A stretch of DNA of 64,000 nucleotides from Chondrosia reniformis. Its lineage: Eukaryota; Porifera; Demospongiae; Chondrillida; Chondrillidae. Where the stretch lies: positions 3,350,501-3,414,500 of the forward strand of contig OX359196.1 of the NCBI GenBank assembly GCA_947172415.1, given 5' to 3'. Under the pieces are notes generated by a model, which searched no databases, was not told where the DNA came from, and was given only the letters and a program-made list of their open reading frames with translations. Position numbers and translations under genes: made by a program. Shown piece after piece: positions 1 through 64,000 of this stretch (positions within the stretch are counted from its first letter, which is position 1; each line of letters begins with the position of its first letter).

Positions 1-17
1 GTTGTATGTACTAGTTA

Positions 18-1126
18 TATTATTATTATTATTATTATTATTATTGTTGATTTAAGTGCATCATGTGCTGGATGCACACTAGGGCTATATTGCCCCATGT
101 GGCACTGTACAAAGAGTAATGAAACATACATTCAGGTTAAACATGGATAAACACAATCCTTATAACTTCTAATTCATCCCCTCCCAACAACCCTATCTTG
201 AGCTCGAAATTTTCCCTGAGAGAATTGTTTATTCATGATCAGCCCCTCAATTCTCCAAAATCTATGGTTCCATTTCGACTCCAATTCCATCAGCAGTTCC
301 TCCTTTCCTTTGAGCTCAAACCACCAAATATCCTTTCCCCCTCTTCTTTTGAAAATCCTTACCACGCTTAACTGTCTAGCTTTTTTCCAGCCATAATAGG
401 TAGCAGCCTCCCTCTTGACTTGACTATCAAGCATTGAACTACCCGTTCCCCTTAATTTCCTTATCTGCTGCCGTGGAATGGTTTTTTGCAATTCTTCTCT
501 CCTTAGACTAGTCAATCGTGATGCAACAGTGCTGGCGCTTTGAGTTCCTACATCTTCATGCATGTACTTCGGACAACAAAACGACTCTGGACTCCCTATC
601 CTGTCATCATTCCCATTCATCTTGATTTCTTGCAATTTGGTCAGCATCTGCTTTGGCTGCTCTATTTCATCTTCCCTAGCTTCAATCCTACTTGCAAGCC
701 TACTCACTCTTTGTTCTGCATCTTCTTTAAGGGTGGCAATTTCTTCCTTCAATTGAGCTACTTCATTCAAACAGATATCCTCATTATCAATAAACCTTTG
801 AACAACCATCAGCTTCCTTATAGCATAGAAGAAACAGAGGAAATGGACATCTTCCTGGGCAACGACTACCTGCGCAATTTTGTAACATGAAGGATGCGAC
901 CAACTACTACAGGTCTCACATTGAAGCCAATCCTTTCTATCTCTTGCTGCTGACTCCCTATTTCTCCCGCAAATGCACCTTATTACGTCCACTTTACTCG
1001 GTATTTTTGCCGACTGCCGTATTATTAATATATCATCACTTGGAGCCATCAAACTCTCCCTTCGCACTCGAACTGGTGTTACAACATCCTTAGCAAGGCT
1101 TTTACCAGGCACATTACCGCCATTAT
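18..1126 (-). mobile_element. PHD-finger retroposon, copy 1
   Basis: A non-satellite segment read on the minus strand: an open frame of about 310 codons, a short 3' untranslated region, then an (AAT)n tail (seen as ATT repeats at 20-45). The simple-repeat tail directly bordering satellite is typical of LINE-type target-primed insertion. No RT frame follows the first ORF, so the unit resembles an ORF1-only derivative of a LINE, comparable in concept to HAL1 elements of mammals. Copies 2 (27,134-28,240) and 3 (43,717-44,697) share the same ends and the same flanking satellite, so they are duplicates of one insertion and not three insertions. Confidence 0.75.
174..1112 (-). CDS. LINE ORF1-like protein with PHD finger and coiled coil
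   Basis: About 312 codons, open to a stop at 174-176. Residues about 45-95 form a PHD-type zinc finger: CxC, then CxxC, HxxC and a final C. The last expected cysteine is Tyr here (CFFY), whereas copy 3 has CFFC, so this finger has lost one ligand. Residues about 115-165 are a heptad-rich coiled coil (LNEVAQLKEEIATLKEDAEQ). The basic C-terminal part (GKDIWWFELKGKEELLMELE) may bind nucleic acid; that is inference. The frame opens with GTG at 1,112; the first in-frame ATG is at codon 22 (MAPSDD), the more likely eukaryotic start unless the element is 5' truncated. PHD fingers with coiled coils occur in ORF1 proteins of CR1-like LINEs, where they form ribonucleoprotein with element RNA. The longest intact copy of the three. 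Confidence 0.7.
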   Translation of the reverse strand: MPGKSLAKDVVTPVRVRRESLMAPSDDILIIRQSAKIPSKVDVIRCICGRNRESAARDRKDWLQCETCSSWSHPSCYKIAQVVVAQEDVHFLCFFYAIRKLMVVQRFIDNEDICLNEVAQLKEEIATLKEDAEQRVSRLASRIEAREDEIEQPKQMLTKLQEIKMNGNDDRIGSPESFCCPKYMHEDVGTQSASTVASRLTSLRREELQKTIPRQQIRKLRGTGSSMLDSQVKREAATYYGWKKARQLSVVRIFKRRGGKDIWWFELKGKEELLMELESKWNHRFWRIEGLIMNKQFSQGKFRAQDRVVGRG

Positions 1127-3162
1127 AAGTACCAGTTGTAAGTACTAATTGAATGAACTAGTTGTATGTACTAGTAAGTAATTGCATGTACTAATTGTAT
1201 ATAGTAGTTGAATGTACTAAATGTATGTACTAGTAACAATCTATATTTACTAATTGTATGTACTAGTTGTATGTACTAGCTGTATTTAGTTATTTGTACT
1301 TGTTGAATGTACAAGTTGTGTGTAATTGTTGTATGGACTAGTTATATGTACTAGCTGTATGTATTAGATGTGTGTACCTGTTGTATGTACTAGTTATATG
1401 TACTAGATCTATGTACTAGCTGAATGTACTAGTTTTGTGTACTAGATGAATGTACTAGTTGCATGTACTTATAGGTACTACTTATATGAACTAGTTGGTC
1501 TATTTTTTATTTGCTAGTTATATTTACTGGTTGTAGTTACTAGTTTAATGTACTAGTTGTATGTACTGCTTGTATGTTCTATTAACTAGTTATATGTAAT
1601 AGTTCTATGTACTAGTTATATGTAGTACTTGTATGTAGTAGTTGCATGTACTAGTTGTATATACTAGTTAAATGTACTAAATGTATGTACTAGTAACAAT
1701 CTGTATTTACTAATTGTATATACTGGTTAGATGTACTAGCTCTATGTTCTAGTTGTAGTACTAGTTGTATGTACTATATAGTTATATGTACTGGTTATAT
1801 GTACTAGTTGTTTGTACCACTTGTATGTACTTGTTGTATTTACTTTTTGTATGCACTAGTTGTGTGTAGTTATATATATGTACTATATAGTTGCGTGCAA
1901 TTGTTGTACGTATGTACTAGTTGTATGTATTAATTGTAAGTGGTAGTTGTATGTACTAGCAAGTAGTTGGATGTAATTGTTAATATGTACTGGTTGTATG
2001 TGCTAGTTTTATATAGAAGGGGTATGTACCAGTAACAGTCTGTATTTACTAGTTGAATGTACTAGTTGTATGTACTAGTTGAATGTAGATATATGTACTA
2101 GTTGTATGTACTCGTTGAGTGTAATTGTTGTTCGTACTAGTTATATTTACTATATAGTTGTAGTTACTAGTTCTCTGTACTAGTTATATGTACTAGTTGT
2201 ATGAAATTAGTTATATATAGTAGGTGTGTGTACCAGTAACAATCCGTATTTACTAGTTGTATGTACTAGTTGCATGTACTAGTAACTAGTTGTAGGTACT
2301 AGTTTTGCGAAATTGATGTATGTACTAGTTTTATATACTAGTTGTATGTACTAGCTGTATTTACTAGTTATATGTACTAGTTCTATGGACTAGTTTTGTA
2401 AAACTGTTGTATGTACTAGTTATGTGTATTAGTTGTATGAAATAGCTGTATGTACTAGTTATATATACTTGTTGTATGTACTAGCTGTATGTACTAGTTG
2501 TATGCAGTTATATATACTACTTGTATGTACTAATTGTGTGTATTTTATTGTATACTAGTTAAATTTACTAGTTGTAGTTATCAGTTTTATGTACTAGTTG
2601 AATGTACTAGTAGCTAGATATATTTACTAGTTCTATGTACTAGTTCTATGTACTTGTTGTAAGCACTAATTTAATGTACTAGTAACAATCTGTATTTACT
2701 AATTGTATGTACTAGTTGTATGTACTAGTTGTATGTACTTGTTTTATGTAGTAGTTGTATGTACTAATTATATGTAGTAGTGGTAACTACTAGTAATTAG
2801 TTGCATGTACCGGTTATTTGTAATAATTGTATGAACCAGTTGTATGTACTAGTTGTGTGACATTGTTGTATGCACTAGTTATATATAGTACTTGTAGGCA
2901 CTAGCTGTATATACTACTTATATATACTAGTTGTATGTATTCATTGGATATACTAGTGACTATTTGTATGTACAAGTTGTATGTACTAGTTCTCTGTATT
3001 AGTTTTAAGTACTAATTGTGTGAAATTGATGTATGTGCCAGATATATTTACTAGTTGCATGTACTAGCTGTATTTACTAGTTATATGTTCTAGTTGTATG
3101 TACTTGTAACTAGTTATAGGTACTAGTTGTGTGAAATTGTTATATGTACTAGTTATGTGTAC
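1127..3162 (+). repeat. 13-bp satellite, block 1
   Basis: Diverged tandem copies of TACTAGTTGTATG with recurrent variant units such as AGTAACAATCTGTATTTACT and GTGTGTAATTGTTGTATG. The order of variants from 1,141 onwards matches 28,255 onwards, so this block is a direct segmental duplicate of the satellite beside retroposon copy 2. No gene is visible. Confidence 0.9.
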
Positions 3163-3293
3163 CATTTTCCTACATGCTATATGCCTATTCTGTAAAAAGA
3201 GCCTATAGGGGAACTAAACCTAAAGAGAGCTTTAGATGAAGATACAGTAGTCTTTTCTTCCTTCTTTTCCCTTCTTTCATCTTCTTCTCCACT

Positions 3294-3339
3294 GGGTCAG
3301 ACAGCCGTTTCTGGGAATTCCACCCTTCATCAGTGATCC
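3294..3339 (-). ncRNA. Hammerhead-like ribozyme of PLE-A
   Basis: On the minus strand the core reads CTGATGA, a stem II GGG/CCC hairpin, GAAAC, a short stem III AC-GGCT-GT, cleavage triplet GTC, then TGACCC, which pairs with the preceding GGATCA to form stem I. This is the type I layout reported for Penelope-like elements. A flanking A on each side of stem II is unpaired, a deviation from the textbook fold. Not shown active here. Confidence 0.7.
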
Positions 3340-3423
3340 TGGGAGTCTTTGTCTTTTTCTTTATATTGATCTTCTGTGAATCCTTGGCTCACCATGCTAA
3401 ATCTAGGGGCCTTATATACACTA

Positions 3424-3437
3424 TTTTGGCGCCAAAA
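3424..3437. promoter_or_regulatory. E2F-like palindrome in PLE-A promoter
   Basis: Perfect 14-bp palindrome TTTTGGCGCCAAAA upstream (in minus orientation) of TATATAAG and the hammerhead motif. It matches the E2F-type core TTTGGCGC. The promoter role is inferred from position. Confidence 0.4.
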
Positions 3438-3612
3438 GTTAAATAAGGTGTTAACTAAGACACATGATGAAATTTAATTTTATGAAAGGAATGTAGGTCC
3501 AATTAATTTTATGAATTAATTATAAATCTATTATTAATCTTGCTTATAGGTAAAACAGACTCAACATAACTATAGACACAAGTAAAACATATTACATAAG
3601 TCTACCCTTAGG

Positions 3613-3807
3613 TCATCTAGTAGTAACATTTCTTGGGAAGTGGGGTAACACAATATGGGGTAACACAAGACAGTTCTTAAGCATACTAGCTACTTTTTGC
3701 TTATACTTGATTCTAATTAGAGGCTGCCGGGATAGGAACGTTTTAAAGGTTGGTTTTAGCTTAAAGTATTTGTAACCCTGCTTAATAAGCCTACTGCATA
3801 ACTGCAA
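3613..3807 (-). pseudogene. PLE-A protein C-terminus (64 codons)
   Basis: Encodes the final 64 residues of the PLE-A polyprotein, beginning LQLCSRLIKQGYKYFKLKPT, identical to 8,023-8,214 apart from orientation. This tail follows the RT in PLE-A and has no catalytic motif. It is a fragment without start or upstream RT. Confidence 0.75.
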
Positions 3808-3842
3808 ACTTTAAATGTAGGTCCAATTAACTTTTATGTATT

Positions 3843-4368
3843 ATTGTACTAGTTATATGTACTAGTTGTTGGTAGTAGTTGTAAGTTCTGGTTTAATATA
3901 CTAGATACTAGTTGTATATACTTGTTGTATGTACTAGTTATATGTACTAATTGTGTGTTATTGTTGTATGTACTGCTTGTATGCACTACTTGTATGTACT
4001 AGTTTATATGTGCTAAGTATATGTTCTAATTGTATGTACTAATAGTGTGTAATTGTTGTATGCACTAGTTATATTTACTAGTTGTAGTTGTATACAGTAG
4101 AAACTAGTTGTATGTACTACTTGTGTGCACTAGGTGTATGTACTAGTAACATTCTGCATTTAATAATTGTATGTACTAGTTGTATGTGGTAGTTGTATGC
4201 ACTAGTAAGTAGTTGCATGTTATAGTTATATGTACTAATTGTAGGTTCTAGTTATATGTTCTAGTTGTATGTATTAGTTGTATGTAGTGATATGGACTAG
4301 TTGTATGTACTAGTTGTATATACTTGTTGCATGTACTAGTTATATTTACTAGTTGTATTGAATAATTA
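3843..4368 (+). repeat. 13-bp satellite up to inversion junction
   Basis: Satellite in TACTAGTTGTATG orientation, homologous to 24,640-25,165 and, inverted, to 37,050-37,569. Ends at the polarity switch TTGAATAATT. Confidence 0.9.
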
Positions 4369-4385
4369 CATACAACTAGTATATA
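4355..4385. other. Satellite inversion junction
   Basis: Reads TTGTATTGAATAATTACATA: satellite flips orientation at the AATT. The collinear, uninverted version is at about 25,155-25,185 (TTGAATAATTGTGGGTACTA) and, inverted, about 46,665. The same junction appears in reverse complement at about 37,040-37,060. Palindromic AATT is the likely microhomology. Confidence 0.7.
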
Positions 4386-5396
4386 CAGGTAGTACATAAA
4401 CCAGTACATAGAGGTAGTACATACAACGAGTACATGCAACTACTTACTAGTACATACGACTAGTACATGAAATTAATACATGTAACTAGTAAATTTAATT
4501 AGTACATACAACAATTACACACAACGAGTATAGACAACTAGTACAAATAACTACTACATATAACTAGTACATGCAACTACTAAGTACAGATTGATACTAG
4601 TACATACAATTAGTATATACAACTAGTGCAAAGAGATAGTAAATACAGATTGTTACTAGTACTTAAACCTAGTACATACAACTAGTACATACAACTAGTA
4701 CATATAACAAGTACATACAACCCCTTACTAGAACATACAGCTAGTACATACAACTAGTACATATAACTTGTACATACAACTACTAACTAGACCATATATA
4801 CAACTAGGACATACAACTAGTACATGCAACAAGTACATAAAACTAGTACATACAACTAGTATATACAACTAGTACATAGAACTAGTGGATATATCTAGTT
4901 ACTAGTACATACAACTAATACATATATCTAGTTACTAGTATATACAACTGGTACATATATCTAGTTACAAGTACATACAATTAGTACATACAACTAGTAA
5001 CTACAACTAGTATATATAACAAGTACATACACAAATTTTACACAACTAGTACACTCCTGTAGTACATATAACTACATAACTCTGGTTCAAACAGCTACTA
5101 CTTACGATTAGTTCATACAACTAGGATATACAACTAGTACATACAACTAGTACATACAGCTAGTACATGCAACTGTTACATATAACTAGTACATACAACT
5201 GGTACATATAACTAGTATATACAACTACTAACTAGAACATATATACAACTCGTAAATACAATTAGTACATACAACTAATAAATACAACTAGAACATACAA
5301 CTAGTACATACAATTACTACATACATCTAGTTACTAGTACATTCAACTAGTACATAAAACTAGTAACTACAACTAGTAAATTGAACTAGTATAAAA
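4369..5396 (-). repeat. 13-bp satellite, inverted block
   Basis: Satellite reading ACATACAACTAGT on the plus strand. Its first 400 bp are the reverse complement of 36,649-37,048. At 4,763-4,776 it holds the uninterrupted target site of PLE-C. No gene seen; the short open frames crossing it are translated satellite. Confidence 0.85.
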
Positions 5397-5735
5397 CAAG
5401 TATTTCGAGTTTAAAAACTTGTGAGACCGCCGCCCCCCGAATTAACTCGAACTACTTGGCCGCATCGTTGGGATTCAATATATATATTCGTAATTCTAAC
5501 GATTGAGGACGCTTAAGTGTCCTGAACTTTATAAATAACAATGGAAAAGCTTCGTTAACACAAAAGCTTCCTGAACGCCGCCATTTGCAAAAACGATGTA
5601 TTCACATAAAAATTAAGTATTATACATATATCGACGTATAAAATAAGTGTTATAATAGTTGCGTATGAACACGTATTATATATATACATATCTTTCCGTA
5701 ACATGAAGCCATACAACGAAATCAACAAATGAAAA
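5397..5735 (+). mobile_element. TE-X remnant, Helentron-like, MITE-free
   Basis: Non-satellite segment homologous to 56,601-57,407, beginning CAAGTATTTCGAGTTT and including AACTACTTGGCCGCATCG and GCTTAAGTGTCCTGAACTTT. It lacks the 3' terminal hairpin and lacks the 477-bp MITE present in the right copy, so it preserves the empty MITE site around 5,480-5,490. No coding capacity seen. Confidence 0.65.
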
Positions 5736-5912
5736 ATAGTATAACTAGTACTGGAACCTACAACTAGAACACACAACAAATTCATACATCTAGTGCATAC
5801 AATTAGTACACACAAGTAGTACATACAACTAGTACCTACCTAGTATTTAGTTTAGGTAGTACTAGAACCTACAACTAGTACATACAACTAGTACATACAA
5901 CTGGTACATACA
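5736..5912 (-). repeat. Short 13-bp satellite block
   Basis: Satellite in the ACATACAACTAGT orientation between TE-X and PLE-A. Confidence 0.85.
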
Positions 5913-6205
5913 TTGGCAATATTTCGAAACTTAAAAAAGAAATCATCATATGGAACCTTTTTAATCGCTCATCTCATAAAAGAGGGCATCGGCACTCCAA
6001 TCTAAAATTGACAGGCAGTAGTAATAATGCTACCTTTGACCCTGAATGGCTAAAAGAACGACTACCACTTTACAAGAACATGGGCTTTCTGGCCAAACTT
6101 AAACGCGATACTTTTGCATTACAAGCTCAACACCTTCATCGTTAATTTGTAAACTCGGTACAATGTCTCATCGATACTCCAGAAACACCTTTTCCACTTA
6201 GACTT

Positions 6206-6643
6206 ATGCTAATGATTAAAGATGCTATTAAAGCACGCGCTTCAGCCAGCCTTCCCAAACACCCAAAGAAAACAACAAGTCCAGAAGGGTTTCTAAAAAT
6301 CATGTTTCATAATAAAGGTGTGGAAAAAGTAGGCCTCTCAGGTGTCTTAAACCAAAAGTTAGTGTTAGAAACTGTCCCACCCATTATACAAAACAAAGAG
6401 CCCCCATGTGTAGTATATAAGTATACCCAACCAATAGGACCTCAAATCTTTAACTTTTCACAAGCGTCTAAGTCAGATGTCTTTAGAAAACCAGAACCAT
6501 GTGAGTGTCACAAGTCCCCCTTCATTTACAAGTCTCTAGGCCATGTTTTAACAGGTGACCTATGTATTGTTAGTAACCCAAACCTAGAAAACTTCTTAAG
6601 AAAGGACCAAAATTTAGAGAACCTAATAACTTTAATTGGGTAA
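6206..6643 (+). pseudogene. PLE-A N-terminal linker region
   Basis: A 145-codon open part of the PLE-A polyprotein. It contains FHNKGVEKVGLSGVL, the Cys motif CECHKSPF and GHVLTGDLCIVSNPNLENFL, a stretch preceding RT in Naiad-like PLEs. Matching sequence continues upstream to about 5,935 behind an in-frame stop near 6,142. A frameshift near 6,630 separates it from the RT (the continuation FNWVTALKM is in another frame), followed by a TGA near 6,690. Non-functional as it stands. Confidence 0.7.
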
Positions 6644-6786
6644 CTGCTTTAAAAATGTGTAAGGAAGGTCTTAGAAAATATAAAATTAACTGAGCCCGTA
6701 GAGAAAATGTATCCACTTCTGTACTTAGTGAGTGGGAAAATGCTGTACCTAAGAAAATTAATGATAGGATCTCTAAGCTGTCTAAA

Positions 6787-7821
6787 TTGTATACCAAATC
6801 CACAGTAGCCAAGAAGACCCTTACTTGCTCTAAAATTAAGAAATTCTTAGCAGACCTATATGATAAGTATGTTATAGCCCCTGCCGATAAGGCCTCTAAT
6901 AATATCATATTTATATGTAAGTCCTACTATAGACAAATTATTAATAAAGAACTAGGCAGTACCTCCACTTATGCTAAGTGTACAGTACCCCAACAGTTAA
7001 TTAGGAAACACATAGATTTCCTAAAACTAGAGAACTTAAAACCTAAACCAGACTGGTGTAACCTTCCCTCTTTTTACTGGATGCCTAAGCTACATAAGAA
7101 CCCTTACAGCTACAGATTCATAGCTGCCTCTCACAAATGTACTACCAAACCCCTTTCTAGATTTCTAAATTTGGCACTCAGACTAATTCTCAAACATTTT
7201 AGAGAATACTGCCTAGGTATATATAGGAATACTGGTATTAATGCCTTTTGGATAGTTGAAAAGTCACTAGAAGTCTTAGATAGTCTTACGTCTATACCCA
7301 CTAGAAAAGCCCAGCTAGCTAGTTTTGATTTTTCTACCTTATATACAGCGATCCCCCATAACCTACTTAAAGACAAGATTACTAACCTTATTCATAGTGC
7401 CTATACCTGTAGGAAGTCCCAATATATAGAAGTCTGTCAGGATAAAGCCCTTTGGTCTAACAATGTCTCCAATAAAGCAGTCACAGCTGTTCATTTAGTA
7501 GAACTCTTTAATTACCTTATTGACAACATTTATGTATGTGTAGACAGTTCTGTATTTAAGCAATGTGTAAGTATCCCTATGGGTACTGACTGTGCCCCTG
7601 TAGTTGCTAATCTTTTTCTGTTTGCCTATGAGTATGAGTTTATGAAAGGACTACTTAAAGATAACATCACCTTAGCTATTAAAGTTTTCAACACTTATAG
7701 GTATATTGATGACCTTTTATGTATTAATAACAAGGATTTTGAACTGTCAATTAGTGATATTTACCCCAAAGAAATTATTCTTAAAAAGACAAATACCAGC
7801 CCTAGGAAATCCTCCTTTTAA
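6787..7821 (+). pseudogene. PLE-A reverse transcriptase core
   Basis: Reverse transcriptase, the enzyme that copies element RNA into DNA during target-primed integration. Visible motifs: FYWMPKLHKNPYSYRFIAAS (RT motifs 1-2), ASFDFSTLYTAIPH (motif A, first catalytic Asp), IPMGTDCAPVVANLFLF (motif B), NTYRYIDDLLCINN (motif C with the catalytic DD pair). The frame opens at a TTG by calculation only; true coding continues upstream. It ends at TAA 7,819-7,821, where the right-arm copy has TTA (Leu in FLDLDI), so this is a single nonsense change. The right copy carries different lesions. Confidence 0.8.
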
Positions 7822-8214
7822 GACTTAGATATAACCATTACTAACAATCAATTTATCACTAAAGTATATGATAAGCGAGAGGACTTTAACTTTGATATAG
7901 TAAATTTCCCCCATTTAGATAGTAATATTCCTAATACCCCAGCCTATGGTGTCTTTATTTCACAACTAATTAGGTATTCCAGAATTTGTAGTGACTTCTC
8001 CAGTTTTCAGTTTAAAAGTTTGCAGTTATGCAGTAGGCTTATTAAACAGGGTTACAAATACTTTAAGCTAAAACCAACCTTTAAAACGTTCCTATCCCGG
8101 CAGCCTCTAATTAGAATCAAGTATAAGCAAAAAGTAGCTAGTATGCTTAAGAACTGTCTTGTGTTACCCCATATTGTGTTACCCCACTTCCCAAGAAATG
8201 TTACTACTAGATGA
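7822..8214 (+). pseudogene. PLE-A C-terminal region after nonsense codon
   Basis: 131 codons in frame with the RT after the TAA at 7,819: DLDITITNN, VYDKREDFNFDIVNFPHL, AYGVFISQLIRYSRICSDF, ending FPRNVTTR. This thumb/tail region is typical of Naiad-like PLEs. Apart from the upstream nonsense codon it is open. The last 64 codons recur at 3,613-3,807 and 62,831-63,025. Confidence 0.75.
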
Positions 8215-8389
8215 CCTAAGGGTAGACTTATGTAATATGTTTTACTTGTGTCTATAGTTATGTTGAGTCTGTTTTACCTATAAGCAAGATTAATAATAGA
8301 TTTATAATTAATTCATAAAATTAATTGGACCTACATTCCTTTCATAAAATTAAATTTCATCATGTGTCTTAGTTAACACCTTATTTAAC

Positions 8390-8416
8390 TTTTGGCGCCA
8401 AAATAGTGTATATAAG
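8390..8416 (+). promoter_or_regulatory. PLE-A promoter: E2F-like palindrome plus TATA
   Basis: TTTTGGCGCCAAAA (8,390-8,403) is followed 5 bp later by TATATAAG (8,409-8,416), about 70 bp before the hammerhead motif. The layout suggests transcription starting just upstream of the ribozyme, as expected for a PLE pseudo-LTR. Copies at 24,263, 37,570 and 47,215 carry single changes in the palindrome. Function is inferred. Confidence 0.45.
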
Positions 8417-8487
8417 GCCCCTAGATTTAGAATAGTGAGCCAAGGATTCACAGAAGATCAAGATAAAGAAAAAGACAAAGACTCCCA

Positions 8488-8533
8488 GGATCACTGATGA
8501 AGGGTGGAATTCCCAGAAACGGCTGTCTGACCC
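8488..8533 (+). ncRNA. Hammerhead-like ribozyme of PLE-A
   Basis: CTGATGA core at 8,494, GGG/CCC stem II, GAAAC, stem III AC-GGCT-GT, then GTC with predicted cleavage between 8,527 and 8,528. Stem I pairs GGATCA with TGACCC with one mismatch. It lies about 160 bp from the element's 3' end. Same motif in all six longer PLE-A copies. Confidence 0.7.
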
Positions 8534-8690
8534 AGTGGAGAAGAAGATGAAAGAAGGGAAAAGAAGGAAGGAAAGACTCTTGTATCTTCATCTAAAGCTC
8601 TCTTTAGGTTTAGTTCCCCTATAGGTTCTTTTTACAGAATAGGCATATAGAATGTACGAAAATGGTATCTTAGATTTTTCATACAACTAG

Positions 8691-10584
8691 TAAATAGAAC
8701 TAGTCCTAGGAGATAGAACTAGGGCATACAAGTAGTTCATACAATTAGTACATACAACTAGTACATATAATTAGTACGCAAACATATAACTTGTATTATT
8801 ACACAAATATATAATTAGTACACACACATATAACTGGTACTTATAAATAATACATTCACATAGTACATACAAATAGTTCATACAAATAGTGTATACAACT
8901 AGAAACTAGTACATACAAGTATTTCATAGAATGAGTGAATATTACTAGAACATACAACTTGTATATACCACACACTAGTTACATAGCTACTACATACAAC
9001 TAGTATATACGTACAACTAGTACATACAACTCGCACATAACTAGTACACACAATTAGTATTTACAACTGCTACATACTACTACTATATACAATTAGTACC
9101 TACAACTAGTAAATATAACGAGTACTAGTACATAAAACTAGTGCAGACAACTAGTAAATGCAACCAGTACCTCTGAATAGTACACACAACTAGTACATAC
9201 AATTAGTAAATTCAACTAGTACAAACAACTGGTACAAACAACTACGACATATAAATAGTAAATACATCTACTACATATAACTAGTACATACACATATACC
9301 TAGTATTTATAGAAACGTACATACAACTAGAACATATAACTAGAACATATAACTAGTACATTCAACTAGGCCATAAAACTAGTATCTATTACATACCACT
9401 AGTACTTACTTAGGACCTAGTATAACTAGTACTAGAACCTACAACTAGTAAATTCAACTAGATAATACAACTAGTACATACAACTAGTACATACAACTAG
9501 TACATGCAACTAGTAACTACAACTAGTAAATATAACTAGTACATACAATTACCCACAACTTGTCCATACATGTAATACATATAATTAGTACACACAACTA
9601 GTACATACAACTTATACATTCAACTAGTGCATGTAACTAATACACACAACTACTACATATATCTAGTACATGCAACTAGTACATACAACTAGTAAATACA
9701 ACTAGTGCATACAATAAGTGCATATAACAAGTACATAAAACTAGTACGTAGGTAGTACAAACAACTAGTGCATACAACTAGTACATACAACTGGTTAATA
9801 TCTAGTACATACAACTAGTACATGCAACTAGTAAATACAATTAGTACATACAACTACCACATAAAACTAGTACATACACCTAGTACCTAAAACTAGTAAA
9901 TATAAATAGTACTAGTACGCACATCTAGTACATATAACTGGTACATACACATATAAATAGTACATATAAACAGTACGTACAACTAGTACATATATCTAGT
10001 ACATACAAATATAACGAATACATATAAGTAGTACATACAACTAGTACATACAACTAGTACATATAAATAGTACATACAACTAGTCCATACAACAATTACA
10101 GACAACTAGTACATATAACTAGTACATATAACTAGTACATACAATTAGTATCTAGTACATAGAACTAGTGCCTACTTAGTTCCTAGTATAACTAGTATTA
10201 GAACCTATAACTAAAACATACAACTCATACATACAAGTAGTACATACAACTATTACCTACATATAGTACATATAAAAAGTACATGCATCTAGTATATACA
10301 ACTAGTACATGCAATTAGTACATGCAACCAATAAATACAACTAGTACATACAACTACCACCTACAACAACTACATACAACTAGCACCCACAACGTATATA
10401 TAACTAGTAATGGTACATACAACTAGTACATGCAATGAGTACATGCAACCAGTACATACAGCTACTTCATACAAGTAGTACATATACCTAGTACATATAA
10501 ATATTACGTACAACAAGCACAAATAACTAGTACATACAACTTGTACATATATCTTGTCCATACAAATATAACGAATATATATAT
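8691..10584 (-). repeat. 13-bp satellite, inverted block
   Basis: ACATACAACTAGT orientation, 1.9 kb. Mirrors 60,792-62,342 (for example the flank AATATAACGAATATATATAT at 10,565 and its complement at 60,783). No gene seen. Confidence 0.9.
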
Positions 10585-11825
10585 CAGAGAGTACGGTAGT
10601 ACTCTCTAAGTAGGGATGGTACGGGTTGTTTCGCTTTCCTTATACATTGGTATAGAAGTGAAAATCCGAAATAGGCTGAAAATCGCCGACAAGAGCTATG
10701 TTTAGTTAAAAATACACCAGCCATGCTATAAACTGGCATTAAAGGCAAGCGACCGTGTTCCGCTAGCAAATGAGCGAACTTTGAAATATCCCATTTTCGT
10801 TTTCTTCTTCTTTATCTTCTTCGCCCGCTGTAACTAAACAATGAAATACGTTTTTGGGCTACTTCTGAAGCGAAAATACTCCAAATTTTCTGCGCTGTAT
10901 TCTTTTGTAGAAGCGAGAGCGATAACATTATTATTGAGCATGACAGTTTTCGTGGCCCAAGAGTCAAGGTTTCAATAAATTTGCCATTTTAATGACATCA
11001 TAATCAGTCGAAGATTGTGAAACCAAAATGGTCTATTATATAATTCCTAGCTTATGCTCCATAAAAAGTACAGAAACTAGAGAATAACAAAAAGTTTCTT
11101 AAAAATAGTAGAAGATGTAAGGATGGCACAAAACCACATAAACAAGAAAGGGATGTTACACAGTGAAGAATTATTTATGCACCAATCATACAACACCCTT
11201 GCTTGTAGGATTCATGCATAGCTAATGCTTCACTGTGTAACATCCCTTTCTTGTTTCTATGCTTTTTGTGCCATTCCTACATCTTCACTATTATTGTAGA
11301 AAATTTTTATTCTTCTCTAGTTTCTGCACTTTTTATGGAGCATAAGCTAGGAATTCGTTGTATTATAAATCACTTTGGTTTCGCAATCTTCGACTGATTA
11401 TGACGTCATTAAAATGGCAAATTTATTGAGGTCTTGACTCTTGAGCCATGAAAACTGTCATACTCAATAATAAGTTATCGCTCTCGCTTCTACAATAGAA
11501 TACAGCTCGGAAAATTTAGAGTAATTTCAATTAAGAAGTAGTCCGAAGGCTTATTTCGTTTTTTAGTTACAGCGGGCAAAGAAGATGAAGAAGATGAAGA
11601 AGAAGAAAATGAAAATGGGAGATTTCAAAGTTCGTTCATTTGCCAACGATACACGGTCGCTTGCCTTCAAGGCCAATTTATAGCATGGCTGTTCTATATT
11701 TAACTCTACATAGTCTCGTTTTGGCGATTTTCAGCCTAATTCGGAATTTCACTCCTATACCAATGTATGGGGAAAACGAAACAACCCGTACCATCCCTAC
11801 ATAGAGAGTACTACCCTATTCTCTG
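10585..11825. mobile_element. Foldback element FB1, left copy
   Basis: A 1.24-kb palindromic element: two arms of about 580-600 bp around a short loop near 11,190. Ends are CAGAGAGTACGGTAGTACTC and the complement, finishing TTCTCTG. Arms contain GAA-rich stretches, TGACGTCA (11,401-11,408) and the repeated block AAGAAAGGGATGTTACACAG on both sides of the loop. No transposase frame: short open frames in the arms have no recognisable domain. Satellite is in opposite orientations on the two sides, so no target duplication can be read. Mirrored copy at 59,554-60,791. Confidence 0.8.
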
Positions 11826-12344
11826 ACTAGTTATATGTACTATTTGTATGTACTAGCTCTATGTACTAGTTATATGTACATGGTCTATGTGCTACTTATA
11901 TGTACTAGTTGGATGTACTAATAACCAGTTGTATGGACTAGTTGTATGTACTAGTCGTAAGTAATAGTTGTTTGAACTAGTTGTATGAAGTTATATGTAC
12001 TACTGGTATGTACAAGTTGTTTGTAATTTTTGTATATACTAGTTATACTTACTAGTTGTGGTTACTAATTGTATGTACTAGTTGTATGTACTAGTTGTTT
12101 GAACTAGTTGTATGTAGTGATATGTACTACTTATATGAACTAGTTGTGTGAAATTTGTGTATGTACTAATTATATATTCTAGGTGTAGTTACTAGTTATG
12201 TGTACTAGTTGTATGTAATAGTTGTATGTACTAGTTGTATGAACTAGTTGTATGTCCTAGTTATATGTACTCGTTGAATATACTAGTTGTATGTACTAGT
12301 TGTATGTACTAGTTGTATGTACTAGTTGTATGTACTATTTGTAT
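11826..12344 (+). repeat. 13-bp satellite block
   Basis: TACTAGTTGTATG orientation. Mirrors about 59,030-59,553 in the right arm. No gene seen. Confidence 0.9.
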
Positions 12345-12605
12345 GAATAATCGATGTGATAATCAAACCACAAGTAATAATCAATGAAACATCATAAAGA
12401 GGGAAAAACACAAAAGAAGCAATTGCTGGGAATTGAACCCAGGACAGCTGGTTATGACCACCAGTTGCTCTGCCACTGAGCTACAACTGCCACAGCAATG
12501 CCTCTCCCATGTTCTCCCTCTTAAACTAACTACAACAAATAATCAGTGTACATTCTTAATTAGTGGTGATTCACTTCATCAGACAAGCTGATAATCAAGA
12601 CCAAG
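12345..12605 (-). mobile_element. tRNA-containing island, possible SINE
   Basis: About 260 bp of non-satellite DNA holding a tRNA-like gene on the minus strand. GATAATCAA lies near both ends (12,359 and 12,589). The right arm has continuous satellite at the matching place, so this is a left-arm insertion. It could be a tRNA-derived SINE or a captured genomic tRNA locus; no clear target duplication was found. Confidence 0.5.
12419..12490 (-). tRNA. tRNA-like gene, anticodon unclear
   Basis: 72 nt on the minus strand folding as a full cloverleaf: acceptor GCAGTTG/CAATTGC (one G-T pair), D arm GCTC-AGTGGCA-GAGC, anticodon stem CTGGT/ACCAG with loop GGTCATA, variable CTGTC, T arm CTGGG-TTCAATT-CCCAG. 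Internal promoter boxes TAGCTCAGTGG (A) and GGTTCAATTCC (B) are present, and TTTT follows within a few bases. Two bases separate D and anticodon arms. By stem register the anticodon would be TCA with G at position 33; shifted one base it would be CAT after U33, as in Met tRNA. The odd loop suggests a SINE head or pseudogene. Confidence 0.6.
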
Positions 12606-15078
12606 TATGTACTAGTAACAATCTGTATTTACTACTTGAATGTACTAGTAACAATCTGTATTTACTAGTTGAATGTACTAGTTATATGTACCAGTTGTAT
12701 GTACTAGTTGTATGTACTACCTGTATGTACTAGTTTTTACCTGTATTTACTAGTTGTATGTAGTATTTGTGTGTAGTTATATATACTAGTTGTATGTACT
12801 AGTTATAAGTAATGGTTCTATGTAATAGTCGTATGTAGTTATCTGAATTAATTGTATATACTAGTTGTATGTACAAGTGAGTAGTTGCATGTACTAGTTA
12901 TATGTACTAGGTGTATGTACTAGGTGTAAGTACAAGTAACAATCTGTTTTTACTAACTGTTTGTACCAGTTGTATTTACTAATTTAATGTACTAGTATCA
13001 ATCTGTATTTAGTAGTTGAATGTACTAGTTATATGTACATGTTCTATGTATTAGTTGTATGTACTAGGTGTATGTACTAGTAACAATTTGTATTTACTTG
13101 TTGTATGTACTAGTTTTATGTACTAGTTGTATGTACTAGATGTATGTACTAGTTGTATGTACTAGTCGTATGTAGGTATAAGAATTATTTGTAGTTACTA
13201 GTTATATGTAATAGTTGTAAGTACTAATTGTATGAACTAGTTGTATTTACTAGAAAGTAGTTGCTTGCTTTAGTTATATGTACTAGTTTTATGCACTAGT
13301 TGTATGTACTAATTGTATATAGTAGTAACTAGTTGTATGTACTAGTTGTATGTAGTAGTTACTAGTTGTATGTACCACTTGTATGTACTAGTTGTAAGAA
13401 CTAGTTGAATGGACTAGTTGTATGTACAAGTTATATTTAGTTATATGTACTAGTTGTCTGTACTAGTTGTACGTATTTGTTGTATGTACTAGTTATATGT
13501 ACTAGTTGTATGTACTAGAAACTATGTTTTATACTAGTTGTATGTATTAGTTCTATGTACTTGTTTTGTGTACTGGAAGTATGTGCTAGTTGTATGTAGT
13601 TATAGCTTCCACTTGTATATACTAGTTGTGTGCATTTTTTGTATACTAGTTATTTCTACTAGTTGTAGTTACTAGTTTAATGTACTAGTTGTATGTACTG
13701 CTTGTTTGTACTAGTAACTAGATTTGTATACTAGTTGTATGTACTAGTTGTATGTACTAGTTTTATTTAGTTATATGTAATAGCTGTATGCATATACTAG
13801 TTGTTTGTAATTGTTGTATGTACTAGTTCTTTGTAGTAGTTGTATGTAGTGATTGTATGTACTAGTTGTAAGTACTGTTGAGTTTTTGCATGTACTAGTC
13901 ATACGTACTAGTAGTATATACTAGTTGTACATACTCCGTGTATGTACTAGTTACAATTTGTATTAAGTAATTTTATGTAATAGTTGAATTTACTAGTTTT
14001 GTAAAATTGTTGTATGTACTACTTGTATGAACTAGTTGTATGTACTAGTTATATGTACTTGTTGTATGTACTAGTTGTATGGACTAGTTGTATACTAGTT
14101 GTGGGTACTATTTGTATGTACTAGTAACAATCTGTATTTACTAGTTGAATGTACTAGTTATATGTACTAGTTGTATGTACTAGTTGCATGTACTACCTGT
14201 TTGTACTAGTAACAATCCCTATTTACTAGTTGTATGTTGTAGTTGTGTGTAGTTATATGTACTAGGTGTATGGACTAGTTGTGTGTAATTGCTGTATGTA
14301 CTAGTTATAATTAATAGTTCTATGTAATAGTTGTATGTAGTTATATGAATTAATTGTATGTACTAGTTGTATGTACTAGTAAGTAGTTGCATGTACTAGT
14401 GGTATGTACTAGTTGTATGTACTAGTTTTATGCTATGGTTGTATGTACTACTTGTATGTACTACTTGTATTTACTAGTAAGTAGTTGCATGTTTTCGTTA
14501 TATGTACTAGTTGTATGTAGTAGTAACTAGTTGTATATACTAGTTGTAAGTAATAGTAACTCTGTTTTTGTACTAGTTGTATATATTAATTCTCTGTACT
14601 TGTTTTGTGTACTGGATGTATGTGCTAGTTGTATGTATGTATAGCTTCTACTTGTATATACTAGTTGTGTGCATTTTTTGTATACTAGTTATTTCTACTA
14701 GTTGTAGTTACTAGTTTAATGTACTGGTTGTTTGTACTGGTTGTATGTACTAGTAACTAGATGTATATACTAGTTGTATGTACTAGTTGTATGTACTAGT
14801 TTTATTTAGTTATGTGTAATAGCTGTATGCATACACTAGTTGTGTGTAATTGTTGTATGTACTATTTCTTTGTAGTAGTTGTATGTAGTAATTGTATGTA
14901 CTAGTTGTAAGTACTGTTAAGTTTTTGCTAGTTATACGTACTAGTTGTATATACTAGTTGTACGTACTTCGTGTATGTACTAGTAACAATTTGTATTAAC
15001 TAATTTTATGTACCAGTTGAATTTACTAGTTGTGTAAAATTGTTGTATGTACTACATGTACTAGTTGTATATACTAGT
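12606..15078 (+). repeat. 13-bp satellite with about 1-kb higher-order units
   Basis: TACTAGTTGTATG orientation. Larger units recur, marked by TATAGCTTC(C/T)ACTTGTATA at about 13,600, 14,640 and 15,390; the mirrored right arm has only two (about 58,050 and 59,010). No gene seen. Confidence 0.85.
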
Positions 15079-15233
15079 TGACCCAGTGGAGAAGGAGATG
15101 AAAGAAGGGAAAAGAAGGAAGAAAAGACTCCTGTATCTTCATCTAAAGCTCTCTTTAGGTTTAGTTCCCCTATAGGCTCTTTTTACAGAATAGGCATATA
15201 GCATGTAGGAAATTGGTATATTAGATTTTTCAT
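15079..15233 (+). mobile_element. PLE-A tail starting at ribozyme cleavage site, copy 1
   Basis: 155 bp from TGACCCAGTGGAG to TTTTTCAT, equal to PLE-A from the predicted hammerhead cleavage point (8,528 equivalent) to its 3' end. The TG at the left junction also fits satellite, leaving a 2-bp ambiguity. Confidence 0.8.
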
Positions 15234-15824
15234 GTATGTTCTAGTTGTATGTACTAGTTGTATGTAGTAGTAACTAGTTGTATATACTAGTTGTAAGTAA
15301 TAGTAACTCTGTTTTTGTACTAGTTGTATATATTAATTCTCTGTACTTGTTTTGTGTACTGGATGTATGTGCTAGTTGTATGTATGTATAGCTTCTACTT
15401 GTATATACTAGTTGTGTGCATTTTTGTACACTAGTTATTTTTACTAGTTGAAGTTACTAGTTTAATGTACTGGTTGTTTGTACAGGTTGTATGTACTAGT
15501 AACTAGATGTATATACTAGTTGTATGTACTAGTTGTATGTACTAGTTTTATTTAGTTATGTGTAATAGCTGTATGCATATACTAGTTGTGTGTAATTGTT
15601 GTATGTACTATTTCTTTGTAGTAGTTGTATGTAGTAATTGTATGTACTAGTTGTAAGTACTGTTAAGTTTTTGCTAGTTATACGTACTAGTTGTATATAC
15701 TAGTTGTACGTACTTCGTGTATGTACTAGTAACAATTTGTATTAACTAATTTTATGTACCAGTTGAATTTACTAGTTGTGTAAAATTGTTGTATGTACTA
15801 CATGTACTAGTTGTATATACTAGT
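15234..15824 (+). repeat. 13-bp satellite between PLE-A tails
   Basis: Satellite part of the second 746-bp unit. No gene seen. Confidence 0.9.
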
Positions 15825-15979
15825 TGACCCAGTGGAGAAGAAGATGAAAGAAGGGAAAAGAAGGAAGAAAAGACTCCTGTATCTTCATCTAAAGCTCTCT
15901 TTAGGTTTAGTTCCCCTATAGGCTCTTTTTACAGAATAGGCATATAGCATGTAGGAAATTGGTATATTAGATTTTTCAT
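15825..15979 (+). mobile_element. PLE-A tail starting at ribozyme cleavage site, copy 2
   Basis: Same 155-bp fragment as at 15,079 with one visible difference (GAAGAAGATG for GAAGGAGATG), produced by the tandem duplication and not by a second insertion. Confidence 0.8.
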
Positions 15980-16891
15980 GTATGTTCTAGTTGTTTCATG
16001 TATGTACTAGTTGTATGTACTTGTTGTATGTACTAGTTAAAGGTAATAGTTTTATGTAATACTCGTATGTAGTTATATAAATTAATTGTATATACTAGTC
16101 GTATATACTAGTAAGTAGTTGCATGTACTAGTTATATGTACTAGTTGTATGTGCTATGTGTAAGTACTAGTAAGAATCTGTATTTACTAGCTGTTTGTAC
16201 TAGTTTTATTTACTAATTGTATGTACTAGTATTAATCTGTATTTAGTAGTTGAATGTACAAGTTATATGTACTAGTTCTATGTATTAGTTGTATGTACTA
16301 GGTGTATATACTTGTAAAATTTGTATTTACTAGTTGTATGTACTAGTTGTATGTAGTAGTTGTATGTACTAGTTGTATGTACTTGTTGTAGGTACTAGTT
16401 GTATGTATTAGTTGTATGTACTAGGTGTATATACTAGTAAAAATTTGTATTTACTAGTTGTATGTAATTGTATGTAATAGTTGTATTTACTAGTTGTGTA
16501 AAATAGTTGTATGTACATGTTCTATGTACTACTTGTATGTACTAGTTGGATGTATATACTAATAACTAGTTGCATATACTAGTTGTATGTACTAGTTGTG
16601 TGTAATTGTTGTATGTACTAAGTATAGGTACTAGTTGTATTTACTAGTTGTATGTACTAGGTGTATGTACTAGTAACAATCTGCATTTACTAATTGTATG
16701 TACTAGTTGTATGTACTAGTTGTATTTAATTATATGTACTAGTTGTTTGTACTAGTTGTGTGAAATTGTTGTGTGTACTAGTTATATGTACTATTTGTAT
16801 ATACTAGCTGTATATTTATATGTAGGAGTGATATGTACCAGTTGTATGTAGTTATAGGTACTACTTGTATATACTAGTAGTGTGTATTTTT
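15980..16891 (+). repeat. 13-bp satellite block
   Basis: TACTAGTTGTATG orientation; no gene seen. Confidence 0.9.
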
Positions 16892-17003
16892 AGGGTCTGC
16901 CGCAGACAGCCCACTATATTGTTTTCATAACCCGATTTATATATGGATTCATGTTACCGTTATTTATGCGGCAGCCCCTCGAGTTTTTAAACTCGAACTA
17001 CTT
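16892..17003 (-). mobile_element. TE-X, internally deleted left copy
   Basis: 112 bp retaining only the two ends of TE-X. On the plus strand it begins AGGGTCTGCCGCAGACAGCC, a hairpin (GTCTG-CCG-CAGAC), and ends GAACTACTTG. The deletion joins CCGTTATTTATG to GCGGCAGCCCC. Flanking satellite GTGTATTTTT and TTTGTATACTAG matches an uninterrupted site at about 13,625. Confidence 0.7.
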
Positions 17004-19834
17004 GTTTGTATACTAGTTATTTTTACAAGTTGTAGTTACTAGTTTAATGTACTAGTTGTATGTACTGGTTGTATGTACTAGCCACTATATGTATACACTA
17101 GTTGTATGTACTAGTTGTATGTACTAGTTGTATTTAAATATATATAAAAGCTGTATGCATATACTAGTTTTGTGTAATTGTTGTATGTACTATTTCTTCG
17201 TAATAGTTGTATGTAGTAATTGTATGTACTAGTTGTAAGTACTGGTGAGTAGTTGCATGTACTAATTATATGTACTAATTGTATGTACTCCGTGTATGTA
17301 CTAGTAACAATTTGTATTTACTAATTGTAATGTACTAGTTGTATGCATTAGTTGTATGTAATTGTATGTAATAGTTGTATTTACTAGTTGTGTAAAATTG
17401 TTGTATGTACATGTTCTATGTACTACTTGTATGTACTAGTTGGATGTATATACTAATAACTAGTTGCATATACAAGTTGTATGTACTAGTTCTATTTATT
17501 ATTTGTATGCTCTAGTTGTATGTACTAGCTTTATGTACTAGCTGTATATACTAGTTGTATGTACTAGTTGTGTGAAATTGTTGTAAGTACTAGTTATATG
17601 TACTAGTTGTATGTACTAGTTATACGGACAAGTTGTATGTACTTGTAACTAGTTTTATGAACTAGTTGTATGTACTATGTGTATGTAGTTATATGTACTA
17701 CTTGTAAGAACTAGTTGGGTGTATTTTTGTATACTAGTTAAATTTATTAGTTGTAGTTACTAGTTTTAAGTACTACTTGTATGGGTTAGTTGTATGAACA
17801 AATTATATGTACTAGTTGTATGTACTACCTGTATGTACTAGTTGTATGCATATACTAATTTTATGTTCTAGTTGTATGTACTAGTAAGTAGCTTAATGTA
17901 CTATTTATAGGTACTAGTTTTATGTACTAGTTATATTTACTAGGTGTATGCACTGGAAACAATCTGTATTTACTAGTTGTATGTACTAGTTGAATTTGCT
18001 ACATGTATGTAGTTGTATGTACTAGTTTTATGTACTAGTTGTCTGTAATTGTTGTAATTACTCATTATATGTACTAGTTGTATGTAGTAATTGTTTGTAT
18101 TAGTTGTATGTACTAGTAAGTATATAGTTCCTTGTACTAGTTATATTTACTAGGTGTATGTACTAGAAACAATCGGTATTTACTAGTTGTTTGTACTAGT
18201 TGAATTTGCTAGTTCTATGTAGTTGTATGTACTACTTGTATGTACTAGTTGTGTTAAAGTTGTGTATGCACTAGTTATATATACTAATTGTAGTTACTAG
18301 TTTTATGTGCTAGTTATATGTACTAGTTGTATGTACTAGTAATTAGAAATATGTACTAGTTCTATGTACTAGTTCCATGTACTCATTGTATGTACTAGTT
18401 GTTTGTACTAGTTGTATATACTAGTTGTATGTACTAGTTGTATGTACTAGTTGTACATATGTTCTATTTAGTAGTTGCATGTACTTGTCATATGGACTAG
18501 TTTTATGTACTAGTTGTATGTACTAGCTGTGTGTACTAGTTGTTGCTACTAATTGAATGTTCTAATACCAATCTGTATTTACTAGTTTTATGTATTGTTG
18601 CATTTTCTAGTTGTGTGTAGTTGTATGTACTAGTTGCATGTACTAGTTGTATGAACTAGTTCTATGTACTAGTTTTAGATACTACATGTAGGTACCAGTT
18701 TTATGTACTAGTTGTATGTTCTAGTGTTCTGTAATTTTTGTATCTACTAGTTATATTTACTAGTTGTATGTACCGCTTATATGTACTATTTGTATGCTCT
18801 AATTGTATGTACTAGTTTTATGTACTAGATACTGGTTGTATACACTAGTTGTATGTACTAGTTGTATGTAATAATTGTATGTACTAATTGTGTGTAATTG
18901 TTGTATGCAGTTATATGTACTAGTTATATGTGCTGGTTATATGTACCAGTTCTATGTCCTAGTTGTTGTACTAGTTGTATGTAATATATAGTTGTATGTT
19001 CTGCTTGTATGTACTAGTTGAATGTACCAGTTGAATGTGCTTGGTTGTTTGTACTACTTGGATATACTATCTGTATGTATTAGCAAGTAGTTGTATGTAC
19101 TAGTTATATGTACTAGTTGTATGTACTAGTTTTATAAAGTAAGTGTATGTACTAGTAACAATCCGCATTTACTAGTTGAATGAACTAGTTGTATGTATTA
19201 GTTGAATGTAGTTATATGTACTAGTTTTATGTACTAGTTGTGTGTAATTGTTGTACGTACTAGTATTATTTACTAGTTGTAGTTACTAGTTGTATGTACT
19301 AGTTTTATGTACTAGTGACCAGATGTAGGTACTAGTTGTATATACTTGTTGTATGTACTAGTTGTATGTACTAGTTGTAAGTATTAATTGTATGTACTAG
19401 TTATATGTACTAATTGTATGTACTAATTGTGTGTAATTGTTATATGTACTAATTGTATTTACTAATTGAATGTAGTAGTAAGTTGTTACCTGTACTAGTT
19501 ATATGTTCTAGTTGGATGTACTTGTTGTATATAATAGTAACTAGATGAATGTACTAGGTGTGTGTACTAGTTCTATGTACTAATTGCATGTACTAGGCGT
19601 GTGTAATTGTTGTATGTACCAGTTTTATATGTACTAATTGTATGCACTAATTGCATGTACTAGTAGTATGTACTAATAAGTAGATGTATGTACTAGCTGA
19701 ATGTACTAGCTGTATGTACTAGTTGTTTGTACTAATAAGTAGGTGCCTGTTCTAGTTTTATGTGCTAGTTGTATGTACTAGTTGTATGTATTAATTGTAT
19801 GTAGTTATATATACTAGTTTTATGTACTAGTTTT
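17004..19834 (+). repeat. 13-bp satellite block
   Basis: TACTAGTTGTATG orientation, 2.8 kb, with variant units repeated at several hundred bp. Mirrors 53,127-56,600. The last 13 bp (19,822-19,834, ATGTACTAGTTTT) are the left target duplication of the RTE element. Confidence 0.9.
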
Positions 19835-20928
19835 ATAGCATGCATAGATTTGGAGAAGGCATATGATAAGGTCAGTAGAGATAGGTTATGGCAGGTGCTG
19901 GAAAGTTATGGAATCCAGGGATGCCTATTGAGAGCCATTCAGTCCACGTACCTAGGGAGCCAAGCATGTGTGCGTACTAGTGGGAAAGTGTCTGGGTGGT
20001 TCCCCATTACCCAAGGAGTGAGGCAGGGGTGTGTGATGTCGCCATGGCTGTTTAATGTGTTTATGGATGGAATAATGAGAGAAACAATGGAGAAGTTACA
20101 GGGTGGGGTTCAGCTAACAACTACCAACATGCAGCTGATACTCTTTGCGGATGATATAGTGATGGTGACGGAGAAGAAGGAAGATATGCAGACAAACTTG
20201 GGTGAGATGAAGAAAGTGATGGATAAGTGGGGAATGAAGATGCATTTGGGGAAGACAAAGGTGATGATGGTGAGCAGGACAGAAGAGGATTGTAACCTGA
20301 ACATAGAAGGTGAAGACATTGAAACTGTCAAGAAGCTGAAGTACCTAGGAGCAATGATCAGTTCAGATGGGTTATGTGATGAAGAAATTGAACAGCGCGT
20401 GGGGGCAGCAGCAAAGGTGGTAAGTGCTATGAGGAAGGAGGTGCTGGAAAGAAGAGAGTTACTAAAGAAAACAAAGTTGAGGGTATTCAATGCAATGGTG
20501 GTGCCTACCCTCATCTATGGTTGCGAGACCTGGACCATGCAGAGAAGACATGAAAGCAAGTTACAAGCATCTGAAATGATGTTTTTAAGGAGAGTGGAAG
20601 GTGTGTCAAGGCTGGACAGAGTTAGAAATGAAGATGTGAGGAGATCACATGGACAGGAAGCAGTAGTAGATATGGTGAAGGAGAAGCAAAGAAGATGGAA
20701 GGTGAAGATGGAGGAAATGAATGCAGACCGATTGGTGAAGCAAGTGTATGAAGAAGAAATGACAGGAAAAAGACCTAGAGGAAGACCAAAGAAGCGGTGG
20801 ACAGAAAATTCTAAATAAATGACTCATCTATAGCTAATATTTTGACTAAGGAACATGAACTCTATGTATATCAGGCTACCTCCTGCATAGGAGATTTTTG
20901 CCATTATTGAATGATGATGATGATGATG
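19835..20928 (+). mobile_element. RTE-type LINE, 5' truncated
   Basis: Starts inside the RT domain and ends with a (GAT)n tail, as in RTE-clade LINEs. It is flanked by 13-bp direct repeats ATGTACTAGTTTT (19,822-19,834 and 20,929-20,941). The right arm keeps the uninterrupted site at 50,901-50,913 (complement), so insertion followed arm duplication. Confidence 0.85.
19838..20818 (+). pseudogene. RTE-type reverse transcriptase, partial
   Basis: C-terminal two thirds of a LINE RT, open for about 325 codons. Motif A is present as CIDLEKAYDKV at the truncation point, motif B as QGVRQGCVMSPWLFNVFMD, and motif C as LFADDIVMV with the catalytic Asp pair. The thumb and tail follow (LKYLGAMISSDG, PTLIYGCETWTM, RPRGRPKKRW). 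The endonuclease and RT fingers are missing, so it cannot act alone. No internal stop, suggesting a recent insertion. The clade call rests on the motif style and the GAT tail; a related LINE clade is possible. Confidence 0.8.
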
Positions 20929-21380
20929 ATGTACTAGTTTTGTGTAATTGTTGTAGGTACTGGTAATTTTTACTAGTTGTAGTTACTAGTTGTATGTACA
21001 AGTTGTATGTAGTCATAACTAGTTGTATGTCCTACTTGTATGTATTAGTTGTATGTACTAGTTGTATTTACTAATTGTATGTACTAGTGGTATTTAGTTA
21101 TATGAACTAATTGTATGTAATAGTTATATGTAATAGTTTTAAGTACTAATTATAGGTTCTAGTTGGATGTTCTAGTAAGTTGTTGTATGTACTAGTTATA
21201 TGTACTAGTCGTATGTACTAGTTTTATGTACTAGTTGGATCTATTAGTTTTTTGTACTAGACACTAGTTGTATATACTAGTTGTATTTAGTCATATGTAC
21301 TTGTTGAATGTACAAGCTGTGTGTAATTGTTCTATGTACTAATTATAGGTATAAGTTATATAAACTAGCTGTATGTACTA
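20929..21380 (+). repeat. 13-bp satellite block
   Basis: TACTAGTTGTATG orientation; mirrors 50,465-50,924. Confidence 0.9.
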
Positions 21381-21484
21381 TAATGGAATAAGGATTTCTT
21401 CTAACTGCGTCGAAGTTATCTTTGTAAAGGTTCATCTTTTGACTTTTAGAGCGTCTAGAGATGCAGTTTTTCCAATTTTTCTGT

Positions 21485-21526
21485 CTGCCAAACGTTTCGA
21501 CCCTGGGGGTCTTCTTCAGTGACTGG
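21485..21526 (-). ncRNA. Hammerhead-like ribozyme in PLE-B 5' pseudo-LTR
   Basis: Minus strand: CCAGTCA, CTGAAGA, GACCC/GGGTC stem II, GAAAC, minimal stem III ACGT, cleavage after GTT, then TGGC pairing with GTCA. The self-complementary ACGT stem III suggests it would work best as a dimer. Confidence 0.6.
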
Positions 21527-22502
21527 TGGTGGTCTTCAAGGTGTCTTCATTTATAGGCATCTTTTCCCGCAATTTTTGATTACTTCATCAGTGATGTCAT
21601 CGGTTACGTCATTTCCGGAGGAAGGAGAGGTGAAGGGAGAATTCACAAAAAATTCCATTAGTGATCGCTCAGAGCGAGCTACAATCGCCGTGTGCTACCA
21701 ACTTAAGAACATCAAAGAATGCATCGCCCGTTACCGTAACCATCTTGTTTTCTTCCTCAGATGTGGGGACAAGAAGATTGTGACGAAAGGACTTCGAATA
21801 CGGCTCCCAATCGTCACGGAAAAGGCTAAACGATTAGCGTTTCGCACATCAATGGCTCTAGTACGTGAACGTATTGACACGGCTCGTAGGACAATACATC
21901 ACTCCCGAATGCTGTTGGAATCCTGTGAAGCTTCCTTAATGATGTTGGTCAGCAGGGAATCCTTCTCTAAACTGAAGGAATGGAGTGACAACATTGCTGA
22001 AAGGACCTTCCAGGAAACCAAGGAGAGGCATAGGGTGAAGTTCCAGTCTCTGCTGAACAGGAACATCGAGGTCAACAGGTTCATTCCCATTGACCCAGAA
22101 AAAATGATCATCAACCTTTCTAAGAGGGAGTTGACACCACAACAGAGACAGGTTTTTACCCTTGGCCTTAATTTAATACCAACTCCTCGTCACATTCCAC
22201 AGGTTGACATCATTGCAGGGACAGAATCCTTAGCTCGTTACTTACCTGGTCACCAGGGAGAACAACTAAGGAGTGAAGTCCAACGATGCCTGTCAAAAGC
22301 TGGGGTCCCGAGCCCTAATCTGACCAAACGTCCGACAGCAGCCATCAAGGAGCTCAAGGTGGACTCTGATACCATCATTCTTCCAGCCGACGAGGAAAAT
22401 GCCACAGTGCTCCTGGACAAAGAAGAGTATGACCGCAAAGTAAGGGAACTTTTGGATGATACAAGCTACCAACCAATCAAAAAGAACCCAACATTAAAAT
22501 AG
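21519..22502 (+). pseudogene. PLE-B N-terminal region up to RT fingers
   Basis: About 300 codons before the RT core. The first about 50 codons are the translated pseudo-LTR, so the functional start is uncertain. Recognisable later: KELKVDSDTIILPADEENATVLLD (PLE form of the conserved LPADKGNATVLMD-type motif, with Glu-Glu here where the right copy has Lys-Glu) and REYDRKV-DTSYQPIKKNPTLK. It stops at TAG after TLK because one base is missing from ATTGAAAATAG as seen in the right copy. Part of one polyprotein with the next three frames. Confidence 0.7.
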
Positions 22503-22635
22503 AACGGAAGGTAACTGAAGTTCTCCGGTCACTGGAAAGAAATGGCAAACTCCCCAATGATCTGAGGAAGAGGGTTCAGAACCAACAGAGCTCCACCCCC
22601 CAGTTATATGGACTCCCAAAGATCCATAAGGCCAG

Positions 22636-23544
22636 TTGCCCTTTGAGACTATTGTTTCCTCTATAAACTCCCCTACCTACCACCTATCCAGATATCTGGA
22701 AAATATCCTGTCACCTTTGTGGGGGAACACTCCTCACTTTGTGAGGAACTCGGAGGACTTTGTGAAGAAAATCAGGGGATTACAAGTAGAGAATGAAGAT
22801 AAGTTAATCACTTTTGATGTGAAGAGCTTGTTTACGAAGGTACCTATAGATCTCTCCTTACAGATCATTGATAGGAGGCTGAGGGAAGACAACACCCTAT
22901 CAGACTGGACCACTCTGGACCCTCCCACCATCACGATGCTCAAAGAACTCTGTCTTAGGACAATGTACTTCCAGCACGGTAACGAGTTCTTTGAGCAGAA
23001 GGATGGGGCAGCCATGGGCTCTCCTCTCTCTCCAGTGGTGGCAAACATCTTCATGGAAGAGTTTGAAAATGAAGCCCTCCAGGAGGCTGGCTCCAAACCT
23101 AGGCTCTGGCTATGTTATGTAGACGACACCTTTGTCATCTGTAGCCAAGGTAGGGATCAGCTAGAGGATTTTTTGTCTTTTCTTAATGGAAGACACGGAA
23201 ACATCCAGTTCACCATGGAGGAGGAGACAGATGGCTCTATCCCATTTCTTGACGTGCTAATGAAGACGAACAAAGGAAGTTTGAGTACATCCGTGTACAG
23301 AAAACCAACCCAAACGGATAGATACCTTCACTTCTCATCTCATCACCATCCTAGGGTGAAAGCTGGCATTGTCCTTTGCCTCAGGGAGAGAGCGGAGAAG
23401 ATTTGTGGTGCTGGATCCAGTGTCCTCCAAGAGGAAAAAGAGCACCTGAAAGGGGTACACCAGGCCAACGGATACCCCAGTAAGGTTGCTGCTAGGCAGG
23501 TGAAGAAGAGACAACGGAACCAGGGAAGTAGGGTAGATGGTTAA
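22636..23544 (+). pseudogene. PLE-B reverse transcriptase core
   Basis: RT with motif A LITFDVKSLFTKVPIDLSL, motif B GAAMGSPLSPVVANIFMEEF and motif C LCYVDDTFVICS (catalytic DD), then FTMEEETDGSIPFLDV and VYRKPTQTDRYLHFSSHHHP, the conserved PLE thumb. Frame junction upstream: the expected PLR-IVSS run is shifted (PFETIVSS), in both arm copies. The end runs into a stop before the endonuclease linker. The element would need its frames joined to act; as it stands it is dead. Confidence 0.8.
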
Positions 23545-23565
23545 TGTAAACTATTTATTCCATAT

Positions 23566-23814
23566 GTGAAAGGCCTCAGTGAAATGATCTCCAGAAGAGG
23601 CCAGAAGATGAACATTGAAACCATCTTCACAAAGCAGAGATCACTGAGGAGTATCATCTCTAGGCCAAACCAACCCCAGCCTACCATGGATATTAAAGGT
23701 GTCGTTTACCAGATCCCCTGTTCTAGTTGCCCTGCAGTGTACACTGGAGAAACTGGAAGAACGCTAAAAGTCAGGATGGCGGAGCACAAACGTGCCGTCA
23801 GGATGGGGATGTGA
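23566..23814 (+). pseudogene. PLE-B GIY-YIG endonuclease, N-terminal half
   Basis: Linker MKGLSEMISRRGQK then GIY-YIG: GVVYQIPCSSCPAVYTGETG and RMAEHKRAV. The YIG triplet reads YTG. GIY-YIG nicks the target in PLE integration. A one-base loss in a G run (about 23,808) shifts the frame; the right arm shares this loss, so it predates the arm duplication. Confidence 0.75.
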
Positions 23815-24098
23815 ACAATGGCTTAGCTGTTCACTCCCTAAAAACCGGCCATCCAATTGAGTGGAGCCAAGCCAGAGTGGTGGAGAGGGAAGAGAACTGG
23901 TACAAAAGAAGAATTAAGGAAACCCTGAAGATCCAACAATGTCAGGTAAGAATGAACTTAGATCAAGGATTTGTACTAAGAAGTGGTTGGAAACCCTTTT
24001 TTATGAATACTCCCTTCACCTCTGATTCCTCCGGAAATGACGTAACCGATGACACCACTGATGAGGTAATCGAAAATGGCGGGAAAAAATGCCTATAA
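23727..24098 (+). pseudogene. PLE-B GIY-YIG C-terminal half, shifted frame
   Basis: From about 23,812 this frame continues the endonuclease: DVNNGLAVHSLKTGHPIEW, then RRIKETLKIQQCQVRMNLDQG. The part before 23,812 is out of frame and not coding. C-terminal residues overlap the 3' pseudo-LTR. Confidence 0.7.
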
Positions 24099-24125
24099 AT
24101 GAAGACACCTTGAAGACCACCACAA

Positions 24126-24157
24126 GGCACTGAAGAAGACCCCCAGAGTCGAAAGAT
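24126..24157 (+). other. PLE-B 3' hammerhead, broken by deletion
   Basis: CTGAAGAAGACCCCCAGAGT followed by CGAAA, then directly GATGAACC. Compared with 50,316-50,420, about 65 bp are missing between GTCGAAA and GTCAAAA, removing stem III and the cleavage site. The right copy (about 47,690) shares the deletion. Confidence 0.65.
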
Positions 24158-24172
24158 GAACCTTTACAAAGA

Positions 24173-24262
24173 CTGTATGTACTAGTTGTGTGTACTAGTT
24201 ATATGTACTAGTTGTATATACTAATTGTATATATTATTTGTATGTACTAGTAAGTAGTTGCA
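24173..24262 (+). repeat. Short 13-bp satellite block
   Basis: About 90 bp between PLE-B and a PLE-A fragment, mirrored at 47,580-47,665. Confidence 0.85.
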
Positions 24263-24637
24263 TGAAAAATCTAAGATACCATTTTCCTACATGCTATATG
24301 CCTATTCTGTGAAAAGAGCCTATAGGGGAACTAAACCTAAAGAGAGCTTTAGATGAAGATACAGTAGTCTTTTCTTCCTTCTTTTCCCTTCTTTCATCTT
24401 CTTCTCCACTGGGTCAGACAGCCGTTTCTGGGAATTCCACCCTTCATCAGTGATCCTGGGAGTCTTTGTCTTTTTCTTTATCTTGATCTTCTGTGAATCC
24501 TCGGCTCACCATGCTAAATCTAGGGGCCTTATATACACTATTTTGGTGCCAAAAGTTAAATAAGGTGTTAACTAAGACACATGATGAAATTTAATTTTAT
24601 GAAAGGAATGTAGGTCCAATTAACTTTTATGTATTAA
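24263..24637 (-). mobile_element. PLE-A 3' fragment
   Basis: Complete 3' end (GAAAAATCTAAGATACC on the plus strand) through hammerhead and promoter to CAATTAACTTTTATGTATTA; no coding. Mirrors 47,215-47,579. The palindrome is altered (GGTGCC). Confidence 0.8.
24411..24456 (-). ncRNA. Hammerhead-like ribozyme of PLE-A
   Basis: Same 46-nt motif as at 8,488, with CTGATGA, GAAAC and GTC all intact. Confidence 0.7.
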
Positions 24638-27133
24638 TGTACTAGTTATATGTACTAGTTGTTTGTAGTAGTTGTTTGTACTAGTTGTAAGTTCTGGTTT
24701 TATATACTAGAGACTAGTTGTATATACTTGTTGTATGTACTAGTTATATGTACTAATTGTGTTATTGTTGTATGTACTGCTTGTATACACTACTTGTATG
24801 TACTAGTTTATATGTGCTAAGTATATGTTCTAATTGTATGTACTAATTGTGTGTAATTGTTGTATGCACTAGTTATATTTACTAGTTGTAGTTGTATACA
24901 GTAGAAACTAGTTGTATGTACTACTTGTATGCACTAGATGTATGTACTAGTAACATTCTGCATTTAATAATTGTATGTACTAGTTGTATGTGGTAGTTGT
25001 ATGCACTAGTAAGTAGTTGCATGTTATAGTTATATGTACTAATTGTAGGTTCTAGTTATATGTTCTAGTTGTATGTATTAGTTGTATGTAGTGATATGGA
25101 CTAGTTGTATGTACTAGTTGTATATACTTGTTGTATGTACTAGTTATATTTACTAGTTGTATTGAATAATTGTGGGTACTAGTTATATGTACTAGTAAGT
25201 CGTTGCATGTACTAGTTATACGTATTTGTTGCATGTACTAGTTGTATGTACTAGTAACACCTGTATTTACTAATTAGAAGTACTAGTTGTATGTAATAGT
25301 TGTAATTATTTATATGTACCAGTTGTATGTACTAGTTGTGCGTAATTCTTCTATGTACTAGTTATATGTATTAGTTGTATGTACTACATTTATGAACTAG
25401 TTATATGTAGTAGTTGTATGTACTAGTTGTATGTTCTAGTTGTATGTGCTAGTAACTAGTTGTATGTACCAGTTGTATGTACTAGTTCTATGTACTAGTT
25501 TTATGTACTAGATGTATGTACCAGTTGTAGATACTTATAGGTACTACTTGAATGTACTAGTTGTGTGTATGTTTTGTATGCTAGTTATATTTATTGGTTG
25601 TAGTTACTAGTTGTATGTACTAGTTGTATGGACTAGTTTTATGTACTAGATGTATGTACTAGTTGTATTTACTTATAGGTACTACTTGAATGTACTAGTT
25701 GTTTGTATTTTTTGTATACTAGTTATATTTACTGATTGTAGTTCCTAGTTTAATGTACTAGTTGTATGAACTGGTTGAATGTACTATAATAGTTGCATGT
25801 ACTAGTTGTATGTACTAGTTGTATGTAGTTATATGTAATAATTGTATGCATATACTAGTTGTGTTTATATAATTGTTTATGTAGTATATAGTTATATGTA
25901 GTAGATGTATTTACTAATTGTATGTAATAGTTGTATGTACTAGTTGTATGTAATTATATGTACTAGTTGTATTTACGAGTTGTGTGAAATTGTTGTATGT
26001 ACTAGATATATGTACTAGTTGTATGTACTAGCTGGATGTACTAGTTATATATACTTATTGTATGTACTAGTTGTATATACTAGTTGTTTGTACTAGTAAC
26101 CAGTTGATTGTAACTGTTGTGCCAACTAGTTCTATGTAATAATTTTATGTACTAGTTTTGTGAAATTGATGTATGTACTAGATATATGTATTACTTGAAT
26201 GTACTACCTGTATGTACTAGTTGTATGTACTAGTTATATGTACTAGTTGTATGTACTAGTTGTAGGTACTAGTAACTAGTTATATGTACTAGTTCTATAT
26301 ACAAGTTGTGTGAAATTGTTGTATGTATAAGTAATATGTACTAGTTGTATATACTAGTTATATGTACTAGTTGTATGGATATACTAGCTGTATGTATTTG
26401 TTATATGTACTAGTTGAATGGATTTACTAGCTGTATGTACTAATTATATGTACTAGTTCTATGTACTAGTTTTATAAACTAGTAACTAGTTGTATGTACT
26501 AACTGTGTGTACTAGTTTTATGTAGTTATATGTATTACTTGTATGTACTAGTTGCGTGTACTTTTTGTATACTGATTTACTAGTTGTAGTAACTAGTTTT
26601 ATGTACTATGTTGTATGTACTAGTAGCTAGTGTTATGTACTAGTTGTATGAACTAGTTGTATGTACTAGTTGTATGTACTCGTTATATGTACTAATTGTA
26701 TGTAGTAATTGTGTGGAATTGTTGTATGTACTAATTATATTTACTCATTGTATTTACTAGTTGTATGTACTAGTTTTATGTACTAGTAACCAGTTGTATG
26801 TACTACTTTTATGTACTAGTTGTATGCACTAGTTATATTGTTATTATTATAGTTATATGTACTAGTTCTATGTACTAGTTTTATAAACTAGTAACTAGTT
26901 GTATGTAGTAACTGTGTGTACTAGTTGTATGTAGTTATATGTACTACTTGTATGTACTAGTTGCGTGTACTTTTTGTATACTGATTTACTAGTTGTAGTA
27001 GCTAGTTTTATGCACTATGTTGTATATACTAGTAGCTAGTTGTATGTACTAGTTGTATGAACTAGTTGTATGTACTAGTTGTATGTTCTAGTTGTATGAA
27101 CTAGTTGTATGTACTAGTTGTATGTACTAGTTA
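24638..27133 (+). repeat. 13-bp satellite block
   Basis: TACTAGTTGTATG orientation. The first 530 bp match 3,843-4,368, then continue collinearly past TTGAATAATTGTG where the other copy is inverted. Two similar about 250-bp tracts before 27,130 (26,440 and 26,850 on) suggest local duplication. Mirrors 44,698-47,214. Confidence 0.9.
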
Positions 27134-28240
27134 TATTATTATTATTATTATTATTATTATTGTTGATTTAAGTGCATCATGTGCTGGATGCACACTAGGG
27201 CTATATTGCCCCATGTGGCACTGTACAAAGAGTAATGAAACATTCATTCAGGTTAAACATGGATAAACACAATCCTTATAACTTCTAATTCATCCCCTCC
27301 CAACAACCCTATCTTGAGCTCGAAATTTTCCCTGAGAGAATTGTTTATTCATGATCAGCCCCTCAATTCTCCAAAATCTATGGTTCCATTTCGACTCCAA
27401 TTCCATCAGCAGTTCCTCCTTTCCTTTGAGCTCATACCACCAAATATCCTTTCCCCCTCTTCTTTTGAAAGCCTTACCACGCTTAACTGTCTAGCTTTTT
27501 TCCAGCCATAATAGGTAGCAGCCTCCCTCTGGACTTGACTATCAAGCATTGATCTACCCGTTCCCTTAATTTCCTTATCTGCTGCCGTGGAATGGTTTTT
27601 TGCAATTCTTCTCTCCTTAGACTAGTCAATCGTGATGCAACAGTGCTGACGCTTTGAGTTCCTACATCTTCATGCATGTACTTCGGACCACAAGAAGACT
27701 CTGGACTCTCTATCCTGTCATCATTCCCATTCATCTTGATTTCTTGCAATTTGGTCAGTATCTGCTTTAGCTGCTCTATTTCATCTTCCCTAGCTTCAAT
27801 CCTACTTGCAAGCCTACTCACTCTTTGTTCTGCATCTTCTTTAAGGGTGGCAATTTCTTCCTTCAATTGAGCTACTTCATTCAAATGGATATCCTCATTA
27901 TCAATAAACCTTTGAACAACCATCAGCTTCCTTATAGCATAGAAGAAACAGAGGAAATGGACATCTTCCTGGGCAACGACTACCTGCGCAATTTTGTAAC
28001 ATGAAGGATGCGACCAACTACTACAGGTCTCACATTGAAGCCAATCCTTTCTATCTCTTGCTTCTGACTCCCTATTTCTCCCGCAAATGCACCTTATTAC
28101 GTCCACTTTACTCGGTATTTTTGCCGACTGCCGTATTATTAATATATCATCACTTGGAGCCATCAAACTCTCCCTTCGCACTCGAACTGGTGTTACAACA
28201 TCCTTAGCAAGGCTTTTACCAGGCACATTACCGCCATTAT
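27134..28240 (-). mobile_element. PHD-finger retroposon, copy 2
   Basis: Same structure and ends as 18-1,126: (AAT)n tail at 27,134-27,165, 3' region, ORF. It also shares the right-hand flank from AGTACCAGTTGTAAGTAC, so it is a segmental duplicate. Copy 3 (43,717) is its mirror partner. Confidence 0.75.
27483..28226 (-). pseudogene. PHD/coiled-coil ORF1-like protein, frameshifted
   Basis: Matches 174-1,112 through the PHD finger (CICG, CETC, HPSC; last ligand also Tyr) and coiled coil. After QIRKLRE it leaves the frame because one C is missing from a CCCC run near 27,565, giving a spurious ending VDQCLIVKSRG. The remaining C-terminal part is readable in another frame down to about 27,290. 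About 247 codons stay open; probably non-functional. Confidence 0.7.
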
Positions 28241-30466
28241 AAGTACCAGTTGTAAGTACTAATTGAATGAACTAGTTGTATGTACTAGTAAGTAATTGCA
28301 TGTACTAATTGTATATAGTAGTTGAATGTACTAAATGTATGTACTAGTAATAATCTATATTTACTAATTGTATGTACTAGTTGTATATACTAGCTGTATT
28401 TAGTTATTTGTACTTGATGAATGTACAAGTTGTGTGTAATTGTTGTATGGACTAGTTATATGTACTATCTGTATGTATTAGATGTGTGTACCTGTTGTAT
28501 GTACTAGTTATATGTACTAGATCTATGTACTAGCTGAATGTACTAGTTATATGTCGTAGTTGTTTGTACTAGTTGTATGTACTCGTTGTAAGTAGTAGTT
28601 GGATGTACTAGTGGTATGAACTAGTTGTAGGTGCTAGTAACTAGTTATATGTACTAGATCTATGTACTAGTTCTATGTACTAGTTTTGTGTACTAGATGA
28701 ATGTACTAGTTGCATGTACTTATAGGTACTACTTATATGAACTAGTTAGGTCCATTTTTTATTTGCTAGTTATATTTACTGGTTGTAGTTACTAGTTTAA
28801 TGTACTAGTTGTATGTACTGCTTGTATGTTCTATTAACTAGTTATATGTAATAGTTCTATGTACTAGTTATATGTAGTACTTGTATGTAGTAATTGTATG
28901 TACTAGTTGTAAGTACTAGTAAGTGGTTGCATGTACTAGTTGTATATACTAGTTAAATGTACTAAATGTATGTACTAGTAACAATCTGTATTTACTAATT
29001 GTATGTACTGGTTATATGTACTAGCTCTATGTTCTAGTTGTAGTACTAGTTGTATGTACTATATAGTTATATGTACTGGTTATATGTACTAGTTATTTGT
29101 ACCACTTGTGTGTACTTGTTGTATTTACTTTTTGTATGTACTAGTTGTGTGTAGTTATATATATGTACTAGTTGCGTGCAATTGTTGTATGTACTAGTTG
29201 TATGTATTAATTGTAAGTGCTAGTTGTATGTACTAGCAAGTAGTTTGATGTAATTGTTATATGTACTGGTTGTATGTGCTAGTTTTATATAGTAGGGGTA
29301 TGTACCAGTAACAATCTGTATTTACTAGTTGAATGTACTAGTTGTATGTACTAGTTGAATGTAGATATATGTACTAGTTGTATGTACTCGTTGAGTGTAA
29401 TTGTTGTTCGTACTAGTTATTTTTACTATATAGTTGTAGTTACTAGTTCTATGTACTAGTTTTATGTACTACTTGTATATACTAGTAGCTAGTTGCAAGT
29501 ACAAGTTGTATGTACTAGTTCTCTGTACTAGTTATATGTACTAATTGTATGTATTAGTTATATATAGTAGGTGTGTGTACCAGTAACAATCCGTATTTAC
29601 TAGTTGTATGTACTAGTTGTATGTACTAGTAACTAGTTGTATGTACTAGTTGTATGAACTAGTTCTATGTACTAGTTTTATGTACTAGCTGTCTGTACTA
29701 TTTGTGTGTACTAGTTGTATGTACTAGTTGTGTGTAAATTGTGTATCTACTAATTATATTGACTAGTTGTAGTTAATAGTTATGTCTACTAGTTCTATGT
29801 ATTCGTAACCAGTTGCATGTACAACTGTATTTACTAGTTATATGTACTAGTTGTATGTAGTAGTTGTAGGTACTAGTTTTGCGAAATTGATGTATGAACT
29901 AGTTTTATATACTAGTTGTATGTACTAGCTGTATTTACAAGTTATATGTACTAGTTCTATGGACTAGTTGTGTAAAACTGTTGTATGAACTAGTTATGTG
30001 TATTAGTTGTATGAAATAGCTGTATGTACTAGTTATATATACTTGTTGTATGTACTAGCTGTATGTTCTAGTTGTATGCAGTTATATATACTACTTGTAT
30101 GTACTAATTGTGCGTATTTTATTGTATACTAGTTACCAGTTTTATGTACTAGTTGAATGTTCTAGTAGCTAGATATATTTACTAGTTCTATGTACTAGTT
30201 CTATGTACTTGTTGTAAGCACTAATTTAATGTACTAGTAACAATCTGTATTTACTAACTGTATGTACTAGTTGTATGTACTAGTTGTATGTACTAGTTGT
30301 ATGTACTAATTTTATGCAGTAGTGGTAAGTACTAGTAATTAGTTGCATGATACCGGTTATTTGTAATAATTGTATGAACTAGTTGTAGATACTAGGTGTA
30401 TGCACTAGTAACAATCTGTATTGAATAATTGTATGTACTAGTTGTAGGTACTAGTTGTATATATAC
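28241..30466 (+). repeat. 13-bp satellite block
   Basis: TACTAGTTGTATG orientation; direct duplicate of block 1 (1,127 on). The segment around GTAAGCACTAATTTAATG at 30,214 recurs at 33,729, 3,515 bp away. Confidence 0.9.
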
Positions 30467-31244
30467 TAGAGAAAAATAAAAATTTTCTACAAAAATAGTG
30501 AAGATGTAGGGATGGCACAAAAAGCCCAGAAACAAGAAAAGGATGTTTCACATTGAAGCATTAGCTATATGCATGAATCATACAACACCCTTGCTTGTAG
30601 GATTCATGTATATAGCTAATGCTTCACTGTGTAACAACTAATTCTTGTTTGTGGGCTTTTTGTGCCATCCCTACATCTTCACCATTTTTGTAGAAAATTT
30701 TTATTTTTCTCTAGTTTCTGTACTTTTTATGGAGCATAAGCTAGGAATTCGATTGTATCATTTAAACCCATTTTGGTTTTGCAATCTTCGACTGAATATA
30801 ACGTCATTAAAATGGCGAATTTATCGAGGCCTTGACTCTGGGGCCATGAAAACCGTCATACTCAATAATAGCGTTATCGCTCTCGCTTCTACAAAAGAAT
30901 ACAGATTGGAAAATTTGCAATAGTTTTGTTTAACAATTAGTCCGAAAGCTTATATAGTTTTTAAGTTATGGCTGGCGAAGAAGAAGAAGAAGAATAATAA
31001 TAATAAGAAGTAGAAGAATATGTAGAAGACGAAAATGGAAATTTTTAAGGTTTATAATTTTGCCAGTGGGAGATATTCGCTTGCTTTGAAGGTCTATTTA
31101 GAGTGTGTATATTGTATAATTAGCTATACATAGCCTTGTTTTGTTGATTTTCGGCCTATTTCGGGATTTTGCTCCTATACCGATGTATGGGGAAAACGAA
31201 AAAAACGCGTCATCCCTACGTAGGGAGTACTACCGTACTCCCTG
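30467..31244. mobile_element. Foldback element FB2, left copy, one arm truncated
   Basis: Related to FB1 but a distinct subfamily, ending in GTACTACCGTACTCCCTG. The right arm (about 30,610-31,244) is complete; the left arm begins only at CTAGAGAAAAAT, joined to satellite at a shared ACTAG. The loop contains CATACAACACCCTTGCTTGT as in FB1. No transposase; the 92-codon frame at 30,645 is uninformative. Confidence 0.75.
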
Positions 31245-34200
31245 ATAATTATATGTACTAGTTGTATGTACTAGTTGTGTCACATTGTTGTATGCACTAG
31301 TTATAAGAACTACTTGTATGTACTACTTATATGTACTAGTTGTATGTACTAGTTGTGTCACATTGTTGTATGCACTAGTTATAAGAACTACTTGTATGGA
31401 CTACTTATATGTACTAGTTGTGTGTACTAGTTGTATGTATTCGTTGGATGTACTAGTGACTATTTGTATGTACAAGTTGTATGTACTAGTTCTCTTTATT
31501 AGATTTAAGTACTAGTTGTGTGAAATTGTTGTATGTACTAGTTATGTGTACTAGTTGTATGAAATAGCTGTATGTAGTAGTTATATGTACTAGTTGTATG
31601 GATTAGTTGTATGGACCAGTTCGTATGTACTAATAACTAGTTTTATGTACTAGGTTTGTGTACTATTTGTATGTACTATTTATACTTACTAGTTGTTTGT
31701 ACTAGTTGTGTGTAAATTTTGTATCTACTAATTATATTGACTAGTTGTAGTTAATAGTTATATGTACTAGTTCTTTGCATTAGAAACTAGTTGTATGTAC
31801 AACTTGTATGTACTATTTGTATGTACTAGTTATATCAACTGGTTATATTTACAAGTTCTATGTCCTAGTTTTAGAACTAGTTGTATGTAGAATATAGTTG
31901 AAGGTACTGGTTGTACGTACTAATTGTATGTACCAGTTGTATGTGCTTGTTGAGTTTACTAGTTGTATGTATATACTAGTTGTATGTAGTTATATATACA
32001 CACTGGTTTTGTGTACTAGTTGTGTGCAATTGTTGTATGTACTAGTTATATGTACCAGTTGTATGTACTAGTTGAATGTAGTTATATATATGTACTAGTT
32101 GTGTGTACTAATTGTATGTATATACTAGTTGTATATACTAGTTATATGTATTAGTTGTATGTACTTATCTGTACTAGTTTAATGTACTAGGTGTGCGTAC
32201 AAGTAGGTAGAAGCATGAACTAATTGTATATAGTAGTTCTATGTACTAGTTTTATGTACTAGTTGTATGCAGAAGTTGAATGTACTAGTAGTATGTACTA
32301 GTAACTATCAGTGTACACTAGTTGTATGTACTAGTTGTTGGAACTAGTTGTATGTAGTTATATGTACTACTTGTAAGTACTAGTTGTGGGTATTTTTTGT
32401 GAGTATTAGTTAAATTTACTAGTTTGAGTTACTAGTTTTATGTACTAGTTGTATGTCCTAGTTGCATGTACTAGTAACTAGATGTATGTACTTGTTGTAT
32501 GTACTAGTTGAATGTACTAGTTGTATGGACTAGTTGTATGTGCTAGTTGTAGGTACTAGTTTTATGTACTTGTTGTTGATGTGTTCTAGTAAGTAGTTGT
32601 ATGCACTAGTTATATGTACTAGTTGTATGTACTAGATGTATGTAGTAGTTGTATGTATTAATATTAAGTATTAGTTGTATATACTAGTAATTAGTTACAT
32701 ATACATATTGTCTGTACTAGTTGTATGAACTAGTTGTATGTACTAGGTGTATGAATTACTAACAATCTGTATTAACTAGTGGTAAGTACTAGCTGTATCG
32801 ACAATTTGGATGCAGTTATATGGACTAGTTGTATGTACAAGTTGTGTGTAAATGTTGTATCTACTTTTATATGTACTAGTTGTATGTACTAGCTGTATGT
32901 ACTAGTTATATATACTTGTTGTATGTACTAGTTGTATGTACTAGTTGTACACACTAGTAACTAGTTGTATGTATTAGTTGTATATACATGTTGTATGTAC
33001 TTGTTCTAAGTATTAGTTTTACGTACAAGCTGTATGTACTAGTTGTAGTTACTAGTTGTATGTACTAGTTGTATGTACTAGTTGTAGGTACTAGTATCTA
33101 GATGTATGTATTAGTTGTATGTACTAGTTGTATGTCCTACTTGTATGTACTATTGGGTAGTTGCATGTACTATTTATATGTACTATTTGGATGTACTAGT
33201 TATATCAACTGGTTATATTTACAAGTTCTTTGTCCTGGTTTTAGAACTAGTTGTATGTAGTATATAGTTGAAGGTACTGGTTGTATGTGCTTGTTGACTT
33301 TACTAGTTGTATGTACTAGTTGTTTGTAGTTATATATACGTACTGGTTTTGTGTACTAGTTGTGTGCAATTGTTGTATGTACTAGTTTTATATACTAGTG
33401 GTATGTACTAGCTGTATTTACGAGTTATATGTACTAGTTCTATGGACTAGTTGTGTGAAATTATTGGATGTACTTGTTATGTGTATTCGTTGTATGAAAT
33501 AGCTGTATGTACTAGTTTTATATACTTGTTGTATGTACTAGCTGTATGTACTAGTTGTATGCAGTTATATATACTACTTGTATGTACTAATTGTGTGTAT
33601 TTTATTGTATACTAGTTAAATTTACTAGTTGTAATTACCAGTTTTATGTACTAGTTGAATGTACTAGTAGTTAGATATATTTACTAGTTCTATGTACTAG
33701 TTCTATGTACTAGTTCTATGTACTTGTTGTAAGCACTAATTTAATGTACTAGTAACAATCTGCATTTACTAATTGTATGTATTAGTTGTATGTACTACTT
33801 GTATGTACTACTTGTATATACTTGCTTTATGTAGTAGTTGTATGTACTAATTTTATGTAGTAGTGGTAAGTACTAGTAATTAGTTGCATGTACCGGTTAT
33901 TTGTAATAATTGTATGAACCAGTTGTATGTACTAGTTGTGTGACATTGTTGTATGTACTAGTTATATATAGTACTTGTAGGCACTAGCTGTATATACTAC
34001 TTATATGTACTAGTTGTATGTACTAGTTGTATATCCTAGTTGTATGAACTAATCGTAAGTAGTAGCTGTTTGAACCAGAGTTATGTAGTTATATGTACTA
34101 CACGAGTGTACAAGTTGTGTAAAATTTGTGTATGTACTTGTTATATATACTAGTGGTAGTTACTAGTTGTACGTACTAATTGTATGTACTTGTAACTAGA

Positions 34201-34396
34201 TATATGTACCAGTTGTATATACTAGTAACTAGATATATGTATTAGTTGTATGTACTAGTAACTAGATATATCCATAGTTCTATGTACTAGTTGTATGTAC
34301 TAGTTGTATGTACTAGTTTTATGTACTTGTTGCATGTACTAGTTGTATATCCTAGTTGTATATATGGTCTAGTTAGTAGTTGTATGTACAAGTTAT
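31245..34396 (+). repeat. 13-bp satellite block
   Basis: TACTAGTTGTATG orientation. A 96-bp tandem repeat lies at about 31,260-31,400. The stretch 33,380-33,990 repeats 2,330-2,920. Ends with PLE-C's left target duplication TATGTACAAGTTAT (34,383-34,396). Open frames here are translated satellite. Confidence 0.9.
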
Positions 34397-34460
34397 CTTT
34401 GGAATGGTACATCCTTCAACTTTTGAGTGTTAAAAAACGCAGTTGTTTTTTTTAATTCTT

Positions 34461-34500
34461 GGTCAGACGTTTCGACCCTGGGGGTCTTCCTCAGTGACTG
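34461..34500 (-). ncRNA. Hammerhead-like ribozyme, PLE-C 3' pseudo-LTR
   Basis: Minus strand: CAGTCA, CTGAGGA, GACCC/GGGTC, GAAAC, GTC cleavage triplet, TGACC pairing with the upstream GTCA. Stem III is the minimal ACGT. Confidence 0.6.
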
Positions 34501-34527
34501 ATGGTTGAGTGGAAGAATTGCCTCTAT

Positions 34528-35025
34528 TTATAGAGGATTTTTCCCGCCATTTCCACTTCCTGTCATGTGACCCTCAGCAGAATGAGAAAAACAGGAAGTA
34601 TGAATATTAAATCGTCTCCAGGCTTGATGTAACACAATGCCTTGATCTAAATTCATTCTCACCTGACTCCTCTGGATCCTGATGGCTTCTTTGACCCTTC
34701 TCCTTTTCCAGTGGGTTTCCCTGTCTGTAATCTTGGCCTTGTCCCAAGCAATTGAGTGGCCAGTCTTGAGGGAGTGAACAGCTATACCGTTGTTCACATC
34801 CCCCATCCTGACTGCTCGCTTGTGTTCTGCCAATCTCACTTTCAGGGTCCTTCCAGTTTCACCAATGTAGACTGCAGAACACTCAGAGCAAGGAATTAGG
34901 TAAACTACACCCTTGATATCCATAGGTGGTTGTGGCTGTTTTGGTTCGGATAAAACGGTTCTCAGTGATCTCTGCTTGGAGAAAATGGTCTGGATACCCA
35001 TTTTTCTACAGCTTTTGTCGATCAT
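34528..35025 (-). pseudogene. PLE-C GIY-YIG endonuclease
   Basis: 165 codons. GIY-YIG domain at residues about 38-75: GVVYLIPCSECSAVYIGETG, then VRLAEHKRAV with the conserved Arg and His. YIG is intact, unlike PLE-B. It continues DVNNGIAVHSLKTGHSIAWD, RRRVKEAIRIQRSQVRMNLDQ and ends GGKNPL. In the element this is the C-terminal endonuclease that opens the target. It is separated from the RT by a short out-of-frame stretch (about 35,026-35,145), so the polyprotein is broken. Confidence 0.8.
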
Positions 35026-35145
35026 CTCACTGAGTCCCTTTATATATGGAATAAAGAGTTTGTGTTTACACTCATCCTCACTCCCCTTAGTCTGCCTTCT
35101 CCTGTTGAGCAGTCTGTGAGCCTCCCATTTAGGGTATCCATTAGC

Positions 35146-35958
35146 TTAAAGTACTCCTTCCAGGTGCTCCTTTTCTTTTTCCAAGCTACTGGAGTTTGGT
35201 CCACAGATCTTTTCGGCTCTGTCTTTGAGACACAGTGCGATACCAGTTTTTACCCTAGGGTGGTGATGAGAGGTAAAGTGAAGGTACCTGTCTGTGTGTG
35301 TTGGTTTCCTATACACAAATGTGTCCAAACTTCCCATACACTTCTTTACTTGCACATCCAGGAAGGGTAAGGAACCATTGGTCTCCTTCTCCATGGTAAA
35401 TTCAATGTTGCGATGTCTTCCATTGAGGAAACTCAAGAAGTCCTCCAGCTGCTCGTCACCATGATTCCAGATGACAAATGTGTCATCCACAAACCTCAAC
35501 CACAACTTTGGCCTTATCATAGCAGCACGAAGAGCTTCTATTTCGAATTCCTCCATGAAGATGTTCGCTACCACCGGGGAGAAAGGAGATCCCATGGCTG
35601 CCCCTTCCTTCTGCTCAAAGAACTCATCACTGTACAGGAAGTACGTTGTCCTGAGACAGAGTTCCATAAGATCCGCAATGGTGGATACATCAGAGGGTGT
35701 CCATTGCTCCAAGTTAGGGTCCTGCGCAAGTCGTCTCCTGATGATCTGTAGAGATAGATCAATGGGTACTTTGGTAAATAGGCTCTTAACATCGAAACTG
35801 ATCAACTTATCTTCGGTGTTCACATCCATTCCCCTGATCTTCTTGACAAAGTCATGAGAATTCTGCACAAGAGTGAGAAGTTTTCCCCCATAGTGGTGAC
35901 AATACCCCTGCCAGGTACCTGGAAAGGTTGTAAGTAGGGGAATTAATGGAGGAAACAA
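35146..35958 (-). pseudogene. PLE-C reverse transcriptase core
   Basis: 270 codons. Motif A LISFDVKSLFTKVPIDLSL; motif B GAAMGSPFSPVVANIFMEEF; motif C LRFVDDTFVIWNHGD with catalytic DD; thumb FTMEKETNGSLPFLDV and VYRKPTHTDRYLHFTSHHHP. The upstream part is frameshifted near 35,900 (the start PPLIPLLTTFPGTWQ is an out-of-frame reading of the SPTYxLSRYL region). It ends at HLEGVL by frameshift. About 65% similar to PLE-B by eye. Confidence 0.8.
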
Positions 35959-36045
35959 TTGGTCTCAAGGGTACACTTGCCTTGTGGATTTTTGGTAATC
36001 CGTAGAGCTGAGGTGTGGAGCTGTTTTGGTTCTGAACCTTCTTCC

Positions 36046-36190
36046 TCAGATCAGAGGGGAGTTTGCCTTTTTCTCAAGTGACCTTAGAACTTCAGTTACC
36101 TTCCGTTCTATCTTCATTTTGGGGTTTCTCTTAATGGCTTGATAACTCGTATCATCCAAGAGTGCCCTTATCTTCTGGTCATAGTCCTTC
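36046..36190 (-). pseudogene. PLE-C N-terminal fragment
   Basis: Minus-strand codons YRKDYDQKIRALLDDTSYQ and MKIERKVTEVLRSLEKK, the segment before the RT fingers. From about 36,205 outward the sequence switches into the inverted pseudo-LTR, so everything upstream is missing. The further open frame to 36,312 is the antisense of that pseudo-LTR. Confidence 0.65.
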
Positions 36191-36211
36191 CTGTACATAA
36201 GGATAAAGGGA

Positions 36212-36466
36212 ATGCCACTGTCCTTATGGACTGGCCACTCAATTGCTTGGGACAAGGCCAAGATTACAGACAGGGAAACCCACTGGCAAAGGAGAAGGGT
36301 CAAAGAAGCCATCAGGATCCAGAGGAGTCAGGTGAGAATGAATTTAGATCAAGGCATTGTGTTACATCAAGCCTGGAGACGATTTAATATTCATACTGCC
36401 TGTTTTTCTCATTCTGCTGAGGGTCACATGACAGGAAGTGCAAATGGCGGGAAAAATCCTCTATAA
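36212..36466 (+). pseudogene. PLE-C endonuclease C-terminus inside inverted pseudo-LTR
   Basis: Plus-strand copy of the last about 80 codons (GHSIAWDKAKITDRETHW to ANGGKNPL), duplicated as part of the 5' inverted pseudo-LTR. Not an independent gene. Confidence 0.75.
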
Positions 36467-36493
36467 ACAGAGGCAATTCTTCCACTCAACCAT

Positions 36494-36534
36494 CAGTCAC
36501 TGAGGAAGACCCCCAGGGTCGAAACGTTTGACCA
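36494..36534 (+). ncRNA. Hammerhead-like ribozyme, PLE-C 5' pseudo-LTR
   Basis: CAGTCA, CTGAGGA at 36,500, GACCC/GGGTC, GAAAC, GTT, TGACC. Four perfect stem I pairs (GTCA with TGAC). Confidence 0.6.
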
Positions 36535-36634
36535 AGAATTAAAAAAACCAACTGCGTTTTTAAACGCTCAAAAGTCGAAGGATGTACCATCCCAAATATA
36601 AGTTCGACGCAGTTATAAGGAATCCTTATTCTAT

Positions 36635-37048
36635 TATGTACAAGTTATATGTACTAGTTGTATGTACTAGCTGTATGTTCTAGTTAGTGGTTTTATGTAC
36701 TTGTTATATGTACTTGTTGTATGTACTAGTTGTATGTACTAGGTTTAAGTACTAGTAACAATCTGTATTTACTATCTCTTTGCACTAGTTGTATATACTA
36801 ATTGTATGTACTAGTATCAATCTGTACTTAGTAGTTGCATGTACTAGTTATATGTAGTAGTTATTTGTACTAGTTGTCTATACTCGTTGTGTGTAATTGT
36901 TGTATGTACTAATTATATTTACTAGTTGTATGTATTAATTGTATGTACTAGTTGTATGTACTAGTAAGTAGTTGCATGTACTCGTTGTATGTACTACCTC
37001 TATGTACTGGTTTATGTACTACCTGTATATACTAGTTGTATGTAATTA
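36635..37048 (+). repeat. 13-bp satellite up to second inversion junction
   Basis: Begins with PLE-C's right target duplication. Reverse complement of about 4,369-4,776. Ends where TTGTATGTAATTATTCAATA flips polarity, the same junction as at 4,369. Confidence 0.85.
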
Positions 37049-37569
37049 TTCAATACAACTAGTAAATATAACTAGTACATACAACAAGTATATACAACTA
37101 GTACATACAACTAGTCCATATCACTACATACAACTAATACATACAACTAGAACATATAACTAGAACCTACAATTAGTACATATAACTATAACATGCAACT
37201 ACTTACTAGTGCATACAACTACCACATACAACTAGTACATACAATTATTAAATGCAGAATGTTACTAGTACATACACCTAGGGCACACAAGTAGTACATA
37301 CAACTAGTTGCTACTGTATACAACTACAACTAGTAAATATAACTAGTGCATACAACAATTACACACAATTAGTACATACAATTAGAACATATACTTAGCA
37401 CATATAAACTAGTATATACAAGCAGTACATACAACAATAACACACAATTAGTACATATAACTAGTATATACAACAAGTATATACAACTAGTATCTAGTAT
37501 ATAAAACCAGAACTTACAACTAGTACAAACAACTACTACAAACAACTAGTACATATAACTAGTACATTA
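37049..37569 (-). repeat. 13-bp satellite, inverted block
   Basis: Reverse complement of 3,843-4,368; no gene seen. Confidence 0.9.
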
Positions 37570-37931
37570 ATACATAAAAGTTAATTGGACCTACATTCCT
37601 TTCATAAAGTTAAATTTCATCATGTGTCTTAGTTAACACCTTATTTAACTTTTGGCACCAAAATGGTGTATATAAGGCCCCTAGATTTAGAATAGTGAGC
37701 CAAGGATTCACAGAAGATCAAGATAAAGAAAAAGACAAAGACTTCCAGGATCACTGATGAAGGGTGGAATTCCCAGAAATGGCTGTCTGACCCAGTGGAG
37801 AAGAAGATGAAAGAAGGGAAAAGAAGGAAGAAAAGACTACTGTATCTTCATCTAAAGCTCTCTTTAGGTTTAGTTCCCCTATAGGCTCTTTTTACAGAAT
37901 AGGCATATAGCATGTAGGAAAATGGTACACA
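37570..37931 (+). mobile_element. PLE-A 3' fragment
   Basis: From ATAAAAGTTAATTGGACC to GGAAAATGGTAC; the last about 17 bp of the element are missing exactly as at 3,163. No coding. Confidence 0.8.
37748..37793 (+). ncRNA. Hammerhead-like motif of PLE-A, core changed
   Basis: Same motif as 8,488 but GAAAC reads GAAAT, disrupting the second pair of stem III; probably weakened. Confidence 0.5.
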
Positions 37932-40900
37932 TAACTAGTACATACAACAATTTCAGACAACTAGTACATACAACTAGTACCTATAACTAGTTACAAGTAC
38001 ATATAACTAGTAAATACAGCTAGTACATGCAACTAGTAAATATAACTGGCACATACATCAATTTCACACAACTAGTACTTAAAACTAATACAGAGAACTA
38101 GTACATACAACTTGTACATACAAATAGTCACTAGTACATCCAATGAATACATACAACTAGTACATACAACTAGTATATATAAGTAGTATATACAGCTAGT
38201 GCCTACAAGTACTATATATAACTAGTACATACAACAATGTCACACAATTAGTACATACAACTGGTTCATACAATTATTACAAATAACCGGTACATGCAAC
38301 TAATTACTAGTACTTACCACTACTACATAAAATTAGTACATACAACTACTACGTAAAACAAGTACATACAAGTAGTACATACAACTAGTTCATACAATTA
38401 GCAAATACAGATTGTTACTAGTACATTAAATTAGTGCTTACAACAAGTACATAGAACTAGTACATAGAACTAGTAAATATATCTAACTACTAGTACATTC
38501 AACTAGTACATAAAACTGGTAATTACAACTAGTAAATTTAACTAGTATACAATAAAATACACACAATTAGTACATACAAGTAGTATATATAACTGCATAC
38601 AACTAGTACATACAGCTAGTACATACAACAAGTATATAAAACTAGTACATACAGCTATTTCATACAACGAATACACATAACAATAATTTCACACAACTAG
38701 TCCATAGAACTAGTACATATAACTAGTAAATACAGCTAGTATATACCACTAGTATATAAAACTAGTACATACCACTAGTAAAGTCAACAAGCACATACAA
38801 CTAGTACATACAAATAATACATACATCTAGATACTAGTACCTACAACTAGTACATACAACTAGTACATACAACTAGTAACTACAACTAGTACAAACAGCT
38901 TGTATGTAAAACTAATACTTAGAACAAGTACATACAACATGTATATACAACTAATACATACAACTAGTTACTAGTGTGTACAACTAGTACATACAACTAA
39001 TACATACAACAAGTATATATAACTAGTACATACAGCTAGTACATACAACTAGTACATATAAAAGTAGATACAACAATTACACACAACTTGTACATACAAC
39101 TAGTCCATATAACTACATGCAAATTGTCGATACAGCTAGTACTTACAACTAGTTAATACAGATTGTTAGTAATTCATACACCTAGTACATACAACTAGTT
39201 CATACAACTAGCACATACAACTAGTCCATACAACTAGTACATTCAACTAGTACACACAACAAGTACATACATCTATTTACTAGTACATGCAACTAGGACA
39301 TACAACTAGTACATAAAACTAGTAACTCAAACTAGTAAATTTAGCTAATACTTACAAAAAATACCCACAACTAGTACTTACAAGTAGTACATATAACTAC
39401 ATACAACTAGTACATACAACTAGTGTACACTGATAGTTACTAGTACATACTACTAGTACATTCAACTTCTGCATACAACTAGTACATAAAACTAGTACAT
39501 AGAATTAGTATATACAATTAGTTCATGTTTCTACCTACTTGTACACACAACTAGTACATTAAACTAGTACAGATAAGTACATACAACTAGTACATATAAC
39601 TAGTATATACAACTAGTATATACATACAATTAGTACACACAACTAGTACATATATATAACTACATTCAACTAGTACATACAACTGGTACATATAACTAGT
39701 ACATACAACAATTGCACGCAACTAGTACACAAAACCAGTGTGTATATATAACTACATACAACTAGTATATACATACAACTAGTAAACTCAACAAGCACAT
39801 ACAACTGGTACATACAATTAGTACGTACAACCAGTACCTTCAACTATATTCTACATACAACTAGTTCTAAAACTAGGACATAGAACTTGTAAATATAACC
39901 AGTTGATATAACTAGTACATACAAATAGTACATACAAGTTGTACATACAACTAGTTTCTAATACAAAGAACTAGTACATATAACTATTAACTACAACTAG
40001 TCAATATAATTAGTAGATACAAAATTTACACACAACTAGTACAAACAACTAGTAAGTATAAATAGTACACACAGCTAGTATATAAAACTAGTACATAGAA
40101 CTAGTTCATACAAGTACTACATACAACCAATTACCAATACATACGAACTAGTATATATATAACTAGTACATACAAATAGTACACAAACCTAGTATATAAA
40201 ACTAGTACATAGAACTAATTCATACAACTAGTACATAAAACTAGTTACTAGTACATACGAACTGGTCCATACAACTAATCCATACAACTAGTACATATAA
40301 CTACTACATACAGCTATTTCATACAACTAGTACATAAAACTAGTACATGCAATTAGTACATACAACTAGTTCATATAACAAATAAATACAACAATTACAC
40401 ACAACTAGTACATACAATTTGTACATACAACTACATACAACTACATACAACTGGCATATAGAACTAGTACATACAACTAGTAAATACAAATTTTTTCTAG
40501 TACATACACCCAGTAAATATAACAGGTTCATACAACTAGTACATATAACTAGTACATGCAACCACTTACTAGTACATACAACTAGTGCATACAGCTAGTT
40601 CATACAACTAATAAAAACAACTAGAACATACAACTAGTACATACAATTACTACATACAACTAGTTACTAGTACATTCAACTAGTACATTAAACTAGTAAC
40701 TACAATTAGTAAGTTTAACTAGTATAAAAAAATACACACAACTAGTACTTACAAATAATATTTATAACTACATACAACTAGTACATACAGCTACTACATA
40801 CAACTAGTTACCAATTTATACAACTAGTACATGCAATTATTACATACAACAAGCGCAAATAACTAGTCCATACAGCTATTTCATACAACTAGTACACATA

Positions 40901-41106
40901 AATAGTACATACAACAATTTCACACAACTAGTACTTAAAACTAATACAGAGAACTAGTACATACAACTTGTACATACAAATAGTCACTAGTACATCCAAC
41001 GAATACATACAACTAGTACACACAACTAGTACATATAAGTAGTACATAAAGTAGTTCTTATAACTAGTGCATACAACAATGTCACACAACTAGTACATAC
41101 AACTAG
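37932..41106 (-). repeat. 13-bp satellite block
   Basis: ACATACAACTAGT orientation. The stretch 38,410-38,640 recurs at 41,767-42,000, offset 3,357 bp. Matches block 1 in reverse near 37,932-38,700. No gene seen. Confidence 0.9.
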
Positions 41107-41717
41107 TACTCCCTATGTAGGGATGACGCGTTTTTTTCGTTTTCCCCATACATCGGTATAGGAGCAAAATCCCGAAATAGGCCGAAAATCAACAAAACAA
41201 GGCTATGTATAGCTAAATATACAATATACACACTCTAAATAGACCTTAAAAGCAAGCGAATATCTCCCGCTGGCAAAATAATAAACCTTAAAAATTTCCA
41301 TTTTCGTCTTCTACATATTTTTCTTCTTCTTCTTCTTCTTCTTCGCCAGCCATAACTTAAAAACTATATAAGCTTTCGGACTAATTGTTAAACAAAACTA
41401 TTGCAAATTTTCCGATCTGTATTCTTTTGTAGAAGCAAGAGCGATAACGCTATTATTGAGTATGACGGTTTTCATGGCCCCAGAGTCTAGGCCTCGATAA
41501 ATTCGCCATTTTAATGACGTTATATTCAGTCGAAGATTGCAAAACCAAAATGGGTTTAAATGATACAATCGAATACCTAGCTTATGCTCCATAAAAAGTA
41601 CAGAAACTAGAGAAAAATAAACATTTTCTACAAAAATAGTGAAGATGTAGGGATGGCACAAAAAGCCCACAAACAAGAATAAGATGTTACACAGTGAAGC
41701 ATTAGCTATATACATGA
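41107..41717. mobile_element. FB2, right copy, single arm
   Basis: Homologous to 30,615-31,240 in reverse: outer end CTCCCTATGTAGGGATGACG, GAA-rich stretch, TGACGTTATATTCAGTCG, up to the loop (TAGCTATATACATGA). The other arm and the outermost about 12 bp are gone. Same insertion as the left FB2 by flanks. Confidence 0.7.
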
Positions 41718-43716
41718 TATACATACACCTAGTACCTACAACTAGTTCATACAATTAGTAAATACAGATTGTTACTAGTACATTAAATTAGTGCTTACAA
41801 CAAGTACATAGAACTAGTACATAGAACTAGTAAATATATCTAGCTACTAGTACATTCAACTAGTACATAAAACTGGTAATTACAACTAGTAAATTTAACT
41901 AGTATACAATAAAATACACACAATTAGTACATACAAGTAGTATATATAACTGCATACAACTAGTACATACAGCTAGTACATACAACAAGTATATATAACT
42001 AGTACATACAGCTATTTCATACAACTAATACACATAACTAGTACATACAACCGTTTTACAAAACTAGTACATACATCAATTTTGCAAAACTAGTACCTAC
42101 AACTACTACATACAACTAGTACATATAACTAGTAAATACAGCTAGTGCATGCAACTAGTACATACAAATAGTACATACAAATAGTACACACAAGTTGTAC
42201 ATGTAACTGGTTACGAATACATAGAACTAGTAGACATAACTATTAACTACAACTAGTCAATATAATTAGTAGATACACAATTTACACACAACTAGTACAT
42301 ACAACTAGTACACACAAATAGTACAGACAGCTAGTACATAAAACTAGTACATAGAACTAGTTCATACAACTAGTACATACAACTAGTTACTAGTACATAC
42401 AACTAGTACATACAACTAGTAAATACGGATTGTTACTGGTACACACACCTACTATATATAACTAATACATACAACTAGTACATATAACTAGTACAGAGAA
42501 CTAGTACATACAACTTGTACTTGCAACTAGCTACTAGTATATACAAGTAGTACATAAAACTAGTACATAGAACTAGTAACTACAACTATATAGTAAATAT
42601 AACTAGTACGAACAACAATTACACTCAACGCGTACATACAACTAGTACATATATCTACATTCAACTAGTACATACAACTAGTACATTCAACTAGTAAATA
42701 CAGATTGTTACTGGTACATACCCCTACTATATAAAACTAGCACATACAACCAGTACATATAACAATTACATCAAACTACTTGCTAGTACATACAACTAGC
42801 ACTTACAATTAATACATACAACTAGTACATACAACAATTGCACGCAACTAGTACATATATATAACTACACACAACTAGTACATACAAAAAGTAAATACAA
42901 CAAGTACATACAAGTGGTACAAACAACTAGTACATATAACCAGTACATATAACTATATAGTACATACAACTAGTACTACAACTAGAACATAGAGCTAGTA
43001 CATATAACCAGTACATACAATTAGTAAATACAGATTGTTACTAGTACATACATTTAGTACATTTAACTAGTATATACAACTAGTACATGCAACCACTTAC
43101 TAGTACTTACAACTAGTACATACAATTACTACATACAAGTACTACATATAACTAGTACATAGAACTATTACATATAACTAGTTAATAGAACATACAAGCA
43201 GTACATACAACTAGTACATTAAACTAGTAACTACAACCAGTAAATATAACTAGCAAATAAAAAATAGACCCAACTAGTTCATATAAGTAGTACCTATAAG
43301 TACATGCAACTAGTACATTCATCTAGTACACAAAACTAGTACATAGAACTAGTACATAGATCTAGTACATATAACTAGTTACTAGCACCTACAACTAGTT
43401 CATACCACTAGTACATCCAACTACTACTTACAACGAGTACATACAACTAGTACAAACAACTACGACATATAACTAGTACATTCAGCTAGTACATAGATCT
43501 AGTACATATAACTAGTATATACAACAGGTACACACATCTAATACATACAGATAGTACATATAACTAGTCCATACAACAATTACACACAACTTGTACATTC
43601 ATCAAGTACAAATAACTAAATACAGCTAGTACATACAACTAGTACATACAATTAGTAAATATAGATTATTACTAGTACATACATTTAGTACATTCAACTA
43701 CTATATACAATTAGTA
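41718..43716 (-). repeat. 13-bp satellite block
   Basis: Mirrors 28,241-30,466; no gene seen. Confidence 0.9.
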
Positions 43717-44538
43717 CATGGACGTAATAAAGTGCATTTGAGGGAGAAATAGGGAGTCAGCAGCAAGAGATAGAAAGGATTGGCTTCAATGTGAGACCTG
43801 TAGTAGTTGGTCGCATCCTTCATGTTACAAAATTGCGCAGGTAGTCGTTGACCAGGAAGATGTCCATTTCCTCTGTTTCTTCTGTGCTATAAGGAAGCTG
43901 ATGGTTGTTCAAAGGTTTATTGATAATGAGGATATCCGTTTGAATGAAGTAGCTCAATTGAAGGAAGAAATTGCCACCCTTAAAGAAGATGCAGAACAAA
44001 GAGTGAGTAGGCTTGCAAGTAGGATTGAAGCTAGGGAAGATGAAATAGAGCAGCTAAAGCAGATACTGACCAAATTGCAAGAAATCAAGATGAATGGGAA
44101 TGAGATGACAGGATAGGGAGTCCAGAGTCTTTTTGTGGTCCGAAGTACATGCATGAAGATGTAGGAACTCAAAGCGTCAGCACTGTTGCATCACGATTGA
44201 CTAGTCTAAGGAGAGAAGAATTGCAAAAAACCATTCCACGGCAGCAGATAAGGAAATTAAGGGGAACGGGTAGATCAATGCTTGATAGTCAAGTCCAGAG
44301 GGAGGCTGCTACCTATTATGGCTGGAAAAAAGCTAGACAGTTAAGCGTGGTAAGGATTTTCAAAAGAAGAGGGGGAAAGGATATTTGGTGGTTTGAGCTC
44401 AAAGGAAAGGAGGAACTGCTGATGGAATTGGAGTCGAAATGGAACCATAGATTTTGGAGAATTGAGGGGCTGATCATGAATAAACGATTCTCTCAGGGAA
44501 AATTTCGAGCTCAAGATAGGGTTGTTGGGAGGGGATGA
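43717..44538 (+). pseudogene. PHD/coiled-coil ORF1-like protein, broken
   Basis: Begins DVIKCI then TGA (TGC in copies 1 and 2), destroying the second zinc ligand. The rest of the finger is otherwise complete and, unlike the other copies, keeps the final cysteine (CFFC). The coiled coil is intact (43,901-44,095). A 2-bp loss at GGAATGAGATGACAGG shifts the frame near 44,100. The C-terminal 129 codons (44,149-44,538) are open, ending QDRVVGRG. Confidence 0.75.
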
Positions 44539-44666
44539 ATTAGAAGTTATAAGGATTGTGTTTATCCATGTTTAACCTGAATGTATGTTTCATTACTCTT
44601 TGTACAGTGCCACATGGGGCAATATAGCCCTAGTGTGCATCCCGCACATGATGCACTTAAATCAAC

Positions 44667-44697
<31 letters not shown>
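43717..44697 (+). mobile_element. PHD-finger retroposon, copy 3, 5' truncated
   Basis: Plus-strand copy starting at GGACGTAATAAAGTGC within the PHD finger and ending in (AAT)n at 44,668-44,697. About 130 bp of the 5' end seen in copies 1 and 2 are missing. Confidence 0.75.
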
Positions 44698-47214
44698 TAA
44701 CTAGTACATACAACTAGTACATACAACTAGTTCATACAACTAGTACATACAACTAGCTACTAGTATATACAACATAGTGCATAAAACTAGCTACTACAAC
44801 TAGTAAATCAGTATACAAAAGTACACGCAACTAGTACATACAAGTAGTACATATAACTACATACAACTAGTACACACAGTTACTACATACAAGTAGTTAC
44901 TAGTTCATAAAACTAGTACATAAAACTAGTACATATAACTATAATAATAACAATATAACTTGTGCATACAACTAGTAAAAACAACTAGTACATACAAGTA
45001 GTACATACAACTGGTTACTAGTACATAAAACTAGTACATACAACTAGTAAATACAATGAGTAAATATAATTAGTACATACAACAATTCCACACAATTACT
45101 ACATACAATTAGTACATATAACTAGTACATACAACTAGTACATACAACTAGTTCATACAACTAGTACATAACACTAGCTACTAGTACATACAACATAGTA
45201 TATAAAACTAGTTACTACAACTAGTAAATCAGTATACAAAAAGTACACGCAACTAGTACATACAAGTAATACATATAACTACATAAAACTAGTACACACA
45301 GTTAGTACATACAACTAGTTACTAGTTTATAAAACTAGTACATAGAACTAGTACATATAATTAGTACATACAGCTAGTAAATCCATTCAACTAGTACATA
45401 TAACAAATACATACAGCTAGTATATCCATACAACTAGTACATATAACTAGTATATACAACTAGTACATATTACTTATACATACAACAATTTCACACAACT
45501 TGTATATAGAACTAGTACATATAACTAGTTACTAGTACCTACAACTAGTACATACAACTAGTACATATAACTAGTACATACAACTAGTACATACAGGTAG
45601 TACATACAAGTAATACATATATCTAGTACATACATCAATTTCACAAAACTAGTACATAAAACTATTACATAGAACTAGTTGGCACAACAGTAACAATCAA
45701 CTGGTTTCTAGTACAAACAACTAGTATATACAACTAGTACATACAATAAGTATATATAACTAGTACATCCAGCTAGTACATACAACTAGTACATATATCT
45801 AGTACCTACAACAATTTCACACAACTCGTAAATACAACTAGTACATATAATTACATACAACTAGTACATACAACTATTACATACAATTAGTAAATACATC
45901 TACTACATATAACTATATACTACATAAACAATTATATAAACACAACTAGTATATGCATACAATTATTACATATAACTACATACAACTAGTACATACAACT
46001 AGTACATGCAACTATTATAGTACATTCAACCAGTTCATACAACTAGTACATTAAACTAGGAACTACAATCAGTAAATATAACTAGTATACAAAAAATACA
46101 AACAACTAGTACATTCAAGTAGTACCTATAAGTAAATACAACTAGTACATACATCTAGTACATAAAACTAGTCCATACAACTAGTACATACAACTAGTAA
46201 CTACAACCAATAAATATAACTAGCATACAAAACATACAAACAACTAGTACATTCAAGTAGTACCTATAAGTATCTACAACTAGTACATACATCTAGTACA
46301 TAAAACTAGTACATAGAACTAGTACATACAACTGGTACATACAACTAGTTACTAGCATATACAACTAGAACATACAACTAGTACATACAACTACTACATA
46401 TAACTAGTTCATACATGTAGTACATACAACTAATACATATAACTAGTACATAGAAGAATTACAAACAACTAGTACATACAACTGGTACATATAAATAATT
46501 ACAACTATTACATATAACTGGTACATATAAATAATTACAACTATTACATACAACTAGTACTTCTAATTAGTAAATACAGGTGTTACTAGTACATACAACT
46601 AGTATATGCAACTAATACGTATAACTAGTACATGCAACGACTTACTAGTACATATAACTAGTACACACAATTATTCAATACAACTAGTAAATATAACTAG
46701 TACATACAACAAGTACATACAACTAGTACATACAACTAGTCCATATCACTACATACAACTAATACATACAACTAGAACATATAACTAGAACCTACAATTA
46801 GTACATATAACTATAACATGCAACTACTTACTAGTGCATACAACTACCACATACAACTAGTACATACAATTATTAAATGCAGAATGTTACTAGTACATAC
46901 ACCTAGTGCATACAAGTAGTACATACAACTAGTTGCTACTGTATACAACTACAACTAGTAAATATAACTAGTGCATACAACAATTACACACAATTAGTAC
47001 ATACAATTAATACATATACTTAGCACATATAAACTAGTACATACAAGTAGTGCATACAAGCAGTACATACAACAATAACACACAATTAGTACATATAACT
47101 AGTATATACAACAAGTATATACAACTAGTATCTAGTATATATAACCAGAACTTACAATTAGTACAAACAACTACTACAAACAACTAGTACATATAACTAG
47201 TACATTAATACATA
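44698..47214 (-). repeat. 13-bp satellite block
   Basis: Mirrors 24,638-27,133, including collinear CACACAATTATTCAATACAA near 46,660 (uninverted form of the junctions at 4,369 and 37,049). The tract at 44,720-44,900 recurs at 45,150-45,330. No gene seen. Confidence 0.9.
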
Positions 47215-47579
47215 AAAGTTAATTGGACCTACATTCCTTTCATAAAATTAAATTTCATCATGTGTCTTAGTTAACACCTTATTTAACTATTGGCGCCAAA
47301 ATAGTGTATATAAGGCCCCTAGATTTAGCATAGTGAGCCAAGGATTAAAAGAAGATCAAGATAAAGAAAAAGACAAAGACTCCCAGGATCACTGATGAAG
47401 GGTGGAATTCCCAGAAACGGCTGTCTGACCCAGTGGAGAAGAAGATGAAAGAAGGGAAAAGAAGGAAGAAAAGACTACTGTATCTTCATCTAAAGCTCTC
47501 TTTAGGTTTAGTTCCCCTATAGGCTCTTTTCACAGAATAGGCATATAGCATGTAGGAAAATGGTATCTTAGATTTTTCA
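47215..47579 (+). mobile_element. PLE-A 3' fragment
   Basis: Mirror of 24,263-24,637, complete to TTTTTCAT. The palindrome is altered on one side (CTATTGGCGCCAAAA). Confidence 0.8.
47386..47431 (+). ncRNA. Hammerhead-like ribozyme of PLE-A
   Basis: Intact 46-nt motif as at 8,488. Confidence 0.7.
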
Positions 47580-47665
47580 TGCAACTACTTACTAGTACAT
47601 ACAAATAATATATACAATTAGTATATACAACTAGTATATAACTAGTACACACAACTAGTACATAC
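47580..47665 (-). repeat. Short 13-bp satellite block
   Basis: 86 bp, mirror of 24,173-24,262. Confidence 0.85.
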
Positions 47666-47741
47666 AGTCTTTGTAAAGGTTCATCTTTCGACTCTGGGGG
47701 TCTTCTTCAGTGACTGGTGGTGGTCTTCAAGGTGTCTTCAT

Positions 47742-48040
47742 TTATAGGCATCTTTTCCCGCCATTTTCGATTACCTCATCAGTGGTGTCATCGGTTACGT
47801 CATTTCCGAAGGAAGGAGAGGTGAAGGGAGTATTCATAAAAAAGGGTTTCCAACCACTTCTTAGTACAAAGCCTTGATCTAAGTTCATTCTTACCTGACA
47901 TTGTTGGATCTTCAGGTTTTCCTTAATTCTTCTTCTGTACCAGTTCTCTTCCCTCTCCACCACTCTGGCTTGGCTCCACTCAATTGGATGGCCGGTTTTT
48001 AGGGAGTGAACAGCTAAGCCATTGTTCACATCCCCGTCCT
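47742..48040 (-). pseudogene. PLE-B GIY-YIG C-terminal half
   Basis: DVNNGLAVHSLKTGHPIEW through RRRIKENLKIQQCQVRMNLD to NGGKRCL, in the frame shifted by the shared G-run deletion (about 48,032). One residue differs from the left copy (KEN for KET). Confidence 0.7.
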
Positions 48041-48274
48041 GACGGCACGTTTGTGCTCCGCCATCCTGACTTTTAGCGTTCTTCCAGTTTCTCCAGTGTA
48101 CACTGCAGGGCAACTAGAACAGGGGATCTGGTAAACGACACCTTTAATATCCATGGTAGGCTGGGGTTGTTTTGGCCTAGAGATGATACTCCTCAGTGAT
48201 CTCTGCTTTGTGAAGATGGTTTCAATGTTCATCTTCCGGCCTCTTCTGGAGATCATTTCACTGAGGCCTTTCAC
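48026..48274 (-). pseudogene. PLE-B GIY-YIG N-terminal half
   Basis: MKGLSEMISRRGRK linker and GVVYQIPCSSCPAVYTGETG; YTG in place of YIG, as in the left copy, so the change predates arm duplication. Confidence 0.75.
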
Positions 48275-48316
48275 ATATGGAATAAATAGTTTACGTTAAC
48301 CATCTACCCTACTTCC

Positions 48317-48877
48317 CTAGTTCCGTTGTCTCTTCTTCACCTGCCTAGCAGCAACTTTACTGGGGTATCCGTTGGCCTGGTGTACCCCTTTCAGGTGCTC
48401 TTTTTCCTCTTGGAGGACACTGGATCCAGCACCACAAATCTTCTCCGCTCTCTCCCTGAGGCAAAGGGCAATGCCAGCTTTCACCCTAGGATGGTGATGA
48501 GATGAGAAGTGAAGGTATCTATCCATTTGGGTTGCTTTTCTGTACACGGATGTACTCAAACTTCCTTTGTTCGTCTTCATTAGCACGTCAAGAAATGGGA
48601 TAGAGCCATCTGTCTCCTCCTCCATGGTGAACTGGATGTTTCCGTGTCTTCCATTAAGAAAAGACAAAAAATCCTCTAGCTGATCCCTACCTTGGCTACA
48701 GATGACAAAGGTGTCGTCTACATAACATAGCCAGAGCCTAGGTTTGGAGCCAGCCTCCTGGAGGGCTTCATTTTCAAACTCTTCCATGAAGATGTTTGCC
48801 ACCACTGGAGAGAGAGGAGAGCCCATGGCTGCCCCATCCTTCTGCTCAAAGAACTCGTTACCGTACTGGAAGTACAT
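48317..48877 (-). pseudogene. PLE-B RT, motifs B-C and thumb
   Basis: Starts after a 2-bp insertion in CTGTCTTAGGAC (here CTGTCTCTAGGAC, about 48,885) that separates it from motif A. Motif B GAAMGSPLSPVVANIFMEEF, motif C LCYVDDTFVICS, thumb FTMEEETDGSIPFLDV. Ends KKRQRN at a TAG that is CAG in the left copy. Confidence 0.8.
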
Positions 48878-48881
48878 TGTC

Positions 48882-49205
48882 CTAGAGACAGAGTTCTTTG
48901 AGCATCGTGATGGTGGGAGGGTCCAGAGTGGTCCAGTCTGATAGGGTGTTGTCTTCCCTCAGCCTCCTATCAATGATCTGTAAGGAGAGATCTATAGGTA
49001 CCTTCGTAAACAAGCTCTTCACATCAAAAGTGATTAACTTATCTTCATTCTCTACTTGTAATCCCCTGATTTTCTTCACAAAGTCCTCCGAGTTCCTCAC
49101 AAAGTGAGGAGTGTTCCCCCACAAAGGTGACAGGATATTTTCCAGATATCTGGATAGGTGGTAGGTAGGGGAGTTTATAGAGGAAACAATAGTCTCAAAG
49201 GGCAA
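48882..49205 (-). pseudogene. PLE-B RT, motif A part
   Basis: FETIVSSINSPTYHLSRYLE, FVKKIRGLQVENEDK and motif A LITFDVKSLFTKVPIDLSL, ending at the 2-bp insertion. Joined upstream through the shared frame change at PLR/PFE. Confidence 0.8.
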
Positions 49206-50323
49206 CTGGCCTTATGGATCTTTGGGAGTCCATATAACTGGGGGGTGGAGCTCTGTTGGTTCTGAACCCTCTTCCTCAGATCATTGGGGAGTTTGCCATT
49301 TCTTTCCAGTGACCGGAGAACTTCAGTTACCTTCCGTTCTATTTTCAATGTTGGGTTCTTTTTGATTGGTTGATAGCTTGTATCATCCAAAAGTTCCCTT
49401 ACTTTGCGGTCATACTCTTCTTTGTCCAGGAGGACTGTGGCATTTTCCTTGTCTGCTGGAAGAATGATGGTATCAGAGTCCACCTTGAGCTCCTTGATGG
49501 CTGCTGTCGGACGTTTGGTCAGATTAGGGCTCGGGACCCCAGCTTTTGACAGGCATCGTTGGACTTCACTCCTTAGTTGTTCTCCCTGGTGACCAGGTAA
49601 GTAACGAGCTAAGGATTCTGTCCCTGCAATGATGTCAACCTGTGGAATGTGACGAGGAGTTGGTATTAAATTAAGGCCAAGGGTAAGAACCTGTCTCTGT
49701 TGTGGTGTCAACTCCCTCTTAGAAAGGTTGATGATCATTTTTTCTGGGTCAATGGGAATGAACCTGTTGACCTCGATGTTCCTGTTCAGCAGAGACTGGA
49801 ACTTCACCCTATGCCTCTCCTTGGTTTCCTGGAAGGTCCTTTCAGCAATGTTGTCACTCCATTCCTTCAGTTTAGAGAAGGATTCCCTGCTGACCAACTT
49901 CATTAAGGAAGCTTCACAGGATTCCAACAGCATTCGGGAGTGATGTATTGTCCTACGAGCCGTGTCAATACGTTCACGTACTAGAGCCATTGATGTGCGA
50001 AACGCTAATCGTTTAGCCTTTTCCGTGACGATTGGGAGCCGTATTCGAAGTCCTTTCGTCACAATCTTCTTGTCCCCACATCTGAGGAAGAAAACAAGAT
50101 GGTTACGGTAACGGGCGATGCATTCTTTGATGTTCTTAATTTGGTAGCACACGGCGATGGTAGCTCGCTCTGAGCGATCAATAATGGAATTTTTTATGAA
50201 TTCTCCCTTCACCTCTCCTTCCTCCGGAAATGACGTAACCGATGACATCACTGATGAAGTAATCGAAAATTGCGGGAAAGGATGCCTATAAATGAAGACA
50301 CCTTGAAGACCACCACCAGTCAC
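49175..50323 (-). pseudogene. PLE-B N-terminal region, longer copy
   Basis: 382 codons, longer than the left copy because the base lost there after TLK is present here. It continues KIERKVTEVLRSLERNGKLP and QLYGLPKIHKASCPLR (RT motifs 1-2) before the shared frame change. Contains LPADKENATVLLD. The first about 50 codons lie in the pseudo-LTR. Confidence 0.75.
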
Positions 50324-50357
50324 TGAAGAAGACCCCCAGGGTCGAAACGTTTGGCAG
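50316..50357 (+). ncRNA. Hammerhead-like ribozyme, PLE-B 5' pseudo-LTR
   Basis: CCAGTCA, CTGAAGA at 50,323, GACCC/GGGTC, GAAAC, GTT, TGGCAG. Mirror of 21,485-21,526. Confidence 0.6.
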
Positions 50358-50464
50358 ACAGAAAAATTGGAAAAACTGCATCTCTAGACGCTCTAAAAGT
50401 CAAAAGATGAACCTTTACAAAGATAACTTCGACGCAGTTAGAAGAAATCCTTATTCCATTATAG

Positions 50465-50924
50465 TACATACAGCTAGTTTATATAACTTATACCTATAAT
50501 TAGTACATAGAACAATTACACACAGCTTGTACATTCAACAAGTACATATGACTAAATACAACTAGTATATACAACTAGTGTCTAGTACAAAAAACTAATA
50601 GATCCAACTAGTACATAAAACTAGTACATGCAACTAGTACATATAACTAGTACATACAACAACTTACTAGAACATCCAACTAGAACCTATAATTAGTACT
50701 TAAAACTATTACATATAACTATTACATACAATTAGTTCATATAACTAAATACCACTAGTACATACAATTAGTAAATACAACTAGTACATACAACTAATAC
50801 ATACAAGTAGGACATACAACTAGTTATGACTACATACAACTTGTACATACAACTAGTAACTACAACTAGTAAAAATTACCAGTACCTACAACAATTACAC
50901 AAAACTAGTACATAAAACTAGTAT
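50465..50924 (-). repeat. 13-bp satellite block
   Basis: Mirrors 20,929-21,380. Holds the empty RTE target (50,901-50,913) and PLE-D's left target duplication (50,911-50,924, CATAAAACTAGTAT). Confidence 0.9.
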
Positions 50925-51005
50925 GAAATGATAGGGGGTAATTTTAGTTGCGTTCATTATGAAAGATAAGTTTATTGGAGCTATCAGCAACAAAATTGAG
51001 CTAGA

Positions 51006-51045
51006 TTGAACGTTTCGACCCGTAGGTCTTCATCAGCAGTAATGA
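51006..51045 (-). ncRNA. Hammerhead-like motif, PLE-D minus half
   Basis: Minus strand CTGATGA, GACC-TACG-GGTC, GAAAC, GTT. Stem I pairing is weak (only a few pairs), so activity is less sure than in PLE-A or C. Confidence 0.5.
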
Positions 51046-51154
51046 GGAATAGGATTACAGAGTTGGTTTAAATAGAGGAAAGGTGACAGGAGTTGAAAAA
51101 TTGAATAAGATAAAATAATTAAAGTAGAATAAAGAAATCTTGTCAAATGAAAAA

Positions 51155-52026
51155 TCAATTGTTAGTGTTAACTGAAGGTATAATGTCATTCCAGATGGGG
51201 TCAAGTGACATGCCTTGGTCCAGGTTCATGCATCTGCTGGTTTGTATGTACATTGCTTCTTTGATCTTTCTTCTTGTCTTGTGTTGTTCTCTCTGGAGTA
51301 CCTCAGCATTTTCCCATTTGATGATGTGATCTGTTGTTTGGACATGTACAGCTATTGAGTTGTTTGTGTCGCCTCTCCTTACTGATCTCCTATGTTCAGC
51401 TATTCTTTCATGAATACTTTTTGATGTTTCTCCAATGTACTCTTGGCCACATTCACATGGGATCCTGTAAATGACTCCCTTGGCTTGGTCTCTGCTGATT
51501 GGTGTCTTGACCTTCATTAGGATGCACCTGAGTGTGTTGTTGGACTTGTGCACTACTGTGATGCCCAGGGGTCTGCAGGTTCTCTGTAGATTCTCACTGA
51601 GGCCTCTGATGTATGGTAGGCTCAGAATCTTCTTATCCTCATTACTTGGGTCTGCTTGTGTGCTTTTCTGTTTCCTCAGAACTCTCTGGATGATGGTCCT
51701 AGGGTAGCCATTCTTTTCAAAGACACTCTGTAGATGTTGTAGTTCCTCCTGTAGGTTCTCTTGTGAACATATGTTGTGTGCTCTCTTCCTCAGACAGGTG
51801 ATTGTCCCGAGTTTGATGGCTGGGTGGTGGTTAGACTGGTAATTGATATAGCCGTCAGTGGAGGTCGGTTTCCTGTAGACACTTGTGGTTAGGTTGCTTC
51901 CTTTCCTCTTGACGAGGACATCCAAGAATGGTAGCTGTCCTTGTTCCTCCTCTTCCATGGTGAACTGTATGGATTCTCTCAGTGAATTGAGGTGTCCAAG
52001 GAAGGCTTGTAGTAATAACAAAAGTG
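51155..52026 (-). pseudogene. PLE-D RT tail plus GIY-YIG, minus half
   Basis: Coding on the minus strand from about 52,026: QAFLGHLNSLRESIQFTMEE (RT thumb), PFLDVLVKRKGSNLTTSVYR, then GIY-YIG GVIYRIPCECGQEYIGETSK, RIAEHRRSVRRGD, ending PSVNTNN. The open frame extends further to 52,189 only because it runs antisense through the other half. RT motifs A to C are absent. Intact endonuclease domain, no RT activity expected. Confidence 0.8.
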
Positions 52027-52919
52027 TCACTTTTGTTATTTGGACACATGGTGACAGTGAACTACAAGCCTTCCTTGGACACCTCAATTCACTGAGAGAA
52101 TCCATACAGTTCACCATGGAAGAGGAGGAACAAGGACAGCTACCATTCTTGGATGTCCTCGTCAAGAGGAAAGGAAGCAACCTAACCACAAGTGTCTACA
52201 GGAAACCGACCTCCACTGACGGCTATCTCAATTACCAGTCTAACCACCACCCAGCCATCAAACTCGGGACAATCACCTGTCTGAGGAAGAGAGCACACAA
52301 CATATGTTCACAAGAGAACCTACAGGAGGAACTACAACATCTACAGAGTGTCTTCGAAAAGAATGGCTACCCTAGGACCATCATCCAGAGAGTTCTGAGG
52401 AAACAGAAAAGCACACAAGCAGACCCAAGTAATGAGGATAAGAAGATTCTGAGCCTACCATACATCAGAGGCCTCAGTGAGAATCTACAGAGAACCTGCA
52501 GACCCCTGGGCATCACAGTAGTGCACAAGTCCAACAACACACTCAGGTGCATCCTAATGAAGGTCAAGACACCAATCAGCAGAGACCAAGCCAAGGGAGT
52601 CATTTACAGGATCCCATGTGAATGTGGCCAAGAGTACATTGGAGAAACATCAAAAAGTATTCATGAAAGAATAGCTGAACATAGGAGATCAGTAAGGAGA
52701 GGCGACACAAACAACTCAATAGCTGTACATGTCCAAACAACAGATCACATCATCAAATGGGAAAATGCTGAGGTACTCCAGAGAGAACAACACAAGACAA
52801 GAAGAAAGATCAAAGAAGCAATGTACATACAAACCAGCAGATGCATGAACCTGGACCAAGGCATGTCACTTGACCCCATCTGGAATGACATTATACCTTC
52901 AGTTAACACTAACAATTGA
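52015..52919 (+). pseudogene. PLE-D RT tail plus GIY-YIG, plus half
   Basis: From about 52,015: NNKSVTFVIWTHGDSELQAF, so it starts just after the RT catalytic Asp pair, then the same thumb and GIY-YIG as the minus half, ending PSVNTNN. The listed open frame from 51,885 is antisense of the other half up to about 52,010 and is not coding. GIY-YIG residues: GVIY, YIG, R and H of RIAEHRR all present. Confidence 0.8.
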
Positions 52920-53029
52920 TTTTTCATTTGACAAGATTTCTTTATTCTACTTTAATTATTTTATCTTATTCAATTTTTCAACTCCTGTCACCTTTCCTCT
53001 ATTTAAACCAACTCTGTAATCCTATTCCT

Positions 53030-53072
53030 CATTACTGCTGATGAAGACCTACGGGTCGAAACGTTCAATCTA
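53030..53072 (+). ncRNA. Hammerhead-like motif, PLE-D plus half
   Basis: CTGATGA at 53,038, GACC-TACG-GGTC, GAAAC, GTT. Mirror of 51,006-51,045, same weak stem I. Confidence 0.5.
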
Positions 53073-53112
53073 GCTCAATTTTGTTGCTGATAGCTCCAAT
53101 AAACTTATCTTT

Positions 53113-56100
53113 CATAAAACTAGTATATATAACTACATACAATTAATACATACAACTAGTACATACAACTAGCACATAAAACTAGAACAGGCACCTACTT
53201 ATTAGTACAAACAACTAGTACATACAGCTAGTACATTCAGCTAGTACATACATCTACTTATTAGTACATACTACTAGTACATGCAATTAGTGCATACAAT
53301 TAGTACATATAAAACTGGTACATACAACAATTATACACGCCTAGTACATGCAATTAGTACATAGAACTAGTACATACACCTAGTACATTCATCTAGTTAC
53401 TATTATATACAACAAGTACATCCAACTAGAACATATAACTAGTACATGTAACAACTTACTACTACATTCAATTAGTAAATACAATTAGTACATATAACAA
53501 TTACACACAATTAGTACATATAACTAGTACATACAATTAATACTTACAACTAGTACATACAACTAGTACATACAACAAGTATATACAACTAGTACCTACA
53601 TCTGGTCACTAGTACATAAAACTAGTACATACAACTAGTAACTACAACTAGTAAATAATACTAGTACGTACAACAATTACACTCAACTAGTACATAAAAC
53701 TAGTACATATAACTACATTCAACTAATACATACAACTAGTTCATTCAGCTAGTAAATGCAGATTGTTACTAGTACATAAACTTACTTTATAAAACTAGTA
53801 CATACAACTAGTACATATAACTAGTACATACAACTACTTGCTAATACATACAGATAGTACATCCAAGTAGTACAAACAACCAAGCACATTCAACTGGTAC
53901 ATTCAACTAGTACATACAAGCAGAACATACAACTATATATTATAACAATTATTATATACAACTAGTATATACAACTAGTACAACAACTAGGACATAGAAC
54001 TGGTACATATAACCAGCACATATAACTAGTACATATAACTGCATACAACAATTACACACAATTAGTACATACAATTATTACATACAACTAGTACATACAA
54101 CTAGTGTATACAACTAGTATCTAGTACATAAAACTAGGACATACAATTAGAGCATACAAATAGTACATATAAGCGGTACATACAACTAGTAACTACAACT
54201 AGTAAATATAACTAGTAGATACAAAAATTACAGAACACTAGAACATACAACTAGTACATAAAACTGGTACATACATGTAGTACCTAAAACTAGTACATAG
54301 AACTAGTTCATACAACTAGTACATGCAATTAGTACATACAACTACACACAACTAGAAAATGCAACTAGTACATAAAACTAGTAAATACAGATTGGTATTA
54401 GAACATTCAATTAGTACCAACAACTAGTACACACAGCTAGTATATACAACTAGTACATAAAACTAGTCCATATGACAAGTACATGCAACTACTAACTAGA
54501 ACATATGTACAACTAGTACATACAACTGGTACATAAAACTAGTATATACAAATAACTAGTATATACAACTAGTAAAAACAACTAGTACATACAATGGGTA
54601 CATAGAACTAGTCCATATTTCTAATTACTAGTACATACAACTAGTACATATAACTAGTACATAAAACTAGTAACTACAATTAGTATATATAACTAGTGCA
54701 TACACAACTTTAACACAACTAGTACATACAAGTAGTACATACAACTACATACAACTAGCAAATTCAACTAGTACAAACAACTAGTAAATACCGATTGTTT
54801 CTAGTACATACACCTAGTAAATATAACTAGTACAAGAAAATATATACTTACTAGTACATACAACTAATACAATCAATTACTACTTACAACTAGTACATAT
54901 AATGAGTAATTACAACAATTACAGACAACTAGTACATACAACTAGTACATACAACTACATACATGTTGCAAATTCAACTAGTACATACAACTAGTAAATA
55001 CAGATTGTTTCCAGTGCATACACCTAGTAAATATAACTAGTACATAAAACTAGTACCTATAAATAGTACATGAAGCTACTTACTAGTACATACAACTAGA
55101 ACATAAAATTAGTATATGCATACAACTAGTACATACAGGTAGTACATACAACTAGCACCTAAAACTAGTAACTACAATTAGTATATATAACTAGTGCATA
55201 CACAACTTTAACACAACTAGTACATACAAGTAGTACATACAACTACATACAACTAGCAAATTCAACTAGTACAAACAACTAGTAAATACCGATTGTTTCT
55301 AGTACATACACCTAGTAAATATAACTAGTACAAGAAAATATATACTTACTAGTACATACAACTAATACAAACAATTACTACATACAACTAGTAGTACATA
55401 TAATGAGTAATTACAACAATTACAGACAACTAGTACATACAACTAGTACATACAACTACATACATGTTGCAAATTCAACTAGTACATACAACTAGTAAAT
55501 ACAGATTGTTTCCAGTGCATACACCTAGTAAATATAACTAGTACATAAAACTAGTACCTATAAATAGTACATGAAGCTACTTACTAGTACATACAACTAG
55601 AACATAAAATTAGTATATGCATACAACTAGTACATACAGGTAGTACATACAACTAGTACATATAACTTGTTCATACAACTAACCCATACAAGTAGTACTT
55701 AAAACTAGTAACTACAACTAATAAATTTAACTAGTATACAAAAATACACCCAACTAGTTCTTACAAGTAGTACATATAACTACATACACATAGTACATAC
55801 AACTAGTACATATAACTATTTCATACAACTAACCCATTCAAGTAGTTCTTAAAACTAGTAACTACAACTAATAAATTTACCTAGTATACAAAAATATACC
55901 CAACTAGTTCTTACAAGTAGTACATATAACTACATACACATAGTACATACAACTAGTTCATAAAACTAGTTACAAGTACATACAACTTGTCCGTATAACT
56001 AGTACATACAACTAGTACATATAACTAGTACTTACAACAATTTCACACAACTAGTACATACAACTAGTATATACAGCTAGTTCATAAAGCTAGTACATAC

Positions 56101-56600
56101 AACTAGAACATACAAATAATAAATAGAACTAGTCCATACAACTTGTATATGCAACTAGTTATTAGTATATACATCCAACTAGTACATACAAGTAGTACAT
56201 AGAACATGTACATACAACAATTTTACACAACTAGTAAATACAACTATTACATACAATTACATACAACTAATGCATACAACTAGTACATTACAATTAGTAA
56301 ATACAAATTGTTACTAGTACATTCACGGAGTACATACAACTAGTACATATAATTAGTACATGCAACTACTCACCAGTACTTACAACTAGTACATACAATT
56401 ACTACATACTACTACTACGAAGAAATAGTACATACAACAATTACACAAAACTAGTTTATGCATACAGCTTGTATATATATTTAAATACAACTAGTACATA
56501 CAACTAGTGTATACATATAGTGGCTAGTACATACAACCAGTACATACAACTAGTACATTAAACTAGTAACTACAACTTGTAAAAATAACTAGTATACAAA
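53113..56600 (-). repeat. 13-bp satellite with tandem duplications
   Basis: ACATACAACTAGT orientation, 3.5 kb. Contains a 498-bp tandem duplication (54,793 with 55,291, spanning about 54,660-55,660) and a 150-bp tandem duplication (55,681 with 55,831). No gene seen. Confidence 0.85.
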
Positions 56601-56682
56601 CAAGTAGTTCGAGTTTAAAACTCGAGGGGCTGCCGCCTCCCGAATTAATTCGAACTACTTGGCTACTTGGCATCGTTGGTAT

Positions 56683-57159
56683 TTAATATATACAGTCAAC
56701 TCCACTTATATCAAACTCTCTCATAACGAATTTCGGGATTATAACGAACGATTGTCAAAAAACAATTTCCTGTCCATTCCATTCCTTCTGTTTATAACAA
56801 ACAACCCGAAACAATCTTCTATTATAACGAACATGTTGACTTATGATTATGTATGTGTGAAGCCAAAAAGGGCTGTGTTTATCATTCTTAAACCGAAGTT
56901 ACTGGATGAAGTGGATAAAGGGAGAAAGGAGAAGGGTATTTTTGACGAATTTTCAGTTGAAAAGTCCACCCTGAGTACCATTAATGTACTATTTTACAAA
57001 ATTTTAATTTTGTAAGCATTCTACTGTATTCACACTGCACTGATGAGTAGTTTATTTGTATAGTTATATACAAATAAAGTACATTTGGTTATAAAGAACT
57101 TCTTTAATAAACCACAATTATGCTGGGATTTTGGTGTTCGTTATATCAGGAGTCGACTG
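56683..57159 (+). mobile_element. pogo/Tigger-type MITE nested in TE-X
   Basis: 477 bp with inverted ends CAGTCAACTCC and GGAGTCGACTG, TA on both sides (56,681-56,682; 57,160-57,161), and TATAAC-GAAC motifs typical of pogo-family termini. The copy of TE-X at 5,397-5,735 shows the uninterrupted ATATAT target. Confidence 0.85.
56851..56982 (+). pseudogene. CENP-B-type helix-turn-helix remnant of pogo transposase
   Basis: Within the MITE, about 44 codons: KPKRAVFIILKPKLLDEVDK then GRKEKGIFDEFSVEKSTLST. This matches the N-terminal psq-type DNA-binding domain of pogo/Tigger transposases (K-G-I-x-x-E-F-x-V-x-K-S-T-L-S-T-I). The DDE catalytic domain is absent, so the element is a deletion derivative of an autonomous transposon. 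A larger open frame (56,659-57,015) spans TE-X and MITE and is not a gene. Confidence 0.7.
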
Positions 57160-57407
57160 TATATTCGTAATACTAACGATTGAGGTCGCTTAAGTGTCCT
57201 GAACTTTATAAATAACGATGGTTAACTAAATCTTCCTGAATGCCACCATTTGAAAAAAGGATGTATTGACGTATAAATTAAGTGTTACAATAGTTGCGTA
57301 TAAACTCGTAAAATATATATATTTATATACATATATATCGGTAACGTGAATCCATATATAAATAGGGTTATGAAAACAATATAGTGGGCTGTCTGCGGTA
57401 GCCCCTA

Positions 57408-59553
57408 AAAATACACACTACTAGTATATACAAGTAGTACCTATAACTACATACAACTGGTACATATCACTCCTACATAAAAATATACAGCTAGTATATA
57501 CAAATAGTACATATAACTAGTACACACCACATTTTCACACAACTAGTACAAACAACTAGTACATATAATTAAATACAACTAGTACATACAACTAGTACAT
57601 ACAATTAGTAAATGCAGATTGTTACTAGTACATACACCTAGTACATACAACTAGTAAATACAACTAGTACCTATACACAACTAGTAAATTCAACTGGTAC
57701 ATAAAATTAGTTAATGCAAATTGTTACTAGTACATACACGAAGTACGTACAACTAGTATATACAACTAGTACATATAACTAGCAAAAGCTTAACAGTACT
57801 TACAACTAGTACATACAATTACTACATACAACTACTACAAAGAAATAGTACATACAACAATTACACACAACTAGTATATGCATACAGCTATTACACATAA
57901 CTAAATAAAACTAGTACATACAACTAGTACATACAACTAGTATATACATCTAGTTACTAGTACATACAACCAGTACAAACAACCAGTACATTAAACTAGT
58001 AACTTCAACTAGTAAAAATAACCAGTGTACAAAAAATGCACACAACTAGTATATACAAGTAGAAGCTATACATACATACAACTAGCACATACATCCAGTA
58101 CACAAAACAAGTACAGAGAATTAATATATACAACTAGTACAAAAACAGAGTTACTATTACTTACAACTAGTATATACAACTAGTTACTACTACATACAAC
58201 TAGTACATATAACGAAAACATGCAACTACTTACTAGTAAATACAAGTAGTACATACAACTAGTACATACAACCATAGCATAAAACTAGTACATACAACTA
58301 GTACATACAACTAGTACATGCAACTACTTACTAGTACATACAACTAGTACATACAATTAATTCATATAACTACATACAACTATTACATAGAACTATTAAT
58401 TATAACTAGTACATACAGCAATTACACACAACTAGTCCATACAACTAGTACATATAACTACACACAAGTACAACATACAACTAGTAAATAGGGATTGTTA
58501 CTAGCACATACAAATAGTACCCACAACTAGTATACAACTAGTCCATACAACTAGTACATACAACAAGTACATATAACTAGTACATACAACTAGTTCATAC
58601 AAGTAGTACACACAACAATTTTACAAAACTAGTAAATTCAACTATTACATAAAGTTACTTAATACAAATTGTAACTAGTACATACACGGAGTATGTACAA
58701 CTAGTATATACTACTAGTACGTATAACTAGTACATGCAAAAACTCAACAGTACTTACAACTAGTACATACAATCACTACATACAACTACTACAAAGAACT
58801 AGTACATACAACAATTACAAACAACTAGTATATGCATACAGCTATTACATATAACTAAATACAACTAGTACATACAACTAGTACATACAACTAGTATACA
58901 AATCTAGTTACTAGTACAAACAAGCAGTACATACAACTAGTACATTAAACTAGTAACTACAACTAGTAGAAATAACTAGTATACAAAAAATACACACAAC
59001 TAGTATATACAAGTGGAAGCTATAACTACATACAACTAGCACATACTTCCAGTACATAAAACAAGTACATAGAACTAATACATACAACTAGTATAAAACA
59101 TAGTTTCTAGTACATACAACTAGTACATATAACTAGTACATACAACAAATACGTACAACTAGTACAGATAACTAGTACACATAACTAAATATAACTTGTA
59201 CATACAACTAGTCCATTCAACTAGTTCTTACAACTAGTACATACAAGTGGTACATACAACTAGTAACTACTACATACAACTAGTACATACAACTAGTTAC
59301 TACTATATACAATTAATACATACAACTAGTGCATAAAACTAGGTATGTACTGGTATGTACAACTTGTACATACCAGTAGTACATATAACTTCATACAACT
59401 AGTTCAAACAACTATTACTTACGACTAGTACATACAACTAGTCCATACAACTGGTTATTAGTACATCCAACTAGTACATATAAGTAGCACATAGACCATG
59501 TACATATAACTAGTACATAGAGCTAGTACATACAACTAGTACATATAACTAGT
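57408..59553 (-). repeat. 13-bp satellite with two about 958-bp units
   Basis: ACATACAACTAGT orientation. Units marked by ACAAGTAGAAGCTATA at 58,050 and ACAAGTGGAAGCTATA at 59,010. Mirrors 11,826-16,891 but lacks the PLE-A tails and the tRNA island. No gene seen. Confidence 0.9.
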
Positions 59554-60791
59554 CAGAGAATAGGGTAGTACTCTCTATGTAGGGATGGTACGGGTTGTTT
59601 CGTTTTCCCCATACATTGGTATAGGAGTGAAATTCCGAATTAGGCTGAAAATCGCCAAAACGAGACTATGTAGAGTTAAATATAGAACAGCCATGCTATA
59701 AATTGGCCTTGAAGGCAAGCGACCGTGTATCGTTGGCAAATGAACGAACTTTGAAATCTCCCATTTTCATTTTCTTCTTCTTCATCTTCTTCATCTTCTT
59801 TGCCCGCTGTAACTAAAAAACGAAATAAGCCTTCGGACTACTTCTTAATTGAAATTACTCTAAATTTTCCGAGCTGTATTCTATTGTAGAAGCGAGAGCG
59901 ATAACCTATTATTGAGTATGACAGTTTTCATGGCTCAAGAGTCAAGATCTCAATAAATTTGCCATTTTAATGACGTCATAATCAGTCGAAGATTGCGAAA
60001 CCAAAGTGGTTTACAATACAACGAATTCCTAGCTTATGTTCCATAAAAAGTGCAGAAACTAGAGAAGAATAAAAAGTTTCTACAATAATAGTGAAGATGT
60101 AGGGATGGCACAAGCATAGAAACAAGAAAGGGATGTTACACAGTGAAGCATTAGCTATTCATGAATCCTACAAGCAAGGGTGTTGTATGATTGGTGCATA
60201 AATAATTCTTCACTGTGTAACATCCCTTTCTTGTTTATGTGGTTTTGTGCCATCCTTACATCTTCTACTATTTTTAAGAAACTTTTTGTTATTCTCCAGT
60301 TTCTGTACTTTTTATGGAGCATAAGCTAGGAATTATATAATAGACCATTTTGGTTTCACAATCTTCGACTGATTATGATGTCATTAAAATGGCAAATTTA
60401 TTGAAACCTTGACTCTTGGGCCACGAAAACTGTCATGCTCAATAATAACGTTATCGCTCTCGTTTCTACAAAAGAAAACAGCGCAGAAAATTTGGAGTAT
60501 TTTTGCTTGAGAAGTAGCCCGAAAATGTATTTCATTCTTTAGTTACAGCGGGCGAAGAAGATAAAGAAGAAGAAAACAAAAATGGGATATTTCAAAGTTC
60601 GCTCATTTGCTAGCGGAACACGGTCGCTTGCCTTTAATGCCAGTTTATAGCATGGCTGGTGTATTTTTAACTAAACATAGCTTTTTTCGGCGATTTTCAG
60701 CCTATTTCGGATTTTCGCTCCTATACCAATGTATAAGGAAAACGAAACAACCCGTACCATCCCTACATAGAGAGTACTACCGTACTCTCTG
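59554..60791. mobile_element. Foldback element FB1, right copy
   Basis: 1,238 bp, mirror of 10,585-11,825: ends CAGAGAATAGGGTAGTACTC and CCGTACTCTCTG, loop near 60,180, TGACGTCA at 59,971-59,978. Satellite again has opposite orientation on the two sides. Confidence 0.8.
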
Positions 60792-62342
60792 ATATATATA
60801 TTCGTTATATTTGTATGTACTAGATAGATGTACAAGTTGTATGTACTAGTTATTTGTGCTAGTTGTACGTAATATTTATATGTACTAGGTATATGTACTA
60901 CTTGTATGAAGTAGCTGTATGTACTGGTTGCATGTACTCATTGCATGTACTAATTGTATGTACCATTACTAGTTATATATACGTTGTGGGTGCTAGTTGT
61001 ATGTAGTTGTTGTATGTGGTAGTTGTATGTACTAGTTGTATTTATTGGTTGCATGTACTAATTGCATGTACTAGTTGTATATACTAGATGCATGTGCTTT
61101 TTATATGTACTGTATGTAGGTAATAGTTGTATGTACTACTTGTATGTATGAGTTGTATCTTTTAGTTATAGGTTCTAATACTAGTTATACTAGGAACTAA
61201 GTAGGAACTAGTTCTATGTACTAGATACTAATTGTATGTACTAGTTATATGTACTAGTTATATGTACTATATAGTTGTCTGTAATTGTTGTATGGACTAG
61301 TTGTATGTACTATTTATATGTACTAGTTGTATGTACTAGTTGTATGTACTACTTATATGTATTCGTTATATTTGTATGTACTAGATATATGTACTAGTTG
61401 TACGTACTATTTATATGTACTATTTATATGTGTATGTACCAGTTGTATGTACTAGATGTGCGTACTAGTACTATTTATATTTACTAGTTTTAGGTACTAA
61501 GTGTATGTACTAGTTTTATGTGGTAGTTGTATGTACTAGTTTTATTATCTAGTTGAATTTACTAGTTGTAGGTTATAGTACTAGTTATACTAGGTCCTAA
61601 GTAAGTACTAGTGGTATGTAATAGATACTAGTTTTATGGCCTTGTTGAATGTACTAGTTATATGTTCTAGTTGGATGTACTAGTTGTGGGTACTAGTTGT
61701 ATATACGTTTCTATAAATACTAGGTATATGTGTATGTACTAGTTATATGTAGTAGATGTATTTACTATTTATATGTCGTAGTTGTTTGTACCAGTTGTTT
61801 GTACTAGTTGAATTTACTAGTTGTATGTACTAGTTGTGTGTACTATTTAGATGTACTAGTTGCATTTACTAGTTGTCTGCACTAGTTTTATGTACTAGTA
61901 CTCGTTATATTTACTAGTTGTAGGTACTAATTGTATATAGTAGTAGTATGTAGCAGTTGTAAATACTAATTGTGTGTACTAGTTATGTGCGAGTTGTATG
62001 TACTAGTTGTACGTATATACTAGTTGTATGTAGTAGCTATGTAACTAGTGTGTGGTATATACAAGTTGTATGTTCTAGTAATATTCACTCATTCTATGAA
62101 ATACTTGTATGTACTAGTTTCTAGTTGTATACACTATTTGTATGAACTATTTGTATGTACTATGTGAATGTACTATTTATAAGTACCAGTTATATGTGTG
62201 TGTACTAATTATATATTTGTGTAATAATACAAGTTATATGTTTGCGTACTAATTATATGTACTAGTTGTATGTACTAATTGTATGAACTACTTGTATGCC
62301 CTAGTTCTATCTCCTAGGACTAGTTATATTTACTGGTTGTAT
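60792..62342 (+). repeat. 13-bp satellite block
   Basis: TACTAGTTGTATG orientation; mirrors 8,691-10,584 but about 340 bp shorter. No gene seen. Confidence 0.9.
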
Positions 62343-62511
62343 GAAAAATCTAATAAACCATTTTCGTACATGCTATATGCCTATTCTGTAAAAAGAACCT
62401 ATAGGGGAACTAAACCTAAAGAGAGCTTTAGATGAAGATACAAGAGTCTTTTCTTCCTTCTTTTCCCTTCTTTCCTTCCTTCTTTTCCCTTCTTTCGTCT
62501 TCTTCTCCACT

Positions 62512-62557
62512 GGGTCAGACAGCCGTTTCTGGGAATTCCACCCTTCATCAGTGATCC
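62512..62557 (-). ncRNA. Hammerhead-like ribozyme of PLE-A
   Basis: Intact 46-nt motif as at 8,488. Confidence 0.7.
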
Positions 62558-62830
62558 TGGGAGTCTTTGTCTTTTTCTTTATCTTGATCTTCTGTGAATC
62601 CTTGGCTCACTATGCTAAATCTAGGGGCCTTATATACACTATTTTGGCGCCAAAAGTTAAATAAGGTGTTAACTAAGACACATGATGAAATTTAATTTTA
62701 TGAAAGGAATGTAGGTCCAATTAATTTTATGAATTAATTATAAATCTATTATTAATCTTGCTTATAGGTAAAACAGACTCAACATAACTATAGACACAAG
62801 TAGAACATACTACATAAGTCTACCCTTAGT

Positions 62831-63380
62831 TCATCTAGTAGTAACATTTCTTTGGAAGTGGGGTAACACAATATGGGGTAACACAAGACAGTCCTTAAGC
62901 ATACTAGCTACTTTTTGCTTATACTTGATTCTAATTAGAGGCTGCCGGGATAGGAACGTTTTAAAGGTTGGTTTTAGCTTAAAGTATTTGTAACCCTGCT
63001 TAATAAGCCTACTGCATAACTGCAAACTTTTAAACTGAAAACTGGAGAAGTCACTACATATTCTGGAATACCTAATTAGTTGTGAAATAAAGACACCATA
63101 GGCTGGGGTATTAGGAATATTACTATCTAAATGGGGGAAATTTACTATATCAAAGTTAAAGTCCTCTCACTTATCATATACTTTAGTGATAAATTGATTG
63201 TTAGTAATTGTTATATCTAAGTCTAAAAAGGAGGATTTCCTAGGGCTGGTATTTGTCTTTTTAAGAATAATTTCTTTGGGGTAAATATCACTAATTGACA
63301 GTTCAAAATCCTTGTTGTTAATACATAAAAGGTCATCAATATACCTATAAGTGTTGAAAAATTGAATAGCTAAGGTGATG
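62831..63380 (-). pseudogene. PLE-A RT end and C-terminal region
   Basis: Minus strand: YRYIDDLLCINN (motif C), FLDLDITITNN with Leu where the left copy has a stop, then a TGA at VYDK-ED (about 63,170; CGA in the left copy), then QLCSRLIKQGYKY to the terminal stop. Separated from the upstream RT by a frameshift. Confidence 0.75.
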
Positions 63381-63962
63381 TTATCTTAGTAGTCCTTTCA
63401 TAAACTCATACTCATAGGCAAACAGAAAAAGATTAGCAACTACAGGGGCACAGTCAGTACCCATAGGGATACTTACACATTGCTTAAATACAGAACTGTC
63501 TACACATACATAAATGTTGTCAATAAGGTAATTAAAGAGTTCTACTAAATGAACAGCTGTGACTGCTTTATTGGAGACATTGTTAGACCACAAGGCTTTA
63601 TCCTGACAGACTTCTATATATTGGGACTTCCTACAGGTATAGGCACTATGAATAAGGTTAGTAATCTTGTCTTTAAGTAAGTTATGGGGGATCGCGGTAT
63701 ATAAGGTAGAAAAATCAAAACTAGCTAGCTGGGCTTTTCTAGTGGGTATAGACGTAAGACTATCTAAGACTTCTAGTGACTTTTCAACTATCCAAAAGGC
63801 ATTAACACCAGTATTCCTATATATACCTAGGCAGTATTCTCTAAAATGTTTGAGAATTAGTCTGAGTGCCAAATTTAGAAATCTAGAAAGGGGTTTGGTA
63901 GTACATTTGTGAGAGGCAGCTATGAATCTGTAGCTGTAAGGGTTCTTATGTAGCTTAGGCAT
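63381..63962 (-). pseudogene. PLE-A reverse transcriptase, upstream part
   Basis: 193 codons: MPKLHKNPYSYRFIAASHKC, motif A ASFDFSTLYTAIPH, motif B IPMGTDCAPVVANLFLF, ending GLLR at a frameshift near 63,390 where the left copy reads GLLKDNITLA (two bases lost). Coding continues in frame to the window end (YWMP, SLPPFY-type context). Catalytic motif C lies beyond the frameshift. Confidence 0.8.
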
Positions 63963-64000
63963 CCAGTAAAAAGAGGGAAGGTTACACCAGTCTGGTTTAG

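Follow-up and report, generated by a model that had tools for sequence, protein, structure and literature searches.

Insertions of a sponge Penelope-like element recurrently begin at the predicted cut of its own hammerhead ribozyme

Minimal hammerhead ribozymes are widespread in the Penelope-like elements (PLEs) of animals, and PLEs carrying them are reportedly the subject of Cervera and de la Pena 2014 and of Lunse et al. 2017. One source calls the in vivo activity and role of these hammerheads "still a mystery" (PMC7761336). For the Anolis element Poseidon PAc, a 2024 in vitro study describes a reverse transcriptase (RT) that starts at an internal site of the RNA, and a hammerhead that cuts RNA when protein is present, the protein being needed; uncut RNA was the dominant substrate, the ribozyme was not needed, and no RNA-seq reads are reported to begin or end at the ribozyme cut (PMC11167929). 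R2 elements carry HDV-like ribozymes that release them from an rRNA co-transcript, and the normal 5' end of these elements is made in this way (PMC3774820). Animal retrozymes are small non-autonomous units with type I hammerheads, thought to be moved by PLEs, which occur as tandem repeats carrying the ribozyme and form circular RNA (PMC7229834).

The element described here, PLE-A of the sponge Chondrosia reniformis, resembles PAc and other PLEs with minimal hammerheads in combining a putative RT and a GIY-YIG nuclease with tandem pLTRs that hold a minimal hammerhead, and in an insert 3' end that fits an internal RT start (PMC11167929). On the other hand, the GIY-YIG side is N-terminal in PLE-A and C-terminal in PAc, the cut falls in the leader rather than inside the ORF, and PLE-A has inserts starting at the cut base, whereas for PAc uncut RNA is reported as dominant in vitro and no RNA-seq ends at the cut (PMC11167929). 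As in R2, the element's own ribozyme is predicted to cut at the 5' junction of the insert, but it is a hammerhead instead of an HDV-like ribozyme, and the end that it would make is a minority end instead of the normal one (PMC3774820). The tails of PLE-A found on their own (solo tails) share with retrozymes the association with type I hammerheads and the character of small non-autonomous units, and differ from them in being monomers that are bounded by the cut on one side only and lack the ribozyme (PMC7229834). A reading of the solo tails as retrozymes was rejected, as those directly adjoining non-element DNA end at the tail 3' end and hold no hammerhead inside. In the literature surveyed, which is partial and may omit an earlier mention, no report was found of PLE insertions starting at a hammerhead cut.

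The window is the whole stretch of 64,000 nucleotides analysed here (C8:3350501-3414500), and the assembly searched comprises 117.38 Mb in 15 contigs. The features on which the analysis draws are the following, in window coordinates:

15079..15233, + strand: solo tail copy 1, flanked by satellite on both sides, beginning at the predicted cut base and reaching the tail end
15825..15979, + strand: solo tail copy 2, duplicate of copy 1 at an offset of 746 bp
14684..15994, + strand: local duplication carrying both solo tails, block 14684-15248 being repeated at 15430-15994 with 5 mismatches
6146..7821, + strand: decayed PLE-A body in two frames, 6146-6643 and 6694-7821, the latter with RT-like motifs and no Pfam match
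8409..8417, + strand: TATATAAGG, 33 nt before the AAGG where many short copies start
8439..8445, + strand: GCCAAGG, probable transcription start zone, about where 17 of 49 sampled copies start
8484..8533, + strand: minimal hammerhead of a ribozyme-bearing PLE-A copy, predicted cut 8527^8528, no Rfam match
8528..8682, + strand: tail of the ribozyme-bearing PLE-A copy whose hammerhead is 8484..8533
3294..3343, - strand: hammerhead of another PLE-A copy, predicted cut 3300^3299
24411..24460, - strand: hammerhead of another PLE-A copy, predicted cut 24417^24416
37744..37793, + strand: hammerhead of another PLE-A copy, predicted cut 37787^37788
47382..47431, + strand: hammerhead of another PLE-A copy, predicted cut 47425^47426
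62512..62561, - strand: hammerhead of another PLE-A copy, predicted cut 62518^62517

Both solo tails are 155 bp long, run from TGACCC to the tail end GATTTTTCAT, and are directly adjoined on each side by a satellite with a 13-bp repeat. All six other window copies of the tail start have a hammerhead core directly upstream, with GTC before TGACCC; this upstream sequence reads CTGATGA .. GAAA .. GTC, a minimal hammerhead whose predicted cut lies exactly before TGACCC, and the 30-base tail-start pattern has 8 matches in the window vs 0 in 100 shuffles. The start of the 155-bp fragments at the predicted cut GTC^TGACCC, claimed in an earlier note on this DNA, was confirmed for both copies. That note had also taken the second copy for a duplication, and hence the pair for one event, which agrees with the block common to both (extending 395 bp before and 170 bp past TGACCC, with 5 mismatches and a 746-bp offset) and with a third solo tail at C8:3341985 (L003), whose satellite flanks are the same; since the three copies share their flanks, they represent one insertion event. 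At the junction the satellite reads ACTAGTTG, so that TG is present in satellite and tail alike and the first two bases are assignable to neither side, an ambiguity of 2 bp already pointed out in the note. A unit adjoining the satellite three times contains a PHD-finger-like frame (Pfam PF00628, E 5.2e-6; window 174-1157(-), 27483-28271(-) and 43720-44666).

The tail continues into the PLE-A body at five loci (L008, L027, L067, L073, L084), and the tail end of the inserts thus falls inside sequence that runs on, which is consistent with an internal RT start. The body in L067 leads into an ORF encoding a GIY-YIG endonuclease (L067:1591-3026, Pfam PF01541, E 1.3e-4, score 22.6, equal to the cut-off), followed by the equivalent of window frame 6146-6643, which in the window copy precedes the frame 6694-7821. 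The same locus presents a tandem arrangement, in which the ORF end of one copy is followed by a pLTR (ribozyme and tail) and then by the next ORF start; together with the ORF order, this indicates a PLE in tandem with its nuclease on the N-terminal side, an arrangement that we take to be that of Naiad-type PLEs. The strings DFSTLYTAIPH, IPMGTDCAPVVANL and YRYIDDLL in 6694-7821 presumably correspond to PLE RT motifs. Searches with this frame found no match up to E 10 in Pfam and none that is credible in the PDB; the assignment as RT is tentative, being based on the motifs. At L010 / L071 (C1:5551983) a PLE-A copy is directly followed by what is by eye a GIY-YIG-like part of another PLE, inside which the copy probably sits.

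Regarding the ribozyme, the PLE-A hammerheads contain the minimal type I core CUGANGA..GAAA..NUH. Helix I covaries between families, with 34 of 42 pairs formed in seven representatives (7 of the 10 typed rows; L070b, which pairs 2/6, was left out) and 32 of 20000 permutations as high; the families read GGGTCA/TGACCC (6/6), ACCACA/TGTGGT (6/6) and GCCATA/CATGGC (5/6), among others, and PLE-A itself pairs 5/6 with an A-C mismatch. L087 and L070 represent hammerhead-bearing families of the UGUGGU and UAUGGC types. Helix III has at most one pair in PLE-A, and its near-absence explains why Rfam finds no hammerhead, either at gathering scores in the window or up to E 10 in 8380-8720. Minimum-energy folds of the lone piece as a single strand are not hammerheads and are no better than those of shuffles. 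The hammerheads of PLEs are described as being without helix III and as possibly cleaving in dimeric form (PMC7761336). Other PLE families in the window also show hammerhead-like cores with almost no helix III (21519(-), 34494(-), 36500(+), 47710(-), 50323(+), 51036(-) and 53038(+)), arranged as inverted pairs around their bodies.

Beyond the window, the whole assembly was searched with exact patterns, single mutations being excluded by requiring three flank bases unlike the element. The junction pattern DTGACCCAGTGGAGAAG (base before T not C) has 131 genome matches and its reversed control 0, and the intact TGTCTGACCCAGTGGAGAA has 1422. With three flank bases unlike the element, 47 matches occur at the cut base, of which seven carry TGT or TGG and look like ribozyme mutants (two of the seven were read). 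The counts at control positions are raw matches and hence upper limits: 5 at position -5, which is another TG; 2 at -3, where the reversed control gave 19, more than the real ones; 13 at +2, six of them with the same flank TCA; and 3 at +85. Position +3 has 53 matches, and was discarded as a control because 34 belong to one tandem array and another six resemble sites that have lost an A; 13 remain. For one of the upstream start points discussed below (AAGGATTCACAGAAG), a pattern of this kind has 64 matches. Junctions at the cut base therefore recur genome-wide well above the other positions counted, the array-spoiled +3 aside: the 40 matches left after removal of TGT/TGG against the 5 at -5 give a p of 4e-8, and the 18 independent direct insertions read among the 47, set against all five at -5, a p of 0.005. 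The earlier note had named scattered 5' junctions without a peak as the outcome that would speak against its reading; most of that test was carried out, and the cut base showed a peak that is both sharp and recurrent. The cut-base junction pattern of a second PLE family (L070 type) has 0 genome matches, a count that is uninformative without the copy number of that family. The tail start or a close relative of it also forms short tandem arrays with units of ~28-31 nt (C3:7259522-7260714, C7:5308349-5308449, and L019 at C2:757236).

Altogether 53 sites were read one by one. They are the window event with its three copies, the 30 that come first among the 131, and a further 20 from the 47, and they take in 33 of the 47 cut-base sites. 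The first 30 comprise 17 direct junctions (13 independent), six ribozyme mutants, four restarts inside a tail, one join to the element's own upstream part, one array and one site with ~50 nt of tail; the 20 further sites comprise 13 direct junctions, three restarts, one upstream join, one doubtful site (L092), one beside another PLE tail (L106) and one that is not the element (L105). Window event included, 27 independent insertions have non-element DNA directly before TGACCC. Dropped from this count were the ribozyme mutants (L010, L020, L031, L034, L035, L036), the restarts at TGACCC inside or beside a tail (L027, L028, L030, L038, L090, L098, L104), two sites where the upstream part of the element, lacking the ribozyme, directly abuts TGACCC (L014, L091), the array L019, L032 with its ~50 nt of tail, L092 (whose flank may hold 10 nt of the element), L105, L106, and as duplicates L017, three of L023-L026 and two of the three window-event copies. 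When 34 flanks of 48-120 nt were compared all-against-all, only L016/L017 and L023-L026 proved related, both being recognised duplicate groups; the flank of L029 contains an older PLE piece ending 39 nt before the junction. At L103 a target duplication of 17 bp, with one mismatch, ends at TGACCC, its other copy starting 3 bases past the usual tail end. No convincing long target duplication was found at the other loci, where the automated search gave mostly chance matches of 6-7 letters; as it misplaced the tail end in, e.g., L009, L011, L012, L018, L022, L089, L096 and L102, only L103 is used. The restarts and upstream joins look like template jumps from a discrete RNA end, and are not independent proof of one, since the pattern by which they were found requires TGACCC.

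With good though incomplete confidence, we regard these fragments as best explained by insertion of the 3' product of PLE-A hammerhead self-cleavage, the RT having run to the 5' end of the RNA. The proposal of the earlier note, that a self-cleaved RNA was reverse transcribed and inserted, is accordingly well supported by the cut-base peak, which falls short of proof. Weighing against it are the lack of a hammerhead match in Rfam, the folding of the lone piece, the A-C mismatch in helix I, and the PAc findings of dominant uncut RNA and of no RNA-seq ends at the cut (PMC11167929). Among the other explanations, the one that survives best, as a minor possibility, invokes microhomology only: targets would end in ..ACATG, and prematurely ended cDNAs would join wherever the element reads TG, TGACCC included. 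The base before TGACCC in the 27 independent junctions is A in 17, T in 7 and G in 3 (hand count; C is excluded by the pattern); where it is A, the TG may belong to the target, which leaves a two-base uncertainty about the exact end. The flanks indeed favour ACA, ACAT and ATG endings, TG is often shared with the element, and three of the five hits at the -5 TG read ACA|TG. Nonetheless, this TG, the sole other one counted, lies only five bases away and has 5 hits vs 47 (40 without TGT/TGG) at the cut, and there are flanks with no shared TG, such as ACAT|TGACCC in L093, L094 and L096 and ATG|TGACCC in L011 and L018. The TG match may thus add to the cut-base peak, and does not account for its size.

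The commoner 5' end of PLE-A was sought from the other side, with a 27-base pattern near the 3' end that has 1243 genome matches. The first 100 listed all lie on C1, and 50 of these were read by hand, 49 being distinct. Seventeen of the 49 start at GCCAAGG..GGATTC, 84-90 nt before the cut, and include the ribozyme; L061 and L062 are duplicates of each other, leaving 16 independent upstream starts, and by hand reading the hammerhead core is intact in 16 of the 17 (all save L075). As for the rest, L082 starts slightly further up, 19 extend further upstream (one of them, L073, with an internal deletion), 11 are scattered truncations, and one, L087, begins at the cut and differs in a letter immediately beyond it. 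As L011, L012, L013, L016 and its duplicate L017 are also among the 100 C1 matches, the cut is the start of at least 6 of the 100 listed copies (5 independent), as against the 0.28 expected in a 3-base slot from scattered truncation. The TATA-like TATATAAGG, 33 nt above the AAGG start, suggests that the upstream start, ~86 nt before the cut, is probably the transcription start. Ends at the cut are hence in the minority, outnumbered by 5' ends at the probable transcription start. In this sense, the view of the earlier note that cleavage defines the 5' end of the element holds for the minority class and fails for the usual end (17/49 upstream vs 1/49 at the cut), and an R2-like normal 5' end at the ribozyme cut was rejected on the same counts. 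In a duplicated stretch, the flank of L048 appears to preserve the L049 site without its insertion (C1:2036754, 2048476).

Two further explanations concern the origin of the end. The junction is the edge of a structured region, and RT might stop at the folded ribozyme rather than at a cut end; we hold this to be improbable, given that a stop at helix I would be expected 3' of the UGACCC strand, at about +6 and not at 0, and that the commonest inserts, the upstream-start copies with their nearly always intact cores, traverse the whole ribozyme. Marginally less credit is due to an RNA end at TGACCC that stems from a host nuclease or from a second transcription start: how an RNA end came about is not visible in sequence data alone, but the base is that of the predicted hammerhead cut, helix I covaries, and ~30 nt before TGACCC there is no TATA-like word (GGGTGGAATTCCC stands there), while the upstream start has one at 33 nt.

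A tree was built from 27 tails of the cut type and 34 that bear the ribozyme. On it the cut-type/ribozyme label changes at least 19 times (shuffled mean 20.3), 2 of the 58 inner branches being strong; identity of the cut-type tails to one reference tail ranges over ~70-99%. Scattered among the ribozyme-bearing tails on this weakly supported tree, the cut-type tails appear to have arisen repeatedly, and the solo tails do not look like a separate lineage. A single SINE-like lineage, self-copying from a solo source and passing on its start, would account for the shared 5' base and mostly shared 3' end of the direct solo tails, and is in our view very improbable in the face of this mixing and this spread of identities.

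The preferred reading, insertion of the ribozyme-cut RNA, can be set out as a sequence of steps. Transcription of PLE-A would start ~86 nt upstream of the cut, below the TATA box, giving a leader in which the minimal hammerhead is followed by the 155-nt tail and then by the ORF, an order seen in the tandem copies. The RT would start at an internal site, the tail end (TTTTTCAT), as it does in vitro for the Anolis PLE, and continue to the 5' end that the RNA happens to have, in most cases the transcription start and sometimes the ribozyme cut. Whole RNA would then yield an insert of ~240 nt with the ribozyme, and ribozyme-cut RNA an insert of 155 nt beginning TGACCC. Finally, the new DNA end may be joined to a target ending like ..ACATG, with TG often shared, as a plausible second-strand step.

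The recurrent cut-base fragments are suggestive of actual ribozyme cleavage in the animal and of the cut pieces being copied back into DNA. We lean, by a modest margin, towards the wider proposition that PLE hammerheads cut in the germ line, that the cut RNA is a regular minor template for insertion, and that the genome keeps a fossil record of cleavage. If this is true, at least 6/100 copies at the cut vs 17/49 at the transcription start would translate into a rough in vivo cut fraction near one in seven, and the same count of cut and start ends would be feasible in any PLE-rich genome. The junction peak at the cut base leads to a sharp prediction for RNA ends, and makes the question of whether PLE hammerheads act in vivo answerable from assembled genomes alone.
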